Below are positions 1 through 64,000 of a stretch of 64,000 nt of DNA, in pieces. The notes beneath the pieces are model-generated. The model was not told the origin of the DNA. It did no database searches and saw only the letters and a list, made by a program, of their open reading frames with translations. Numbering within the stretch: position 1 is the first letter of the stretch; each line of letters starts with the position of its first letter. Position numbers and translations under genes: made by a program. This DNA comes from Chryseolinea lacunae (GTDB lineage Bacteria; Bacteroidota; Bacteroidia; Cytophagales; Cyclobacteriaceae): assembly GCF_016735595.1 (NCBI RefSeq), contig NZ_JAERRB010000012.1, forward strand, positions 62,001 to 126,000. Direction: 5' to 3'.

Positions 1-385
1 AAAAATGGTCGGGATATATGGACCGGGTGACCAAAGCTTAAAATTCCCAACACGGAACGCCATCCAGGTACTTAATAGTCCAACCCGGATCTCCAGATCC
101 CTGAATCAATCTTCGAGGACTGCGAAGTTGAATTTGACCGAGGCCAAAGACAACGAAGCGATTAAGGCCGATTCGATTATGATTGAAAACCGTTAACGAC
201 TCATCAAACTTGTTTCAGATGTGCAGGCGGACCTCCGTCTCTGGCCGCCTTCACTCTCACCATCGTCTTTCTAGCCGTTGAATCGACAGCCTCCAACTTA
301 TCCCCCAGTTTGTGGGGATTTATTGTTATCCCGTTAACGTGATACCCTGATCTCCTTCCCATAAGCAAAATAATTTCATATTTAT
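1..385. other. Left-edge region without a recognisable gene
   Basis: I find no convincing coding sequence in the first 385 bases. The only plus-strand open frame (5-196, 63 codons) has no family resemblance. The minus strand is broken by stops. It may be the tail of an intergenic region or a decayed gene whose other end lies outside the window. Confidence 0.5.
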
Positions 386-421
386 TTTGCGAAACCTATC
401 AGTTGCGCATATATTTGCAAC
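386..421 (+). promoter_or_regulatory. Bacteroidota-type promoter with putative ArsR operator
   Basis: TTTG (386-389), a 20-bp spacer and TATATTTG (410-417) match the Bacteroidota -33/-7 consensus TTTG...TAnnTTTG exactly. A perfect inverted repeat GTTGC-N10-GCAAC (402-406 and 417-421) straddles the -7 box, which is where an ArsR-family repressor would block polymerase. The promoter match is seen directly; the operator role is inferred from position and symmetry. Confidence 0.7.
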
Positions 422-454
422 CGATTCGTTGCTCATTTAAACCAAACAGCTCCA

Positions 455-775
455 ATGAGAAGAGATATTTTTCAGGCCATTGCAGACCCCACGCGACGGG
501 CCATCATCACCTTGATTGCTTTGCAAGCCATGACACCAAATGCCATTGCCGAAAACTTTAACACGACACGGCAAGCGGTTTCCAAACACCTGCGCATACT
601 CACCGAATGCGAACTGGTGAAACAGGAACAACACGGGAGAGAAATTTATTACTCCCTGGAAATTGAAAAAATGAAAGAGGTTGACATCTGGATGGACCAA
701 CTGCGGAAAATTTGGGAAAGCCGTTTTGTTCAACTCGGTCAAGTATTATCAACCATGAGAAAACAAAAAAAATGA
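455..775 (+). CDS. ArsR-family winged-helix transcriptional regulator
   Basis: This 106-residue protein opens with [16 protein letters not shown], the typical first helix of ArsR-type repressors paired with AHSA1/SRPBCC genes. The recognition helix region is [18 protein letters not shown] (about residues 38-55), followed by a short beta-wing (REIYYSL). There is no obvious cysteine metal site, so it is probably not a metal sensor. It probably represses its own operon: the next gene overlaps it by 4 bp (ATGA), indicating translational coupling. It is a close paralogue of the regulator at 33427-33756. Ligand unknown. Confidence 0.9.
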
Positions 776-1272
776 AAAACACTTCGCTCTTCGATTTTAT
801 TGTTGACAAACCAACAAAAACGGTATCCATAAACATGGAGTTTGATGCCGACCTTTCACTGGTGTGGGATGCTTTCACAAAACCAGAAATCCTCGATCAA
901 TGGTATGCCCCCAAACCCTTTCTTTCGAAAACAAAACACATGGACTTCAAAGTTGGAGGCCGGAGGTTTTATGCGATGGTAAGTCCCGATGGACAAGAAA
1001 GTTGGGGCCTTCAAAAATATACTTCCATTACCCCAAAAACCAACTTCAAAATGCTCAACGCATTTGCTGACAAAGACGAGAACCCGCAGTTGCCCGGTTC
1101 TGATTGGGATTTGAATTTTAGTGAACAAGACGGAGCCACAACCGTCAACATCAACATTTATAATGAATCTGCAGAGCGTTTCGAAAGAGTACTTGCCGGC
1201 GGCTTCAAAGAAGGAATGACGGCGACACTTGAAAACCTGAGAGCCCTATTGGCCACGTTATCGAAGAAGTGA
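772..1272 (+). CDS. SRPBCC / AHSA1-domain protein
   Basis: The 166-residue product is a START-like helix-grip domain. It contains the family pattern [24 protein letters not shown] (split here around residues 23-46), then [14 protein letters not shown], and a long C-terminal helix ([19 protein letters not shown]). Such proteins bind hydrophobic ligands or act as co-chaperone-like domains; the substrate is not predictable. The chosen start at 772 is the ATG overlapping the stop of the ArsR gene; an upstream in-frame start at 712 would lie inside that gene and is rejected. It forms a two-gene operon with the regulator. Confidence 0.88.
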
Positions 1273-1289
1273 AATGCTGAAGAGGCCTT

Positions 1290-1343
1290 CACTCCCGCAC
1301 ATTGCCTTGCCAATCGGCAATGGCAATGTGCAGATGGGGAGTG
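1290..1343 (+). terminator. Long hairpin downstream of the ArsR-SRPBCC operon
   Basis: CACTCCC (1290-1296) pairs with GGGAGTG (1337-1343). Inside it GCACATTGCC (1297-1306) pairs with GGCAATGTGC, and TTGCC pairs with GGCAA around an AATC loop, with one bulged T and a short AGATG internal bulge. It is followed only by ATGTTTTG, a weak U-run, so it may be a terminator or an mRNA 3'-end stabiliser. A copy of a genomic palindromic repeat is also possible. Confidence 0.55.
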
Positions 1344-1437
1344 ATGTTTTGAACCTGACCCCAAAAGTGTGTTGTTTGTTTCTATCAATAAATCTTAGTC
1401 TCTTTACGGCCGATTCCTTTCACCAGGAACCAGCACT

Positions 1438-2229
1438 ATGGATTTTTCATCAGTAAGACTTGTAGCCTCCGATATGGATGGCACCCTCCTCAATACCAAA
1501 CACGAACTAAGCCCCGATTTTTTTACCGTATTCAATCGAATGCGAGCGAAGGGCATCCTGTTCTCTGCGGCCAGTGGAAGACAATATCAGAACCTCTACA
1601 ACTGTTTCCCCGGCATACAGGACGACATCATTTTCATTGCCGAGAATGGCAGCTATGTGATGTATCAGGGCGAAGAGCTTCACCTGCAGCAAATGGATCG
1701 CGATCTTACCCACGACATTCTGAAGCACTTAAAAAAGATGCCGAATGTGCTCACCATTCTTTGCGGTAAAAAAAGTGCCTACATCGACAACGAAGATCCT
1801 GCGTTTGTTGCACGACTGTCGATGTACTACGATCAATACGCTATCGTAGACAACCTCGCAGACGTGGACGATGACGAATTTCTGAAAATCGCCATCTGCG
1901 ACTTATCCGGCGCCGAACAAAACAGCTATCCTCATTTTTTGCAATACCAGAATGACCTGCAGATAAAAGTGTCGGGCAACGTATGGCTGGACCTTTCGCA
2001 CAAGCTGGCACACAAAGGAAAGGCACTCGATGTGGTGCAGCGAAAATTCGGAATTGCCCGCGAGCACACCATGGTGTTTGGCGACTACCTTAACGATGTT
2101 GAAATGATGGGTGAAGCGCACTTTAGTTTTGCCATGGAAAATGCTCACCCGGAAGTGAAACAGGCCGCGAAATTTATAGCCCGCAGCAACGACGATCGCG
2201 GCGTGCTGAGCATACTGCAACAACTGTAG
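1438..2229 (+). CDS. HAD-superfamily phosphatase, Cof-type (IIB)
   Basis: A 263-residue hydrolase. Motif I is ASDMDGTLL (nucleophile Asp12, general acid Asp14). Motif II is the Ser/Ala-Ala-Ser-Gly-Arg stretch FSAASGRQY. The lysine is in the SHKLAHKGKAL region, and motif IV is FGDYLNDVEMM with the metal-binding GD...ND. The large cap between motifs II and III fits subclass IIB (Cof/YbjI-like), which dephosphorylate sugar phosphates and cofactors. Length and all motifs are complete, so it should be active; the substrate cannot be read from sequence. It stands alone, 165 bp after the preceding operon. Confidence 0.9.
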   Translation: MDFSSVRLVASDMDGTLLNTKHELSPDFFTVFNRMRAKGILFSAASGRQYQNLYNCFPGIQDDIIFIAENGSYVMYQGEELHLQQMDRDLTHDILKHLKKMPNVLTILCGKKSAYIDNEDPAFVARLSMYYDQYAIVDNLADVDDDEFLKIAICDLSGAEQNSYPHFLQYQNDLQIKVSGNVWLDLSHKLAHKGKALDVVQRKFGIAREHTMVFGDYLNDVEMMGEAHFSFAMENAHPEVKQAAKFIARSNDDRGVLSILQQL

Positions 2230-2299
2230 GCATACGCGGGTCGGCATCCACATAGAAATACTCCTGTCTGTTTCAACGGCAATTCTTTACATTTATGTA

Positions 2300-2330
2300 T
2301 TGGATCAAAGTCCTTTGTTGGATAAGTTTA
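2300..2330 (+). promoter_or_regulatory. Probable promoter of the DoxX-like gene
   Basis: TTG (2300-2302), a 20-bp spacer and TAAGTTTA (2323-2330) give a 7/8 match to TAnnTTTG with the usual spacing. This predicts a leader of about 50 bases before the ATG at 2388. Confidence 0.45.
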
Positions 2331-2387
2331 GTCTGGCTTCAACGCCATATGGATAAAATCGACGGGTGACCATCAACTCAATTTTTT

Positions 2388-3101
2388 ATGAGTATCTCAG
2401 GCAGGCTTAACCATGCATATGACGAAGCAAAAGGAAACAAATGGCTTCGCTATTTTGCCGTATTCTGTCGCGTCGTGTTGGCGCTGGGTTTTATTCCCTC
2501 CGGGATTGTGAAAGTTATGGGCGAACGGTTTGCCAGCGGGCTATCGGTTAACCATCCGTTGGGGCATTACCTGGAAGCATTACACCGCACGGAATACTAC
2601 TACACCTTCATCGGCATTTCGCAGTTGCTCATTGCTGTTTTGTTGCTCATTCCAAGAACGGCGCTTCTTGGGGCACTAATGTATTTTCCCATTATCCTGA
2701 ACATTTGTATCCTGGCCTATGCCGTCCGGTTCGAAGGCACACGCATCACCACGCTGATGCTGCTGGCCAATATATTTTTATTGTGCTGGGACTACAACCG
2801 GATAAAACATATCCTACCCTTCAAGCAAACAAAAGAGGATGATTATCTGGCAAGAGAAAAACCGGTGAGCCACAAATTTCCGTCTTTGTTTTTCGGGGGT
2901 GTTTTTGTGATGATCGCTGCCGTAATAATCATAAACCATTTTATGTACGACATCCGGCCAGGCAATTCCCGCATTGAATGCACAAATGGATGTGCCGGCA
3001 ACAGCGACCCCAAGGCCTGCCTGGAATTTTGTGGTTGCATTCATGACCAGGGCAAACAGCTTCACGAGTGCCTGAATGAGTATGACAAAGCGAAAGAGTG
3101 A
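2388..3101 (+). CDS. DoxX-like membrane protein with Cys-rich C-terminal tail
   Basis: A 237-residue inner-membrane protein. The first about 145 residues contain four predicted membrane helices, including FAVFCRVVLALGFIPSGIVKVMG, the signature first helix of DoxX/DoxD-like proteins. A fifth hydrophobic segment (about 165-187) leads to a C-terminal tail with six cysteines (ECTNGCAG, KACLEFCGCIHD, HECLNEY), which probably face the periplasm and could form disulfides or bind metal. That tail is not part of the usual DoxX domain. Function unknown; DoxX proteins are often tied to redox or quinone chemistry (family knowledge). Confidence 0.75.
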   Translation: MSISGRLNHAYDEAKGNKWLRYFAVFCRVVLALGFIPSGIVKVMGERFASGLSVNHPLGHYLEALHRTEYYYTFIGISQLLIAVLLLIPRTALLGALMYFPIILNICILAYAVRFEGTRITTLMLLANIFLLCWDYNRIKHILPFKQTKEDDYLAREKPVSHKFPSLFFGGVFVMIAAVIIINHFMYDIRPGNSRIECTNGCAGNSDPKACLEFCGCIHDQGKQLHECLNEYDKAKE

Positions 3102-3309
3102 ATCAATAAGAGGTGAGAAACACGACCACTCCCCTCTTAACTTTCGTTACCTGACATTTGGAAACCTTAGGCCTCGTTACCATTAAACAATCAACGCTTA
3201 GGGTGGCGAAAGAAGTGGAAAGGACATGACCAAATGCCTACTCGGCATTCTCCGTATGGGTTTACTCCGGCGTGCAGATATTGAATAAATGTCTTATTTT
3301 CGCGCCGCA

Positions 3310-3753
3310 ATGAAGAGAATAATTGAATACAGGCGCCTTTTGGGCGTTGGCGAATCGGCCGATTTGAAAGAATTGAAGACCATTTACCGGAATTTCATGA
3401 AAGACTGGCATCCGGACAAGTTTCAGTCAGACGAGGAGAAAACCGCCGCCGAAGAGAAAAGCAGAGCGTTTATTGAGGCCTATCACTTTTTGGTGAGCAT
3501 AGCACCCGAAACACGCGAGCAGAAGCTGGAAGAGTACACCGCGGTGATCACGGCTTCCAAAATGACCGACTTTCAATACAAGGGTCAAACCCTTCAGGTC
3601 TATTTTACAGATGGCAGCGCATTCGAATATTTCGGTGTGCCCCGCAGTATCTACCTGAAACTGGTGAACGCAGAGTCGCCCGATCGTTTCGCCAGAAGAC
3701 ACATTTATAGCGATTTCATTTATAGAAAGGTGACGAAGGCGGTTGAGGCGTAA
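3310..3753 (+). CDS. J-domain protein with C-terminal KTSC domain
   Basis: The first about 65 residues are a J domain with the catalytic HPD tripeptide (residues 34-36, in KDWHPDKF), which stimulates DnaK ATPase. The C-terminal half (about 85-145) resembles the KTSC domain: a hydrophobic strand, TDGSAFEYFGVP, then a Tyr-Leu-Lys-Leu helix and an Arg-His-Ile segment. There is no G/F linker or zinc centre, so this is a type III J-protein. I prefer the ATG at 3310 to the in-frame one at 3289: the match to J domains begins there and TATTTTCG just upstream resembles a -7 box. Client unknown. Confidence 0.8.
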   Translation: MKRIIEYRRLLGVGESADLKELKTIYRNFMKDWHPDKFQSDEEKTAAEEKSRAFIEAYHFLVSIAPETREQKLEEYTAVITASKMTDFQYKGQTLQVYFTDGSAFEYFGVPRSIYLKLVNAESPDRFARRHIYSDFIYRKVTKAVEA

Positions 3754-3980
3754 GTGAGGTTGTCGCTCATTCTTTTCAGATTCCATCACCGCATGGCGAT
3801 GCCCGCTATCCTAACAGGTTTCATCTTTCCCCCGAAGAACGTGCTTGCCCAGCATCTCGATGTCAGGAATTTAATGGTAAAGCTCACAAACATACCGCTT
3901 GTTCCGGGAGCTGCTTTGATATGTTGTTTGATTGAATACTAAAAAAGAACGAAGGATTTACTGGACGGTAAAGTGACGTT

Positions 3981-4730
3981 TTACTTTTTTATAGCCTGCC
4001 AAATATTTAAAATAACCTTTTCAAAAACTTTATTATCTAAAGTGTGCATTTCAAACTGAACATCATTATCGTCAATGACATAAATATATTTTTCACTACG
4101 ATCAAAATGCAACGAAGAAACAGGAAATTCTAAAATTTTGACCTTCTTAAACGCTTTTGAATAATATACAATATCCTCAAAATATTGCTTTCTACCAGGA
4201 AAGTAGATACTATCAGAAGTCTTTAAATAAAATTTTGCACTAACCGAATTTTGCAATAATTGAATACTATCAACTACTGCAGAAGGATTTCTCTGATAGC
4301 CATTCCAAGTTTTTTCTCTTTCTTTTAAACTAAGTACAATTTCTTTTGGCAAATCATCCCTGTAAGGCTTGACACTTTTATTTTTTTCGGCAATATATTC
4401 TTCTGATGTTATACAAAATAGCGTATCTCCTTTCACTTTAATTATCTCTGGGTACACACCCGTGGCTCCTTTAAGCACTAAATTATGGTCACAAACAAGT
4501 AAATGAGGTGCATACTGATCGCCTCCATCTTTATATAAATCAAGCCAAATCAAATACCATTTATCAGTCTTTTTTATACTTTGAGTTTTTTTGAATAATT
4601 CAAAACTAATAGTGTCGCCTTTGGCACATTGCGCATATACATCATTCCTCTCTATTGGGGTAGATATAAAAGTGCATCCACTTAAAAATAACACTAGACA
4701 AAGGCAATAAGCCCAAGGTGTTTTTTTCAT
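3981..4730 (-). CDS. Orphan lipoprotein, unusually AT-rich
   Basis: The 249-residue product starts with a type II signal peptide: MKKTPWAYCLCLVLFLSGC, lipobox LSGC, lipidated Cys19. The rest is a soluble domain of short beta-strands with many Lys, Asp and Tyr; I recognise no family. Its codons are visibly richer in A and T than those of every neighbour, suggesting recent acquisition. I chose Met at 4730 over 4742 because it directly precedes the Lys-Lys of the signal peptide. It has no obvious operon partner. Confidence 0.75.
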   Translation of the reverse strand: MKKTPWAYCLCLVLFLSGCTFISTPIERNDVYAQCAKGDTISFELFKKTQSIKKTDKWYLIWLDLYKDGGDQYAPHLLVCDHNLVLKGATGVYPEIIKVKGDTLFCITSEEYIAEKNKSVKPYRDDLPKEIVLSLKEREKTWNGYQRNPSAVVDSIQLLQNSVSAKFYLKTSDSIYFPGRKQYFEDIVYYSKAFKKVKILEFPVSSLHFDRSEKYIYVIDDNDVQFEMHTLDNKVFEKVILNIWQAIKK

Positions 4731-4864
4731 AACTATTTCCATGGAGTATAGTGGCTTCTTATCATAATACTATTAGACACCTTGATTTGGGGCGTTTGCC
4801 TCCCTCCCCCAGAAAAAAGCTTTGACTTCGCGAAGAAGGTCGACGAACGTGACATTTATCGTCC

Positions 4865-6031
4865 TCATAAATAAGTCATCCACCACGCTTTGCTTTTCGC
4901 TTTGTAGTTCCCATACCAACGGCACGGAAAATAGAGTGCGGCAACCAGAAGCACCCACACAAAATATGCGCGCCACAAATTCGGGTCATATTCCGCAGGC
5001 CAATCTTTAGCCGATATAAAGGACAGATTAACGCCCTTACCAAACGACAAGGACGTCCATAAAAATGATGTAGCACTTATGATGGCAAGATGCGCGACAA
5101 AATAGAACAACGGCACCCGACCATACACGATCAGAACTTTTTTAGCGCTCGCCGAGATTCGTTCGGCATACGCCAATAGAATGCAGGCTATTCCCAGTGT
5201 TACGCTAAGAAACAAAAGTGACGGCGGCGACTTTGACACTTTCAAAAAAGAAAGCACCGTGAAAACCCCTCCCCTTTCCTGCACACTCCAGGGCAATGGA
5301 TCGGCGTAGAGGTTTACGAATCTCAATGCAAAAAAAAGAACAAGAGCGAAGATGCCTGTTCTTAGCAATAGTGAGTCACGTGTTTGTGAAGGGTAGAAAA
5401 ACCACTGCCCCACAACGTACCCCAAAAGCATCACACCCACCCAGGGCACAATGGCATAGGCGACTAAAATCGGCGGCTCACCTATGAAGAATGGGCCGTT
5501 ATGCAAAAAGGCAAACAGCATGTTTTCTGGCGAAACCTTTTCAATTGTTGGAAGGGCATCATGACCAACAATCATGGTCAGTGAGAGAATTATCTGAAGC
5601 CAACGTGGGAGCCAAACCAAGGCAGCCAGCAGGATCATGGAACACCCGATCGCCCAGATTACCGCAAGCAGCGTTAGTTCATATCCTTGTGTGAGAATGA
5701 AACTGACTACTAAAATCTCCACTGCGATCAGCCATAGTCCACGGGTGAAAAGAAACACACTTGTCTTTTTTAGATCAACACCCTTTTTGGAGTAGAGATA
5801 GATACTGACTCCGGAAAGGAATATGAACGTCGGGGCACAAAGATGGGTGATCCAACGGGTGAAGAACAAAAGCACGGAGGTTTGTGTCACATCGTCCGGG
5901 CGAAAGGCGGTGTAGCTAAAAAAGTCGCGAACATGATCGAGGGCCATAATAATCATAATCAAACCTCGCACGATGTCAATGGATTCGAGACGCGACTTGT
6001 TATTCCAGGAACCTTCTATTGATTCTGTCAT
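4865..6031 (-). CDS. HGSNAT/DUF1624-like membrane acyltransferase
   Basis: A 388-residue polytopic membrane protein with about ten hydrophobic segments. It begins with the family signature RLESIDIVRGLIMIIMALDH and VRDFF (about residues 14-36), which carries the conserved Arg-Gly and Asp-His. This region is shared with heparan-alpha-glucosaminide N-acetyltransferase-type and DUF1624 proteins, which move acetyl groups from cytoplasmic acetyl-CoA to substrates across the membrane. The substrate here is unknown. It stands alone, 85 bp upstream of the 3' end of the AAA+ ATPase operon. Confidence 0.82.
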   Translation of the reverse strand: MTESIEGSWNNKSRLESIDIVRGLIMIIMALDHVRDFFSYTAFRPDDVTQTSVLLFFTRWITHLCAPTFIFLSGVSIYLYSKKGVDLKKTSVFLFTRGLWLIAVEILVVSFILTQGYELTLLAVIWAIGCSMILLAALVWLPRWLQIILSLTMIVGHDALPTIEKVSPENMLFAFLHNGPFFIGEPPILVAYAIVPWVGVMLLGYVVGQWFFYPSQTRDSLLLRTGIFALVLFFALRFVNLYADPLPWSVQERGGVFTVLSFLKVSKSPPSLLFLSVTLGIACILLAYAERISASAKKVLIVYGRVPLFYFVAHLAIISATSFLWTSLSFGKGVNLSFISAKDWPAEYDPNLWRAYFVWVLLVAALYFPCRWYGNYKAKSKAWWMTYL

Positions 6032-6115
6032 ATGTGAAGATAACCGTTGTTGACCAAAAAGTGGTTACCCTCGCTTGCGTGACATTTTAAAAAAATGTAC
6101 AATTTCCCGATCACG

Positions 6116-9100
6116 TCATCGATCACCCTTGATCGCCTTTGCAATAGCCTCAAGATGTTCGTTGAACGAACTCAGTTGAATGAGCATCTTTCCTGAGGTG
6201 TCGCCTTCGTTCAACATTCCGAATTTGTTGTTCTTCACAAAGATCTCTTTGATTTGCTTCCAGCGTTTGTCTTGTTGTTCGTTGAAAAAGCCTGCGATCT
6301 CTTTCAGACGAAGCAGGTTGGCTTCGGCATCCGATGTCAGGGTTTGCGATTCGCCTTCGTAGTGGGAAAGAATGAGGGTGTTCACTTCTTCGGGATTCAT
6401 GAGGGGCACAACTTTGCCTGCCATCTTGTTCATGTTACGGTATGAGCCTTGCAGCTTGAAGGCCGGTTCGGTGCGATAGGCGTCTTTCATGGCGGCACTC
6501 GCAATGTATTGTTGGTTCACCAGCATCACCACGTCGCGAATGCGCATAATGTTTTTGAGCACGGCGATGGCGTCGTCTATTTCCTGTTGGTTGTAGTTTC
6601 CTTCGAGGTCCGGCAGCAGCTCGCTGTTTGTTTCCACGTAGCCGATAAGTTTGTAGAGATCATCAAAGCTGCGTGTGCTGATGCGTTGCAGGTAGCGATT
6701 CTCAGCCACACAGTTTTCGATCAGACTGAGTTTGAAAAGCTGATCGGAACTGCCGATCACATCACCGAGGTTATAGACGTCTGCACGGTTTGCCAGCATG
6801 TCGGGAATCTTGAATTGCTCTCCGCTCTCCGTATAGGGGTTGCCCGCCATCACCACGCAGAAACGTTTTCCGCGCAGGTCATAGGTTTTGCTTTCGCCCT
6901 CAAAAATGCCGTCCATTTTCCGCTGGCCATCGGCGAGCGATATAAACTTTTGCAGAAACTCCGGGCTGCAATGCTGGATGTCGTCGACATACAACATCAC
7001 GTTGTCGGCCATTTCAAACGAGAGATTTATTTTTTGAAGCTCCGCCCTCGCCCCCGACGTTGTGGCTTCCTGCGGGTCGATGGATGTGATGCTGTGGCCG
7101 ATGGTAGGTCCATTGATTTTCACAAAGTGAAGGCCCATGGTTTTTGCCAGGTATTCCATCAGGGTTGTTTTGCCATAGCCCGGTGGCGACACCAGCAACA
7201 ACATGCCCATGCGCGCCGTGCGTTTGTCGTCGCCCGCTGCGCCGATCTGCTTTGCCAGGTTGGCACCGATCAACGGGAAGTATACTTCGCTGATCAGGCG
7301 ATTGCGAACAAACGAGCTCAATACTTTTGGCTCCAGCTCGTTGATCTTTAACTGCTGGCGGTATGCCTGCACCAATTGTTCTTTGAGCTGGTTAAACGAT
7401 GTGAACGCAGGAACAATCGCGTCAAAATAGCGGCGCATCTTTTTCATGAAGTGATGGAAGTTCACCGTGTACTTCCCGTCACCCTGTATCACCGCATGGG
7501 TACCTCTTATGCCCGTAAGATCAACCGAATCTGCGGCAGCTCTTTCCCGGTATGCATGGTCTTTGAAAAGCAACAGGCACCCGGCTTCATCCACATATTG
7601 TTTATCGACCGTGACAGATTGCGTTTGAAGAAACGCGTGTAGCCAGCTTTGAATAATGTAAAACCGCTCGGCCGTGTCGAAACCGCTATTGCTTATCTCC
7701 TGCAAAAACAACGCTGTTCTTCGTTGTGCGTGCAAATATTCATCGAAGGCTTTTTTGAGATGCAGGGCCTGTTGGCTACACGTAAAAAACTTACCGGTCG
7801 AAAGTTCTGAATATAGATACTGCGCCACATCATTTACATCTACCGGTTCGTAGGCAATTTTGGCCTGCACAAACCGCGACGACAATTCTTCGCCCACAAA
7901 ACCTGCACGTTTGCTTTGCGGAAAACTTTCCTGTATGGAGTAGGCCGCCGTGATCAGTTGCTGGAGCTTGGTGCGTGAAGCCTCGTCCAATCCAAACCAG
8001 AACAGCTGCGCCGCTACCCGCACGGCAGGCGAAAACTGAAGGATGCCCAATTCGGCCTGCAGTTTTTTAAGCGCCTGATAGATGGCTGCAGCATCGATGT
8101 TGTGAACCCCTTTGAGATAGGCTGCGCCATAGTCGCGCTCCGTGCGATCGTTCAGAAACGTTTCGTGGTTCCATTGCTCGTTTTGCTGAAGACTTTCGAG
8201 ATAGGTTTGATAGGCGAGGTATTCGGAACGATAGACCTCCGCATTCTCCGATATCAATTCCTGCTCCCAGATGGCTCGATGCTGATAGAGCGATTCGGCG
8301 GCAACCTGCTTGTAGAAGCTTGTTCCCAAAAGATGAAAGTATAACTTCTCGTTTTTGCGAACGATAGTCAGGTCCAGCACTTGTTTGTTGACCACAAACT
8401 TGTTAGTGCCCAGTGCGATTATGTTCTGGCCATCAACAAAAAGATCGGTCTTGTCTTTGAGATTCCGCAGGGCGGTTTCCTGTGCAACCTTCACCAGGTT
8501 CTCCAGGTTTTCCGCTTTTGCCACGTCGCCGAACTCTTTTAACTCCGCCATCAGGTTACGCACCTTGTCTACCATCAGGTCTGTAGAAAAGAAAGCGTAG
8601 ATACTTTCCTTGTCGTTGAAGGACTGGGCTTTGTTTTCAATATTTTTCAGAACGCGCAAGCCCACCTGTTCCAGGGCGGTTGTCCGCTTGTTCAGTTGCG
8701 CAATCAGCATTTCCTTTTTGCCGTTGAAGGCCTTAATTACCTCGTCGCGTTTGTCGGCAATTTTAAGAACGAACTCGTCAAAGTCGGCAAACTTGCTTTC
8801 AAGGTCTTCGACCTGGATGCTCACCTTCGTAAAATATTCCTCACACTTTTCGGGCGAGGTGGAAAGATCGAGAAAGTTCACAATGCTCTGATCCAGCAAC
8901 GTGAGTTGTGCGTGGAACTGACCTGTCGATTCTTGCGCTCTCAGTGCCGTGGCAATGCGCACCAGCTCCGCCTTCACCTCGTTCAACGATGCAAAAATGA
9001 GCGAGATCTTTTCGACGATGCGCGTGGTTTGCGTGGTGTCTTCAATCTTCAGGCTGTTCAGAATATCGATAAGCATTTCCAGTCCACCGGAAATTTCTTT

Positions 9101-10954
9101 TATCGATTGTTCTACGGGCTGGGCGTCGATCACCTTCGCTACCCGGGATGCTGCCTTCTTAAGATCGGTCACCTTGGCTTCATAAGGCGCCAGGGCTTCT
9201 TCCTTTAACAAAAACGTAACCGTTTCCTGCGAAAGGGAGCTGTTGTATTGGGCGAGTGTTTCTTTCAGTGCGTTGACCGCAGTCGCATCGATATACCGAA
9301 CGTTCAGCAGATCGATAACTGCACCCTGCATGCTCCGCGTGGCCGTGAGCAGGTCCACCAGTTGATCCAGGGACGTGATGGTCGCCCCTTTCACATCGAT
9401 CACCAGTTGGTCCACGCGCTTTTGCATGGCCCCCAGATTGTCCTTTGCGTGCTTGCGCTGGGCCTGCACCTTGGCAAATTCGTCTATGGCCGTGTTGGCA
9501 ATGGTTCTGATCTGAATCAGCGGTGTGGCCAGGTCGAATGTGCCTTCATCTTTTAACCAGAAATAAGAATCGACAATGTCGTTGGCGCGTTTATGGATGT
9601 CTTCGTAAAGATCTTCGTAGCTATCTTCTTTTTGCAGGAGCTGTATAACCTCCTGGCTTTCGCTCATGGCACTCACAATGTCTTTGTTGCCGATCTTATA
9701 CAACACATTGTTGCTCATGGCGGTGTTTTCCTGGAGCGTAGACGTGTAGGGTGTTTGCCAGATTTGCACCTGGTGATGACGCACGGCTTCGGTTTCCGAT
9801 CTGAAATACACCAGCATGCCATCATTAAACACCGTGAAGCCGTTGCAGATGATGGGCGTCTCCACCTGTTGGGCAATCATGTTGTATGACATCAACACAT
9901 AGGTGTTGCTCTGCTTCTGGTAGAATACATACAAAAAGTCTTCGCCATTGGGCGACGCCATGCTGTTGTTGAATTCCAGTTCCGATAGTTGCAGTTCGAA
10001 TATTTTGTGCTCGCCGTTTTGGAGGTAATAGCCATTCGGGAAGATTACACCCTGGTTGTCGGGCAGCAAAACGCCGGCATCGAGCAGGCTGTTGATGGGA
10101 AGAACCTGTTTTGTTCGCACATTAAAAATGTAGGCGCGAAAGTTCTCTCCATAGGGTTTTATCTTGACAGGTATGAGATTTCCGAGATCTGCATAATGAT
10201 ATTCGGCATCATCCAGTTGCTGATCTTTGTTTGCGACGGGGTCCGAATAAATTCCCTGTCCGGATTCTGTGTTGTTTTCAATTTTAAACGTGATGTCGCC
10301 GTGAATGGCTTCGATGAACACTTTGTCTAAAATCGAAATGTGCGAATGCAGGCCGAGCCGCCGATTGCTGAGATCGGTTTTTATCCAATCGAAACCCTGG
10401 AGTGGTGGTTTTACTTCATGAATACTTCTGTCGTCGACATATACCAGCGTTTCATCTTTGATCAACCATTTAAAGGCCTTCCGGTCGTCGGGGCTTTTGC
10501 TGGTTTGAAAGATCATGAACAGGTGGTTCTCCGTCTTCACAAACTTGGCAAAGATCGAATCCCTGTAGTATTTATAAAGGTTGCTGAAGTCGGTAATAAA
10601 ATCCTCGTCTTCAATCAACGTGAGCGGTTCCGGATCGAAGCGCTCGCCCGTGAACTTATAGATGCTGAAGACATCGCTGAGCTTGATGTTTTCGCGCAAC
10701 CCAAAATGAACGTTATAGCCAAAGATGGTGAGGTTGCCAAAGGCCCTGATGCCACGCGCCACACCGCTGTTGATGGTGGTGATGCGCTGATTGGCAACCA
10801 GCTGAAATCCTGTGGAGTTGAATATTTCCTTGCGGGCGCTATTCAGCCTGGCCAGTCTTTCCGATAAATTCAACCGCTGCTCTTCCAGGCGCTTCCGGAT
10901 GATCTCATAGGTTCCGGAATCCAATACAGTATTTGTGTTTTCAGTACCTGCCAT
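6116..10954 (-). CDS. Giant AAA+ ATPase ('DNA repair ATPase'/DUF3686 type)
   Basis: A 1612-residue cytoplasmic protein. Residues about 1-430 are beta-rich and resemble the N-terminal part of proteins named DNA repair ATPase (DUF3686). Residues about 430-850 form long coiled-coil helices. The C-terminal quarter is one AAA+ domain with Walker A SPPGYGKTT (Lys1262), Walker B VMLYVDDI (Asp1324-Asp1325) and sensor 1 CVVMAGNPY. The second acidic residue of Walker B is Asp rather than the usual Glu. It is the last gene of the PspA-flotillin operon, 129 bp after flotillin. This suggests it remodels PspA or flotillin assemblies, rather as MoxR/PspF/Vps4-type ATPases do; the name 'DNA repair' has no support here. 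Confidence 0.85.
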   Translation of the reverse strand: MAGTENTNTVLDSGTYEIIRKRLEEQRLNLSERLARLNSARKEIFNSTGFQLVANQRITTINSGVARGIRAFGNLTIFGYNVHFGLRENIKLSDVFSIYKFTGERFDPEPLTLIEDEDFITDFSNLYKYYRDSIFAKFVKTENHLFMIFQTSKSPDDRKAFKWLIKDETLVYVDDRSIHEVKPPLQGFDWIKTDLSNRRLGLHSHISILDKVFIEAIHGDITFKIENNTESGQGIYSDPVANKDQQLDDAEYHYADLGNLIPVKIKPYGENFRAYIFNVRTKQVLPINSLLDAGVLLPDNQGVIFPNGYYLQNGEHKIFELQLSELEFNNSMASPNGEDFLYVFYQKQSNTYVLMSYNMIAQQVETPIICNGFTVFNDGMLVYFRSETEAVRHHQVQIWQTPYTSTLQENTAMSNNVLYKIGNKDIVSAMSESQEVIQLLQKEDSYEDLYEDIHKRANDIVDSYFWLKDEGTFDLATPLIQIRTIANTAIDEFAKVQAQRKHAKDNLGAMQKRVDQLVIDVKGATITSLDQLVDLLTATRSMQGAVIDLLNVRYIDATAVNALKETLAQYNSSLSQETVTFLLKEEALAPYEAKVTDLKKAASRVAKVIDAQPVEQSIKEISGGLEMLIDILNSLKIEDTTQTTRIVEKISLIFASLNEVKAELVRIATALRAQESTGQFHAQLTLLDQSIVNFLDLSTSPEKCEEYFTKVSIQVEDLESKFADFDEFVLKIADKRDEVIKAFNGKKEMLIAQLNKRTTALEQVGLRVLKNIENKAQSFNDKESIYAFFSTDLMVDKVRNLMAELKEFGDVAKAENLENLVKVAQETALRNLKDKTDLFVDGQNIIALGTNKFVVNKQVLDLTIVRKNEKLYFHLLGTSFYKQVAAESLYQHRAIWEQELISENAEVYRSEYLAYQTYLESLQQNEQWNHETFLNDRTERDYGAAYLKGVHNIDAAAIYQALKKLQAELGILQFSPAVRVAAQLFWFGLDEASRTKLQQLITAAYSIQESFPQSKRAGFVGEELSSRFVQAKIAYEPVDVNDVAQYLYSELSTGKFFTCSQQALHLKKAFDEYLHAQRRTALFLQEISNSGFDTAERFYIIQSWLHAFLQTQSVTVDKQYVDEAGCLLLFKDHAYRERAAADSVDLTGIRGTHAVIQGDGKYTVNFHHFMKKMRRYFDAIVPAFTSFNQLKEQLVQAYRQQLKINELEPKVLSSFVRNRLISEVYFPLIGANLAKQIGAAGDDKRTARMGMLLLVSPPGYGKTTLMEYLAKTMGLHFVKINGPTIGHSITSIDPQEATTSGARAELQKINLSFEMADNVMLYVDDIQHCSPEFLQKFISLADGQRKMDGIFEGESKTYDLRGKRFCVVMAGNPYTESGEQFKIPDMLANRADVYNLGDVIGSSDQLFKLSLIENCVAENRYLQRISTRSFDDLYKLIGYVETNSELLPDLEGNYNQQEIDDAIAVLKNIMRIRDVVMLVNQQYIASAAMKDAYRTEPAFKLQGSYRNMNKMAGKVVPLMNPEEVNTLILSHYEGESQTLTSDAEANLLRLKEIAGFFNEQQDKRWKQIKEIFVKNNKFGMLNEGDTSGKMLIQLSSFNEHLEAIAKAIKGDR

Positions 10955-11083
10955 TGCAAAAAAAGATAAACGCTACATCCTTGTAAATTACTGTCGTTCG
11001 CTCGAACTGAACGGGCCACTCTCATCAACTTCCAATGTATGCCTGTTGATACCGGCACCATGGAATCATCAGTGATTGAAACC

Positions 11084-13111
11084 CTACAGCTTCTTGTTAG
11101 ACAATCCCAAACTGCTTGCCAGGTTGGCGAGGTTGAGTAGCGATGAACGATCCTCGTCTGAACTGTTCTGTTGCATTTTCAGAATCAGACTTGAAATGGT
11201 CAGGTTTTTAATATCGTTGGACGTTATGTTGTATTTGTCGGCAAAGTCGCGGATACGATTCAACAGGTCGCCACCATTTCCGCCCTCTCCCAGCAACGCG
11301 GTTTTGATCTGTGTTGCGTTTTCGCTTTCGTTGATCAATCGGTCAAACCCTTTTGCATTCGAAACCTGGTTAACAATGTTCTGGAAGAACATCGTTTCGC
11401 CGCCCACGATGTCGATGTTTGCCGATTTCAACGCTTCTCCCAATATCGTGGCTTGTGCGTCGGCAATGTGTTTCTGGATGTTGATCTGCGCGAGCGCAAT
11501 GTCTCTGTCTTTTGCAAGCAACAACTTGAACTCTTCGTGGTCTTTTCCAACGGAATCAAGCTTCTTCATGGCTTCGGCTTTTTCCTGGATGCCGGCGGCT
11601 TCGGCCAATGCTTTTTCTTTTGTTACTTCGGCTTGTGTCAATCCTTCTTTCCGTTTCGCTTCGGCAACCTTCTCAATCACATTCGCATCAACGATGCCTT
11701 GTCTTTCTGAGGCTTCGGCTTTCGCCATCATCACTTCTGCTTCGGACAGGCCCTGTGTTGCGCCTTCACGTGTTTGTGCTTCGGCCAGTATTTTGCGCGC
11801 TTCGGCCTGTTTCACCGCCGCTTCTTTTTTAGCGTCTGCATCGATGATCAACTGTTTTGCTTTTTCTTCTGATGCTTTCTTTTCAGCCTCTGCGGCCTTC
11901 ACGGTATGGATCAGTTTTTCTTCTGCCTGCTGGCTGGCGATGGTGAGCCCTACCGATTTGTTGCGCTCCACTTCGCGGAAAGCCTCCAGGTCCTTTATGC
12001 CCTGTTGCTCTTCCACAACACCCTTTTCGAGACGCACCCGGTCGCGGATCACATCCTGGATGTTCTTACGTTCCACTTCGAGTGTTTTTTCCTTATCAAT
12101 CTGGGCCAGTGTCACAATCTTCTCACGTTCGGTAGCTTCCAGGGCGCGGTCTTTTTCAACACGCTCTGTTTCTACTGCATTGGTGCGCTGTTTATTCTTT
12201 TCGGCGATGATGATCTGACGCAACTTGTTTTCTTCCTGCACGGCAAGCGACTCTTCCGTTTTGATGCGAACGGTTTCAGATTTAAGTCTTTCTTCTTCTC
12301 TTACCTTGAGTATCTCGGCTTGTTCGCGCGAGCGTATGTTGTCTATTTCGCGGCGTTGCTTTTCTTCTTTTTCAGACATCTGGCGGTCCAACTCCAGGAT
12401 GGCTTCGCGGGCTTCAACGTCTTGTTTCTTAATCACCTTTTCTTCCTCACGCTTGATGAGGTTGGCTTTTATGTTTTGCGCGGCGGTGAGTTCGGTAATC
12501 TTCTTGATGCCCTGCGAGTCGAGGATGTTTTGCGGGCTGAGGAATTTCATTTTTGTCTGTTCCAGAAAGTCGATGGCGCAGTCGTCGAGGATGTAGCCGT
12601 TCAGGTCGGTTCCAATGATGTTCAGGATTTCGGTTCTGAACTCGCGGCGTGCTTCATAGAGTTCGATAAAATCAAACTTTTTACCTACCGTTTTTAATGC
12701 CTCGGAGAATTTTGCTTCGAAGAGGTCGAGAAGTGTTTCCGTATCGCTGGCGCGCTCTGTGCCGATGATCTGGGCCACGTTCAACACATCGTCAACATTC
12801 TTGTTTACGCGAACAAAGAATGCCACTTTGATGTCGGCGCGGATGTTGTCTTTGCAGATAAGACCATCCTGATCAAGACGCTCGATCTGCAATTTTTTTA
12901 CAGAGATGTCCATCACCTCCATTTGGTGGAGAATCGGAATCACATACATACCCTTGTTGAAGGCGACTTTGCCACCGCCAACCCCCGTGCGCACAATGGT
13001 TTTTCCCTGCGGTATCTTTTTGTAGAAAGTCGCAAAGGCAAAGAGGATAATAAAAATAAAGAAGGCAATTCCGCCGATGAATAATAAACTGATGCCGCCA
13101 AGTACGCCCAT
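11084..13111 (-). CDS. Flotillin-like SPFH protein (YqiK type)
   Basis: A 675-residue protein with one N-terminal membrane segment (about residues 5-29), an SPFH/PHB domain (about 30-200, with GGKVAFNKGMYVIPILHQ) and a very long Glu/Lys/Ala-rich coiled coil (about 215-560). A smaller C-terminal region follows (about 575-675, with the SANIDIVGGETMFFQNIV stretch of YqiK-type flotillins). Flotillins form large oligomeric membrane domains that organise lipids and partner proteins. The preceding gene encodes the NfeD/YqiJ-type partner expected for this class, 63 bp away. Confidence 0.93.
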   Translation of the reverse strand: MGVLGGISLLFIGGIAFFIFIILFAFATFYKKIPQGKTIVRTGVGGGKVAFNKGMYVIPILHQMEVMDISVKKLQIERLDQDGLICKDNIRADIKVAFFVRVNKNVDDVLNVAQIIGTERASDTETLLDLFEAKFSEALKTVGKKFDFIELYEARREFRTEILNIIGTDLNGYILDDCAIDFLEQTKMKFLSPQNILDSQGIKKITELTAAQNIKANLIKREEEKVIKKQDVEAREAILELDRQMSEKEEKQRREIDNIRSREQAEILKVREEERLKSETVRIKTEESLAVQEENKLRQIIIAEKNKQRTNAVETERVEKDRALEATEREKIVTLAQIDKEKTLEVERKNIQDVIRDRVRLEKGVVEEQQGIKDLEAFREVERNKSVGLTIASQQAEEKLIHTVKAAEAEKKASEEKAKQLIIDADAKKEAAVKQAEARKILAEAQTREGATQGLSEAEVMMAKAEASERQGIVDANVIEKVAEAKRKEGLTQAEVTKEKALAEAAGIQEKAEAMKKLDSVGKDHEEFKLLLAKDRDIALAQINIQKHIADAQATILGEALKSANIDIVGGETMFFQNIVNQVSNAKGFDRLINESENATQIKTALLGEGGNGGDLLNRIRDFADKYNITSNDIKNLTISSLILKMQQNSSDEDRSSLLNLANLASSLGLSNKKL

Positions 13112-13174
13112 AGCAATAGGAAGATTTAAGGTTTAACTTTTGAATGAAAGTGTTTTATAATAGAATGCGCTTAA

Positions 13175-13855
13175 TCAAACAATGTTGGAGAGGTTGATAT
13201 CCGGAACCACGAGGTAGAATTTTTTGTCGGCCGATTCGCCGGCAATCATCACGTCTGCATCATAATGAATAACGACACCTGTTTTGCTTCTCACGTTGAT
13301 GCGAATGATATCATTTTGTATTTTCAATTCGGCTGCACCAATCTTGTCGCCCGAAATTGTGCTTCTCATCTTAGCCGTTCTTCCCAACAGCTCCTGGGGT
13401 TCTTCTCCATTATAGCCCATGGCGTCATACACTTTGATCAACGGTTTGGTGGCATACCGGGTGATGATGTAGGTGACAAAAAAAACGGGTATCAGAATGA
13501 CAACCGATTTCCAACCCCAGTCTGCCAGCCCCAGAAATACGGACGACGTTAAGGTGATTATCCAGGCGAGAAACTTAAAAACGGAATAGACCACCATGAA
13601 CGGCACCTTGCCGATGTTCACAAACTCCAATGCTTTTTGAAAGACAGACTTGTCTGCACTAACATCATCGCCATCGGCATCAACATCGGTGTCGATGTCC
13701 GCTCCGTGCCCCGGCAAATCGCTATCCACTCCCGAATCTCCAAACAGGTCTCCGGCCACGAAGGTGATTATCCAGTAGATCGTGGTCACGCCAGTGAGAA
13801 TGGTCATGATGGCATTGCTCAGCGGATGAAAAAGCAGGTGTGTTATACTCGACAT
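13175..13855 (-). CDS. YqiJ/NfeD-like OB-fold membrane protein with Asp-rich loop
   Basis: A 226-residue protein: a membrane helix at about 12-35, an acidic loop (about 37-70, containing DIDTDVDADGDD), two further membrane helices (about 82-135), and a C-terminal OB-fold-like beta domain (about 148-220, ELLGRTAKMRSTISGDKIGAAE split across the first strands). This is the architecture of YqiJ/NfeD-type flotillin partners. The Asp-x-Asp series resembles calcium-binding loops, so divalent-cation sensing at the membrane surface is possible (inference). Spaced 28 bp after pspA and 63 bp before the flotillin gene. Confidence 0.85.
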   Translation of the reverse strand: MSSITHLLFHPLSNAIMTILTGVTTIYWIITFVAGDLFGDSGVDSDLPGHGADIDTDVDADGDDVSADKSVFQKALEFVNIGKVPFMVVYSVFKFLAWIITLTSSVFLGLADWGWKSVVILIPVFFVTYIITRYATKPLIKVYDAMGYNGEEPQELLGRTAKMRSTISGDKIGAAELKIQNDIIRINVRSKTGVVIHYDADVMIAGESADKKFYLVVPDINLSNIV

Positions 13856-13883
13856 CGGTATTTAAAGTGAATGGTTAACCGGT

Positions 13884-14585
13884 TTACAATATGCCTAATT
13901 TTTCTTTGATGGCCTGAAGATCTTTTTCAATAGACAAAGAATCGTTTTTCAGCAGGCTGTTCAATTCTTCTTTCTTGCTATTGCTGTCGCGCGAAATTTC
14001 GCCGTAGGCTTTTGCAAGGGCTTCCTGGTCGTCTACTTTTGCTTTCATGCGCTCGAGCATGGCGATTATTCCGTTGCTATCGACCTGGGCTAGTTGTTTG
14101 TTTACCTGCTCGGTTGCCTTGCTCACTTTTGCCCGGGCCGTTAACGTCCGCAATTCCTTTTCCCACTTCTCCATGTTCTCTTTCAGAATTTCGGTATTGC
14201 GCAGCATTTCCCTCGACGATTGCTGCAACGCAACGGCCTGCTGCCCGATCTCTTCCGATTCCAGATAATATTTTTTATGGAGCGTCAGCGCTTCACGCGC
14301 CAGGTCTTCAGCCTTAACCAGGTCGACCTGACCAGACTGAGCTTTTTGCATGATCAATATAGCCTTTTCCGCATAACTTCTGGATTCCTGCTGGCGCTGA
14401 AGTTGATCATTTTCCGTGCGGATTGCCAGGGCTTTCACTTTGGCATAGGCCTCTGTGGCTTGCGACAGATCGTTGCGCAGTTCGCGAAGACCCTGTTCTG
14501 TCATTTTAATGGGATCTTCCATTTTATCGACCGCGGCGTGGATTTCGGCTTGTCCTATCCTGAAAAGTCTCTTGAAAATATTCAT
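13884..14585 (-). CDS. PspA/IM30 family membrane-stress protein
   Basis: A 233-residue, almost entirely helical protein. It starts MNIFKRLFRIGQAEIHAAVDK, an amphipathic N-terminal helix followed by helix 1, then EDPIKMTEQGLRELRNDLSQA and long coiled-coil helices typical of PspA, IM30/Vipp1 and ESCRT-III relatives. These proteins polymerise on stressed membranes and remodel or seal them. Length matches the family. It sits second in the operon, between the YbjN-like gene and the YqiJ/flotillin pair, with gaps of 42 and 28 bp, so the products are probably made together. Confidence 0.93.
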   Translation of the reverse strand: MNIFKRLFRIGQAEIHAAVDKMEDPIKMTEQGLRELRNDLSQATEAYAKVKALAIRTENDQLQRQQESRSYAEKAILIMQKAQSGQVDLVKAEDLAREALTLHKKYYLESEEIGQQAVALQQSSREMLRNTEILKENMEKWEKELRTLTARAKVSKATEQVNKQLAQVDSNGIIAMLERMKAKVDDQEALAKAYGEISRDSNSKKEELNSLLKNDSLSIEKDLQAIKEKLGIL

Positions 14586-14627
14586 GACTGATAATTTTTA
14601 GGTTAAAACCAATCGTTGTATTCTGAA

Positions 14628-15020
14628 TTATAGCTTCGAAAAATCGATGATCTGTTGCGAGAACTCACTCAGCAATAGTCCGAGGGAGTTTAGGGCACTC
14701 TCAAATTCATTGAAGTCGATGTTCTGAAGTTGCATGGTGTAGCGAAACAGCACCCGGTCGCCTTCTTCATTAATAACAAAGCCGCCGTGAATGGTGTCCC
14801 TGTTTTTTTGCAGCAATTTTTTGAACATGTCCAGGTTGTCTTCCCGGAAAGAGAAGAGAAACTGCTCCATAATAAGGATGGGCGGTGCAACGCCGAGAAT
14901 TAAATTATGAATGCCATCGGATGGGTTATCGATCTTGAGAATGCCATTCTGCTCATTTCTATACAGAATTTTGCAGTTCAGGCGGAGTGCGAAATCTTCG
15001 ATAATCTCAAAATGCTTCAT
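14628..15020 (-). CDS. Tir-chaperone/YbjN-like small protein, operon leader
   Basis: A 130-residue soluble alpha/beta protein. Its pattern (alternating strands, HGGFVINEEGDRVLFRYT, then the long helix FNEFESALNSLGLLLSEF) resembles the type III secretion chaperone/YbjN fold. Proteins of this fold act as small dimeric adaptors that hold partners in a competent state. As the first gene before pspA it may be a chaperone or regulator of PspA or of the ATPase (inference). The family call rests on fold-like pattern only. Confidence 0.68.
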   Translation of the reverse strand: MKHFEIIEDFALRLNCKILYRNEQNGILKIDNPSDGIHNLILGVAPPILIMEQFLFSFREDNLDMFKKLLQKNRDTIHGGFVINEEGDRVLFRYTMQLQNIDFNEFESALNSLGLLLSEFSQQIIDFSKL

Positions 15021-15043
15021 GAGCGTAGTTTCTGCTGACCAAA

Positions 15044-15075
15044 CAAATCTACCGACTACTTTTTACAATTGCAAA
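15044..15075 (-). promoter_or_regulatory. Promoter of the PspA-flotillin operon
   Basis: On the minus strand TTTG (15072-15075), a 20-bp spacer and TAGATTTG (15044-15051) form an exact Bacteroidota promoter, 23 bases before the ATG at 15020. The motif TTACAATT (15063-15070, plus strand) lies in the spacer next to the -33 element. A second copy sits in the opposing promoter, suggesting a shared regulator. Confidence 0.75.
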
Positions 15076-15086
15076 AATATTTAGCA

Positions 15087-15116
15087 TTGTGATAATCAAA
15101 ATTACAATTAACTTTG
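15087..15116 (+). promoter_or_regulatory. Promoter of the XRE regulator gene, possibly leaderless
   Basis: TTG (15087-15089), a 19-bp spacer and TAACTTTG (15109-15116) match the consensus exactly at the -7 box. The ATG at 15122 is only five bases beyond the box, so the transcript would begin at or very near the start codon. A TTACAATT copy (15102-15109) overlaps the -7 box, consistent with autorepression. Confidence 0.7.
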
Positions 15117-15121
15117 GCTAC

Positions 15122-15799
15122 ATGACAAAGATTGGCGCCAACATCAAAAAGATCAGAACGACCAAAGGGCTTAGTCAGCAGGCATTTGCGGAGTTGTTTG
15201 AGCTAACCCGGGGGAATATTTCTTCGTATGAGGAAAACCGGGCGGAGCCGCGCATTGAAACTGTTATGCAGATTGCCAATCATTTTTGCATACCCCTGAA
15301 CCAGTTTATTACGCAAAGCCTGTCCATACACGAGATCCTGAAGTATAACGGCGACAAGCTGATCGAGGATGAAAATCACATCATCAATCTTCAGCTCCGG
15401 CAAGTTCCCTTCATCAACGACACGATCTATACAAAATGTAGTCGCCATGAATTGTCGTTTACGGACTGGGATAGTTTTCCGAAACTGGTCTTGCCCGAAC
15501 CAAACAATCAGAAAATGCTTGCGTTGCGTTTCAACCCCAACATTTCGCACCACGAATCGCTTCCGCAGTACCAAATGAACGACGTGTTGATTTTTGACGA
15601 GGTGACCCAACAGAACATTCACCTCTGCCAGCACAAGACCGGCCTCTTCACGGCTGAGCGTGAAATCATGATTGGCCAGTATGAAATAAAGGACGAGAAG
15701 ATTGATCTTGTCTTAAGCGATTTCAAGCGCGAGCGATTTGAGTTCAAGTATACACAGCAGTTTTGGAAATTGTTTGCGGTGTATCAGCATGAGAAATGA
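15122..15799 (+). CDS. XRE-family regulator with S24-like C-terminal region
   Basis: A 225-residue protein. Residues about 3-62 are a Cro/C1-type helix-turn-helix (IGANIKKIRTTKGLSQQAFA, then LTRGNISSYEENRAEPRIET). The C-terminal half is beta-rich; its QYQMNDVLIFDEV stretch resembles the S24/LexA-like fold of phage-type repressors, but I see no convincing Ser-Lys cleavage dyad. It is divergent from the PspA-flotillin operon and is the natural candidate for its regulator. I use 15122 rather than an in-frame ATG at 15089, because the -7 box lies between them. Confidence 0.85.
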   Translation: MTKIGANIKKIRTTKGLSQQAFAELFELTRGNISSYEENRAEPRIETVMQIANHFCIPLNQFITQSLSIHEILKYNGDKLIEDENHIINLQLRQVPFINDTIYTKCSRHELSFTDWDSFPKLVLPEPNNQKMLALRFNPNISHHESLPQYQMNDVLIFDEVTQQNIHLCQHKTGLFTAEREIMIGQYEIKDEKIDLVLSDFKRERFEFKYTQQFWKLFAVYQHEK

Positions 15800-15823
15800 C
15801 GGATTCTCTCTACAAGGCCATCT

Positions 15824-16192
15824 TCAAGCGTGGGGCATTCCTTCCGGCGAATTGAACACAACTGGCCTTTCATATACAACCACAATCTTGTTCTTAGCAA
15901 TAAGTCTTTGCTCAATTGCCTGCACTGCCTTAACTTGATCCGAGTCAAGCATCGCCGCTTTGATCATGCGACAAAGGTGTGCCTTTTGGGGTTCGTAGTC
16001 GCGGTTGTAAATCACAACGTACTGGTTAAGCTCGGCGCTCAAATCGTCGATAAGTGTTTGGTCGGCTAGGGTGGGCATCCACAACACATTCAGATCAACG
16101 GAGTCTGTTTGTTGCTCCGTCAAAAAAGCCAGCAAGGGGTATGCCTTGAAAAGTCTCGGATCAACAACGTGTTTGGAATTCTTATCGGGCAT
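15824..16192 (-). CDS. Conserved-looking small hypothetical protein
   Basis: The 122-residue product is soluble and mixed alpha/beta, and I recognise no family. A central stretch, NQYVVIYNRDYEPQKAHLCR, could be a strand-loop-helix. The gene overlaps the 3' end of the GNAT gene upstream by 11 bp, so it is probably translated with it. It converges with the XRE gene, 24 bp away. Confidence 0.6.
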   Translation of the reverse strand: MPDKNSKHVVDPRLFKAYPLLAFLTEQQTDSVDLNVLWMPTLADQTLIDDLSAELNQYVVIYNRDYEPQKAHLCRMIKAAMLDSDQVKAVQAIEQRLIAKNKIVVVYERPVVFNSPEGMPHA

Positions 16193-16661
16193 TTCCTGTC
16201 AACGTTTTTCCAAAATACAAACTCACGGCGTTCGGACGATAGTCGCCAAATTGTTCGACAACCTCGTAGCCCATTTTCCGGTAGAATTTTATTGCTGCGT
16301 GATGTAATCTTCCCGTCTCAAGATAGACTGAATGGATTGCGCGACCGGCGGCATACGTTTCTAACGCACTCAAAATTTCTTCGGCCACGGACAGGCCGCG
16401 GTGGGATTCTTCCACATACATTCGTTTGATTTCTCCGTAGCCATCCAGCACTTTGATGGCACCAATGCCCGCGAGCTCTTCATGCGAGAATGCTCCCACC
16501 ATGAAGGCGTTGTTTTTTATCAACGACTCCGGTGGTTCCAGGTTGCACGCCTCTATGCCGTATAACGCGATTTGATAGCGATTCAGTTTGTCGATGAGCG
16601 CCACTACACCCGCATCGGTTGGAGCGACCTGTTTGATCGTCAGGAGGCCTGGATTTTTCAT
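16182..16661 (-). CDS. GNAT-family N-acetyltransferase
   Basis: A 159-residue acetyltransferase. Strand beta-4 and motif A are IKRMYVEESHRGLSVAEEIL (about residues 80-99), where the acetyl-CoA pyrophosphate loop reads R-G-L-S-V-A. The C-terminal FYRKMGYEVVEQFGDY is the usual GNAT motif B ending. It would transfer an acetyl group from acetyl-CoA to an amine; the substrate is unknown. It is first in a two-gene unit with the overlapping small gene at 15824-16192. Confidence 0.85.
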   Translation of the reverse strand: MKNPGLLTIKQVAPTDAGVVALIDKLNRYQIALYGIEACNLEPPESLIKNNAFMVGAFSHEELAGIGAIKVLDGYGEIKRMYVEESHRGLSVAEEILSALETYAAGRAIHSVYLETGRLHHAAIKFYRKMGYEVVEQFGDYRPNAVSLYFGKTLTGNAR

Positions 16662-16823
16662 ACTGCAAAGAAACGTAGCCTTCTGAAAAATGGATGCGCG
16701 CTTTTTCAGATATACTCCGTTGTACGGGAGGCAATGAATGACGGCAATTTAAAATTAACGGCATTGGTTACAACGCCGCGACAAAATGGCTTTAAACATC
16801 TGCAGAATTGATTACCTTAAAAC

Positions 16824-19208
16824 ATGATTTCAACGAGACTGCAACTTGTTTTACGACGTGCCCGCAGGTTCAAGACCTATTCTTTTATCAACCTAGGCGG
16901 GCTGGCGTTAGGTTTTGCTTCATCCATCGCCATTCTTCATTTTGTTGCCGGCGAATTTTCCTACGACACGTTCCACCGTTTGCCCGACAACGTTTATCGC
17001 CTCAACACCCTAACGCAGACGCCCACCGGCACGCAAGTGCATGCCGCCGGAACACCGCTGCTGGCCCCAACGCTTATGACTGATGTTCCCGAAGTTGAAG
17101 CGGCCGTGCGGATGCGGCATGCCGACGATGTGCTGGTTGAAATTGGCGACAAGCGGTTTCACGAAACCAAGGTGTTTTATGCCGATTCAAATTTCTTTAA
17201 AGTCCTGACCTTTCCACTTGCAAAAGGAAATCCAAACACAGCATTAAAAGATGTCAACACGGCCGTGATCACCACGGCCTTTGCCCGGAAGTATTTTGGA
17301 GATGAGGACCCCATTGCAAAAACAATCACCGTAGACAACATCCTTGTGGAAATACGAGGCGTGACGCTTCCCGCAAAAAAGTCTCATTTCGATTTTGATG
17401 TCCTGATCGCATTTGAAACATTTGTCCCGCCCAAAGGCATTCCCATCACACTGAACAGTTGGGAGTGGACATCCTTTCCAACCTATGTCAGGCTGCGCGA
17501 GGGCGCCGACGTGGCGAGCGTTGAGAAAAAATTTCCCACGTTCATCAAAAAGTATCGCTCGCCCGAAGACGCGGAAAAAATCAACTATCAACTGCAGCCC
17601 ATCAAAGACGTGTATCTGCATTCACGCAACATCCTGGAGCGCGATGGCATTTCCACGAAGGGAGACTATACCTACACCGTGGGGCTTGCGGCCATCGCGG
17701 GCGTCATCATGTGCATTGCCTGCTTCAATTTCGCCAACATCTCCACGGCGCTCTCGCTCTATCGTGTGAAAGAAACCGGCGTTAAGCGCGCATTGGGATC
17801 AAGCCGGTGGCAGGTCTTTTTTCAATTCATCTTCGAGTCTATGCTCAATGCCGCGATCAGTCTTTTGCTTGGGCTCATCGTTCTGCAAGTGGGCATCGCC
17901 TGGCTGACAAGTATGCTCGGCGCCGATTGGTCGTTGACCCTGGCGACGCATCTTCAGAGCCTGCCCCTTTATGCCGCCCTTGTAGTAGCGGTGGGCTTTG
18001 TGGGTGGCCTCTATCCCGCAGTTTTTCTATCGCGACTAAAACCACAGCTGGCGTTGAAGGCAAAAAGCAGTCTTCCGCAGGGAAGCGGCAAGTTGTCGTT
18101 TAAGAAGGCCGTTGTTGTTTTTCAATTCTTTGCCACGGCTGTGCTCATTGCCGCCAGCCTCTGCATCAAACGGCAGATCGACTTTGTGCAATCAAAAGAT
18201 CTTGGCTACACCAAAGCGGGTATTGTTGTGTTTCACATTCCCAACGAACAGATGCGCAAACTCTACCCAGTGCTGCGAAACAAGTTCACCGAACATCCGG
18301 GTGTCCGGAGTGTATCGGCGAGCAGAGATTTGTTTGACGGTCAGCAGGCCGCCACCGATGTTTCGGAAGTGGGAAGTTCGGAAGCACCACACCCCATAAA
18401 CCTGTTTCGAATGTATCCGAATTTTGTGGAAACTACTGGAATGGAGCTGGTGATGGGCCGATCATTCACCGAACCCCTTACCGACAGCAGCGGATTTATT
18501 CTGAATGAAGCTGCCGTGAGAATGTTTGGCTGGGACAAAAAAGATGTGATCGGGAAAAGACTTTCTTCCTACAGCCAAACCGGCGAAGTTATTGGGGTGG
18601 TGAAAGATTTTCACTTCACCAGTCTCCACGCCGAGATTGCCCCGTTGATTATGCTGGTGCCGAAATCAAAAATCGAATATCTGTATGTGAGCGTAGCCGC
18701 GGGCGATCTGACCAAAACGCTCACTGCGCTTGAATCGGACTGGAAGGCCATTGCGCCTCATCTTCCATTCGACTATATGATGCTTGATGAACACGTTGAC
18801 CAGATGTATCGGCAGGACAAACGGCTTTCCCAATTGATCTTTATCTTCTGCGGCTTGTCGGTTTTCCTCGCTTGTCTGGGACTCTACGGAATCATCTCAT
18901 TGATGGCGGAAGCGCGGACCAAAGAAATCGGCATCCGAAAAGTTTTGGGGGCTTCGGTATCGGCCATCACCGCGCTGTTGTCGGGAGAATTTATGCTGCT
19001 TGTGTGCATCGCTGCGACGATCGCCTTGCCTGTCTCCTACTATTTTTTGGATCAGTGGCTTAACGATTTCGCCTACAGGATTGCTGTGCCGATCGACATT
19101 CTCATGCTGTCCGTGTTGTTGTCGGCAGTGCTCGCCGGGCTTGCCGTGAGTTTCAGATCCATAAGGGCCGCGAGGGCAAATCCGGTTGATTCAATAAAAA
19201 GTGAGTAA
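16824..19208 (+). CDS. MacB/FtsX-type ABC transporter permease
   Basis: A 794-residue inner-membrane protein with the doubled architecture common in Bacteroidota. An N-terminal helix (YSFINLGGLALGFASSIAIL) and a large periplasmic MacB-core domain (about 45-280) come first. A three-helix FtsX domain follows (about 285-400), then a second helix and periplasmic domain (about 430-660) and a second FtsX domain (about 670-790). These are non-canonical transporters that pass mechanical force to periplasmic partners for export or lipoprotein handling. No ATPase gene is adjacent, so its ATP-binding partner must be encoded elsewhere. Confidence 0.92.
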   Translation: MISTRLQLVLRRARRFKTYSFINLGGLALGFASSIAILHFVAGEFSYDTFHRLPDNVYRLNTLTQTPTGTQVHAAGTPLLAPTLMTDVPEVEAAVRMRHADDVLVEIGDKRFHETKVFYADSNFFKVLTFPLAKGNPNTALKDVNTAVITTAFARKYFGDEDPIAKTITVDNILVEIRGVTLPAKKSHFDFDVLIAFETFVPPKGIPITLNSWEWTSFPTYVRLREGADVASVEKKFPTFIKKYRSPEDAEKINYQLQPIKDVYLHSRNILERDGISTKGDYTYTVGLAAIAGVIMCIACFNFANISTALSLYRVKETGVKRALGSSRWQVFFQFIFESMLNAAISLLLGLIVLQVGIAWLTSMLGADWSLTLATHLQSLPLYAALVVAVGFVGGLYPAVFLSRLKPQLALKAKSSLPQGSGKLSFKKAVVVFQFFATAVLIAASLCIKRQIDFVQSKDLGYTKAGIVVFHIPNEQMRKLYPVLRNKFTEHPGVRSVSASRDLFDGQQAATDVSEVGSSEAPHPINLFRMYPNFVETTGMELVMGRSFTEPLTDSSGFILNEAAVRMFGWDKKDVIGKRLSSYSQTGEVIGVVKDFHFTSLHAEIAPLIMLVPKSKIEYLYVSVAAGDLTKTLTALESDWKAIAPHLPFDYMMLDEHVDQMYRQDKRLSQLIFIFCGLSVFLACLGLYGIISLMAEARTKEIGIRKVLGASVSAITALLSGEFMLLVCIAATIALPVSYYFLDQWLNDFAYRIAVPIDILMLSVLLSAVLAGLAVSFRSIRAARANPVDSIKSE

Positions 19209-19220
19209 CAAATGACAAGC

Positions 19221-19253
19221 AAAAAAGCACGGCAACTGTGTCGTGCTTTTTTT
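19221..19253. terminator. Bidirectional intrinsic terminator
   Basis: AAAAAAGCACG (19221-19231) pairs perfectly with CGTGCTTTTTT (19242-19252) around a 10-base loop. A and T tracts on both sides allow it to end transcription of both converging genes. Confidence 0.9.
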
Positions 19254-19269
19254 GACTGTCTCTCCCACT

Positions 19270-19971
19270 CTACTGCTTTGTGATTTTCAAATCCTTGAAA
19301 TATCCGATGGTCCCAATGTCAACCCACAAGGCAACGGTGCCGTGGGTCGTTTTCCCTTTCATTTTCTCTACCACAAAGGTTGAATATTTTTCGTCGTTGA
19401 TGTAGAGGTAAGCTTTTTCTCCCGTCACTTCGATGCGCATCGTGATCCATTCGTTTAAGTCAACCGGCGCTGTGGTTTCGTACATGCCGGGGGCTTCCTT
19501 GCGCAGGCGATCAAACTTGAAGTCGGGATAGGCATAATATTGAACCGCGCGGTTTCTGAAGGACTGGTTGTCTGACCTTCCCACCTTGGGCCGGAGATAG
19601 ATGGATTCATAGGCCGAGTCGTTTCCATCGATCCGGAATGCCACGCCGATAAATCCCTGGGCAAATTGAAATGGCGATGGATTTTGAATCTGGCTCAGCA
19701 TCTTCACTTCGATGACGCCGTTTTGAAAATCGATGTCTTTCAGCCTGACATAAGTGGGTTCGTCTACGGTAGATTCCAACCGGTTCACATCGAAGGGCAA
19801 TGCTTTCAGGTCGCGTTCAACTTTCATCACGTGTTCGCCCTTGAGCGTAACAACCGAAGCCGTCACGTTTTTCGCTTCAAATTTCAGGTTCTGAAAAACG
19901 ATCTCCTGTGCAAAGGAATTCATGATGCCTAAAATGAATGCCGCTAAAAAAAAGAAACCTGTTGTTTTCAT
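19270..19971 (-). CDS. Secreted LamG/DUF1080-like jelly-roll protein
   Basis: A 233-residue protein with a Sec signal peptide (MKTTGFFFLAAFILGIMNSFAQ, cleavage after about residue 22). A single concanavalin-like beta-sandwich follows: FIGVAFRIDG near residue 107, then LNEWITMRIEVTGEKAYLYI and a final TIGYFKDLKITKQ strand. This pattern is shared by DUF1080 and LamG-type domains that bind or cleave glycans. No catalytic residues can be assigned. Probably periplasmic or surface-exposed. Confidence 0.75.
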   Translation of the reverse strand: MKTTGFFFLAAFILGIMNSFAQEIVFQNLKFEAKNVTASVVTLKGEHVMKVERDLKALPFDVNRLESTVDEPTYVRLKDIDFQNGVIEVKMLSQIQNPSPFQFAQGFIGVAFRIDGNDSAYESIYLRPKVGRSDNQSFRNRAVQYYAYPDFKFDRLRKEAPGMYETTAPVDLNEWITMRIEVTGEKAYLYINDEKYSTFVVEKMKGKTTHGTVALWVDIGTIGYFKDLKITKQ

Positions 19972-20014
19972 AGACGATGGCGTGTTGTTTAAAATTGATG
20001 TAGCGAAATGTAAC

Positions 20015-20665
20015 CTAAACGGCCTGCTTCAGTTCGGCTTTTGTGACCGGTTTGCCCAGGGCACCGAACTCATGCAACTCGCCAAACACTTCCATTCGGA
20101 TGGACTGGTCAATGCCTCCCAGGCGAACGGGTTCGAAGCCGCTGTCTACCACGAGTTCTTCTATCGTCGCGCTCACGTCGCTGTGGTCGGTGGCATAAAA
20201 CAAAACGTTGGCTGGACGCTTGTGGGCAGCTGCCGACAACGACGCCGCACCCAGCGAGCCCAGGGCCTTCACAAGCTTTGTTCCCTTGGGAAGAAGCCCG
20301 GCCAGAATTTGACCGGCAGACTCCTGCGCGCCGATGATCTTTTTGAAACCTCCGTTGCCATCGGGCGCAATGGGGTTGGATGGATCGACAACGATCTTGC
20401 CTTGCAGTTCGGTGGCGTATTGTGCGAACAGTTCCTGAATGGTGCTGAACCACACGGCCATCACAACGATGTCGGCTTCCTGAATGGCCGATGCTACGTC
20501 GGTTGCCCTGACCAGGCTTCCCAGTTCTTTCGCGATCGCCTCTGCGTCCTCTCTGCGGTGACTGGCCACGATCACTTCGCGCTTGCCTTTTGCCAGGTTG
20601 GAAGCCACCACTTTTCCGATATTTCCCAAACCGATGACGGCTACTTTTGATTTGTTTGTTGACAT
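20015..20665 (-). CDS. NADP-dependent oxidoreductase, F420-reductase (NpdG)-like
   Basis: A 216-residue Rossmann protein. The dinucleotide site is VAVIGLGNIGKVVASNLAKG (GxGxxG), with SHRR after beta-2 suiting the 2'-phosphate of NADP. VVDPSNPIAPDGNG follows the central strands, as in the coenzyme F420-dependent NADP reductase family and related YqeC-like proteins. Bacteroidota generally lack F420, so it probably acts on another substrate. Its promoter region carries two direct repeats beside the Crp-family gene at 20771. Confidence 0.85.
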   Translation of the reverse strand: MSTNKSKVAVIGLGNIGKVVASNLAKGKREVIVASHRREDAEAIAKELGSLVRATDVASAIQEADIVVMAVWFSTIQELFAQYATELQGKIVVDPSNPIAPDGNGGFKKIIGAQESAGQILAGLLPKGTKLVKALGSLGAASLSAAAHKRPANVLFYATDHSDVSATIEELVVDSGFEPVRLGGIDQSIRMEVFGELHEFGALGKPVTKAELKQAV

Positions 20666-20700
20666 ATACTTTTTCGTTTTGTTGATGAATGATTGTGATG

Positions 20701-20770
20701 CAAAGGAACATCACACCACCCGATCGCACCAATGACCTGGTTTAAGAAAAAGTATTGATCTAGTTTAAGA
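20701..20770 (-). promoter_or_regulatory. Promoter with paired direct repeats upstream of the oxidoreductase
   Basis: On the minus strand TTG (20730-20732), a 21-bp spacer and TTCCTTTG (20701-20708) form a 7/8 promoter match. A 17-base motif occurs twice as a direct repeat (20731-20747 and 20754-20770, 14 of 17 identical, 23 bp apart). The first copy overlaps the -33 element and the second lies just upstream, the usual placement of activator sites. Confidence 0.6.
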
Positions 20771-21373
20771 CTACTTGTCGCCCTTTGCCATGCGGCTGCG
20801 TATCCGGCTCAAAAATTCGGGTGTTATGCCCAGGTAGGCGGCGATCTGAACTTGCGAAAGACGGTTGAGCAAGTGTGGGTAAGTTTCCAAAAAGAGCTGA
20901 TAACGTTCTTCGGCCGTGGAGCTGAACAGCTGGCCCATGCGCTGTTGCTGCATCATGAAATGATTTTCCAGAAGCACACGGAAAATACGGTCGAACTTGG
21001 GAGCCTTGAGGTAGAGGTCAATGAGATCGGTGTGGTTGATGCGCAGCACCATGGTGTCTTCCAGGGCATCGATGTTCAGCTTGGCCGGGGTCTTCTTGTG
21101 AAACGACGTGAGGTCCAGAATCCAATAGTTTTCGGTGGCAAACTGAAGGATGTGGTAGACCCCATCGTTGTCGACCATGTAGAGACGAAGACAGCCGCGC
21201 ACCACAAAATCAAAATATTCGCAGACCTGTCCGTGCTGCAACGCAAATTGTTTCTTTATGAAAAGATGCGGATGAAACTTTGCCCTCACAAAATCCTTTT
21301 CGTCTTTGCTCAACGGGATGAGGCGGTCAAAATAATCAAGCAGGGGTTGAACTGTGGTCGTTGTGTCTGGCAT
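20771..21373 (-). CDS. Crp/Fnr-family transcriptional regulator
   Basis: A 200-residue protein. Residues about 10-125 form a cyclic-nucleotide-binding-type beta-barrel (KQFALQHGQVCEYFDFVVRG), and the C-terminal about 45 residues contain a helix-turn-helix (LSQVQIAAYLGITPEFLSRI). It lacks the Cys cluster of Fnr and resembles the short Bacteroidota Crp-like regulators often found beside oxidoreductases. I start at the Met at 21373 because the ten preceding residues show no family similarity. It probably acts on the adjacent oxidoreductase promoter (inference). Confidence 0.87.
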   Translation of the reverse strand: MPDTTTTVQPLLDYFDRLIPLSKDEKDFVRAKFHPHLFIKKQFALQHGQVCEYFDFVVRGCLRLYMVDNDGVYHILQFATENYWILDLTSFHKKTPAKLNIDALEDTMVLRINHTDLIDLYLKAPKFDRIFRVLLENHFMMQQQRMGQLFSSTAEERYQLFLETYPHLLNRLSQVQIAAYLGITPEFLSRIRSRMAKGDK

Positions 21374-21465
21374 TCGTATACCTCTCGAAAGTAAAGGTAA
21401 CACATTTTACCAAGGGGCGATTGCCTCGGCAAACCGTCATCCTGCAAAAGGCTTCTCCGCGAAGT

Positions 21466-21900
21466 TCACCTGCTCTTCTTCTTTTTGGCAAACTGCTCGT
21501 CGATCATGGCCGCTTCGAATAGCAGGGCGCGGATCTGGTTGTCGTCGATGTCGGCAAGCTTTTTAAAGTACATCATGTACACCTGCTTGCGTCCTTCGGC
21601 CAGCAGCACGCCGTCGTCGTTGGCCATCAGGTTGCCCTGGCTGAAACCGAGCGCCACTCCTTTTGCTTTCTGCTTTTCCAGATTTGCGTTTCGTTCCCAA
21701 ACCATGGAAGGCGGCCAGATGAAACAGATCAGCCGGTTGCGCGTGTAGAAGGGCATGACCTGATTATCGTATGCCTTCTCTGTGGCGTTGGGGATACATT
21801 CGGCGACGAGGGCGCGTAGCCTTTTCACCAACACTTGCTCATGGCGCGGAAGGGTGGCGATCATCTGATCGATGTCAACTGTCTTTGCAGGTGCGGGCAT
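21466..21900 (-). CDS. DUF1801 (YdhG-like) domain protein
   Basis: A 144-residue soluble protein with the DUF1801 pattern: IPNATEKAYDNQVMPFYTRN (about residues 35-54), CFIWPP, then ALGFSQGNLMANDDGVLLAEG. It ends in a lysine-rich tail. The domain has an iron-chaperone-like/YdhG fold but no established role in Bacteroidota. It stands alone, 92 bp from the Crp-like gene. Confidence 0.75.
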   Translation of the reverse strand: MPAPAKTVDIDQMIATLPRHEQVLVKRLRALVAECIPNATEKAYDNQVMPFYTRNRLICFIWPPSMVWERNANLEKQKAKGVALGFSQGNLMANDDGVLLAEGRKQVYMMYFKKLADIDDNQIRALLFEAAMIDEQFAKKKKSR

Positions 21901-22350
21901 GGTCTATCAAATCTAGTGAGCATTTCGATTTGATCATTCGATTTCTGTTGTTATTTTGTTGTGCGCGACAGCCCACAACGCAAAAAAGTTGACACCGAAA
22001 TCATTCATCGCCTTAACCATTTGAATGTATGATGCGGGTGCGATTTTAGTAGACAAACATGACGAACAGCCGTCATACTTTTTTTACTCCTTTTTACGAT
22101 CTGCTGAGAGTCCCTTCAAACAACATCTAACCACGAGACTCTAGTCTTGCCGTTGGCTGCGACCGTCGTTTGTGAAACCGTTTGGCCTTTTGAGCACAAA
22201 AAAATGTTAACCTATTGACAATCAAATAGGAATATGTAGGAGAATCCCAAAAATCCAGCTTGCAAAATTTTATTGAAACATGTTATCCGAAAGAATGTCG
22301 TTACTTAAATTTTAGCGTTCTTTGCAACGTCTATACGTTGCTAAATCTAT
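21901..22350. other. 450-bp AT-rich leader region of the giant-protein operon
   Basis: I see no gene here. It holds two small inverted repeats: CCTATT...AATAGG (22211-22230) and the perfect GCAACGT-CTAT-ACGTTGC (22324-22341). The second ends nine bases before the ATG at 22351, where it could form a hairpin in the mRNA leader or act as an operator. I cannot point to a convincing -7/-33 pair. Confidence 0.5.
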
Positions 22351-25300
22351 ATGCGGTTAGCCCCCCTACTCTTATTCCTGTCATTTCACGTGATGGGCCA
22401 GAATACTTCCGGCCTGCGGTTTATCAAAAACAATGGTCAATGGAAAGAAGGCACTGATTTCCAAGCCCAGATTCCCGGCGGCCGGTTAGGCGTTTCTGCA
22501 AAAGGGTTTTCGGTTTTGCTCCTCGACATGGAGAAAATTGAACACCAACATTTGGCCAATCATGGTGACATTAATGAATCTGACGGCCAATCGGCCGACG
22601 AGCCCATCGACGGGCACTACTTCCAGATCAATCTTCTCGGCTCGAACCCACATTCAAAAGCTATCGTGGAAACGCCACTGAGTGGCTACTACAATTATTT
22701 TCTCGGCACTGACCCCAGCCGTTGGGCCAGTCGTGTGTTGGCTTATGCGTCCATTCTATATCCGGAAGTTTATGCCGGGATAGATTTCCGCGTGTCGTCC
22801 GTTGGCAACAATTTGAAATACGATTTCATTGTGAAACCCGGCGCCGATCCATCGCAAATCAAAATTGAATACAGCGGTGTAGACGGCGTTGAGCAATTAG
22901 ATACTGAATTAAAAATCAAAACCGCACTTGGGTCGCTTACCGAACTGGAACCCTATTCTTATCAGGGCGCGGGCAACACCAAACAAACCGTGGCCAGCCA
23001 ATACCGACTGCGCGACAACATTGTTTCCTTTTCTTTTCCGTCGGATTATGATGCAAGCCAAACGTTGGTCATTGATCCCCTGTTGATTTTTTCGACCTAC
23101 TCCGGCTCTACTGCCGACAACTGGGGCAGCACGGCAACGCCCGGCGAGCATGGCACGTTGTATTCAGCAGGCGTGACGCGTCAGAATCAGGGTGGTTTTT
23201 TCCCCGCCACGGTGGGCGCGTTTCAGACCACCAACCACGGCAGCTTTGACATGGCCGTGATAAAATATGATTCGGCCGGAACAAAATTTTTGTATGCCAC
23301 ACACCTGGGCGGCTCCAACAACGATTCTCCCGAAAGCCTTGTGGTAGACAAAGTTTCGGGCGATCTGATTGTGCTGGGCATTTCGAGTTCGCCCGACTAC
23401 CCCACAGGCGCTGGCTCTTTTGACAACACCTTCAATTTCGGCACAACCGTTTTTAATCGCGTGCTCAACACCAACGATCAGTGGGACATCGTGGTAACAC
23501 GACTCTCGCCCACGGGCGACAAGTTGATTGGCTCAACGTATCTGGGTGGCGCGGGCAATGACGGACTGAACCTTCCCAAACAATCGGACGGCCCCCTGGT
23601 GGTGAACTATGGCGACGAGATGCGCGGCGATGTGATTACGGATGAGTCGGGTCATGTCTTCATCACTTCCGTGACTTCGTCAAGCGACTTTCCCATCGTG
23701 AATGGCTTCGACAATTCTTTTGGTGGTGGCACCACCGATGGTGTGGTGGTTAAGCTGGCGCCGGATCTGTCGTCTATTGTTTGGTCGAGCTATGTGGGCG
23801 GATCGGGTTTTGATGCCGCCTATTCCATAAAGTTTGACAACGACAAAAACCTTGTGCTGGCCGGTGGAACCACCAGCGTAGATTTCCCGGTAACGGTGGG
23901 CGCCTATCAAACTGTTTTCAACGGCATTGTGGATGGTTGGATTGCGCGACTGAAACCCGACGGCAGCGCCATGGTGAACGCCACCTTCACGGGCACCACA
24001 TCGTTTGACCAGGTTTATTTTGTGGACCTCAATGCCGCAGGAAATATATTTTGTTATGGACAAACGGCCGGCCACATGCCCGTGACGGCAGGCGTGTATC
24101 ACAACCTGAACAGCGGACAGTTTCTTCAAAAATTCTCACCCGACCTAAGCACGTTGCAATTCTCAACCGTGTTTGGCTCGGGCTCAACCAACGGGTTGAT
24201 CATACCCAACATTTCGCCCACGGCCTTCCTGGTGAACGACTGCAACAACATCTACATGGCAGGCTGGGGAGGCTTTGTGAACTCAAGCTCTCAAACCGGT
24301 TTCTGGCAAAGCTCTACGGTGGGCATGCCGATCACCACCGATGCCTATCAAAAAACGACGTCGGGTTCTGATTTTTATTTCATGGTGTTGAATGGCGACG
24401 CCAGCACGCTGGTGTATTCAACCTACCTGGGCGGCAACACTTCGAAGACGCATGTGGACGGTGGAACGTCGCGTTTCGACAAGTATGGCATCGTGTATCA
24501 TGCGGTGTGCTCGGGTTGTTCGTTTGGCACGCCCAACGATTTGCCTGCGTCCGATTTTCCCACCACGCCAAATGCCAAGTCGCGTGTCAACCTCAGCGGG
24601 AACTGTAACAACGCGGCCTTCAAATTTGATTTGTCTTCGCTCAGGGCTGTGTTCGACACAAACAATGTCGCGTTGACGATGCCCGGGTTCAACAACGTTT
24701 GTTATCCCGATCCCATTGTGTTTCAAAATTTCAGCACCGGCGGAAAAACCATTACGTGGGATTTTGACGACGGCACCATCCTCAACCAGGTGGACACCGA
24801 CCCCCGCGATGTTACCCATAAATATCAGCAGCAAGGTGATTATAAGGTGAAGTTAAAAATACGTGACCTCAGCACGTGTAGCCAGACCGATTCAACAACC
24901 AGGGTCATTCATTATTTCAAAGACAACATCCGCGTGAAAGACGACGGTATGATGTGTGAAGGAAGTAGTTTTCAGTTGTCGGCGAGCGGCGGTGTGCGCT
25001 ACACCTGGATCAGCGAAGACGGAACATTCACCTCGGGGCAGCCCTCTCCTTTTGTTCAACCGACCCGCGCAACAACTTATTTTGTTACCGTGGTGGATGG
25101 CAATGGCTGCTCCAAAAAAGACACGCTGAACGTTGGCTTCATTCCGAATGTCCGCGCCGTGCTTCAAAACTTTATACCCGGCAAAGACGATGTGTGTTAT
25201 CCCGACATTGTGCAGTTTAAAAACCTCAGTGTGAATGGCGAGTATTTTGTTTGGGACTTTAACGACGGCACAACACCCCTGCAAATAAAAGATCCCATAG

Positions 25301-26154
25301 ACGTGGTGCACGAATTCAAACAACCCGGCGTCTACAATGTGAAACTGAAAGCATCCAATCCCAACAGCTGTAACCTGGATGATATTGCCATAAAAACCAT
25401 TCACTATTACAAAGAACAAATTGAAGCTGTTGACGATGGTGAAATATGTGAAGGCACAGCATTTCAATTGAGGGCCACGGGCGGAAGTGTGTATGCCTGG
25501 TCGAGTGAAGACCGCAGCTTCACATCGTCTAATGCCACAGCGTCGGTGCAGCCTGTGCAGACCACACGCTATTTTCTGACGGCAACCGATGCGCATGGTT
25601 GTGTGGGGAAAGACACCGTGCAGGTATCGGTGGTGTCGCGTGTTGAATTGCAATGGCAACATCGCCTCATTGGCAACTGCGTAGACCGCCCTTCCGTCGC
25701 GGTTCAAAACCTGAGCCCCGCTGCGGACGATGTAACCTTTCGTTTCGACTTTGGCGATGGAACCGTTTCGACCGATGCCGAAGCAGAACACTTCTATGAA
25801 AAAGACGGTGTGTATTCCGTGAACTTCAGGGCGCAACGAGAGTTTTGTTTTTCCGAAGAAACCGTACAACTGTCGGTATATACACTGATGGTGCCAAACG
25901 TGTTCACACCCGAAGGCTCAGCCGGGCTCAACGACAATTTCGAGATACGCTTTGGACCTGAAGGACTGGCGCCGGCCGATGTCGGGCTGCCCGTGCAGTT
26001 GACCGTGGTGGACCGGTGGGGCAAAAACGTATTCGAATCATCGGACTATAAAAATGATTGGAATGGCCATAGCCTGGCCGCCGGTGTATATTATGTTCAT
26101 CTCAAGGTCGGAGACCGGGCTACTTGTAAGAATTGGTTGCACATCGTTAAGTGA
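22351..26154 (+). CDS. Giant surface protein: SBBP repeats, PKD domains, type B T9SS signal
   Basis: A 1267-residue secreted protein. A short signal peptide (MRLAPLLLFLSFHVMGQ) is followed by the beta-rich N-terminal domain common to SBBP proteins (about 20-235). Beta-propeller repeats come next (about 240-780, recurrent YLGG/YVGG plus Gly-x-Gly-x-Asp). At least three PKD-like domains are marked by TWDFDDGT, VWDFNDGT and RFDFGDGT, alternating with Ig-like segments that begin DDGxxCEG. The end (VPNVFTPEGSAGLNDNF ... VVDRWGKNVFES) is a gliding-motility-associated CHU_C domain, the type B signal for T9SS export. Probably an adhesin or cell-surface scaffold. The next gene follows after 6 bp. Confidence 0.92.
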   Translation: MRLAPLLLFLSFHVMGQNTSGLRFIKNNGQWKEGTDFQAQIPGGRLGVSAKGFSVLLLDMEKIEHQHLANHGDINESDGQSADEPIDGHYFQINLLGSNPHSKAIVETPLSGYYNYFLGTDPSRWASRVLAYASILYPEVYAGIDFRVSSVGNNLKYDFIVKPGADPSQIKIEYSGVDGVEQLDTELKIKTALGSLTELEPYSYQGAGNTKQTVASQYRLRDNIVSFSFPSDYDASQTLVIDPLLIFSTYSGSTADNWGSTATPGEHGTLYSAGVTRQNQGGFFPATVGAFQTTNHGSFDMAVIKYDSAGTKFLYATHLGGSNNDSPESLVVDKVSGDLIVLGISSSPDYPTGAGSFDNTFNFGTTVFNRVLNTNDQWDIVVTRLSPTGDKLIGSTYLGGAGNDGLNLPKQSDGPLVVNYGDEMRGDVITDESGHVFITSVTSSSDFPIVNGFDNSFGGGTTDGVVVKLAPDLSSIVWSSYVGGSGFDAAYSIKFDNDKNLVLAGGTTSVDFPVTVGAYQTVFNGIVDGWIARLKPDGSAMVNATFTGTTSFDQVYFVDLNAAGNIFCYGQTAGHMPVTAGVYHNLNSGQFLQKFSPDLSTLQFSTVFGSGSTNGLIIPNISPTAFLVNDCNNIYMAGWGGFVNSSSQTGFWQSSTVGMPITTDAYQKTTSGSDFYFMVLNGDASTLVYSTYLGGNTSKTHVDGGTSRFDKYGIVYHAVCSGCSFGTPNDLPASDFPTTPNAKSRVNLSGNCNNAAFKFDLSSLRAVFDTNNVALTMPGFNNVCYPDPIVFQNFSTGGKTITWDFDDGTILNQVDTDPRDVTHKYQQQGDYKVKLKIRDLSTCSQTDSTTRVIHYFKDNIRVKDDGMMCEGSSFQLSASGGVRYTWISEDGTFTSGQPSPFVQPTRATTYFVTVVDGNGCSKKDTLNVGFIPNVRAVLQNFIPGKDDVCYPDIVQFKNLSVNGEYFVWDFNDGTTPLQIKDPIDVVHEFKQPGVYNVKLKASNPNSCNLDDIAIKTIHYYKEQIEAVDDGEICEGTAFQLRATGGSVYAWSSEDRSFTSSNATASVQPVQTTRYFLTATDAHGCVGKDTVQVSVVSRVELQWQHRLIGNCVDRPSVAVQNLSPAADDVTFRFDFGDGTVSTDAEAEHFYEKDGVYSVNFRAQREFCFSEETVQLSVYTLMVPNVFTPEGSAGLNDNFEIRFGPEGLAPADVGLPVQLTVVDRWGKNVFESSDYKNDWNGHSLAAGVYYVHLKVGDRATCKNWLHIVK

Positions 26155-26160
26155 TAGTTT

Positions 26161-29100
26161 ATGAATAGAATTTTACTCTTCACATTCGTTGGCTTTTTGT
26201 CGATTGGCCAGGGCCTTGCTCAAAAAACTAAAAGCGTGACCCCGGCGTCTGTCGGCGTGGCGAACCCCGGCACGGGCACTGTGTATTATGGCAATCGAAA
26301 CGAGCCGCCGCGTGCCATGGAATTCAAGAAGGGCACCGTGTCTGTTGCAACTTTCCTGACCAACATCAACACCTACTTCAACATCCCCGCCGCGTTCACC
26401 TTCCGCGAAACGGAATCAAATACCGACAACCTCGGCATGCGGCATCGTCTGTTGGCACAATATTATAATGGCCTGCCCGTGGAAGGCATGGGCTACAGGG
26501 TGCACGAAAAAGATGGCTTTGTTACTTCGGCCAACGGCCGGGCCGTGCGACAGGTCAATGTGGACACACACGTTTTGCTGGGCGAAGAACAAGCGTTCCG
26601 TCTCGCTGCACAATATCTCCAAACAAAAGACACCACCGTGCGCGCTGGCAAGAAGCTGATTGTTTCCAAAGACTTTACCCTCGCACCGGAAAGTTTTTCG
26701 ATCGCCTATCAGTTCGACATCGATGTGTCGCTCGTTGAACGGTGGCGAGTTTCTGTTGACGCACGCGATGGAACGTTGATCAACAAAGTGAGCCTCGTGA
26801 ACAGTTGCCACATCGAAGAAGAAAAAGATGAAGGGCCACCCCCACCCTACTACAGTACGGGCACGGGAACGTCGAGCTATTATGGCGTCAGGCCCATTCG
26901 CATCGAAAGCACCGGCTACAACTGGCGGTTGGTCGGGCAAACCGAACACGGGGGAAAAATCGGGACATATGATTTCAGGAATGCCTCCGTCATCGTTTTG
27001 CAATTGGGTATTCCATTTACCCCCTCTGATATCTATTCTTCAACCAAAACCTTTAACGATTATTATCAACGCCCTGGCGTGTCGGCACACTGGTCGGCCG
27101 AGCAGACATATGAATACTATCTCAACAAACACAACCGAAACAGCTTCGACAACAATGGAGGCACCATCACAACCTATGTGCACGTGGATGTAGGGATGGA
27201 CAATGCGTTCTGGACAGGGAAGGTATTGGCGCTGGGTGATGGCAGCAACAACAACCCGCTGGTAGAACTGGATGTGATCGGCCATGAGCTGACGCACGGC
27301 GTAACACAGTATGAAGCTAAGCTTCAATACAGCTATGAATCCGGAGCGCTGAATGAATCGTTTTCCGACATCATGGCAAAGGCCATCGAGTTCGACACCT
27401 TTGGCGACACAGCCACATGGCAAATGGGCAAGTATTTCCGGGCAAACGGCCTGCGCGATCTCAGCAATCCCAATCTCAAGAATCAGCCCGACACCTATTC
27501 CGGCGACCTGTGGTATACCGGTGCTGCCGACTATGGTGGTGTGCACACCAATTCGGGTGTACAAAATTTCTGGTTCTATCTTTTGAGCGAAGGCGGCAGC
27601 GGCGTGAACGACCACCAGGTGAGCTATTCAGTGAACTCCATTGGCATCGAAGCCGCAGCCAAGATCGCATACCGGAACCTAACCGAATACCTCGGCCCCC
27701 AAGCCGACTATCTCGATAGCCGCATCGGTTCTTTATTGGCCACCGCAGATTTATATGGCAAGAACTCCACTACATATCAGGAAGTGGACAAAGCCTGGGA
27801 CGCTGTTGGCGTGATTGACGAGCCGATCATTACAAGCCTGAATGTTTATGACATCACCGCCACCACCGTAAAACTTAAAGGAACATTGTTGCCACGGGGC
27901 AATACGGTGACCTATCGTTTTGAATATGGAACCACACTCGCATACGGAAGCACAACGGCCTCCTATACGTATTCAGATAAGGTTGAAGGCATTCTAACAG
28001 GGCTTCAAAGCAAAACAAAGTACTACGTGAAGCTTGTCGCCACAAACGAAAACGGAAGCTCCAATGCCACTACCGAATTCACAACGATCTCGCTGGCACC
28101 CTTGGTCAAGATAAAACAGACAGCCGATGTCACCGAAACCACAGCGTCGCTCTATGGCGAGGTAAATCCCAACAGCCTGCCTACTTCATTTTATTTTGAG
28201 TATGGGTTAACGCCCGCTTTGGGTTCGGTGACACCCTCGTCGCCATTGCCTGCTGCCACCGAGTATCAGAAGGTGTCGGCATCGATAAGCAGTCTTCAGC
28301 CGCATAAAATGTATTACTTCCGGTTGGTGGCCACAAACGGATCTGCCACGACGATGAGTGCATCGTTAAATTTTTTCACCGCCGTGAAACCCGTCATCAC
28401 TTCGTATGCTCCGACGGTCGCGCAAATCGGAACGGAAGTAATAATCGCCGGACTGAACTTTAATGCAGTAGCACAAAAAAACATCGTGAACTTTGGTGCC
28501 ACCCGTGGCACAGTGCTGTCGGCAAGCGCAACACAACTAAAGGTGAAGGTGCCCGCAGGCGCCTCGCTGGGACCGATCTCTGTTATGGATACCGACTCGG
28601 GGTTATCCGATGAATCCGTACAGGAATTTGTTCCCACGTTTACGGGCGATTTCAACAAAAACAACTTTCAACTCAGAGTCGGAAGTACGGACTACATGTA
28701 TCAGACACTGGTGCACGACATGGATGGCGACAGTAAACCCGACATCGTTGTTCTGCACTATCTTGGTTTCTCGGTTTTTCAGAATGTGAACCAGGGCGGC
28801 GATTTAACCAACGAGTCGTTTGTTAGAAATACGTATAATTCAGAATATACCCCTGAACCTATATCCCTGGTCGACTTAGATGGCAACGGTCTTAAAGATG
28901 TTGTGGCACGTTATCAGGGGCAGCTGCGGGTGTATCCAAATCTTTCCGTGCCCGGTTTCATTTTCTTTGGAACTCCGGTGATTTTGCCGGTTGGCAATTT
29001 TGTGGATTTAACATTCAACGACTTCGATGAGGATGGCCATCCGGACATTGCGCTTACCGAGAATCTGCCCCTGGGCGATAGCGTTCGCATTAAAATATTC

Positions 29101-31248
29101 CGGAATCAAAATCCACAAGGATTCATTCTCCCGGAAAACTTTGTAAATCAATTTTCAATACGACTGCCCTACTACGTTTATGATTTGATTGGCGATGACT
29201 TTGACAATGATGGCAAACCCGATTTATTGTTCGGCGCCTACAACCGGACTTTTGTTCCAATACTAAAAAACAATAGCCGTCCCGGCGTTTTGGCCTTTGA
29301 CGAGAATAGGGTTCCCGACGCCATCACCGTAAACTATCCCCGATACATTTCTCAAGACCTGAACCAGGACGGATGGAAGGATGTGGTTTCAAACAATCGG
29401 GACCAGGTGGGAACCATGACCATCCTTGAAAACAAACGGACTTCACCCGTCGTCACATTAAGAAAGACAGACTTCGCGTTCACGGGAAACAGGGCATCAA
29501 TCATTTGTCCGGCGGATGTGAACGGCGATGGAACAGTAGACCTGCTGACAGGCACGGGCAACGGAAAATTTGTTCTTCTAAAAAACAAAGGGGGCAACCA
29601 GGCGATCTCGCAATCGTCGTTTGAGAAATTTGAAGAGTATGGCTCGGTCAACGAAGACATCTATACACAATCAGACATGACCATCAACGACCTGAATGGA
29701 GACGGTCGGCCCGACGTTATTAACACCTATTCCTATAATCGGTTTCCGCACCAAGGCTATCAGATGGAAATCTGGCAAAACTCCGCCACCAACAATTGTC
29801 TTGATCCTGCCCTCGTTAAGGTCAACGTATCAACCACCATGGCAACGGTAGTGCTTCCTCCCAACACCACGCGCGATCAGTTTACGATTGAATATTCGTA
29901 TGACGGTAATTCCAACTGGTATTCTGTTCCGGAAAATCTGATGTTCAATGTGAATCGCGGCTATGATTATCAGGTCCGGGTCCGGACTAAATGTTATCTT
30001 GGTTTTACGGACTATTATTATATTAAGTTCACACCCGAATGTGTGGACACCAGCACGTTTGCAATCGGCACCATTGGTGTTGACAACGTTTCGATTGTAT
30101 CATCCAACCTGAGCTCGTTTGAAGTCCAATATTCAGTGGCGGCCAAAAACCAATGGTTATCACAATTTTCGAATACGATCGTTAACCTGCTGCCTGGCAC
30201 CACCTACGACCTGCGCTACCGAGGGCAATGCGCCAAACCCACCGAGTTTAAGTATAAACAATTCACAACCCTTTGCTCTACCCTTGCCTCGCTCACCGTC
30301 ACCGACATCGTTTACAACCGGGCGGTGGTGCGCTGGACCAGTAACTATTCCGGCAATGTGATTTTGGAATACACGCCCGACAATGTCACGTGGACGTTGA
30401 TTGATGTAACCCAAACTCTCTATCCGCTCATCCCCGGCAAGCAATACAACGTGAGGGGCCGGCTGACTTGCTCTAACACCAATTCGGAATTTATCTACAA
30501 GTCGTTTAGCACACCATGCCCCAACGTTTCGGCACTGTCTGTCGATGCGATTACACCATTCGGCGCGACCGTTCGTTGGGCTGATGGCTCCGGCACAGGG
30601 TCCTATATCGTAACGTATAAATCTGGAGGTAAAGTGACCACTGTGGAGACCCAGTCAACGTCCTTCATACTGGAAGACTTGCAACCGGGCACGCAATACA
30701 CCGTAGCCGTGGCGCCGAAGTGTATTGGCGCCGCTGACTTTACGTCCACCACGTTTAATACCATATGCTATGTGCCCGTTGCGTTATCGGCCGAGGACAT
30801 AACCCACACCAGCGCGCAACTGACATGGATCGATACTTTCGGCAGCGTTCCGTATTCTATCGACTATTCCATTGCCGGCACCAATGTTTGGGTGACCGCG
30901 CAGACTCCATCCACAACGCTATCGCTCACGAAATTGAGACCCGGAACCCAGTATGAAGTGAGGGTGCACATCACCTGCACCAGTCAAACGGCACCCGATG
31001 CGTTGCTCCGTTTCAAAACCGAATTGTATGACGAAACAACGTTTTTCCCGAACCCGACAGATCGCGAAATAACGATACACCCGTCACAAGACTTAATCGG
31101 CCATCGCTACAGCATCTATGACAACGTGGGCAGGATCGTAGCCAGTGGTGAACTTCTCGACTATACCATCGACATGTCCAATTGGACGCCGGGGGTTTAT
31201 ACGTTGAAAATTGAAGATGAAAAGCCTTTGAAGATTGTTAAACGTTAG
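26161..31248 (+). CDS. M4 (thermolysin-type) metalloprotease with VCBS and Fn3 regions, T9SS type A
   Basis: A 1695-residue secreted enzyme. A signal peptide is followed by an FTP/PepSY propeptide (about 40-220). The peptidase domain (about 235-550) has the zinc motif HELTH (His375, Glu376, His379) and the third ligand Glu399 in GALNESFSD, 24 residues after the first His as in thermolysin. Fn3-like and IPT/TIG domains follow (about 555-830). Seven FG-GAP/VCBS calcium loops (such as DMDGDSKPDIV and DLNGDGRPDVI, about 853-1180) come next, then several Fn3-like repeats (about 1200-1625) and a Por secretion tail (FFPNPTDREITIHPS). Probably an extracellular protease exported by T9SS. Confidence 0.95.
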   Translation: MNRILLFTFVGFLSIGQGLAQKTKSVTPASVGVANPGTGTVYYGNRNEPPRAMEFKKGTVSVATFLTNINTYFNIPAAFTFRETESNTDNLGMRHRLLAQYYNGLPVEGMGYRVHEKDGFVTSANGRAVRQVNVDTHVLLGEEQAFRLAAQYLQTKDTTVRAGKKLIVSKDFTLAPESFSIAYQFDIDVSLVERWRVSVDARDGTLINKVSLVNSCHIEEEKDEGPPPPYYSTGTGTSSYYGVRPIRIESTGYNWRLVGQTEHGGKIGTYDFRNASVIVLQLGIPFTPSDIYSSTKTFNDYYQRPGVSAHWSAEQTYEYYLNKHNRNSFDNNGGTITTYVHVDVGMDNAFWTGKVLALGDGSNNNPLVELDVIGHELTHGVTQYEAKLQYSYESGALNESFSDIMAKAIEFDTFGDTATWQMGKYFRANGLRDLSNPNLKNQPDTYSGDLWYTGAADYGGVHTNSGVQNFWFYLLSEGGSGVNDHQVSYSVNSIGIEAAAKIAYRNLTEYLGPQADYLDSRIGSLLATADLYGKNSTTYQEVDKAWDAVGVIDEPIITSLNVYDITATTVKLKGTLLPRGNTVTYRFEYGTTLAYGSTTASYTYSDKVEGILTGLQSKTKYYVKLVATNENGSSNATTEFTTISLAPLVKIKQTADVTETTASLYGEVNPNSLPTSFYFEYGLTPALGSVTPSSPLPAATEYQKVSASISSLQPHKMYYFRLVATNGSATTMSASLNFFTAVKPVITSYAPTVAQIGTEVIIAGLNFNAVAQKNIVNFGATRGTVLSASATQLKVKVPAGASLGPISVMDTDSGLSDESVQEFVPTFTGDFNKNNFQLRVGSTDYMYQTLVHDMDGDSKPDIVVLHYLGFSVFQNVNQGGDLTNESFVRNTYNSEYTPEPISLVDLDGNGLKDVVARYQGQLRVYPNLSVPGFIFFGTPVILPVGNFVDLTFNDFDEDGHPDIALTENLPLGDSVRIKIFRNQNPQGFILPENFVNQFSIRLPYYVYDLIGDDFDNDGKPDLLFGAYNRTFVPILKNNSRPGVLAFDENRVPDAITVNYPRYISQDLNQDGWKDVVSNNRDQVGTMTILENKRTSPVVTLRKTDFAFTGNRASIICPADVNGDGTVDLLTGTGNGKFVLLKNKGGNQAISQSSFEKFEEYGSVNEDIYTQSDMTINDLNGDGRPDVINTYSYNRFPHQGYQMEIWQNSATNNCLDPALVKVNVSTTMATVVLPPNTTRDQFTIEYSYDGNSNWYSVPENLMFNVNRGYDYQVRVRTKCYLGFTDYYYIKFTPECVDTSTFAIGTIGVDNVSIVSSNLSSFEVQYSVAAKNQWLSQFSNTIVNLLPGTTYDLRYRGQCAKPTEFKYKQFTTLCSTLASLTVTDIVYNRAVVRWTSNYSGNVILEYTPDNVTWTLIDVTQTLYPLIPGKQYNVRGRLTCSNTNSEFIYKSFSTPCPNVSALSVDAITPFGATVRWADGSGTGSYIVTYKSGGKVTTVETQSTSFILEDLQPGTQYTVAVAPKCIGAADFTSTTFNTICYVPVALSAEDITHTSAQLTWIDTFGSVPYSIDYSIAGTNVWVTAQTPSTTLSLTKLRPGTQYEVRVHITCTSQTAPDALLRFKTELYDETTFFPNPTDREITIHPSQDLIGHRYSIYDNVGRIVASGELLDYTIDMSNWTPGVYTLKIEDEKPLKIVKR

Positions 31249-31253
31249 GGGCA

Positions 31254-31847
31254 CTAATCATCCAGTCCCTTTCCGTCAAAAATCTGCTGCACGCTTTTTT
31301 CAATCCTCGCCTCGCGGGTTTTGGATTGTTTGGCGGAAGAGAAATAAAGAAGGTATCCCCGCTGACGCCCGGGTGTCAATGCGTGAAAAGCTTTTTTCAA
31401 CGTAGGGGTTTCCTTCAATACGGCTTTAAATTCTTCGGGCATCTCGAACTCTGTTGTTTTTTTCAGGCTCACTTTCAACCCGGCCTTTTCCACAGCAATG
31501 GCTTCCTTGATGTAGGCAGTTAATGTGGTTTTCAGTTTGCTGACTTCGCGGGCGTTGGTGAACCGGACCTGCCGCGCTGCCTGCACATTCTTTGTTTGCT
31601 GAACCAGTATACCATTCTTGTCTTTCAGCAACGCTCCTTTAAAAAACAACACGGCGCAGTATTCTTTAAAATCGTGGATGAGCACGATGTTGTGTTTCTC
31701 CCAGGTATAGCACGGCACACCCCACTTCAACGTTTCGGTCAGCCCACAGTCCAGCATAATGGTTCTCAGTTTCTCCACTTCGGTCTGCCACTTTTTGGCC
31801 TTCATAAAATAGAAATCAACCTTGGGATTCATTTCGCTCTTTGCCAT
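31254..31847 (-). CDS. YdeI/OmpD-associated family protein (DUF1801 plus Omdp)
   Basis: A 197-residue soluble protein with two parts. A DUF1801-like domain (about 12-120) contains LKWGVPCYTWEKHNIVLIHD. A C-terminal bacteriocin-protection/OmdA region (about 135-190) has MPEEFKAVLKETPTLKKAFH then LTPGRQRGYLLYFSSAKQSK and TREARIEK. The latter is the hallmark of YdeI proteins, linked in enterobacteria to resistance to cationic peptides. It ends the leftward gene cluster and converges with the metalloprotease, 5 bp apart. Confidence 0.85.
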   Translation of the reverse strand: MAKSEMNPKVDFYFMKAKKWQTEVEKLRTIMLDCGLTETLKWGVPCYTWEKHNIVLIHDFKEYCAVLFFKGALLKDKNGILVQQTKNVQAARQVRFTNAREVSKLKTTLTAYIKEAIAVEKAGLKVSLKKTTEFEMPEEFKAVLKETPTLKKAFHALTPGRQRGYLLYFSSAKQSKTREARIEKSVQQIFDGKGLDD

Positions 31848-31909
31848 GGGGATCTTGTTTTAGTTTGTTTGCCTTACCTATTCAAATTTAATTGCGTGTA
31901 CAGAAATAA

Positions 31910-32476
31910 TCAAACTCTTAGCGAACCACGAAAGGCCCGGGCGGCATAGTAGGATTCTGCGCCGTTGTGATAGACGAAGATGTTGCCATAGCGATAGTCG
32001 GCAAAGATGGCACCGCCGAGCTTACGGATGTCGGCCGGTGTTTTTATCCAGCTCGATGTTTTTGTATCGAAGTTTCCGTGTTTCTGCAGCTCGCGATATT
32101 GTTCTTCGGTCAAGATCTCGATGCCCATGTCGGCGGCCATGCCGATGGCGCTGTTTTCAGGTTTATGTTCTTTTCTCGACTCGAGCGCTTCGTGGTCGTA
32201 GCAAATGCTTCTGCGACCTTTGGGGGTTTCGGGAGAACAGTCGAAGAATATGTATTCGCCTGTTTTTTTATCATGGCCCACCACATCCGGTTCACCTCCC
32301 GTGTTTTCCATATCGTCGAGCGACCATAGCTTTTCGGGATTGGCCTTGAGCTTTGCCTGCACACTTGCCCACGCTATGCCTTTGTGGCGCTTCATGTTTT
32401 TTTCGAAACGGGCTTGCAACACGCCGAGAAGTTCGGCGCTTTGTTCGGATGACAATTTCTTTTTAGTACTCTTCAT
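31910..32476 (-). CDS. DUF4256 family protein
   Basis: A 188-residue soluble protein with the complete DUF4256 pattern: WSLDDMENTGGEPDVVGHDK, then YIFFDCSPETPKGRRSICYD, MGIEILTEEQYRELQK, and the terminal NIFVYHNGAESYYAARAFRG. The biochemical role of this family is not known. It lies between the YdeI-like and DoxX genes, 62 and 78 bp away, in a gene order often seen with ArsR/SRPBCC pairs. Confidence 0.88.
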   Translation of the reverse strand: MKSTKKKLSSEQSAELLGVLQARFEKNMKRHKGIAWASVQAKLKANPEKLWSLDDMENTGGEPDVVGHDKKTGEYIFFDCSPETPKGRRSICYDHEALESRKEHKPENSAIGMAADMGIEILTEEQYRELQKHGNFDTKTSSWIKTPADIRKLGGAIFADYRYGNIFVYHNGAESYYAARAFRGSLRV

Positions 32477-32554
32477 GGTTTCATTCGTTTTATCGTTACC
32501 ACTCTTGAATAAGTCTGTTCTTTTTAAAGATACATCACTTGTTGAATTCGGCTA

Positions 32555-32950
32555 TCACCGCCAGGCAACGGCGGCGATTTTTCTATCGGCCGGTCTGAAA
32601 TGCCACGACAACACTGTCAGCACCAGCAGCAACAACGGAGGCAATGATTCAACCACAGCATCGCCTACGGCGAGGTGCGAAAAGATGGCACCCGACATGG
32701 CAAAGAAAAAGCCTGCATAAGCCCACTCCTTCACCAACGGAAACCTGGGGATGAGCAAGGCCACCACACCCAGAATTTTCCAAACGCCAAGGATGGTGAG
32801 GATGTAGTCCGGATAGCCGAGGTGAACCATGCTGTCGAGCGCGCCCGCGCCTTCTTTTGCTTTTACTAGTTGCACGCCTCCGGTTGAAATCATACCCAGG
32901 GCGAGCCAGAGCGTAGAAACCCAATAGATGATTTTATTTCGCTTTGTCAT
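32555..32950 (-). CDS. DoxX-like four-helix membrane protein
   Basis: A 131-residue protein with four predicted membrane helices: the first in IIYWVSTLWLALGMISTGGV, then YPDYILTILGVWKILGVVAL, WAYAGFFFAMSGAIFSHLAV and LPPLLLLVLTVLSWHF. The Gly-Val-Gln-Leu motif after helix 1 matches DoxX-like proteins. Function unknown. It starts 7 bp after the SRPBCC stop, so it is cotranscribed. Confidence 0.88.
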   Translation of the reverse strand: MTKRNKIIYWVSTLWLALGMISTGGVQLVKAKEGAGALDSMVHLGYPDYILTILGVWKILGVVALLIPRFPLVKEWAYAGFFFAMSGAIFSHLAVGDAVVESLPPLLLLVLTVLSWHFRPADRKIAAVAWR

Positions 32951-32957
32951 AAGTATA

Positions 32958-33425
32958 TTACTTTAGTTTGCTAACAATGTCCTGCAATCGGTTATGCGCC
33001 ATGTTTATGCCTTGTGTGAAAGGCAGCTGAAGCACCTGGTCGCGTTGTGCTCCTGATTTATAGATGACATGCATGGTGAGTTTGCTGGTGTCGTCTGTCA
33101 GTTTTTCAAATTCCAGAAACTCAAGCTGCACGCCAAACTGCGCATTCTCCATTTCAAATGTCCGTGTAATTCTTTTGTTCGGGCTGAACTCGTGGATCAC
33201 GCCATTCATCTTCAACACCATGTCGCCCTTGGGAGCGGTAGTTTCAAACTGATAGCTGCCGTGATTTTTGTTTTCAAGTTTCAGCACTTTTGTTCCCATC
33301 CATTGCTCAACAATTTCGGGGTCTTCATAGGCTTTAAAAAGCAATTCCAACGGCAACTCAAATTCCCGTGTAATCACCAGGTCCTGCTTGCCTGTGTCGG
33401 CATCAACATTTGTTTTCAGTTTCAT
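32958..33425 (-). CDS. SRPBCC / AHSA1-domain protein (second copy)
   Basis: A 155-residue helix-grip protein with LVITREFELPLELLFKAYED and PEIVEQWMG near the N-terminus, and a final helix FTQGINMAHNRLQDIVSKL. It belongs to the same family as the product of 772-1272 but is clearly divergent from it. It begins 1 bp after the ArsR stop codon, so translation is probably coupled. Confidence 0.9.
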   Translation of the reverse strand: MKLKTNVDADTGKQDLVITREFELPLELLFKAYEDPEIVEQWMGTKVLKLENKNHGSYQFETTAPKGDMVLKMNGVIHEFSPNKRITRTFEMENAQFGVQLEFLEFEKLTDDTSKLTMHVIYKSGAQRDQVLQLPFTQGINMAHNRLQDIVSKLK

Positions 33426-33426
33426 G

Positions 33427-33756
33427 CTATTCCGTTTTTTTGGGTTTATGTTTTTTCATGATGGCTTCCAGTTTATTAAACCTGTCATCCCACAGTTTTG
33501 TAAAGGGCAGTAGCCACTCCGCGATCTCTTTCATTTTGTTAGGATTAAAGTGATAGTAGATTTCGCGCCCCGATTGTTCTTGCTCCAGCAACTCGCACTC
33601 GGTAAGAATCTGGATATGCTTCGAAATGGTTTGGCGCGATGAGTCAAAACTGTCGGCAATGGCCCCCGGCGTCATGGCCTGCAATGCCACCAAGGTTAAA
33701 ATGGCCCTTCTGGTGGGGTCTGCAATGGCCTGGAAAATATCACGTCTCGTTTTCAT
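33427..33756 (-). CDS. ArsR-family regulator (second copy)
   Basis: A 109-residue winged-helix protein beginning [20 protein letters not shown], nearly identical in its first 30 residues to the regulator at 455-775, with recognition-helix region [18 protein letters not shown]. An in-frame ATG at 33777 is rejected because the -7 box (33775-33782) overlaps it. As first gene of the five-gene leftward cluster it probably autoregulates. No metal-binding cysteines are visible. Confidence 0.9.
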
Positions 33757-33758
33757 TA

Positions 33759-33805
33759 TGCTGCTATTTGACTGCAAATATATGTGCTGTTATTTGACTG
33801 CGCAA
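33759..33805 (-). promoter_or_regulatory. Promoter with tandem 17-bp direct repeats
   Basis: Minus-strand TTG (33803-33805), a 20-bp spacer and TATATTTG (33775-33782) repeat the geometry and the exact -7 box of the paralogous operon at 386-421. Two 17-base direct repeats (33759-33775 and 33785-33801, 16 of 17 identical, 26 bp apart) flank the -7 box: one in the spacer, one over the transcription start. They are likely regulator sites. Confidence 0.72.
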
Positions 33806-34045
33806 TATATTTTTGCTTTTTCTTCGAAGATCAAATTGTTCAACGGCTTGTCGTTGGCTGGTGTTTGTTCACCTTATCTTATTGGCCAAGCCATAGGCCT
33901 GGCGTTCACCCATATTGGATGTGGATAACTTTCTACGTATTCGGAAAAAAGATTGGATCGGGTAGTACAGCAAACTCAAAGAAGACGAGCGCTTGACGTG
34001 TGGAAGGAATTGAAAATAAAATTATCGGCTATTGACAGAACGCCG

Positions 34046-34876
34046 TCAGGCAACTTTTGCCGCAAGCGCATTTGCTCTTTCGAGCAGCTTTGGCTCCGCC
34101 ATCTTAGCCGTTAGCGCGGCGAAACCGGGCGTGGGTCCCAGCCATCGCAGCTGATCTACGTCATCAAAGAGTGGCGCATCGGTTCGCAGGGTGGCGAGTT
34201 GTTTGAAGAGCAATGCCTGGTCGCGTTTTCCCGCCAGAATTTTCTCAGGAAAATCTTCGATGGGTCCGTACTGATTCAACAGCTGTGCCGCACCCGTCTT
34301 GCCAATGCCGGCGATGCCCGGATAACCATCGGCGCTGTCGCCAACAAGGGCGAGAAAATCGGGAATGAGTGCAGGCATCACGCCAAACTTTTTGCGCACT
34401 GCGTTGGCGTCGCGAATGGTTTTGGCGCGGCGGTCTATCTGCACCACGCGATCGTCGGTCACGCATTGGGCGAGGTCTTTGTCGGGTGTCCAGATGCAGA
34501 CTTTCTGCACGCGGGCATCGGCGGCGGCGAGGTGTGCTGCGGAGGCCAGTGCGTCGTCGGCTTCCAGTTCAACCATGGGCCACACCACAACGCCCATGGC
34601 AACCAGGGCATGCTCCAGCGGATGAAATTGTTTTGCCAGCACCCGCTCCATCCCCTCACCTGTTTTATAGTCCGCCCAAAGCTCGTTTCGAAACGATTCG
34701 ATAACATGATCGGTGGCCACCCCCACATGCGTGGCCCCTTCGTCAATCATCTGCAACACGGTGTTGAGCACGCCCACCGCCGCACCAAACGGCTTGTCCT
34801 TTCCTTTGTTGAAACTGCGCTGACCATAGAAATGCCTGAACAGTTCATAGGTGCCGTCGATGAGGTGAACAATCAT
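34046..34876 (-). CDS. 5'-3' exonuclease / flap endonuclease-like protein
   Basis: A 276-residue protein with the FEN fold. Metal-binding acidic residues occur in MIVHLIDGTYELFRHFYG (Asp7), ATDH and ELEADDALASAAHLA, and in TPDKDLAQCV. A helix-hairpin-helix follows (FLALVGDSADGYPGIAGIGK, about 185-204). It resembles the stand-alone 5' nuclease domain of DNA polymerase I, without polymerase. It would cut 5' flaps or act as a 5' exonuclease in repair or RNA-primer removal. Monocistronic. Confidence 0.9.
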   Translation of the reverse strand: MIVHLIDGTYELFRHFYGQRSFNKGKDKPFGAAVGVLNTVLQMIDEGATHVGVATDHVIESFRNELWADYKTGEGMERVLAKQFHPLEHALVAMGVVVWPMVELEADDALASAAHLAAADARVQKVCIWTPDKDLAQCVTDDRVVQIDRRAKTIRDANAVRKKFGVMPALIPDFLALVGDSADGYPGIAGIGKTGAAQLLNQYGPIEDFPEKILAGKRDQALLFKQLATLRTDAPLFDDVDQLRWLGPTPGFAALTAKMAEPKLLERANALAAKVA

Positions 34877-35060
34877 AGCATTGACATGTGTGTGTGGTTA
34901 AAATCAATTTGACAAGGAAGAAATGTTTATCGAATGCAGCAAGCGACACGTAAACAATATTCAAATCATGCCTCATTCAATAAACGCCCTCCTTCACGTC
35001 ATAAGACAACGACATCCCGCAGAAGTCTCACCCTGCATAAAATTCATAAAGCAGGATCGC

Positions 35061-35089
35061 AAAAAAAGGTGACCCGTTGCCAGGCCACC
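35061..35089 (-). terminator. Intrinsic terminator of katG
   Basis: On the minus strand GGTGGCC (35083-35089) pairs with GGTCACC (35068-35074), with one G-U pair, around an 8-base loop and is followed by seven T (35061-35067). It lies 30 bp past the katG stop codon. Confidence 0.85.
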
Positions 35090-35118
35090 CGTTTTCAATC
35101 TCTAAACGTGCTTTTAAC

Positions 35119-37362
<2,244 letters not shown>

Positions 37363-37429
37363 TTATAGAGTTAGTTATTTTCAGAGACAGGATGAATCCA
37401 TTCTTTCCTAAAGTTTCGAAACCCACGGC

Positions 37430-37446
37430 TATCGATCAAATCGATA
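37430..37446. promoter_or_regulatory. Perfect palindrome between katG and the kinase gene
   Basis: TATCGAT-CAA-ATCGATA forms two 7-bp arms around three bases, 71 bp upstream of the katG start and 112 bp upstream of the kinase start. It could be an operator for either divergent gene. It does not match the known OxyR or PerR consensus, and its role is inferred only from symmetry and position. Confidence 0.4.
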
Positions 37447-37557
37447 ATCTTTATGGCCATATAGGATCTGTCTATATTCTGGCCACAAACATTTCCCGGG
37501 TATTGATCTATATTTACAGCCACGTTCTGTTTGTTGACTTTATCCGCCGCACTACCC

Positions 37558-39480
37558 ATGATGCGATATCTGATTTTCATTTTTGCCTGGCTCTTTGCAA
37601 TGCCCTTTGCCGTTCGCGCGCAGAAGGCGGAAAAAATTGAACGGCTAAAGTCTGAACTGGCCCGCACCACCTCCGACACCGCCCGCATCCGCGTTATGCT
37701 TTCGCTGGCCATGACCTATGAAGGATACCAGATGGATTCGGCCATGGCCTACACCCTGCGCACGCTCGAAACGTCGGAGAAGATTCACGACACAAAAGGC
37801 CGTGCCGATGCCAAGCTTCACCTGGGCCGCCTCAAACGCGACCAGAGCAAAGACGTGGAAGCGCTCAACCACATGTTCGACGCCCTCAAACTCTATCGCG
37901 AAATCGACGACAAAGTGCAGATCGCCAATTCGCTCAACGACATCAGCATCATCTACGCAAACTCGGCAGACTATAAGAACTCGCTCAATTATTTTAAACA
38001 GGCACTGGAAATCTTCCAACAAACCGGCGACGAAAAAGGCGAATCGTATGCCCTCAACAACATTGGAATCATCTACCAGGAAATGAAGGACCTTGCCTCG
38101 GCGAAAGACTACTTTATTCAATCATTGAACATCAAGATCAAAAGAAAAGATCTGTATGGCATCTCCAGGGGTTATACCAACCTGGGCTCCCTCGCCGAAA
38201 ATGATAAGAACTGGAAAGAGGCGATGGCCTATTATGAAAAAGCCGACAGCATCTATATGCTCACCAACGACAAGCAGGTGCAAGGTCCGAATTACCTGGC
38301 CATGGCCCGGGTAAAACAAAACGAGGGCAGGATGGCCGAAGCGCGAAAACTCGCGGTGCGCGGTTTTGAAATTTCGAAGGAGATCGATGGCCTGTCGGTT
38401 ATGTTAAGCTGTAGTAAATTCATCGCCGAGCTCGACGAAAACGCAAAGGACTATAAATCGTCGCTTGCCTATCAGAAAATATACAACCAGTTGGCCGACA
38501 GTCTGAATACCCGCAATCACAAGGCGACCCTGGAAGAACTCAAAGGAAAATTTAACCTCGAAGAAAAGGAGCGCGAAATCACACTCCTTAAAAAAGACAA
38601 AGAGCTGCATGAGGCCGTGGCCAAAAACAGCACACTGATCGCCTATGCCCTGGCGGGAAGCATCGTGTTTCTGCTGATGATTTTAGGATTGATCTATTAC
38701 GCTTATCGCACCACCAAAACAGCGCGCGACAGTCTGGCCTATAAGAACAAAGAGATTGAACAGCAGAAGAATGACCTTGACAAAATAAACAAGGAAAAAG
38801 ATCGCTTCTTCTCCATCCTGTCGCACGACCTGCGCTCGCCGCTCAATTCACTGAAAGGGCTCTCCTACCTGCTGGTGCATCACAGCGACGCGCTTTCGGG
38901 CGATGAAACAAAAGACGTGAAAAAGAAAATCGACACGTCGCTCGACAACCTGACAGAGCTTATCAACAACATCCTGGAATGGTCTATGACCACGTCGAAG
39001 AAAAAAACCTGGACGTTCGACAAGCTCGACACTTCGACGCTTATCCAAAAGAACATCGCCCTCTATCACACCATCGCCGAAAGCAAAGGTGTGCGGCTGG
39101 TGCACGCACCCGGCGAAAACGTTGTTGGCTATGCCGACTATCAGGCCATCGACACCGTGGTGCGCAACCTGCTTTCGAACAGCATAAAGTTTAGTCATCC
39201 CAACAGCGACGTGACCGTGAAAGCGGTGGCCAATGAAAACACGGTGCTCATCTCGGTGCAGGATCAGGGCATTGGCATACCGTCCGACCTCCAGGACAAA
39301 CTGTTCACCATGAACAGCTCGGTGACACAAGCCGGAACCAAAAACGAAAAGGGCACGGGCATCGGCTTGCTGCTTTGCAAAGAACTCATGAAGGAAAACA
39401 ACGGCGACATCTCCGTGAAGAGTCGCCCGGGAGAAGGCAGCGAGTTTTTTGTTTCGTTTCCGGTGTTTCGGGATGTGTAG
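37558..39480 (+). CDS. TPR-containing sensor histidine kinase
   Basis: A 640-residue kinase. A signal peptide (MMRYLIFIFAWLFAMPFAVRA) leads to six or so tetratricopeptide repeats in the periplasm (about 50-330). One membrane helix (about 361-382), a short coiled coil, a HisKA domain with phospho-acceptor His423 (FFSILSHDLRSP) and a HATPase domain follow. The ATPase domain has VVRNLLSNSIKFSH (N box), DQGIGIP (G1) and GTGIGLLL (G2). No response-regulator gene is adjacent, so it is an orphan kinase. Starts at 37558 or 37561 are equally good; the ATG at 37531 would put nine unsuitable residues before the signal peptide. Confidence 0.92.
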   Translation: MMRYLIFIFAWLFAMPFAVRAQKAEKIERLKSELARTTSDTARIRVMLSLAMTYEGYQMDSAMAYTLRTLETSEKIHDTKGRADAKLHLGRLKRDQSKDVEALNHMFDALKLYREIDDKVQIANSLNDISIIYANSADYKNSLNYFKQALEIFQQTGDEKGESYALNNIGIIYQEMKDLASAKDYFIQSLNIKIKRKDLYGISRGYTNLGSLAENDKNWKEAMAYYEKADSIYMLTNDKQVQGPNYLAMARVKQNEGRMAEARKLAVRGFEISKEIDGLSVMLSCSKFIAELDENAKDYKSSLAYQKIYNQLADSLNTRNHKATLEELKGKFNLEEKEREITLLKKDKELHEAVAKNSTLIAYALAGSIVFLLMILGLIYYAYRTTKTARDSLAYKNKEIEQQKNDLDKINKEKDRFFSILSHDLRSPLNSLKGLSYLLVHHSDALSGDETKDVKKKIDTSLDNLTELINNILEWSMTTSKKKTWTFDKLDTSTLIQKNIALYHTIAESKGVRLVHAPGENVVGYADYQAIDTVVRNLLSNSIKFSHPNSDVTVKAVANENTVLISVQDQGIGIPSDLQDKLFTMNSSVTQAGTKNEKGTGIGLLLCKELMKENNGDISVKSRPGEGSEFFVSFPVFRDV

Positions 39481-39492
39481 ACGTTAACAAGC

Positions 39493-41730
39493 CTATTTGG
39501 ACTGTCCCTTAAAAAACTCCTCAATACGGTTTCTCACTCCCACAATCCAAACAATGTCGCCCTCCTCTAACGGTATGGTCGACTCCGGATTCAGCATCCG
39601 GTTTCCATTTCGTTCCAGGCCCACTACCAGCCCCTGCGCATGATCGCGGATGCCCGAATTGCGGATGGTGCGTTGATAGAGTGGCGACTCGCGTGTGACC
39701 GTGAAATTCTGTAAGGCGATTTCATCTTCGTTCACGTGTTGTTCGCTGGTTTCGTGTGGTGAATTTTCAAACACGTCCTTCATGCGCGCAAGCTGATCAT
39801 CCGTTCCGATAATAGACAACTTGTCGCCGGGATAGAGACGCTCATGCCTGTCGGGAGAAATGAGCGAGAGCTTGCCGCGTTCGATGAGGGCGATGTTCAC
39901 GCCGTATTGTTCGCGCAGTTTTAACTCCAGCAGTTGTTTGCCGGCCAGGGGAAATTCCGGTTGCACATCGAACGTGGCAAGGTGAGCGTCCCATGGGGTG
40001 ATCTCCTGTTTCAGGCCGCGCTCGTGTTCCTTGTCGTTGAGGTTGCTGAGGAATCGTTTTTCGATGCGATCATAGAAGGCCTGTAACTTCTGGTTGAAAA
40101 GCACGGTGGCGATGGCCATGGCCACCACGGCAATGAGAAACGAAACCGATGGGGAAAAATACTGATTAATCATCAACCCCACCAACAACACGGCCATGGC
40201 AATGCGGCCAATTTCGATGGCGATGAGCGGGCCGCGGTTCAGCTTCCGGTTGAGCCACAAGTTTGAATAGGCTTCCTTGTTGATTCTTCGAATGGAAATG
40301 GCCCAGATAGAAGGTATCATCAACACCAGGGTGATGACAATGGCTGTGATGTTGCCACCCAGCGGCTTGTCAAATAACTCCGAGACCACCGGATGAATAT
40401 ATTTCCGCGACAGAATGATTAACGCACCAATGAGCACGGCATGAATGACGGCATTAATAAAATAGCTGTGAAGCAATTCCTTCCACTCGCTGTAGGCCGA
40501 CAATTGTTGCGAGCTGGTGCTGTAGCGGTTCAAACTGTTGATCCATTTTTTGGGCAGCCGTTTTTCGGCAAACGTATACACACTCATGGACCGTTTGATA
40601 AGAAACGGCGTGGTGAACGTGGTGACGGCCGACACGGCCACCGCAATGGGATATAAAAACTCGCTCGTCACTTTCAACGTCACACCCAGCGATGCAATGA
40701 TGAACGAGAATTCGCCGATTTGCGAAAGACTCATACCCGCCTGAATGGAGTGTTTGAGCGACTGCCCGCTCAGCAACGAGCCGAGTATCGTGGCCAGCGG
40801 CATGCCGATGATGACGATGAACGTGATGATGAGAATCGGCTGTGCATAGAGCTGCAACACGCCGGGGTCGATCATCATGCCAACCGAAACAAAGAACACG
40901 GCCGCAAACAAATTCTTGACAGGCTTCACCAGCAACTCGATGCGTTCGCCCTGTGAAGTCTCGGCAAGAATGGAGCCCATAATGAATGCACCCAGCGCGG
41001 CCGAGAACCCTACTTCAACCGCCAGCAACACCATGAGCAGACACAGGGCAATAGACACCACCAGCATCGTTTCGTCGTTCAGCAGATTGCGGGCACGTTT
41101 CAAAAACGTGGGGATAAAGAAAATCCCTGCCAGGAACCACAGCGTCAGGAAGAAAACAAGTTTCAGAATCTGTATTAATAAATCATAGCCCGAGAATTGC
41201 TGGCTGGCGGCAAACGTCGACAGCAACACCATCAGCAACACGGCTACCAAATCCTGTATGATGAGGATGCCGAACACGAGCGTCGCGAATTTTTTTGTTC
41301 GCACGCCCGTCTCATCAAAGGCGCGCACAATGATGGTGGTTGACGAGATAGACAAAATAGCGCCGAGAAATAAACTGTCGATAGAAGTCCACCCCAGCAA
41401 TTTGCCGGTTAGGAGCCCCAGCCCGAACATGATGGCCACTTCAACCAGCGCCGTCACCGAAGCCGTGCCGCCCACTTTGACCAACTTCTTAAAACTAAAC
41501 TCAAGTCCCAGCGAAAAGAGCAGGAAGATCACGCCGATCTCCGACCATGTGCGAACACCTTCCGAATCCATCACCGTGGGAAACAAGGAAACATGCGGCC
41601 CCACCAACAGCCCCGCAATGATGTAGCCCAGCACGACCGGCTGATGAATTTTCTTGAAGAACAAGGTGGTTACACCGGCCACGGCCAGGATCAACGCCAG
41701 GTCTGTTATGAAGTGTGGTATGTGCGCCAT
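39493..41730 (-). CDS. CPA2-family cation/proton antiporter with two RCK-C domains
   Basis: A 745-residue membrane protein. The first about 390 residues are the Na+/H+ exchanger fold of the KefB/CPA2 type (VVLGYIIAGLLVGPH, SLGLEFSFKKL, and the Ala-Leu-Gly-Ala-Phe stretch). Additional helices follow to about 555. The C-terminus carries two consecutive TrkA-C (RCK-C) domains (about 585-655 and 670-740). The NAD-binding RCK-N/TrkA-N domain of KefB/KefC is absent, so gating by nucleotide or glutathione adducts is unlikely. Probably exchanges K+ or Na+ for protons. Converges with the kinase gene, 12 bp apart. Confidence 0.92.
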   Translation of the reverse strand: MAHIPHFITDLALILAVAGVTTLFFKKIHQPVVLGYIIAGLLVGPHVSLFPTVMDSEGVRTWSEIGVIFLLFSLGLEFSFKKLVKVGGTASVTALVEVAIMFGLGLLTGKLLGWTSIDSLFLGAILSISSTTIIVRAFDETGVRTKKFATLVFGILIIQDLVAVLLMVLLSTFAASQQFSGYDLLIQILKLVFFLTLWFLAGIFFIPTFLKRARNLLNDETMLVVSIALCLLMVLLAVEVGFSAALGAFIMGSILAETSQGERIELLVKPVKNLFAAVFFVSVGMMIDPGVLQLYAQPILIITFIVIIGMPLATILGSLLSGQSLKHSIQAGMSLSQIGEFSFIIASLGVTLKVTSEFLYPIAVAVSAVTTFTTPFLIKRSMSVYTFAEKRLPKKWINSLNRYSTSSQQLSAYSEWKELLHSYFINAVIHAVLIGALIILSRKYIHPVVSELFDKPLGGNITAIVITLVLMIPSIWAISIRRINKEAYSNLWLNRKLNRGPLIAIEIGRIAMAVLLVGLMINQYFSPSVSFLIAVVAMAIATVLFNQKLQAFYDRIEKRFLSNLNDKEHERGLKQEITPWDAHLATFDVQPEFPLAGKQLLELKLREQYGVNIALIERGKLSLISPDRHERLYPGDKLSIIGTDDQLARMKDVFENSPHETSEQHVNEDEIALQNFTVTRESPLYQRTIRNSGIRDHAQGLVVGLERNGNRMLNPESTIPLEEGDIVWIVGVRNRIEEFFKGQSK

Positions 41731-42023
41731 AGTGACAAAAATGCAAAGATAGCCATTTTTCAGGGGGGATTTTGTACGTTTTTTCCCCTAGATCATTCAT
41801 GACAACATTTGCATTCATGGCTTGTTCAGCTACGCGCAATCTTCAACATGAGACACTAAATCTGGTAATACAGTCTCTCAGACGCGTTTTCTATTCATGG
41901 CTTTTATCTCTGGAGTGATTTACAATAATAACGGTACGGCTAAGCAATATTTAGCGTCATAACAAGTTACAGAGTATTCAATACTCCTGCACCAGCAACC
42001 GACCCGCAGAACCTTCAAAGCAA

Positions 42024-43109
42024 CTACTGACAATCCTGATACTGATAGGCCGATGTGCTGGTAGATTTGGCCGTGCCGTTTTTGTCAAATGCATTGATCG
42101 TGACAGCCACAGGAAATCCGCTGGCGTTATAGTCGTAGGTATATACCGACGAGCTGTTGAGATCCCACCCTGTGCCGCCAGCATCGGGCCCATAATACAT
42201 GACGCGGGTCATATTGTTTTTGTTCAACACATCTGCATAGTGACTGGGAATGGTTGGATGTCCTTTGGGATTGGGATACTGTTTCGCATACGGCGACGAC
42301 TTCGTGTCGTATTCGGTGGTGTAGGCTGAATTGGCTTTGCCATTAATGTATCGCTCCTGGCGCGTCACCTGGCCATTGGCGTCATACTCATAGCGATATT
42401 CTTCGGTGTAGCCACTGTTGGTCTCGATCCATTTTGTGAGCAGGCCTTTGCTGTTGTATTCAAAGAAGGGAAAGCTCGACGTTCCTTTGGAATCTATCTT
42501 GGTTACCTTCTGAATGGCGCTGCCATTGTAGGTGACGGTGGTCACCAGGTTGCTGTTCACGTCGGTGAACTTCGAAAGGTTGCCGTCGCTGTTGTATTCA
42601 TACAAATATGTATAGACCTGTTTGGGTCCACCGTCCGATGTATTCTCTGAAGTCTGCTTGGTCAGCCTTTGATTTTCATAGGTAAACTCAGCGGTGTAGG
42701 TGCTGAAGCTCGGAGACATGTTGCGTTCCGTCCGGTTGGTCTGGCTCACCCTTCGCAGCAAAAATCCTTCGGCGTCATATTGATTGCTGGTACTTCCCGA
42801 ATAGGTTGCCGTGGTGCCGTCGTTGTAGGTGTAGTCATACTTCACTGTGTTGGCCGTTTGATTGCCCTTCTCGTCATAGGTATACCCAAACTTGGCGATG
42901 TAGGTATACTTCAGCGTGGACGTCTCACTTCCGCTGCCGGTGTTGGTTTGAAAAACAATGGAACATCCTGCTTGTGCAGGACCAGGATCGCCACTGTCGC
43001 TCTTGCATGCATCGAGCGTGAGCAAGGCCAGGGCCATCACCACAGAGCACAGCACACTCGCCACAGGGCGATGGCTGAAAACATTTAGCACAATACCTTC
43101 GGATTTCAT
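42024..43109 (-). CDS. Lipoprotein with YD/RHS-like beta repeats
   Basis: A 361-residue protein. The signal peptide ends in the lipobox LDAC, giving a lipidated Cys35. It then consists of about ten short repeats of the type Tyr-x-Tyr-(Asp/Asn)-x-x-Gly, for example YEYDANGQVTRQERY and YEYNSDGNLSKFTD, similar to YD repeats of RHS proteins that build beta-cages. No toxin or core domain follows. Start at 43109 is preferred because it gives a clean signal peptide; 43163 would precede the -7 box at 43129-43136. Function unknown. Confidence 0.78.
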   Translation of the reverse strand: MKSEGIVLNVFSHRPVASVLCSVVMALALLTLDACKSDSGDPGPAQAGCSIVFQTNTGSGSETSTLKYTYIAKFGYTYDEKGNQTANTVKYDYTYNDGTTATYSGSTSNQYDAEGFLLRRVSQTNRTERNMSPSFSTYTAEFTYENQRLTKQTSENTSDGGPKQVYTYLYEYNSDGNLSKFTDVNSNLVTTVTYNGSAIQKVTKIDSKGTSSFPFFEYNSKGLLTKWIETNSGYTEEYRYEYDANGQVTRQERYINGKANSAYTTEYDTKSSPYAKQYPNPKGHPTIPSHYADVLNKNNMTRVMYYGPDAGGTGWDLNSSSVYTYDYNASGFPVAVTINAFDKNGTAKSTSTSAYQYQDCQ

Positions 43110-43128
43110 AGGGATCTTTTTTTTGATC

Positions 43129-43136
43129 CAAAGGTA
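43129..43136 (-). promoter_or_regulatory. -7 box of the YD-repeat lipoprotein gene
   Basis: TACCTTTG on the minus strand matches TAnnTTTG exactly, 19 bases before the ATG at 43109. I see no good TTTG at the matching -33 distance. This suggests the gene is transcribed separately from the PUL genes upstream. Confidence 0.5.
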
Positions 43137-43256
43137 TCGGTCACCCCATCGCGTGTCTATCACCTATTCGGGTAATGAGCGTGTTGACGTCATCCTTTTT
43201 TCAGGGACGCGCGATGTGGTTTATTCTCTACAGCAACATTTGCGAATGAAGTCAGG

Positions 43257-45344
43257 CTATTGAATTGTGTATTTGTATATCACATACGACAACGGCTTGC
43301 TCAATGTAAATTTAACCTCACCCGATGTTCCGGTCTTCGTGGTAAAGTCTTTTCCATCTCCGGCAATTTTCGTAAACCTCACCGTGGTGCCGGGCGGTAG
43401 CAATGTGTTCACCACATGTGTGCTTTGGGTATTATGTTCGCGAAACACGATGATAAATCCTTCCTTCGCGGCAAGCGATTGAAAACCCGTCCAGCTATAA
43501 CCACTTGGTTCATCGCCGAGAGGAAAGATCTTTCCGGCGTGAAGCGCATGCCAGTGTTTTTTATAGACCTTGATCAAATCAAAATCGCGCAGCGAATCCA
43601 GCGGCAGATTCTGCGACTCGAACCATCCCAGCGGTTGGGCCACAAGGGTAATCGCGAAGAGATAGTCAAACGAATACTTTGCGGGTGCCAGCGGATCGGT
43701 GGGTGCATATTTGTTTGCGTTGCGCCACTTGTTCAGAAATTCAATTTGCAGTCGTTGGGCTGGGATGTAGTGTGAAAGATGCCAGAGGTTTCGCAGTGTG
43801 AAGTGCGGATAGTAGTTGCCCCAGTCGGTGTAACGATTTTCGAGAAAGAGGTTTCCATACTCATACATGTAGTGATAACCAAAGCGGCGACCGGCCGTCA
43901 CGTCAAGGTTGAACACGGCCTGGTTGTTGGTTGCTGCCATCACTTTATCGAGCATCTTTCTGAAGTTGATGTCGGCGGCCTTGTCGGGTATTTGCACGCC
44001 GTCGATCTTCCACATCGTGATGCCGTATTTTTTATATTGATTGATGAGCACGTCGGCGTCGTTCTCCCAATGTTTGAAGCTGCTGTCGGTGCTGGGGTTG
44101 AACCACAACGATAGCGTGATGTTTTTTTCTTTGGCCAGCTTCAACACAGGGGCCAGACCGTTTGGAAATTTTTGAGGATGTGGTTCCCAGTAGTCTTTCA
44201 CCTTCCAGATGTTTTTCAGGCTTCCGCCCGCGAAGGCCGAGTTGCTGCTGCGGCCACTTTGCCAGCCATCGTCCACTTGCAGGTGGGTGGCGCCGAGTGC
44301 AGCGGCGGTGGTGATTTCTTTGAGCACAAAAGCTTCTGTCACTTTGGTATCCTGACCACGGTCGCCCCAGGTGTTCACCAGAATCATTTCGTCACGCTCC
44401 GGCTTTTGGATGCGCGCTTTTTGCTGGTAGGTGCGCAATCCCGACAACAAGCCCTGCTCGCCGGGGCCATCACCAAAACCCGTCACATAGCTATAGCCCC
44501 GCACCCATTCCGAAGCCTGCAGGTCTTGTCCGCCAACGCCCAGGCCAAACACTTTCACTTCGCCAAATTTCACCGTGAAGTCATAGCCGGGATAATACAG
44601 CTGGCTTCCCGACACGGGTGCTTCCTTCAATACAAAAAAACTCTTGGCCGATGTAGTGCTCTGCATGAGCAGCAGATTCCCCCGCAGGCTACTCTCCTGC
44701 CGGTAGAGCAAACGTTCCTGCTTTTGTGTGAGCGTGTTGTTACGATCTGTCACGTCAAAAAATTCCACGGCTGTGGCGCGCCAATGATTGTCGGGCACGT
44801 TGATCTTTTCGATGCGCACGGCCTGCGACTCGCCTTCTTTCGCTGCCGCATCGCCTTCAATGTTTTTCAGATCCTGACCCGAGGCCGCCTGACTTTGTTT
44901 GATGGCCGTGCTGCCCTTCAGATAATAGTCGCAGGCAATCACGGCACAATCCTCATAGAGCCTGAACACACGTTTCACCTCCAGCGAACCCAGGCGCGTG
45001 GTGACCACGGCTTCGATATGGTTTTCGGTGATGACACTATTCAGCACCTTGTTCACCTGCAGACTTCCCCCTTCCGCTTTTGCTGTCTCGGTGGCGATAG
45101 CAAAGTCGGGCTGGTCATTCATCACATAGCGGTCGCCGGTCACTTTGTTGATGAGTGCCGTCGAAATGAGGTTGCCGTCATTCCATCGAAATTGTCGTTT
45201 GATCCGGTTGTTCTCGAGGGTGAGCGTGTCGTTCTTCAACTCCGCTTTCACTCCTGTGAGCTGAGCATGCGTCGGCATGGAAAGAACAAGCGCTCCCACA
45301 AACAACAGGCTTCGGGTGCGCATTTTTAAGAGATATGAAAGCAT
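43257..45344 (-). CDS. GH36-like alpha-galactosidase family glycoside hydrolase
   Basis: A 695-residue secreted enzyme with a signal peptide in the first about 28 residues. A beta-sandwich N-terminal part (about 30-280) is followed by a TIM barrel with THLQVDDGWQ, the GH36/GH27 hallmark, LSLWFNP and GITMWKIDGVQIP, where Asp448 is the expected nucleophile. It would release alpha-linked galactose or a related sugar; substrate specificity is inferred from family only. Its ATG overlaps the preceding stop by 1 bp (TAATG), so the two enzymes are translationally coupled. An alternative start at 45323 also fits a signal peptide. Confidence 0.87.
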   Translation of the reverse strand: MLSYLLKMRTRSLLFVGALVLSMPTHAQLTGVKAELKNDTLTLENNRIKRQFRWNDGNLISTALINKVTGDRYVMNDQPDFAIATETAKAEGGSLQVNKVLNSVITENHIEAVVTTRLGSLEVKRVFRLYEDCAVIACDYYLKGSTAIKQSQAASGQDLKNIEGDAAAKEGESQAVRIEKINVPDNHWRATAVEFFDVTDRNNTLTQKQERLLYRQESSLRGNLLLMQSTTSAKSFFVLKEAPVSGSQLYYPGYDFTVKFGEVKVFGLGVGGQDLQASEWVRGYSYVTGFGDGPGEQGLLSGLRTYQQKARIQKPERDEMILVNTWGDRGQDTKVTEAFVLKEITTAAALGATHLQVDDGWQSGRSSNSAFAGGSLKNIWKVKDYWEPHPQKFPNGLAPVLKLAKEKNITLSLWFNPSTDSSFKHWENDADVLINQYKKYGITMWKIDGVQIPDKAADINFRKMLDKVMAATNNQAVFNLDVTAGRRFGYHYMYEYGNLFLENRYTDWGNYYPHFTLRNLWHLSHYIPAQRLQIEFLNKWRNANKYAPTDPLAPAKYSFDYLFAITLVAQPLGWFESQNLPLDSLRDFDLIKVYKKHWHALHAGKIFPLGDEPSGYSWTGFQSLAAKEGFIIVFREHNTQSTHVVNTLLPPGTTVRFTKIAGDGKDFTTKTGTSGEVKFTLSKPLSYVIYKYTIQ

Positions 45345-48229
45345 TACGTTGTTTTTCGAATAGTGATTGCCGTTTCGGATAATGTTTGTTCACTCGGCAC
45401 CGTAAGTTGCCAGAGCCCATCGTGCACCTTCACCAGCGGCACGGGTTTTCCGTTCTTGCCCGTGGCAACATAGTTGTAGTTTTCATTGAGACAGATCAAC
45501 GCGGCGACAGACTTTCCTTTCTGTCCATCCTGGAGACGCAGCGTGATGTCGGCCGTTGAAAAATCGGGGGCCATTGTTTTCGATACTACCCAGCTGTCGA
45601 ATCCGGTGGTGATGGTTCCGGGTTTATAGAGCGCGGCATACCACGCCAGCACCGGTGCCGACAGTCCGCTGAACTGATGCCATCCCTGGCCACGACCGGA
45701 TTTTATTCCAAACAATTCGAAGCATTGATACGAGTCTTCTGTTTCGCGCTTCCACACATCCAGCGCCGTTTTGGCGATGCGCAAAGCAAGGTCGGGCTTG
45801 TTGTTGTCGAGCATGGTTTTCCAGATAAACCACTGATGCGGCATCCACACACAACCATTCCAATAGCCACTATAGCTGAAGTAGGGTGCTGTCTGATCGA
45901 CGGACGAGATGCCCACGTCTGACCACAACTTGCCCGGTGTGAAAAGATTTTCGGTGATGCGCTGTTGCTGCGCCGGTGTGCAAACGCCCGCCACCAGCGG
46001 ACTGCACCCGTCAAGACCCATGTTGTAGTTCACACCGTTGGCATCGCGCACAATTTTTTCAGGATTACCATTCGCGTCGTGCATCACGTATCCAAAATAT
46101 CCCGACGCTTCATCCCACGAATATTTTTGCAGGCTCGAAGCAAACAGGTTGATGTCGTTGTCGTATGCTTTCAGATCGTTTTTTAATCCCAGCTCCGTGG
46201 CCGCCATCTTCAGAATCTTGGCAAAGCGAATCACATGCGATGTGGTGACAATAGGCGACACGCGGTCTTCCCATTTCTGTTTGTGAATATAGACCTGCGG
46301 CGGGTAATCGTCCCATCCACCGGAATTGTAAAAATAATCCCACGTCTTCAACACGTTCGACTTCATGGTGCGTGTTGACGAGTGCTCCACATTGCCAGCC
46401 ATGAACTGGTAGTAGCGCTTCATGCGCGGATAGGCGTAGCGCAGATATTCTTTGTTCTGTGTTTCATTCCACAATTCCAGAAACAGGTAGGCTTGTGTGG
46501 GCACGGGCGAACCGTGATGCAAAAACGCTGACTGATCCGTCACCTTCATGGTGTAGGCATTAAGACACTCCAGGGCACGCCCCGTGTTGAGCGGAACCAT
46601 GCCAATGCCAATGAATCCTGAATCCCAGGTGTAGAGACAATCCCACTCGCGGCCGGGTGCGTTGTGCTTGATGTAGGAATCCATGGTGTAGACCGGGTAG
46701 ACCACGTTGGTGAGCGTCACGGCTTCCATCAGCTGCTGACTGAACCGGTAGGTGTCGCCGGCTTTGTTGTAGTGTTTAGCAAGCGCTTTGTTTCGACCTG
46801 CGTCGAATATTGTCGGGCTCGTGGCCCAGGCGTCGGCATACTTCTTTATTTTTTGTTGCACGTCTTCTTTGGTGCCATAAAAAATATAGAAGTAGCGATC
46901 TTCTGTTGTTCCGCTCTTCACGCCCACAGGTTCGCAGAACAAGTTGGTGTATGTTCCCTCGCCTTTGCCCGTCACGGTTTGATTGGTGAACAGTTCTTTT
47001 GTTTTATTAAAATTCCGGTAGTGCACTTCGTCCAGGCTTTCCATGTTGAAGGTTCGCACCGAAGGGCTCAATGCCGGCTCCCACACCATGCCGTAGTAAC
47101 CTTCGAGAGCATCATACTTCAGCAGCAGTGCGTTGGGAACATCGGCGGCCAGCACGGTGGGACTTGGGTTCTGCTCCACAGCATGAAACGTCACCTCACC
47201 TCCACGCTTCGCGTCAACCAGGGCAAAGCCGTTGATTAAGGCTGGCGATTTCGCGCCGGTTATCACCTGAAGAACGTGGCTTCCTTTCTCCACCTTGCCC
47301 ACAGGCACGGCAAGCGTGACATAGTCTTTACTTTCCGAGAGACTTACCGGCGACAGCGATTTACCATCTACCGAAAGGGTGACAGGCAACGCTCCCGGTG
47401 TTGGCTTGCGATAGCGGATAATAATCGCTGCATCCGAAAAAACATTATCAACAACCCATGTATAGCTGGCCTTGTCGCCTTCATTTTTTCCCACCAGGAT
47501 GGCGCTACCGTTAACGGTATTATTTTCACGAACCTGGCCACGTAACTGACCATCGTAGACCAGGTTCTCCTGAGGTGACGGCACACCATACTGAAAATCC
47601 GAATAACGAATAGCGTCCATCCATTGACTTCCCGGCGGGAGTTGTGCCTCCACCGTCTTCAGAGGAGAACCTACCGTGGTTCTCACTGGCGGTGGAAAGT
47701 TAAAATTCGCAAAGAGCTGCAATGCGGGATACTGCGACGTGGCGGTGTTGTTCACAAATTGTGCTTTCACCAAACGCGTCTGCTCATCGATGGCGAGAAA
47801 CGAAACGTCCACAAACAACTTGTCTTTCCATTCCAGCTCATAGCGGCAGGAATAGAAGGAAAGATCGGGCGATGCTTCCCACAAATGATAGCCCGACTCG
47901 AAACTCACGTTGGCCGGCGCCATTTTGCTGCGCAGGTTGTAGGTGGCATGCACGCTGAGGTCGAACCGAAATCCCTCCTTCACCGAAGGCACATGCGAAA
48001 TGCCATTGTACTTGGTCGAATACAGTCCCCACGCCGGCAGTGCAAGATCGTGTGTGTCCTCCAGTGTCTTTGTGAATCCGGGCGTCCACGCGTCATAGAT
48101 CTGGCGCGAGGGTTGCGCCCACGCTCCCGTTGACACGAGCGCACAAAACACAAACACAAGGAAACACGCATGACGAATGCCGTAGCTCCGGCAACCGGCG
48201 AACGATTGGCGTATAGTCTGCTTTTTCAT
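45344..48229 (-). CDS. GH63-like (alpha/alpha)6-barrel glycoside hydrolase
   Basis: A 961-residue secreted enzyme with a signal peptide to about residue 39. Residues about 40-430 are a beta-rich supersandwich domain. Residues about 470-870 are a six-hairpin barrel with CLYTWDSGFIGIGMVPLNTG (the Trp-Asp-Ser motif seen in GH63, GH37 and related families) and SVDQTAPYFSYSGYWNGCVW near the active site. It ends with a small beta domain. It probably hydrolyses alpha-glucosidic or alpha-mannosidic bonds in a glycan taken up by the neighbouring SusC/D pair. The exact family (GH63 versus a relative) is not certain. Confidence 0.8.
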   Translation of the reverse strand: MKKQTIRQSFAGCRSYGIRHACFLVFVFCALVSTGAWAQPSRQIYDAWTPGFTKTLEDTHDLALPAWGLYSTKYNGISHVPSVKEGFRFDLSVHATYNLRSKMAPANVSFESGYHLWEASPDLSFYSCRYELEWKDKLFVDVSFLAIDEQTRLVKAQFVNNTATSQYPALQLFANFNFPPPVRTTVGSPLKTVEAQLPPGSQWMDAIRYSDFQYGVPSPQENLVYDGQLRGQVRENNTVNGSAILVGKNEGDKASYTWVVDNVFSDAAIIIRYRKPTPGALPVTLSVDGKSLSPVSLSESKDYVTLAVPVGKVEKGSHVLQVITGAKSPALINGFALVDAKRGGEVTFHAVEQNPSPTVLAADVPNALLLKYDALEGYYGMVWEPALSPSVRTFNMESLDEVHYRNFNKTKELFTNQTVTGKGEGTYTNLFCEPVGVKSGTTEDRYFYIFYGTKEDVQQKIKKYADAWATSPTIFDAGRNKALAKHYNKAGDTYRFSQQLMEAVTLTNVVYPVYTMDSYIKHNAPGREWDCLYTWDSGFIGIGMVPLNTGRALECLNAYTMKVTDQSAFLHHGSPVPTQAYLFLELWNETQNKEYLRYAYPRMKRYYQFMAGNVEHSSTRTMKSNVLKTWDYFYNSGGWDDYPPQVYIHKQKWEDRVSPIVTTSHVIRFAKILKMAATELGLKNDLKAYDNDINLFASSLQKYSWDEASGYFGYVMHDANGNPEKIVRDANGVNYNMGLDGCSPLVAGVCTPAQQQRITENLFTPGKLWSDVGISSVDQTAPYFSYSGYWNGCVWMPHQWFIWKTMLDNNKPDLALRIAKTALDVWKRETEDSYQCFELFGIKSGRGQGWHQFSGLSAPVLAWYAALYKPGTITTGFDSWVVSKTMAPDFSTADITLRLQDGQKGKSVAALICLNENYNYVATGKNGKPVPLVKVHDGLWQLTVPSEQTLSETAITIRKTT

Positions 48230-48332
48230 AAGTGGGAAATAAAACGCGAAGAAGGTTTACGAACAATCAAGACGCGGGAATGAAAGAAGATCTTGATCTG
48301 ATATTTTACAAAAGGGCCATCGCAGAAAAGGG

Positions 48333-48361
48333 AAAGCGTCCGCCGGATGGCGGACGACTTT
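48333..48361 (-). terminator. Hairpin between susD and the hydrolase genes
   Basis: CGTCCGCC and GGCGGACG form an 8-bp GC stem with an ATCC loop (minus strand). It is extended by AAAG/CTTT with one bulge, and followed by a T-rich tract (TTTCCCTTTTC). It lies 15 bp after the susD stop. It could terminate or attenuate, making the enzymes less abundant than SusC/D. Confidence 0.75.
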
Positions 48362-48375
48362 CTTTTTCTACCAAC

Positions 48376-49824
48376 TTAATAACCCTTATTCTGAAGGATC
48401 TTTTCTTTATTGATGAGGATCTGGCTTTGCGGTATAGGGAAAACCAGGTTGTCTGTGGTGAGTGTAGGGATGATGTTGAACAATGCCTTCTTGCTGTTCA
48501 TGACGTCGATGGCACGGTTGGTGCGCACCAGATCAAACCAGCGGTGACCTTCAAAGGCAAGCTCCACTCTCCGCTCCTGCTCCACCGCCAGGCGAAACGA
48601 CTCCTGGTCGGGCAGCTCGGTTGAGCTCAACGCATCAAGACCGGCGCGTGTGCGAATGGTGTTCAGGTGTGTGAAGGCATCGCCATCGGCCACATACCCC
48701 ACTTCGTTGAGTGCTTCTGCATAGAGCAACAGCACGTCGGCATAACGAATCACCGGAATGTTGTTGCCGTTGTCGTTCTTCGCCGCGGGCACGTCCATGA
48801 ATTTTTTCACGTAGTAGTAGGGAATGGTGGCACCGGCAGCGTTAACATAGGATGAGGCCATTGAAATGTTCTTGCGAAGGTCGTTGGCTTCGTAGGCGCT
48901 CTCCAGGTCGGTTGTGGGCGTGTTGTTGCCATCGCCACCAAAAGCGATCACGGCGTTGCCCGAGTTCTGTGGTGCAAACGAATTGGGCCAGGGATTTCCT
49001 TCGCCCAGCAAGCCCGACTTAAACTGCACATCAAAGATCGACTCCTTGTTGTTTTTGTTGCTGACCTTGAACACATCGGCATACGAAGGAAGAATTGCAT
49101 AGACATTCAGATCGATCACCTCTTTCAACTTCGCTACGGCTGCGGGCGTTTTTCCTTCCGTCATATACACTTTGCCCAGGATGGCTTTGGCTGCTCCCTT
49201 GGTGGCGCGACCAATGTCGGCACCGGTATAGGAAACCGGCAGGCCCTCAGCATCGGTGAGGTCGGCTTCGATTTGGGCATACACTTCTGTCAATGGGTTT
49301 CTTCCATAGGCATAACCCTCGTCGGAGTTTGTGATCTCTTTCAGCACCAGCGGCACATCACCATAGGTGCGCACGAGGTTGAAGTAGACGAGTGCACGCA
49401 AGAACTTTGTCTCCAGAATGTAGCGACTTCTCAGCGCTTCGTCCATGGAGATTGCGCCGATGCGATTCAGAATGGTGTTGCAGCGGGCAATGGCCGCATA
49501 GCTGTCGTTCCACCGTTCCGAAATGTAGGGGTTGGTGGTTTTGATGTAGAAACGATCAAACTCATCCTGGTCGGTCACCGAGCCCGACGACACCGGTAGT
49601 GTGTTGTCGGAAGGAACGTCGCCAAACACATAGCTGTTCAGGAACACGCCGTTCTTTTGCAACGACGCATACGCCCCGTTCAACGCTGTGCGGAAGTCGT
49701 CGGCCGTGTTGTAGTACAGCGACGTAGTGGCGTTGGAGATGGGCTTCAGGTCAAGAAAACCGTCGCCACAAGAACCCAACAAGGTTCCGGCGACAATGAG
49801 GCTGGCAAGTTTTATTTTTGTCAT
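48376..49824 (-). CDS. SusD/RagB-family nutrient-binding lipoprotein
   Basis: A 482-residue outer-membrane lipoprotein. The signal peptide ends at Gly-Ser-Cys19 and is followed by GDGFLDLKPISNAT, typical of SusD N-termini. The helical TPR-like scaffold includes RWNDSYAAIARCNTILNRIG and FLRALVYFNLVRTYGDVPLV. The C-terminal LAVEQERRVELAFEGHRWFD is the strongest family marker. It would bind the glycan ligand as a lid on SusC. Follows susC by 32 bp. Confidence 0.96.
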   Translation of the reverse strand: MTKIKLASLIVAGTLLGSCGDGFLDLKPISNATTSLYYNTADDFRTALNGAYASLQKNGVFLNSYVFGDVPSDNTLPVSSGSVTDQDEFDRFYIKTTNPYISERWNDSYAAIARCNTILNRIGAISMDEALRSRYILETKFLRALVYFNLVRTYGDVPLVLKEITNSDEGYAYGRNPLTEVYAQIEADLTDAEGLPVSYTGADIGRATKGAAKAILGKVYMTEGKTPAAVAKLKEVIDLNVYAILPSYADVFKVSNKNNKESIFDVQFKSGLLGEGNPWPNSFAPQNSGNAVIAFGGDGNNTPTTDLESAYEANDLRKNISMASSYVNAAGATIPYYYVKKFMDVPAAKNDNGNNIPVIRYADVLLLYAEALNEVGYVADGDAFTHLNTIRTRAGLDALSSTELPDQESFRLAVEQERRVELAFEGHRWFDLVRTNRAIDVMNSKKALFNIIPTLTTDNLVFPIPQSQILINKEKILQNKGY

Positions 49825-49856
49825 ACGAATTTCAGTTTTAGTTTACGGTCTCACGA

Positions 49857-52800
49857 TTAAAATCCAAGGTTTACACCCACCGTGAACGTCTTCGCCAACG
49901 GGTAGGAACCATAGTCAACACCGCTGGTCAACGGATTTTCATAGCCGCTCACCTCTGGATTGTAGCCCAGGTATTTCGACCACGTGTGCAGGTTTTGGGT
50001 GGACACGTAGATGCGAGCACGTTGCACATGTAGCTTCTCCACCAGCGACGAAGGCAGCTGATAGCCCAGGCTGATGTTTTGAATGCGCAGATACGATCCG
50101 TCTTCTACCCAACGCGACGACACAGCGCTGTTGTTGCCCGTGGTGCGCTCGTTGGCGCGGGGCGTCACCCCGTCGCCGGGCTGATCTACCGAACGCCAGC
50201 GGTTCGCTACGATGGCCAGGTTGTTGGCACTGCCTTCTTCGTTGTCAAAGAAACGGCGGCTCAGGTTCAGGATCTTGTTGCCATACACACCTTGCAGCGC
50301 GATGTTGAGATCAAAGCCCTTAAATGTAAACGTGTTGGTGAATCCGAAAATGAACTTCGGCTGGTTGTTGCCAATCAGGGTGCGGTCGTCGGCAGTGATC
50401 TTGCCGTCGCGGTTGATGTCTTCATACTTCACGTCGCCAGGATGCGACGTGGTGTTGGGATCGTTGGGCAGGTAAGCTGTGATTTCTTCCTTTGTCTGAA
50501 AGATGCCCAGCTGTTTGTAGCCAAAGAAGTTTCCGATGGGCTGGCCAATCATCGTGATGTTTGTGCCGCCAATGCCGCTGTCGCTATAGATCGGATCGCC
50601 TGTGGGCCCGAGTGCCAGCACTTTGTTCCGGTTAAACGAAATGTTTCCGTTCGTGGTCCAGGTTAATGCACCCGTGAGGTTGTGTGTGGTGAGGCCAAAC
50701 TCCCAACCCTTGTTTTCCATTTCACCGATGTTCTTCACCGCTGTGGTGAAGCCGGTCACCGACGGAACGTTCACCGACAACAATAAACCGTTGGTGTTAC
50801 GATGGTAGTAGTCTACGGTTAAGAAGATGCGATCCTGAAACAACCCGATGTCAACACCGGCGTCAAGTTGCCGGCTCTTCTCCCAACCCAGGTTGGAATT
50901 GCCCAGCGACGACGGCGCAAGACCCGAGGCCAGCGTGTTGTTGTAGCTGTAGTTGTCTGACGCGAGCGACGCCACATACGGATACGAGCTGGTGAACGCG
51001 TTGTTGCCCGACAAGCCATAGCTCACGCGAAGTTTTGCTTCCGACAACGCGGTGATGCTTTTCATAAACGACTCTTCCGACAAACGCCATCCCAACGAAC
51101 CCGCGGGGAATGTTCCCCACCGATTGTTCTGTCCGAAAATAGAGGAACCGTCGCGACGCACCGACACGTTGGCCAGATACTTTCCGCGGTAGCTGTAGTT
51201 GACGCGCGCAAAGTAGGACGCCACGGCATTGGCCGATTGGTTCGAGGTGGCCGTGCTGGGTGTTCCTGCATTCAACGTCTGCACAATGTCATTGGCAAAG
51301 TTGATGGAGGTCGAGCTGCTGTAGTCATATTGATAGCGATAGGCTTCCATACCGACCAACGCGTCCACCAGGTGGGCATCGTTAAACGTTTTGGTGTAGC
51401 TTACCACTTGGTTCACAAGCCAGTTGATGCTCTGATCGGACGTGGCCGTGCCTTGTGCCGCGGTGGGCGGAAGCTGCTGATTCAACGGCATCTTCGACGT
51501 GCGGAAAGCATTGCGCCGGTTGCCAATAAAATTCACGTTGCCCGAAACACGATACTTGAAATTGTTCAGGAACTTGTATTCTGCATACGCATTGGCCAGC
51601 ACCGTGGTGGTGGCATACTTGCTGTTGTATTCTTTGATGTTGGCAATGGGGTTGGTGATGCCGGGCCAGTTATAGGCCGCCGCCAACTCTGTTTGCGACG
51701 AGTAGGTTACGCCGTCTGCTGCATAGATCGGTGCCATAGGCACAGCCGACAACGCCGCGTTAATGATGCCGTTGTTCGCCCAGTGACCATCGGAGTTCAC
51801 CTCCTGTTGCACTTTGTAAGACGGGTTGATGTTCACGCCCACCTTCAGTTTCGACGTCACGTTGATGTCGAGGTTGGCGCGCAGGGTGTAGCGATCGAGT
51901 GATGATTTTTCGATGATGCCGTCCTGTTTCAAATAGCCGCCGCTCACCGAGAACTGCGCTTTGTCTGTGCCGCCGGAAACGCCGAGCTGGTAATTGCTCA
52001 TGGCCGCGCTTCTGAAAATGTCGTCCTGAAAATTATGGCTGGGAAGAGCCGCTACCTTTGCCGGATCGTCAAAGTTGAACCAGTCATACAAATCGCCACG
52101 CGGATAGCGATAGCGCAGGTAAGATGCGGGACGCACGCTGTTCGGGTCGTTGATGTTTGCGCCCGGCACGTTGTCGAGATAAGCGTTGTTCGAGCCGTCT
52201 TTCGAGAACTCGGCAAACTGTTGTGCGTTCAGCACCTGCAATTTTTTCGTGATCTGCTGCACACCTGCATAGGCGTCGAAGGTCACATTCACTGCGCCCG
52301 ATTTGCCACGCTTGGTCGAAACCAGCAACACGCCGTTCGCACCACGCGATCCATAGATGGCCGTGGCCGATGCATCTTTCAACACATCGATGCTTTCGAT
52401 GTCGCTGGCGTTCAGCAACGAGAATATAGTGGAGCTCACAATGTTTCCGTCAAGCACAATCAACGGGCTGGTGCCGGCGCTGATCGAGCCAAAGCCTCTC
52501 ACCTTAATGGCGGGCGTGCTGCCGGGCGAGCCGGAAGTTTGCTGCACTACCACACCCGGAACTTTTCCCTGCAAAGCCACGGCCGCGTTCGACACGGGCA
52601 TGTCTTTCAAATCTTTGCTGGGCGACACCGACGCTATAGACGACGTCACATCGTTCCGGTTCTGCGTGCCATACCCCACCACTACTACTTCGCTCAACGA
52701 CGTAACATCGGGCTGAAGCTGGATGGCGAACGTGCTCTGCGAACCCACGGCCACTTCCTGCGGCACATAACCGATGAATGTGAAAACGAGGGTAGCATTG

Positions 52801-53411
52801 TCGTCCAGAACGCTGAGCGTGAACTTGCCGTTGCTGTCGGTGGTGGTGCCTTGCGACGAGCCTTTCACCAACACGTTCACACCGGGGAGCGGCTGCGAGG
52901 TTTCATCTGTAACGGTGCCGCTAACAATTTTCTCCACCACTGCCTGGGTAGACGAATAGTAGTTGCCCGTGAGCGAGGCCACCGTGTCGTGAATGTCGGC
53001 AGAATTGTCTAGCGGGCTGGCGACGCCACGCGTTTGCGACTGGCGTTCGTCTTTGGGGAGAATGAGGTATGTTTTGTCGTCAACTTTCTTATACGCCAAA
53101 TTCAGGGATTTCAACACCCGCTCCAATGCGTGCTCCAGTTTTTCTTTCTTTTCGGGGGTGAATTTCTCGTGAAGCGCGAGGTCTTTCACAAGGCTGTTGT
53201 CGTAGTTGAAGGTGACCTGGTAGGTCGATTCGATGGCAAACAGCGCTTCCTGCAACGAGTAGTTTCCGTTTCCGGTAAACACCTGTTCGCCGCGTGTCTT
53301 CTGCTTGGCAGCCGTGTTCATCGCGTATTGCTGCGTGGCCGCCAAAACTCCCGGCGGAAACAAAGCAATGATCACCAACAGCCATGTTGCGGACTGTAAA
53401 ATGTTTTTCAT
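49857..53411 (-). CDS. SusC/RagA TonB-dependent transporter with STN signalling domain
   Basis: A 1184-residue outer-membrane protein. After a signal peptide it has an STN (secretin/TonB N-terminal) domain (about 55-115, YSLQEALFAIESTYQVTFNY). A carboxypeptidase-regulatory-like beta-sandwich follows (about 165-240, SQPLPGVNVLVKGSSQGTTT), then the plug with EVVVVGYGTQ and SIDVLKDASATAIYGSRGAN, and a 22-strand barrel ending in an aromatic residue (GVNLGF). The STN domain shows it is a signal transducer that engages the FecR gene 52 bp upstream. Imports the glycan processed by the hydrolases. Confidence 0.96.
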   Translation of the reverse strand: MKNILQSATWLLVIIALFPPGVLAATQQYAMNTAAKQKTRGEQVFTGNGNYSLQEALFAIESTYQVTFNYDNSLVKDLALHEKFTPEKKEKLEHALERVLKSLNLAYKKVDDKTYLILPKDERQSQTRGVASPLDNSADIHDTVASLTGNYYSSTQAVVEKIVSGTVTDETSQPLPGVNVLVKGSSQGTTTDSNGKFTLSVLDDNATLVFTFIGYVPQEVAVGSQSTFAIQLQPDVTSLSEVVVVGYGTQNRNDVTSSIASVSPSKDLKDMPVSNAAVALQGKVPGVVVQQTSGSPGSTPAIKVRGFGSISAGTSPLIVLDGNIVSSTIFSLLNASDIESIDVLKDASATAIYGSRGANGVLLVSTKRGKSGAVNVTFDAYAGVQQITKKLQVLNAQQFAEFSKDGSNNAYLDNVPGANINDPNSVRPASYLRYRYPRGDLYDWFNFDDPAKVAALPSHNFQDDIFRSAAMSNYQLGVSGGTDKAQFSVSGGYLKQDGIIEKSSLDRYTLRANLDINVTSKLKVGVNINPSYKVQQEVNSDGHWANNGIINAALSAVPMAPIYAADGVTYSSQTELAAAYNWPGITNPIANIKEYNSKYATTTVLANAYAEYKFLNNFKYRVSGNVNFIGNRRNAFRTSKMPLNQQLPPTAAQGTATSDQSINWLVNQVVSYTKTFNDAHLVDALVGMEAYRYQYDYSSSTSINFANDIVQTLNAGTPSTATSNQSANAVASYFARVNYSYRGKYLANVSVRRDGSSIFGQNNRWGTFPAGSLGWRLSEESFMKSITALSEAKLRVSYGLSGNNAFTSSYPYVASLASDNYSYNNTLASGLAPSSLGNSNLGWEKSRQLDAGVDIGLFQDRIFLTVDYYHRNTNGLLLSVNVPSVTGFTTAVKNIGEMENKGWEFGLTTHNLTGALTWTTNGNISFNRNKVLALGPTGDPIYSDSGIGGTNITMIGQPIGNFFGYKQLGIFQTKEEITAYLPNDPNTTSHPGDVKYEDINRDGKITADDRTLIGNNQPKFIFGFTNTFTFKGFDLNIALQGVYGNKILNLSRRFFDNEEGSANNLAIVANRWRSVDQPGDGVTPRANERTTGNNSAVSSRWVEDGSYLRIQNISLGYQLPSSLVEKLHVQRARIYVSTQNLHTWSKYLGYNPEVSGYENPLTSGVDYGSYPLAKTFTVGVNLGF

Positions 53412-53463
53412 AGATTTGAGGTTAGTTTAAACTTGGTTTTAAATTATCTCCCGGTGCAGCGCT

Positions 53464-54498
53464 TCATGGCCGTGATGACTGCCCGGGATTTTCTTTACGC
53501 TCTTTTATATAAATCGTTTTTCCGTGTTGATCGATCGAAAGGCCGAACACTTCCGACAGGTTCTTCAGAAACCCGTCGATGTCGTCGGATGATGCCGCGC
53601 CCGTGAACTCCTTCTTTTGTATTTCCACATTTTGAAACTCCACCATGTAGCCAAAGTTGTCTTCCAGCTGCAAGGCTATTTCTTCCAGTGGCAATGCCCG
53701 GAACACAAGCTTGTTGCTTTTCCACGACACATAGTCTCCGGCGTTCACCGACTTCATTTTGATGTCGCGGCTTGACTCCGAAACATCGGCCAGGTCGCCG
53801 GGCTTCATCACCACTACATCATGAGACGTACTCAACTGCACTTTCCCCTCTTCCAACACCACTCTTGTTTTTCCACGGCGGCTGTTCACATTAAATTTTG
53901 TTCCCAGCACCTCCACGGCAAGCTCGTCGGTGTGCACCAGAAACTTGGCGTTGTTGTGTTCGTGCACCACGGCAAAAAAAGCTTCGCCATCGAGCCACAC
54001 TTCGCGCGACTGTGAGGTGAAGTAGAATGGTTTATAGTGAATGGAAGAATTTCCATTGAGGGTGATCTTGCTTTGATCGGGCAGGAAAAGCGTTCGCGAT
54101 TCGCCATAGGCGGTTGTAATGACCACCGAACGGTTGATGTGATAGAACACCGCCGCCGACAACATCAACAACACGGAAACTGACGCCGCCGCATAGAACC
54201 ACCGTCGCGTGTGCGGTTTGCTGAGCGGTTCGGGCATGGGCACCACGCCGTGTGTCTTATGTATATGTTTGCTGATGTTGGCCCACCCGGCAATGAAGGC
54301 ATTGTCGTCCATGGCCTTCTCCTTAATTTCCAGGGAGAGCACAATGTGCCGCGCTTTTTTGATAAGCTCCTTCTGATGAGGATTCTTCGACAACCAGGCC
54401 GTCCAAAACGTGTTCGACGACTCGTCGGGAGCCTTCACCCACTGGATGAAATATTCATCGGTTGCAAAATCCTCAACGTCAAACTTGGAGTAGTCCAT
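53464..54498 (-). CDS. FecR-type anti-sigma factor
   Basis: A 344-residue inner-membrane protein. A cytoplasmic N-terminal part (about 1-88) would bind the ECF sigma factor. One membrane helix lies at about 92-112 (FYAAASVSVLLMLSAAVFY). The periplasmic FecR domain (about 125-215, TLFLPDQSKITLNGNSSIHY and REVWLDGEAFF) and a C-terminal DUF4974 domain (about 265-335, FRALPLEEIALQLEDNFGY) contact the STN domain of SusC. The sigma gene is not upstream in the same operon as usual, but divergent at 54713. Confidence 0.94.
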   Translation of the reverse strand: MDYSKFDVEDFATDEYFIQWVKAPDESSNTFWTAWLSKNPHQKELIKKARHIVLSLEIKEKAMDDNAFIAGWANISKHIHKTHGVVPMPEPLSKPHTRRWFYAAASVSVLLMLSAAVFYHINRSVVITTAYGESRTLFLPDQSKITLNGNSSIHYKPFYFTSQSREVWLDGEAFFAVVHEHNNAKFLVHTDELAVEVLGTKFNVNSRRGKTRVVLEEGKVQLSTSHDVVVMKPGDLADVSESSRDIKMKSVNAGDYVSWKSNKLVFRALPLEEIALQLEDNFGYMVEFQNVEIQKKEFTGAASSDDIDGFLKNLSEVFGLSIDQHGKTIYIKERKENPGQSSRP

Positions 54499-54712
54499 CC
54501 TTCGGAACGGTTTTAATGGTTCGGTATCGAAATCGATTGTTAACAGTAAGACAGGAGACGCCCCGGAGTTTTCCCGAAGAAGTTCAAGAAATATTTTCAG
54601 ACGGGTTTCGGATGGGCGTTTTTAGAGAATATTGCATTTTAATTCATTCAATCGTTTGTTTTAGTCAGCAGATTTCTCAAAATTTCCCAGCCTATTCAAC
54701 TGGTCATGTTTC

Positions 54713-55324
54713 ATGAGGTCAATAAAAACCAACGTCGACGCTATCCCTGCCCTACCCTCGGGCGAGGCAGAATTGTGGCTCGGTGTGAAGCATGGCGACG
54801 AAAAAGCTCTGAGCTATTTCTACACACACTACTATAAAAGACTCTTCAACTACGGCTCGCGCTTTGTGTCAGACCGTGTCATTGCCGAAGATGCCATCCA
54901 GGAAATCTTCATCGACTTCTGGAACAAACGCGGCACCCTCCACGAGGTGCGCAACACCCAACAGTTTCTCTACACGTGCCTGCGAAACAAAATCGCCAGC
55001 AAACTCTCCGCCTTCTCCAACCGAATCCAGCCCGACGAAAACTTCGTGCGTTTCGAACTGGAGCTGTCACACAAGTCGCACTACCTCAACGAACAGATCG
55101 ACAAAGACATTAAACAACGCCTCATCGATCTCATCTCGTCGCTCCCGTCGAAAGAGAAAGAAGCTATCTTCCTTATCTACTTCGACGGCCTGTCGTATGC
55201 CGAAACCGCCGCCATCATGTCGCTGAAGGTAAAGACAGTCTACAACCTTGTTCACATGGCCATCGGCAAACTGAAGGGCAATCGCGAAACGCTGACAAAC
55301 TCCTTGCTGAGCCTGGCCTTCTAG
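54713..55324 (+). CDS. ECF sigma factor (RNA polymerase sigma-70, Bacteroidota type)
   Basis: A 203-residue protein. Region 2 (about 30-95) contains YRKLFNYG-like FNYGSRFV and VIAEDAIQEIFIDFWNKR. Region 4 (about 135-190) contains LPSKEKEAIFLIYFDGLSYA, then ETAAIMSLKVKTVYNLVHMA. This is the partner of FecR and SusC in glycan sensing: ligand at SusC relieves FecR, which frees the sigma factor to transcribe the locus. It diverges from fecR across 214 bp. Also 43 bp upstream of a PhyH-like gene in the same direction. Confidence 0.93.
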   Translation: MRSIKTNVDAIPALPSGEAELWLGVKHGDEKALSYFYTHYYKRLFNYGSRFVSDRVIAEDAIQEIFIDFWNKRGTLHEVRNTQQFLYTCLRNKIASKLSAFSNRIQPDENFVRFELELSHKSHYLNEQIDKDIKQRLIDLISSLPSKEKEAIFLIYFDGLSYAETAAIMSLKVKTVYNLVHMAIGKLKGNRETLTNSLLSLAF

Positions 55325-55367
55325 CCTACGGCCATTTCGTATTGTTTTACTTTATTTATCAAAGAAC

Positions 55368-56222
55368 ATGTCGAAGCCTACATTAACACCCAACCAGATC
55401 CAGCAATTTCACACCGACGGCTATGTGCTTGTGAAAGCATTCTGCAGTCCGAAAGAAATAGACCGTCTCTATTCCGTGGCATTGCAGGACGACGCCATGC
55501 GCAAAAACGCGCTCGACCTAAACGACCAGTCCGGAAAAAAAACAAAGCTGTCGCTCTGGTTCAAACCCGGCAACGACGTGTTTGGCTACCTCACCCGCAG
55601 CGAACGCATGGTGAGCGGCGCAAGCCAACTGCTCGACAGCAACGCACCCGTATGCCATTTCCATTCCAAGCTCATGCAGAAAGAACCGCGCGTAGGCGGT
55701 GCGTGGGAGTGGCACCAGGACTATGGTTATTGGTATAAGAATCAATTCATGTTTCCCGACCAATTGCTCAGCGTGATGATTGCCCTCACCAAAGCCAACA
55801 AAGAAAACGGATGCCTGCAGGTGATCAAAGGCTCTCACAAGCTGGGCCGCGTGAACCACGGCTTTTCGGGCGAACAAGTTGGCGCCGACATGGTGATGGT
55901 GAACAACGCCCTTCAAACTATGGAGCTTGTCTATTGCGAAATAGAACCCGGCGACGCCCTCTTCTTCCACAGCAACTTGCTGCACCGCTCCGAAGCCAAC
56001 CTCTCCGATGCCCCGCGATGGTCGCTCATCTCCTGCTACAGCTCCCAATCCAACCTCGCCTACAACGAAACCTCCACCTCCTGGCACACCCCCGTAGACG
56101 TAGTGCCCGACGAAGCCGTGCTGGAATGGGAAGCCGAGTCGCTATCGAACGCCGACTTCCTGAAGAAAGAAAATGATCCGGCATTGAAAGAGACGGGCTG
56201 GGAAGCCGATGTGAAGTCGTGA
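55368..56222 (+). CDS. Phytanoyl-CoA dioxygenase (PhyH)-like Fe(II)/2-oxoglutarate oxygenase
   Basis: A 284-residue double-stranded beta-helix enzyme. The iron ligands are His116 and Asp118 in WEWHQDYGYW and His206 in LLHRSEAN. ENGCLQVIKGSHKLGRVNH is the usual strand-turn in PhyH proteins. It would hydroxylate a small molecule using O2 and 2-oxoglutarate; the substrate is unknown. The start at 55368 is followed by TPNQIQQFHTDGYVLVKAF, the canonical N-terminus. Possibly cotranscribed with the sigma gene 43 bp upstream. Confidence 0.9.
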   Translation: MSKPTLTPNQIQQFHTDGYVLVKAFCSPKEIDRLYSVALQDDAMRKNALDLNDQSGKKTKLSLWFKPGNDVFGYLTRSERMVSGASQLLDSNAPVCHFHSKLMQKEPRVGGAWEWHQDYGYWYKNQFMFPDQLLSVMIALTKANKENGCLQVIKGSHKLGRVNHGFSGEQVGADMVMVNNALQTMELVYCEIEPGDALFFHSNLLHRSEANLSDAPRWSLISCYSSQSNLAYNETSTSWHTPVDVVPDEAVLEWEAESLSNADFLKKENDPALKETGWEADVKS

Positions 56223-56522
56223 ACACCACGCTGCGAATGCAAGGAGATATTGCGCGCAATGAATTCCCGTGCCCTCACCCAACCGAGAATTGCCCAATAA
56301 CGAATGCGCTACACCAAACACACCCGCGACCGTCATAATAACTGCCAATTCTGACATTTGAACGCCAAAGCTTACACTTCAACAGCCCTGCCTGAAGGGA
56401 AGAAACTCGGTTTCTGTCCTCTTCAGCAGCCTCCCCTTGCTCACCAAGCATCCTAAATCAAAGAAAAACTTGCAATGACGGGTTTACCCTTTGTCTACTC
56501 GACTGGCTTCTAGCCCGGCCGT
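56223..56522. other. 300-bp region without a gene
   Basis: I find no coding sequence or RNA signature in this stretch between the PhyH-like gene and the repeat lipoprotein. It is C-rich on the plus strand. Its only visible element is the promoter at its right end (56523-56530). Confidence 0.5.
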
Positions 56523-56530
56523 TAGCTTTG
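56523..56530 (+). promoter_or_regulatory. -7 box of the repeat lipoprotein gene
   Basis: TAGCTTTG matches TAnnTTTG exactly and lies 18 bases before the ATG at 56549. No clear TTTG is present at the expected -33 distance, so the promoter is supported only by its -7 element. Confidence 0.5.
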
Positions 56531-56548
56531 TGTATAAACTTAAACATA

Positions 56549-57811
56549 ATGCAGATGAGTACTTTTTCATGGAGGTCTTTCGCCTTCCTTTGTATTTTCG
56601 GTTTCGTCGTGGTTGCCATGGGCTGTCGCGACGACGATCCGGCTCCCGCTCCCGTTGTGGATGTGGCTGATTTTGAAGTCGCCATTGACGAGCTGCCTGA
56701 ATCAGGAACTGTTTTGGGAACGTTAGACGCTACTACTGATAAAGGAACACTGGCTTTCCAACTGCTCTCCGAAAGCGTGATCGGTTCATTTGCCGTTAAC
56801 GCCACCACGGGCTCGCTAACCGTGTTGGATGGCACCAAGTTTGACTTTTCGAAAAACACGGCCATCACGGCTGTGGTGGTCGTGAAGAACGACAACGTTG
56901 AATCGAAAATCAACGTGAAGGTAAACATCCAGAAGATCGCGCTCGACGTCACGCCGTTCGAAATCACCATCGATGAAAACCCCAAAGCAGAAACGGCATT
57001 GGGAACACTGAAGGCTACCACCAGCAAAGGAACGCTGAGCTACACATTGCAATCGGAAAGCGTGACCGGTGCGTTTGCTGTGAACAGCACAACAGGCGTG
57101 CTCTCGGTTTTGAATAGCAGTCTTTTTGACTTTGAGAAAAACGAAACGTTAACCGCCGTAATAACCGTATCGAACGGCAAAAAGCAAGCGGCCCTTAATG
57201 TGAAAGTGAACCTCCAAAAAATAATCTGGACAGGCGAAGACCTGGTGTTTACCAAAGCCAGCGGCGCAGACTGGACACAAGCCGAGAATTACGACAAGAT
57301 CTCGGACAAAGTTATCTTCACCCGCCAGACCAGCGGACCAATCTACAACTACCAATGGTGGCTTGATACGTTTGACGGTGATGCCACCTTCGACGACCTG
57401 AACGACGATTTCTGGGATGGCACCAGCTCCACAAGAGAGTTCACACGCCAAGGTGGAACAAACGGTGTGCGTTGGGCAATCCTCGACGACACCGGATCAA
57501 GCACCGATGCCTGGAGCGAGTTCAACTTGTATGGAACCCTGGGCGATCCCGCACACTTCTACAGCTTCCACAACATTGCTAGTATGATCACACAACTTGA
57601 ACAGAATTCAGCAGTGACCGGCGCAGTAGATAATTTCTCCGTCACAGACGGCGTGAATGAATCATCCGGAACCGATATGCCCGGTCTTGTCGGCAAAAAA
57701 CTTGGTGTGTGGTTGGTAGAAGAAGACATCTATTTCACCCTCACCTTCAATACCTGGGGCTCAGGCAAAAGCAACAACACGATCTCCTACACACGGTCTA
57801 CGAAAGACTAG
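56549..57811 (+). CDS. Surface lipoprotein with two tandem cadherin-like repeats
   Basis: A 420-residue protein with a type II signal peptide (lipobox VAMGC, Cys26) followed by the acidic linker RDDDPAPAP. Two homologous repeats of about 92 residues (about 38-130 and 134-226) share the pattern ID-E-P-GT-LGTL-ATT-KGTL and SFAVNATTG/AFAVNSTTG. This resembles cadherin-like calcium-binding domains. The C-terminal half (about 227-420) is a beta-rich domain rich in Trp, Asp and Thr, which I do not recognise. Probably outer-membrane anchored. An alternative ATG lies 6 bp downstream at 56555. Confidence 0.82.
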   Translation: MQMSTFSWRSFAFLCIFGFVVVAMGCRDDDPAPAPVVDVADFEVAIDELPESGTVLGTLDATTDKGTLAFQLLSESVIGSFAVNATTGSLTVLDGTKFDFSKNTAITAVVVVKNDNVESKINVKVNIQKIALDVTPFEITIDENPKAETALGTLKATTSKGTLSYTLQSESVTGAFAVNSTTGVLSVLNSSLFDFEKNETLTAVITVSNGKKQAALNVKVNLQKIIWTGEDLVFTKASGADWTQAENYDKISDKVIFTRQTSGPIYNYQWWLDTFDGDATFDDLNDDFWDGTSSTREFTRQGGTNGVRWAILDDTGSSTDAWSEFNLYGTLGDPAHFYSFHNIASMITQLEQNSAVTGAVDNFSVTDGVNESSGTDMPGLVGKKLGVWLVEEDIYFTLTFNTWGSGKSNNTISYTRSTKD

Positions 57812-57849
57812 TAGCCGCGTCGCATAAATGTTAAGGCTGCAAGGCCACA

Positions 57850-57890
57850 AAAAAGGGGCTGCCTCAAACGGGCAGTCCCTTCCTTTTTCA
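57850..57890. terminator. Bidirectional intrinsic terminator
   Basis: GGGGCTGCC (57855-57863) pairs with GGCAGTCCC (57871-57879), with one G-U pair, around a 7-base loop. An A tract on the left and a T-rich tract on the right suit both converging genes. Confidence 0.8.
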
Positions 57891-57911
57891 AGCACATGTA
57901 AAACACCATGG

Positions 57912-58994
57912 CTACTTCCCCAGTGCCACCGCTTCACTTTGCTCCTGTGTTCGTGGCCAGTCATCGCGGATGAGGAAACGAATTCCCTCGTGCGCAAAAG
58001 TCTCCATCAGCTTTATGTTGACCTCTTGTTGAATATCCATGTACTTCAGGTAGTCGGCTACGGTAACAAAATACACCACTTCATAGCCAATGCCATAGTC
58101 CGTTAATTTTGCGAGGTGTGCACGATCGAAACGCACGTCGTCGGCACTTTCGATGATGGATTTGATGATGCCGGGAATTTCGCGAAGCTTGTCCGTTGGT
58201 GTTTCATACACCACGTTTATAGTGAACTGCACGCGCCGGCTTTCCTGGCGTTTAAAGTTGTGCACGCGCGATTTGGTGAGGTCGCTGTTGGCGATGATGA
58301 TCTGCTCGCCGGTGAGGCTTCGCAGCCGTGTGGTCTTCACGCCTATGTATTCGATGGTGCCGTTCTTGTCGTCTACGTTGATGGCGTCGCCCACTTCGAA
58401 AGGTTTATCGAAAAAGATCACGAAATAGTTGAACAAGTCGCCAATGATATTTTGCGCGGCCAACGCCACGGCTATGCCACCAATGCCCACGCCGGTGAGA
58501 ATGGTAGACACATCGTAGCCCAGGTTTTGAAACAGGAACAATCCGCCCAGTATCCAGACCACAATGTTGATGATCATCATGAGTCCTCCCACCTGCAGCA
58601 CTTTGGTTTCGCCGTTTTCCTGTTTGCGGATATAGGAAGTGAGAATGATGTGGATGCTGGTGGATATGAAGCGCAGAACAAAAAATGCGATCACCACCGC
58701 GGTGGCTACTTCCAGCACGCGTTCGGCTTTCAGCGAAAGCTCAAGGGTTTTGATTCCCCAATACACCAGTAGAAAACCCAGCATGGGCAGCACAAAACGT
58801 TCTACGCCTTTCACTACCTCATCGTCTACTTTCGACGGACTTTGCGCCACCCATTTCTCTACCTTCGAAAGAATGAAGCGTTTAAAAATGCGCAGCAGAA
58901 ACAAGCCCAACACCGCAATGCCCAGGGCGATGAGATAGGCCTGCACCGTGTTGCCCCAATACTGTCGGGCTAAAATCGATTCAGAAGATTCCAT
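57912..58994 (-). CDS. Small-conductance mechanosensitive channel (MscS family)
   Basis: A 360-residue inner-membrane protein. Three or four N-terminal helices (about 15-140) are followed by the pore helix and MscS core: GIGGIAVALAAQNIIGDLFN (about 185-204), then VGDAINVDDKNGTIEYIGVK and TRLRSLTGEQIIIANSDLTK of the beta domain. It opens when membrane tension rises, releasing solutes. I start at 58994, because a -7-like box (59022-59029) overlaps the upstream ATG at 59024. Monocistronic. Confidence 0.9.
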   Translation of the reverse strand: MESSESILARQYWGNTVQAYLIALGIAVLGLFLLRIFKRFILSKVEKWVAQSPSKVDDEVVKGVERFVLPMLGFLLVYWGIKTLELSLKAERVLEVATAVVIAFFVLRFISTSIHIILTSYIRKQENGETKVLQVGGLMMIINIVVWILGGLFLFQNLGYDVSTILTGVGIGGIAVALAAQNIIGDLFNYFVIFFDKPFEVGDAINVDDKNGTIEYIGVKTTRLRSLTGEQIIIANSDLTKSRVHNFKRQESRRVQFTINVVYETPTDKLREIPGIIKSIIESADDVRFDRAHLAKLTDYGIGYEVVYFVTVADYLKYMDIQQEVNIKLMETFAHEGIRFLIRDDWPRTQEQSEAVALGK

Positions 58995-59021
58995 AGGTAT
59001 GCTATAGTTTCTTTCGATAGC

Positions 59022-59051
59022 CATAAATAGTGTGCCTCAATTTTCAAACAA
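59022..59051 (-). promoter_or_regulatory. Probable promoter of the MscS gene
   Basis: Minus-strand TTG (59049-59051), a 19-bp spacer and TATTTATG (59022-59029) give a 7/8 match to TAnnTTTG. It covers the alternative ATG at 59024 and so supports the start at 58994. Confidence 0.4.
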
Positions 59052-59236
59052 CGGAATGATCTGATGAGCAAGAAGTTCGTTTGCACGTGTGTACAATGCC
59101 TACAGGCAATCGGGTAGATAAATCCACACGTTGCCTTTAATAAGCGCGTTCCCTTCAAATCCCGCATAGTACTCGAAACGAGAGACTATGCTACGACGGA
59201 AATGCCATTCTTTGCCGCCCGTAAATAATTATGACA

Positions 59237-59461
59237 TGACAATCGTCGGGTTCCACCCGACGATTTAGAATCGCCACATGTTTTCATTGCGCCACGCTCA
59301 CATTTCTTATTCGCATTAACGTTCATGGCGCACAGTGCGCATCACCTGATGCAACGTGCTCTTCGCGCGCCAGAACATTTCAAATATCGATGTCGTTTGT
59401 GCGTGGCGCGAATGTACGTGAAATGCAATTTCAATCGTTGGGTGGAACCCGACGATTGTCA
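59237..59461. mobile_element. 225-bp MITE- or REPIN-like palindromic element
   Basis: Two 29-bp terminal inverted repeats (59237-59265 and 59433-59461), differing at one position, begin with TGACAATCGTCGGGTTCCAC. Each contains its own perfect or near-perfect stem (ATCGTCGGG-TTCCA-CCCGACGAT). A second inverted pair inside (about 59301-59319 and 59399-59417, around GCGCCACGC and GCGTGGCGC) makes the whole element foldable. It contains no gene. This is how non-autonomous miniature transposons or paired REP elements look; no transposase is encoded nearby. Confidence 0.6.
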
Positions 59462-59534
59462 GCAGATCGTTTTCTTTCGCGAGGAATAATATACTCGTCA
59501 GGTGGAACCCGACGGTTGTTAGCAGATCGTTTTT
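59434..59534. repeat. Tandem direct repeat with a 60-bp period
   Basis: The right end of the palindromic element plus flank (59434-59474) recurs exactly 60 bp later (59494-59534), with GGTGGAACCCGACG and AGCAGATCGTTTT shared and only a few substitutions. The second copy reaches the stop codon of the outer-membrane protein gene, so the duplication appears to have copied the extreme 3' end of that gene as well. Confidence 0.7.
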
Positions 59535-60327
59535 ATTTCGTGAGCGAATAGTTCAAGCCCAGCATCACGGTGGAAACGTGCGGGGTGTTGGAATCACTAT
59601 AGAGCGACGTGATGCCGCGGCTTGCCGAGAGGTCAATGCCAAGGCGATGTCCAATGAAATAGGTGGCCTCCAGGGTGCCCGACACCTGCGCTTTCTGGTA
59701 TGCGCCCTTGTCGGTGTCTTTGTAGGTCTCAAAAGTTTGCGTAGCGAAGTCATAGCGATTCTTGTTTTCACTGGCGTGCGCCAGCAGCCCGAATGTTGCA
59801 CCGGCCCGTGCCACAAGCTTGCCATCAAAAAAAGACAGACCGGCCAGCACAGGCACCTGCGCATAGAGCTGCGTCACCTTGCCATCGCCGGCGGCCATTA
59901 ACGCGACGGGACGTGGCGTTGCAACATTTGTTTCCCAATTGCCCATCACGATGCTGCCCATGGGACTACCCGCCGTCACGGTGGTCAGTTGTTCAATGCC
60001 CACCGGAAAGTTCTCAAGCGTAGCGAAGCGCTGGTAGCGAATCCACGAAGCCGTTAGCCCTGTGCTGATAAAAAAACGCGACGACAGTGGGATATCGGTT
60101 TTCATTCCTGCCTGAAACCCCGCGCGGCCTTCATACCGTTCGTGAAGGACAGCCTCTATGGAATAGGCGGAGAAACCTGTGCTCTGGGGAATTGCTACGG
60201 CGATCGTCACATCTTTCGACATCGAAGAAACGTGGCTTAGATTGGCCCCTGCCCCAAACATGAAACGGGTTTGCGCCGAACACCAGAACGACGACAGCAC
60301 AAAAACGGAGAGTAGAATTTTCTTCAT
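59533..60327 (-). CDS. Outer-membrane beta-barrel candidate (PorT/OmpA-like)
   Basis: A 264-residue protein with a Sec signal peptide (MKKILLSVFVLSSFWCSAQ). It then shows alternating amphipathic strands such as FMFGAGANLSHVSS, RFFISTGLTASWIRYQRF and RLGIDLSASRGITSLYS. This fits the porin-like outer-membrane barrel domains common in Bacteroidota, although no C-terminal aromatic residue is present. Function unknown. Its stop codon lies inside the tandem repeat at 59434-59534. Confidence 0.72.
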   Translation of the reverse strand: MKKILLSVFVLSSFWCSAQTRFMFGAGANLSHVSSMSKDVTIAVAIPQSTGFSAYSIEAVLHERYEGRAGFQAGMKTDIPLSSRFFISTGLTASWIRYQRFATLENFPVGIEQLTTVTAGSPMGSIVMGNWETNVATPRPVALMAAGDGKVTQLYAQVPVLAGLSFFDGKLVARAGATFGLLAHASENKNRYDFATQTFETYKDTDKGAYQKAQVSGTLEATYFIGHRLGIDLSASRGITSLYSDSNTPHVSTVMLGLNYSLTK

Positions 60328-60411
60328 AGACGTTTGAACCTTGGATTACAAAAACTTGCTATAACGAATTTACTGTTTTACACGACTCCACAAATACCCC
60401 GATGCGCTTTT

Positions 60412-62061
60412 TTATTCTACCGTAGCATCAAACGCGCTGTTCAAAATTTTGCCTTCGTGCTTCATTTGAATCCAGATCCGGTAGTTGCCGGGCGATGGAA
60501 AGCTATAGGGAAACGACACCACGGTGTGCCCGGCGTGGGTGGTGTCGCTTTCGTGCTGCATGCCGCCGCCAAACAGGGTGTTGCGTTCGGCTTCGGTCAT
60601 GGCTTCCAGTCGCGTCAGCTCACGGTCCACGCTGTCGCGGAACACTTTTGGCGGCGGCATTTTGTCGACGTTTACAGGGCCGTGTTCGGTGGAAAAACGT
60701 TTCAGCATGGTTTGCTGCGAGGCCATGGAATAGCTGCCCACAGGGTGCAGGTGAATGTATACGCTGCCATCGTCTTTCATCACCACGGCGTGGCCCATCA
60801 TGCCGAGGTAGGGTTCGAGCGTTGCGGGCTTGCCGGTTGTGTCCTGCACCTCAAACTTTAACGAATAGAGGCTTCGCGACAGCAGCCGCTCGGTAGGATT
60901 GTGTTGCCAAGTTACCGTGAGCGCATCGCCCAGGGGCACGCGCACGCCGGGCTTGCCACAGATCACTTCGTTGGCGGGCAGGGGTGTGCTGGTCTTTCGC
61001 GCGTCTATGGCGTTGGTGAAGAAATAAGTATTATCTGGGTCGGACGGCACCGAGTCGCGCAAGGCCACTGTCACGGCCTGCTGTTCGGGGATGTCGAGCG
61101 TGTCGGGAATGGTTTCTGAAAATCCGCTGACGCGGGTCACGTCGGCAAACACAAGATATTGGCCCGGTGGCAACGGCGGAAGCGGGGCCACGAACGTGAC
61201 CGAGTCGCGTCGTTTAGGATGCAGGTGCGCAAAGACATCGAGTGTGTTGGCCTTCACCAAAAACAAATGCATGAGCTTGCCGTGGTCGGGAATGATGTAG
61301 CTGATGTTGCGTGTGAAGCGCAGGTTTGTGAGTTTGGTCGTGTCGACCGCAAAGACCAGCAGCTTTTCTGCGCCTTCGGTCTCCACCCGGGTCACGGCGT
61401 TGAAGGGTTTGAACATGTAGCGTTCGTAAGTCGTTGCCCAGCCATCCCACCACGCCTTGCCGCCCCAAAGCATCAGGAGCAGCAACACGGTTCCCGCAAG
61501 GGCGCCCACTCTTCGCTTCCGGCGTATAGCCATCACCGATGGATCGTCGGGCCGCAACAAACCATCGCTCACACTCACGCTGATGATGGTGACCATGAGC
61601 ACCACCAGCAACGTGGCCAGGGCTGCCAGGGACCAACCCAGCGAACCGTCCATTTTCTTTTGGGTGGTCGACACGGCCATGACGGGAATGATCACGTCGC
61701 CCGAGCCAGCCTTGCCTTTAATTTCCACGGCAATGCCCGAGGTGCCCACATCCATGAGCCAGATCACGCCACGGTAGTGACCGGGTTCGCCGGGCACGGG
61801 TAGCATTTCGTCGGCCTGGGGCGTTCCATCTGCGCCGGCAAACCAGTATACCGGTTTTGCCAGCACGGTGTTGACGCCCGAAGCATTGGTGAAGATATCG
61901 ACCGTGGCCGTGCCGGGTATGACATCGGGTGGGTTTATGAGGGCCATCACCGGAAATTGTCCTGCACTTCCCTCGAAGCTGACACCCGGACTACCCACGT
62001 GCGCAAACGCCCCTATGGGCAAACATATCGTCAGAATCAAAACAGCCAGGCGTGTCTTCAT
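60412..62061 (-). CDS. Membrane-anchored periplasmic protein, YtkA-like, His/Met-rich
   Basis: A 549-residue protein with a signal peptide (MKTRLAVLILTICLPIGAFA). A beta-rich domain (about 21-135) carries YtkA-like features (GHYRGVIWLMDVG). Two membrane helices follow (about 143-164 and 185-201), then a long C-terminal region with repeated His/Met motifs: HGKLMHLFLV, DVFAHLHPKR, MMGHAVVM, VYIHLHPVG and WIQMKHEGK. These suggest metal (copper) binding. Frames upstream of 62061 overlap the preceding gene and are rejected. Paired with the membrane protein at 62091, 29 bp away. Confidence 0.7.
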   Translation of the reverse strand: MKTRLAVLILTICLPIGAFAHVGSPGVSFEGSAGQFPVMALINPPDVIPGTATVDIFTNASGVNTVLAKPVYWFAGADGTPQADEMLPVPGEPGHYRGVIWLMDVGTSGIAVEIKGKAGSGDVIIPVMAVSTTQKKMDGSLGWSLAALATLLVVLMVTIISVSVSDGLLRPDDPSVMAIRRKRRVGALAGTVLLLLMLWGGKAWWDGWATTYERYMFKPFNAVTRVETEGAEKLLVFAVDTTKLTNLRFTRNISYIIPDHGKLMHLFLVKANTLDVFAHLHPKRRDSVTFVAPLPPLPPGQYLVFADVTRVSGFSETIPDTLDIPEQQAVTVALRDSVPSDPDNTYFFTNAIDARKTSTPLPANEVICGKPGVRVPLGDALTVTWQHNPTERLLSRSLYSLKFEVQDTTGKPATLEPYLGMMGHAVVMKDDGSVYIHLHPVGSYSMASQQTMLKRFSTEHGPVNVDKMPPPKVFRDSVDRELTRLEAMTEAERNTLFGGGMQHESDTTHAGHTVVSFPYSFPSPGNYRIWIQMKHEGKILNSAFDATVE

Positions 62062-62090
62062 AGCACGATGTGCCCTAACGTTGGTTGCCA

Positions 62091-63269
62091 TCATCGTACA
62101 ATCCGTTTTAACCACCCTCCCCAACCCAACCCTGCACGCGACGAGAGCACCGCCAGCACAAACGCGATGGCGATACCTTTCACCAGTTCCAGGCCCGACG
62201 AGACCATGTGGGGGCGAAAGAAGTAGCGGTATTCCCAGTTGGGATCGGCTCCAAAATACCATTTTGAAGTGCCAAAGAACCAGTGCCCGTGCGATGCCAT
62301 CAGCAAGGTGGCAAAGGGCCATTGAAATAATATAAACACAAACAGAAACACAGCGCCGCACACCACGGCCTGCACCCAACGGTGTGACCAGGGCGAACGG
62401 TGCACCACCAAATCGATAGCCACCGCCGGCAGCAGAATGAGCAAAGGAAAATCAAACGGCTGAAACGACGTGATGGGGTTCAGCACGGGCCCAAGACGCG
62501 GCGTGGCCGGAAAGAGCGGCAGAATCCACACCATGAGCATCAGCAAAACCGAATAGACCGCCGATGCCTGCGTGGCTCCCCACCTGGAACGCGACGACAC
62601 TGAAAACGAAACCAGCAACAACGGGAACAACCCGCTCGCCACTTCATAGAACACCACATTATGCATTTCGTGACGCCCCAGATATTCGGACGCCATCGTG
62701 TAGATCATGGCCAGAATAAAGCCCGACGACAGCGCCTGCAACAACGTGAACCGCCGTTGCACGTTCGGCGTCAATTCGGCAGCGTCCAGGTTCTGATAGG
62801 CTACCACACTCACGATGGCGCCCAGCTGTATGGTGATCATGCCCAACAACAAAACCGTATGCGGCGGCGAAAGAATGGTAACGTCCAGCCCATAGGTGTT
62901 GTGCCACCAGTCGTCGAACGGCGCCGAGGTGAGCATAGCCAGAGCGCCCCAGATGCAAAACAGGTTGCCCAGCGATCCATAGAATATGCCCCAGAACTTC
63001 ACACTGCGTTCGCGGCCCGCACCGGCCTTAAAGGTGAGCGCGAGCACGCGATAGCCGGAAAACAACCCGGCCACTACACCGCCCAGATAGATGGCTAGAT
63101 GGGGCGCCGAAAACAAACCGTCGCGCCCAATGCTGATGTGCCACGAGATGTCCCAGATCAGGCCCACCATGATGCTGAGCGAAGCGAGAACGGTTACATA
63201 CAAATAGAGGGGAACAGCTTTGGCGTTGTGTTCGGCAGGCGCCGGCCATGAAAGAGCATCCATAGTCAT
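62091..63269 (-). CDS. Polytopic membrane protein of unknown function with paired His motifs
   Basis: A 392-residue protein with about ten or eleven hydrophobic helices. I do not recognise the family. Histidines and tryptophans recur at helix ends: IWDISWHISIG, FSAPHLAIYLGG, FDDWWHNTYG and LSPPHTVLLLG in the first third. This arrangement could ligate a metal or haem, but nothing proves it. Followed after 29 bp by the YtkA-like gene, so the two are probably one transcription unit. A second start at 63263 is also possible. Confidence 0.65.
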   Translation of the reverse strand: MTMDALSWPAPAEHNAKAVPLYLYVTVLASLSIMVGLIWDISWHISIGRDGLFSAPHLAIYLGGVVAGLFSGYRVLALTFKAGAGRERSVKFWGIFYGSLGNLFCIWGALAMLTSAPFDDWWHNTYGLDVTILSPPHTVLLLGMITIQLGAIVSVVAYQNLDAAELTPNVQRRFTLLQALSSGFILAMIYTMASEYLGRHEMHNVVFYEVASGLFPLLLVSFSVSSRSRWGATQASAVYSVLLMLMVWILPLFPATPRLGPVLNPITSFQPFDFPLLILLPAVAIDLVVHRSPWSHRWVQAVVCGAVFLFVFILFQWPFATLLMASHGHWFFGTSKWYFGADPNWEYRYFFRPHMVSSGLELVKGIAIAFVLAVLSSRAGLGWGGWLKRIVR

Positions 63270-63327
63270 AGAGGGTTACAACCAAAGATAGTTTTTAAAT
63301 CGGGAGTTGAAAACAGTCTGGTGTAGT

Positions 63328-64000
63328 TTACGCCTCACGTGCCGGTAGGTCTGACGTTTCTTTCTTCTGAAACCGGACCGTCACAAAAGCTCCGGCCAAT
63401 GCACTGACGGCATTGACTGAAAAGAACAACATGGAAAATGCGACCGCTTTATTTTGCTCGATCGAGAGGTAGCGCGCCGCCAAAACAAAAACCAGCTCGC
63501 GCACCCCAATGCCGCCCAGTGTGACGGGCGCAATGGTGGCCAGCGAGGAAACAAAAAACACCGCGACATACACCCCCATTTCGCCGGGCGCAACGTGCAT
63601 GCCGGCAAACAACAGGAGCGCCGCCACTCCCTGCAGGCTTTGGATGGTCAGCGCAAGGCCATTCCCCCACCCGGCCAACGCCGCATACTCCGGCGCCAGC
63701 CATCGCGTGGCGCCATAGAACACCGGAAACACCAGCACCGTGGCCACGCCCACCAAGAGCTTTACCAACGGGAGGGCATCCAACGCCGGCAGCAACACCA
63801 CCAGCAACAACGACAAAAACAACAAGGCCACGGCACCGCTCACACGATCCCACAACACGGCCTTAAAAACGTTTCGCCACGAAATGCCCAGCGCCTTCGA
63901 AATGATCACAATCTTATAGCCATCGCCGCCAATGCCCCCGGGCAGGAAGAGGTTATAGAACATGCCCTTGTAATAGAGCAACAGGTTTTCGCGCGTGGTG
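63328..64000 (-). CDS. LPG-synthase-type membrane protein (UPF0104), 5' end missing
   Basis: The reading frame stays open to the right edge, so at least the N-terminal third is missing; 224 residues are visible. YYKGMFYNLFLPGGIGGDGY is the conserved loop of the lysylphosphatidylglycerol synthase transmembrane region (PF03706), followed by helices with RVSGAVALLFLSLLLVVLLP and the final TLGGIGVRELVFVLAARYL. Such proteins flip or build lipids or glycan carriers. The substrate is unknown. No fused aminoacyl-transfer domain is present in the visible part. Confidence 0.88.
   Translation of the reverse strand, partial: TTRENLLLYYKGMFYNLFLPGGIGGDGYKIVIISKALGISWRNVFKAVLWDRVSGAVALLFLSLLLVVLLPALDALPLVKLLVGVATVLVFPVFYGATRWLAPEYAALAGWGNGLALTIQSLQGVAALLLFAGMHVAPGEMGVYVAVFFVSSLATIAPVTLGGIGVRELVFVLAARYLSIEQNKAVAFSMLFFSVNAVSALAGAFVTVRFQKKETSDLPAREA

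What the first reader, a model, noticed from the sequence alone, without database searches (positions are those of the whole stretch)
6116..15799. PspA-flotillin-YqiJ-giant AAA+ ATPase operon with a divergent XRE regulator
Five tightly spaced leftward genes (gaps 42, 28, 63, 129 bp) combine a small chaperone-like protein, an ESCRT-III-like PspA, an OB-fold membrane protein, flotillin and a 1612-residue ATPase. PspA and flotillin associations are known, but this combination of an adaptor, an Asp-rich YqiJ-type protein and a coiled-coil AAA+ protein suggests an uncharacterised membrane-repair machine. The ATPase could disassemble PspA or flotillin polymers, as Vps4 does for ESCRT-III. The label 'DNA repair ATPase' is not supported by this neighbourhood.
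Basis: partly seen in the sequence, partly recalled or inferred. Interest (0 to 1): 0.9.

Follow-up and report, generated by a model that had tools for sequence, protein, structure and literature searches.

The report
Flotillin operon with its own ATPase
A bacterial operon, already described in print but never tested, joins a membrane-scaffold protein (flotillin), its partner, a giant ATP-driven motor and a membrane-repair protein, and the comparisons made here suggest that the motor works with the scaffold rather than on the repair protein.

Summary
In detail: five leftward genes with gaps of 42, 28, 63 and 129 bp (CesT/Tir-like, PspA, YqiJ-like, flotillin, 1612-aa AAA+ ATPase) and a divergent XRE gene. 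The combination is not new: Ravi et al. 2024 (PMC11237479, section 19) describe this gene group as a neighbourhood of unknown function.

What I add. (1) The ATPase goes with the flotillin, not with PspA: in 295 Bacteroidia genomes ATPase and flotillin occur in the same 14; in 149 genomes of the Rhodopirellula phylum, in the same 23 at high score. PspA occurs in those 14 and in 26 others; of 38 genomes whose ATPase locus shows no PspA, 17 have none at all. (2) The predicted AAA+ domain has a pre-Sensor-1 hairpin, unlike Vps4-type ATPases. (3) The XRE gene is a conserved sixth member; a palindrome in its promoter region occurs once in the 7.9-Mb genome, here, and overlaps a predicted −33 box.

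Best reading: a flotillin/NfeD machine with a dedicated AAA+ remodeller, to which Bacteroidota added PspA and its chaperone. No physical interaction was tested.

The parts
6116..10954 (-). Giant AAA+ ATPase, 1612 aa: N-terminal beta-rich domain (DUF3686), about 420 residues of long helices (DUF7902 inside), C-terminal AAA+ domain
   Evidence: Pfam; predicted models; active-site residues identical in 92 of 92 sequences
11084..13111 (-). Flotillin-type SPFH (Band 7) protein, 675 aa, long coiled-coil part
   Evidence: Band_7 E=5.5e-11 on first 270 aa; same 14 of 295 and 23 of 149 genomes as the ATPase
13175..13855 (-). YqiJ/NfeD2-like membrane protein with Asp-rich loop
   Evidence: YqiJ_N 21.2 bits, cut-off 23; homologues found in 78 of 83 loci with enough flank
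13884..14585 (-). PspA/IM30 (ESCRT-III superfamily), 233 aa
   Evidence: Pfam; solved Vipp1/PspA relatives E=2.7e-14 and weaker
14628..15020 (-). CesT/Tir-like chaperone, 130 aa
   Evidence: CesT_Tir_1 E=9.6e-46
15122..15799 (+). Divergent XRE-type regulator (225 aa from the ATG at 15122)
   Evidence: HTH_19/HTH_3; homologue in 44 loci, divergent in each
15070..15086 (.). Palindrome TGCWAA-N5-TTWGCA, predicted XRE operator
   Evidence: Exact pattern in 35 of 44 intergenic regions; single site in the 7.9-Mb genome
15072..15075 (-). Predicted -33 box TTTG, inside the operator
   Evidence: TTTG-N20-TAGATTTG read; Bacteroidota promoter consensus recalled
15044..15051 (-). Predicted -7 box TAGATTTG, 23 nt before the CesT ATG
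   Evidence: comparable box in 24 of 35 regions with an exact operator, 2.7% of shuffles

Best explanation
The operon encodes a flotillin/NfeD-type membrane scaffold with a dedicated AAA+ remodeller and, in Bacteroidota, an ESCRT-III-like PspA with a CesT/Tir-like chaperone. Flotillin and the YqiJ-like protein form an assembly on the inner membrane. The ATPase docks on it through its beta-domain or long helices and uses ATP to take the assembly apart or remodel it. CesT/Tir keeps PspA in check until the membrane is damaged; PspA then acts on the patch that flotillin marks. The divergent XRE protein binds one palindrome overlapping the operon's -33 box and keeps the operon off until an envelope signal arrives; its position also allows autorepression. 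Shown here by comparison: gene order, co-occurrence, conserved active-site residues, predicted fold, palindrome and its spacing. Inferred: every physical interaction, the substrate, the ATP-driven step, repression and the signal.
For: Same 14 of 295 Bacteroidia genomes hold ATPase and flotillin, one of them (G368) with the two on different contigs; same 23 of 149 genomes in the phylum of R. baltica at high flotillin score. 80 of 83 loci with at least 6 kb upstream have the flotillin near the ATPase, 46 of 83 PspA; the three without it have it elsewhere. 17 of 38 genomes tested have the ATPase and no PspA. Distance correlation ATPase-flotillin 0.81 against ATPase-PspA 0.60 in 42 loci. Active-site residues identical in 92 of 92. 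XRE in 44 loci, two of which (L048, L050) have no PspA or CesT but keep XRE and operator. Operator single in genome, -33/-7 spacing.
Against: Co-occurrence can come from co-transfer of an operon without direct contact. No interaction was predicted or measured. All 14 ATPase genomes in the Bacteroidia sample do have PspA somewhere. ATPase-XRE and ATPase-YqiJ correlate as well as ATPase-flotillin (0.81, 0.80). Two of ten loci checked at genome level lack the flotillin (L056, L063), though one is a 1.9-Mb MAG and in the other the ATPase sits at a contig end. L085 has flotillin and YqiJ on the opposite strand. The operator pattern was drawn from the regions in which it was counted, and the reversed control pattern occurs five times in the genome.
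Confidence: 0.45

Rival explanations
1. FtsH-HflK/C-like platform: flotillin is not the substrate but a cage or corral that gives the ATPase access to membrane or unfolded client proteins, which it extracts or unfolds.
For: SPFH proteins form domed rings and HflK/C surrounds the AAA protease FtsH (abstracts in a search listing only, PMC12624060, PMC12048511). The one-to-one pairing of ATPase and flotillin fits equally.
Against: No protease gene in the conserved set and no protease domain in the ATPase. Flotillin is thought to sit on the cytosolic side, unlike HflK/C (recalled).
Confidence: 0.25
2. Vps4-like disassembly of PspA: the ATPase recycles ESCRT-III-like PspA polymers.
For: PspA in 14 of 14 ATPase genomes of the Bacteroidia sample, 26 of 281 others; adjacent in 11 of 14. 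P-loop sequence closest to CDC48/VCP and Rix7. Three genomes with the ATPase but no adjacent PspA (G296, G368, G475) have one elsewhere.
Against: No PspA in 17 of 38 genomes with the ATPase; PspA near the ATPase in only 1 of 27 non-Bacteroidota loci; lowest distance correlation of any partner (0.60); AAA+ fold not of the classical clade by model; no MIT domain found by Pfam.
Confidence: 0.13
3. Defence module against phages or other mobile elements.
For: Patchy distribution (14 of 295 Bacteroidia genomes); some loci on plasmids (12 records of the plasmid collection, several of them chromosome-sized).
Against: PADLOC matches only the P-loop (mad8, 71 residues) and the HTH of the regulator. No homologue in 50,697 phage records, none confirmed in viral contigs. 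No recognisable effector.
Confidence: 0.07
4. DNA repair or DNA-processing ATPase, as the database name says.
For: Pfam describes DUF3686 as 'ATPase involved in DNA repair' and records carry 'DNA repair ATPase'; RuvB is among the Foldseek matches of lowest E-value.
Against: Neighbours are membrane proteins in 80 of 83 loci; RuvB TM-scores by target length are only 0.32-0.36; no DNA-repair gene in the conserved set.
Confidence: 0.04

Closest known systems
CesT/Tir-PspA + band-7/flotillin + AAA+ + YqiJ/YuaF operon group of Ravi et al. 2024 (PMC11237479, section 19)
   Same: The same five kinds of protein; they also report shorter flotillin-YqiJ operons, some with the AAA+ gene, without the dyad.
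   Different: The main text has no mention of an XRE or LexA regulator or an operator (term search; supplements not seen), no counts of ATPase-flotillin co-occurrence in what I read, and treats PspA as the focus.
Prokaryotic SPFH2 (flotillin) with NfeD2 (YuaF/YqiJ) gene pairs (PMC2636767, passages)
   Same: Flotillin next to a YuaF/YqiJ-type NfeD2 protein.
   Different: Passages seen do not report the giant ATPase; terms 'ATPase' and 'PspA' occur 0 times in that text.
FtsH with HflK/C
   Same: An SPFH assembly paired with a AAA+ enzyme at the membrane (works-like comparison, abstracts in a listing).
   Different: FtsH is a membrane-anchored protease; this ATPase has no protease domain and a beta-domain plus long helices.
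ESCRT-III with Vps4
   Same: An ESCRT-III-superfamily protein (PspA) and a AAA+ ATPase in one operon.
   Different: AAA+ domain of another superclade by predicted fold; no MIT domain found; PspA dispensable.
MoxR-type AAA+ (NorQ, CbbQ, RavA)
   Same: Pre-Sensor-1 hairpin, long helix before the presumed Sensor 2, highest TM-scores by target length.
   Different: Walker A is SPPGYGKT, not the AK[T/S] form given for MoxR; no VWA partner in the conserved set.

Membership tests
Ravi et al. CesT/Tir-PspA-flotillin-AAA operon group | CesT/Tir-PspA dyad | tested here: met
   Pfam CesT_Tir_1 and PspA_IM30
Ravi et al. [quoted passage not shown]
   Band_7 on first 270 aa; Pfam flotillin C-terminal model only E=0.26
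Ravi et al. CesT/Tir-PspA-flotillin-AAA operon group | AAA+ with N-terminal beta-propeller and coiled coil | tested here: met
   beta-rich then helical model, pLDDT 86.5; weak matches to propeller structures
Ravi et al. CesT/Tir-PspA-flotillin-AAA operon group | 3TM YqiJ/YuaF protein | tested here: inconclusive
   YqiJ_N 21.2 bits against cut-off 23; no PDB match
Vps4 / classical AAA (clade 3) | No beta-hairpin between alpha-3 and Sensor-1 strand | tested here: not met
   Strands 217-222 and 225-230 of the model lie there; definition of the hairpin superclade, clades 4-7,
Vps4 / classical AAA (clade 3) | N-terminal MIT domain (Vps4) | tested here: not met
   No MIT match at E<=0.1 in Pfam
Vps4 / classical AAA (clade 3) | Sequence similarity of the AAA+ core | tested here: inconclusive
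   P-loop stretch of about 35-70 residues is most like CDC48/VCP and Rix7
MoxR-type AAA+ (clade 7) | Pre-Sensor-1 hairpin | tested here: met
MoxR-type AAA+ (clade 7) | Pre-Sensor-2 helical insertion and trans-acting Sensor 2 | tested here: inconclusive
   33-residue helix 327-359 before presumed Sensor 2 in the model; hexamer not modelled
MoxR-type AAA+ (clade 7) | Walker A of the form GXXXXAK[T/S] | tested here: not met
   SPPGYGKT; S1256, G1261 and K1262 in 92 of 92
PspA/Vipp1 (ESCRT-III superfamily) | PspA/IM30 profile over the whole length | tested here: met
   E=3.3e-37, residues 2-228; Vipp1/PspA structures
SPFH/flotillin | Oligomeric cage or microdomain | not testable with these tools
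   needs purified protein or imaging
LexA/CI-like regulator | XRE-type HTH plus S24-like C-terminal domain | tested here: inconclusive
   HTH met; S24 reached cut-off in both relatives tested (L018, L010) but not in the window protein
Any of the above | ATP-driven action on flotillin or PspA | not testable with these tools
   needs purified proteins

The most novel reading that the evidence does not exclude
A AAA+ machine dedicated to flotillin: an ATPase whose obligate partner is one flotillin subfamily and which takes flotillin/NfeD assemblies apart as Vps4 does ESCRT-III, present in at least nine bacterial phyla; in Bacteroidota it was wired to a PspA/CesT repair module and put under a repressor with a single operator in the genome.
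Probability: 0.35. Interest if true: 0.75.

Novelty: new member of a known kind. Interest (0 to 1): 0.5.

Why it matters
How bacterial flotillin assemblies are turned over is, as far as I recall, open. A gene pair that co-occurs one-to-one in two samples names a candidate and makes the question testable by a deletion or a pull-down. It also redirects two leads: the name 'DNA repair ATPase', and PspA as the presumed substrate. The single predicted operator gives a handle to switch the system on.

Tried and rejected
Fusion lead: the L075 ATPase ORF appeared 3320 aa long, which could have been an informative fusion; its tail is a run of N in the record, so an artefact. Whole-protein Pfam scan of the flotillin gave nothing; its first 270 aa gave Band_7. 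Flotillin and YqiJ profiles against solved structures found nothing. Phage records: no match; viral contigs: 30 pattern matches, none a relative. PADLOC: only P-loop and HTH matches. The operator pattern inside the 64-kb window is not significant by count: 2 sites with at most one mismatch against 1.02 expected, 25 of 100 shuffles as many; its weight rests on conservation and promoter spacing.

Tree: quick method, with warnings of long branches and uneven composition. Rows labelled 'none' include loci whose contig ends too near to judge PspA (for example L037, L052, L056, L063, L083), so its count of changes (8, at least 6 forced) is inflated and I do not use it; I use only the nesting of L048/L050 and L095 among loci with PspA.

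Full report
OBSERVATION. The five leftward ORFs and their gaps are exactly as described. Pfam names the first CesT_Tir_1, the second PspA_IM30, the third a sub-threshold YqiJ_N, and the ATPase DUF3686 + DUF7902 + AAA. The flotillin is recognised as Band_7 only when its first 270 residues are scanned alone. The XRE gene most likely starts at the ATG at 15122, 101 bp from the start of the CesT gene. The genome holds one PspA match, one DUF3686 match and one match to the flotillin profile.

ALREADY IN PRINT. Ravi et al. [quoted passage not shown] They add that shorter operons of flotillin, YqiJ/YuaF and, in some cases, the AAA+ gene are more widely distributed and might work with PspA encoded elsewhere. 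I saw the abstract and outline, section 19 in full and passages found by term; the supplements were not open to me. What I read has no experiment on this group. Searches of the open paper library: DUF3686, 0 papers; PspA + flotillin + AAA + CesT, only this paper; YqiJ + flotillin + PspA, only this paper; flotillin + AAA+ ATPase + PspA + operon, only this paper; 'DNA repair ATPase' with flotillin, 0, with PspA, one unrelated listing. Papers outside that library were not searched.

DISTRIBUTION. With the window, seven plasmid loci and seven loci from a phylum sample this gave 95 loci. Not all are independent: L066 and L054 appear to lie in the same assemblies as sample genomes G296 and G368 (identical PspA coordinates). 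By record titles and sampling, the 95 fall in Bacteroidota (62), Planctomycetota (15), Verrucomicrobiota or Kiritimatiellota (7), Desulfobacterota (3), Actinomycetota (3), Bacillota (2), Pseudomonadota (2) and Deinococcota (1). The nearest relative is a Chryseolinea, 89% identical over the ATPase. In evenly drawn samples the ATPase is uncommon: 8 of 296 genomes of the window's phylum, 14 of 295 of its class, 23 of 149 of the phylum of Rhodopirellula baltica.

WHICH GENES BELONG TOGETHER. Of the 83 loci with at least 6 kb upstream of the ATPase, 80 have the flotillin nearby, 78 the YqiJ-like gene, 46 PspA, 44 CesT/Tir of this family and 44 the XRE gene. In Bacteroidota 44 of 56 such loci have the dyad and 44 of 56 the XRE gene; 42 have XRE and PspA, two XRE without PspA, three PspA without XRE. 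Outside Bacteroidota PspA is present in 1 of 27 (plasmid pQBR103, where a YjfI-PspA-glutathionylspermidine-synthase-type operon runs into YqiJ, flotillin and ATPase). In L085 flotillin and YqiJ lie on the opposite strand. The three loci without a flotillin in reach are L054, L090 and L094; all three genomes have it elsewhere, for L090 at a contig end. Of ten loci checked at genome level eight have it; L056 (1.9-Mb MAG) and L063 (ATPase at a contig end) do not.

WHICH PARTNER IS OBLIGATE. In the Bacteroidia sample of 295 genomes the ATPase and the flotillin (profile A4, E<=1e-20) occur in the same 14 genomes. PspA above cut-off occurs in 40 genomes: those 14 and 26 others. The flotillin lies beside the ATPase in 13 of 14 (in G368 on another contig), PspA in 11 of 14. 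In the wider phylum sample PspA is above cut-off in 117 of 296, among them all 8 ATPase genomes. In the sample of 149 genomes of the phylum of R. baltica the ATPase occurs in 23; the flotillin profile scores E<=4.5e-178 in the same 23, and in ten further genomes gives only partial matches, E from 4.0e-45 to 4.5e-70, none reaching beyond profile position 520 of 683. The split between the two classes was made after seeing the scores. Fisher tests (3e-24 and 2e-27; with all 33 flotillin genomes counted, 1e-19; ATPase against PspA 7e-14) ignore kinship and shared operons and serve only as a scale. I tested 38 of the 49 loci that showed no PspA at genome level: 17 have PspA above cut-off somewhere, 4 only weaker matches, 17 none at E<=1e-3; completeness of these genomes is not told. 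Of those 17 loci, 14 had at least 6 kb of upstream DNA, and L035, L048, L050, L079, L095 and L102 look like isolate assemblies by title (in L035 the ATPase frame is split). Distance correlations in 42 loci with all six genes, 100 columns at a time: ATPase with flotillin 0.81, XRE 0.81, YqiJ 0.80, CesT 0.73, PspA 0.60; PspA with CesT 0.71; PspA's own split-half value is 0.85. On a tree of 91 ATPases, L048 and L050 fall among Chryseobacterium loci with PspA, and L095 next to Aquimarina L044 with PspA, so the dyad can be lost with the core kept. I conclude that YqiJ-flotillin-ATPase is the core and CesT-PspA an addition seen in Bacteroidota.

THE ATPase. K1262 (Walker A), D1324-D1325 (Walker B), N1372, R1390 and R1506 are identical in 92 of 92 sequences, and residues 1211-1420 are the best conserved part (mean identity to the window 0.72). 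So the enzyme is expected to be active. Role names for N1372, R1390 and R1506 (Sensor 1, arginine finger, Sensor 2) are by position and recall. [quoted passage not shown] Foldseek, top 50 rows: the lowest E-values go to Ycf2-FtsHi and RuvB; the highest TM-scores by target length to NorQ (0.55-0.56 in three rows, 0.39 in a fourth) and CbbQ (0.50, 0.54), with a Vps4 chain at 0.41 and RuvB at 0.32-0.36. Against this, sequence similarity, mostly confined to the P-loop, is greatest to CDC48/VCP and Rix7, and Walker A is not of the MoxR form. I take 'not of Vps4's clade' as likely and 'MoxR-like' as possible. The model of residues 4-880 (pLDDT 86.5, pTM 0.62) is beta-rich, then about 420 residues of long helices, with weak matches to several propeller structures among others, in line with Ravi et al.

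THE REGULATOR. The XRE homologue is by far the commonest non-core neighbour: 44 loci, divergent and upstream in each; the next cluster is in 11 loci at scattered places. Both relatives scanned have an S24-type C-terminus at or above cut-off; the window protein does not, and by eye the catalytic serine is not conserved (motif recalled), so self-cleavage is unlikely. The intergenic regions share the palindrome TGCWAANNNNNTTWGCA: exact in 35 of 44, at most one mismatch in 38 of 44, against 0% and 1.1% of 2200 dinucleotide shuffles. The pattern was drawn from these same regions and the loci are related, so this count is descriptive. In the 7.9-Mb genome the exact pattern occurs once, at this promoter (window 15070-15086), while the reversed control pattern occurs five times: so no wider set of exact sites. 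In 24 of the 35 regions with an exact site a TAnnTTT[GA] box begins 15-19 nt after it (2.7% of shuffles), which makes the operator's TTTG a -33 box with an 18-20 nt spacer; the window has TTTG-N20-TAGATTTG, 23 nt before the CesT ATG. The promoter consensus is recalled. The three Hymenobacter regions (L010, L092, L093) miss the pattern by three bases but carry a related palindrome (GCTCAAAGCTTGAGC in L092). A protein that covers the -33 box from a palindrome beside its own start is most simply an autorepressor of this operon. That is inference.

HOW IT MOST LIKELY WORKS. Flotillin with its NfeD-type partner forms a scaffold at the inner membrane; the ATPase remodels that scaffold; PspA, kept by its CesT/Tir-like chaperone, adds membrane repair in Bacteroidota; the XRE repressor keeps the set off without stress. 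The FtsH-HflK/C-like variant, in which flotillin is platform and not substrate, cannot be separated from the main reading with these data. The PspA-disassembly reading is less likely.

VERDICT. Real, conserved, published as a gene neighbourhood, functionally open. The new points are the partner assignment by counts, the superclade of the AAA+ domain and the regulator with its predicted single site.

Noticed in passing
window 3289-3753 (+): A 154-aa protein joins a DnaJ domain (E=1.2e-8) and a KTSC domain (E=7e-14).
   Followed up: partly
L011 (plasmid pQBR103), 992-14196: Two operon types described separately by Ravi et al. run together: YjfI-PspA-rhomboid-DUF2491-DUF350-DUF1190-glutathionylspermidine synthase, then YqiJ, flotillin and ATPase.
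   Followed up: no
Ten genomes of the phylum of R. baltica without the ATPase: Their flotillin-like proteins match the profile only up to position 412-520 of 683, so the C-terminal part may be particular to ATPase-linked flotillins and a candidate docking region.
   Followed up: no
L010, L092, L093, between XRE and CesT genes: Hymenobacter regions carry a related palindrome (GCTCAAAGCTTGAGC in L092), and their XRE recognition helix differs from the window's: regulator and site may have changed together.
   Followed up: no
window 13175-13855 and its homologues: YqiJ-like proteins have an Asp-rich stretch: median 10 Asp in the densest 30 residues, at least 8 in 64 of 82. Metal binding is possible.
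   Followed up: partly
L026, L035, L098: The ATPase reads in two or three frames, by decay or assembly error; left as pieces.
   Followed up: no
L085: Flotillin and YqiJ genes lie upstream on the opposite strand to the ATPase.
   Followed up: no
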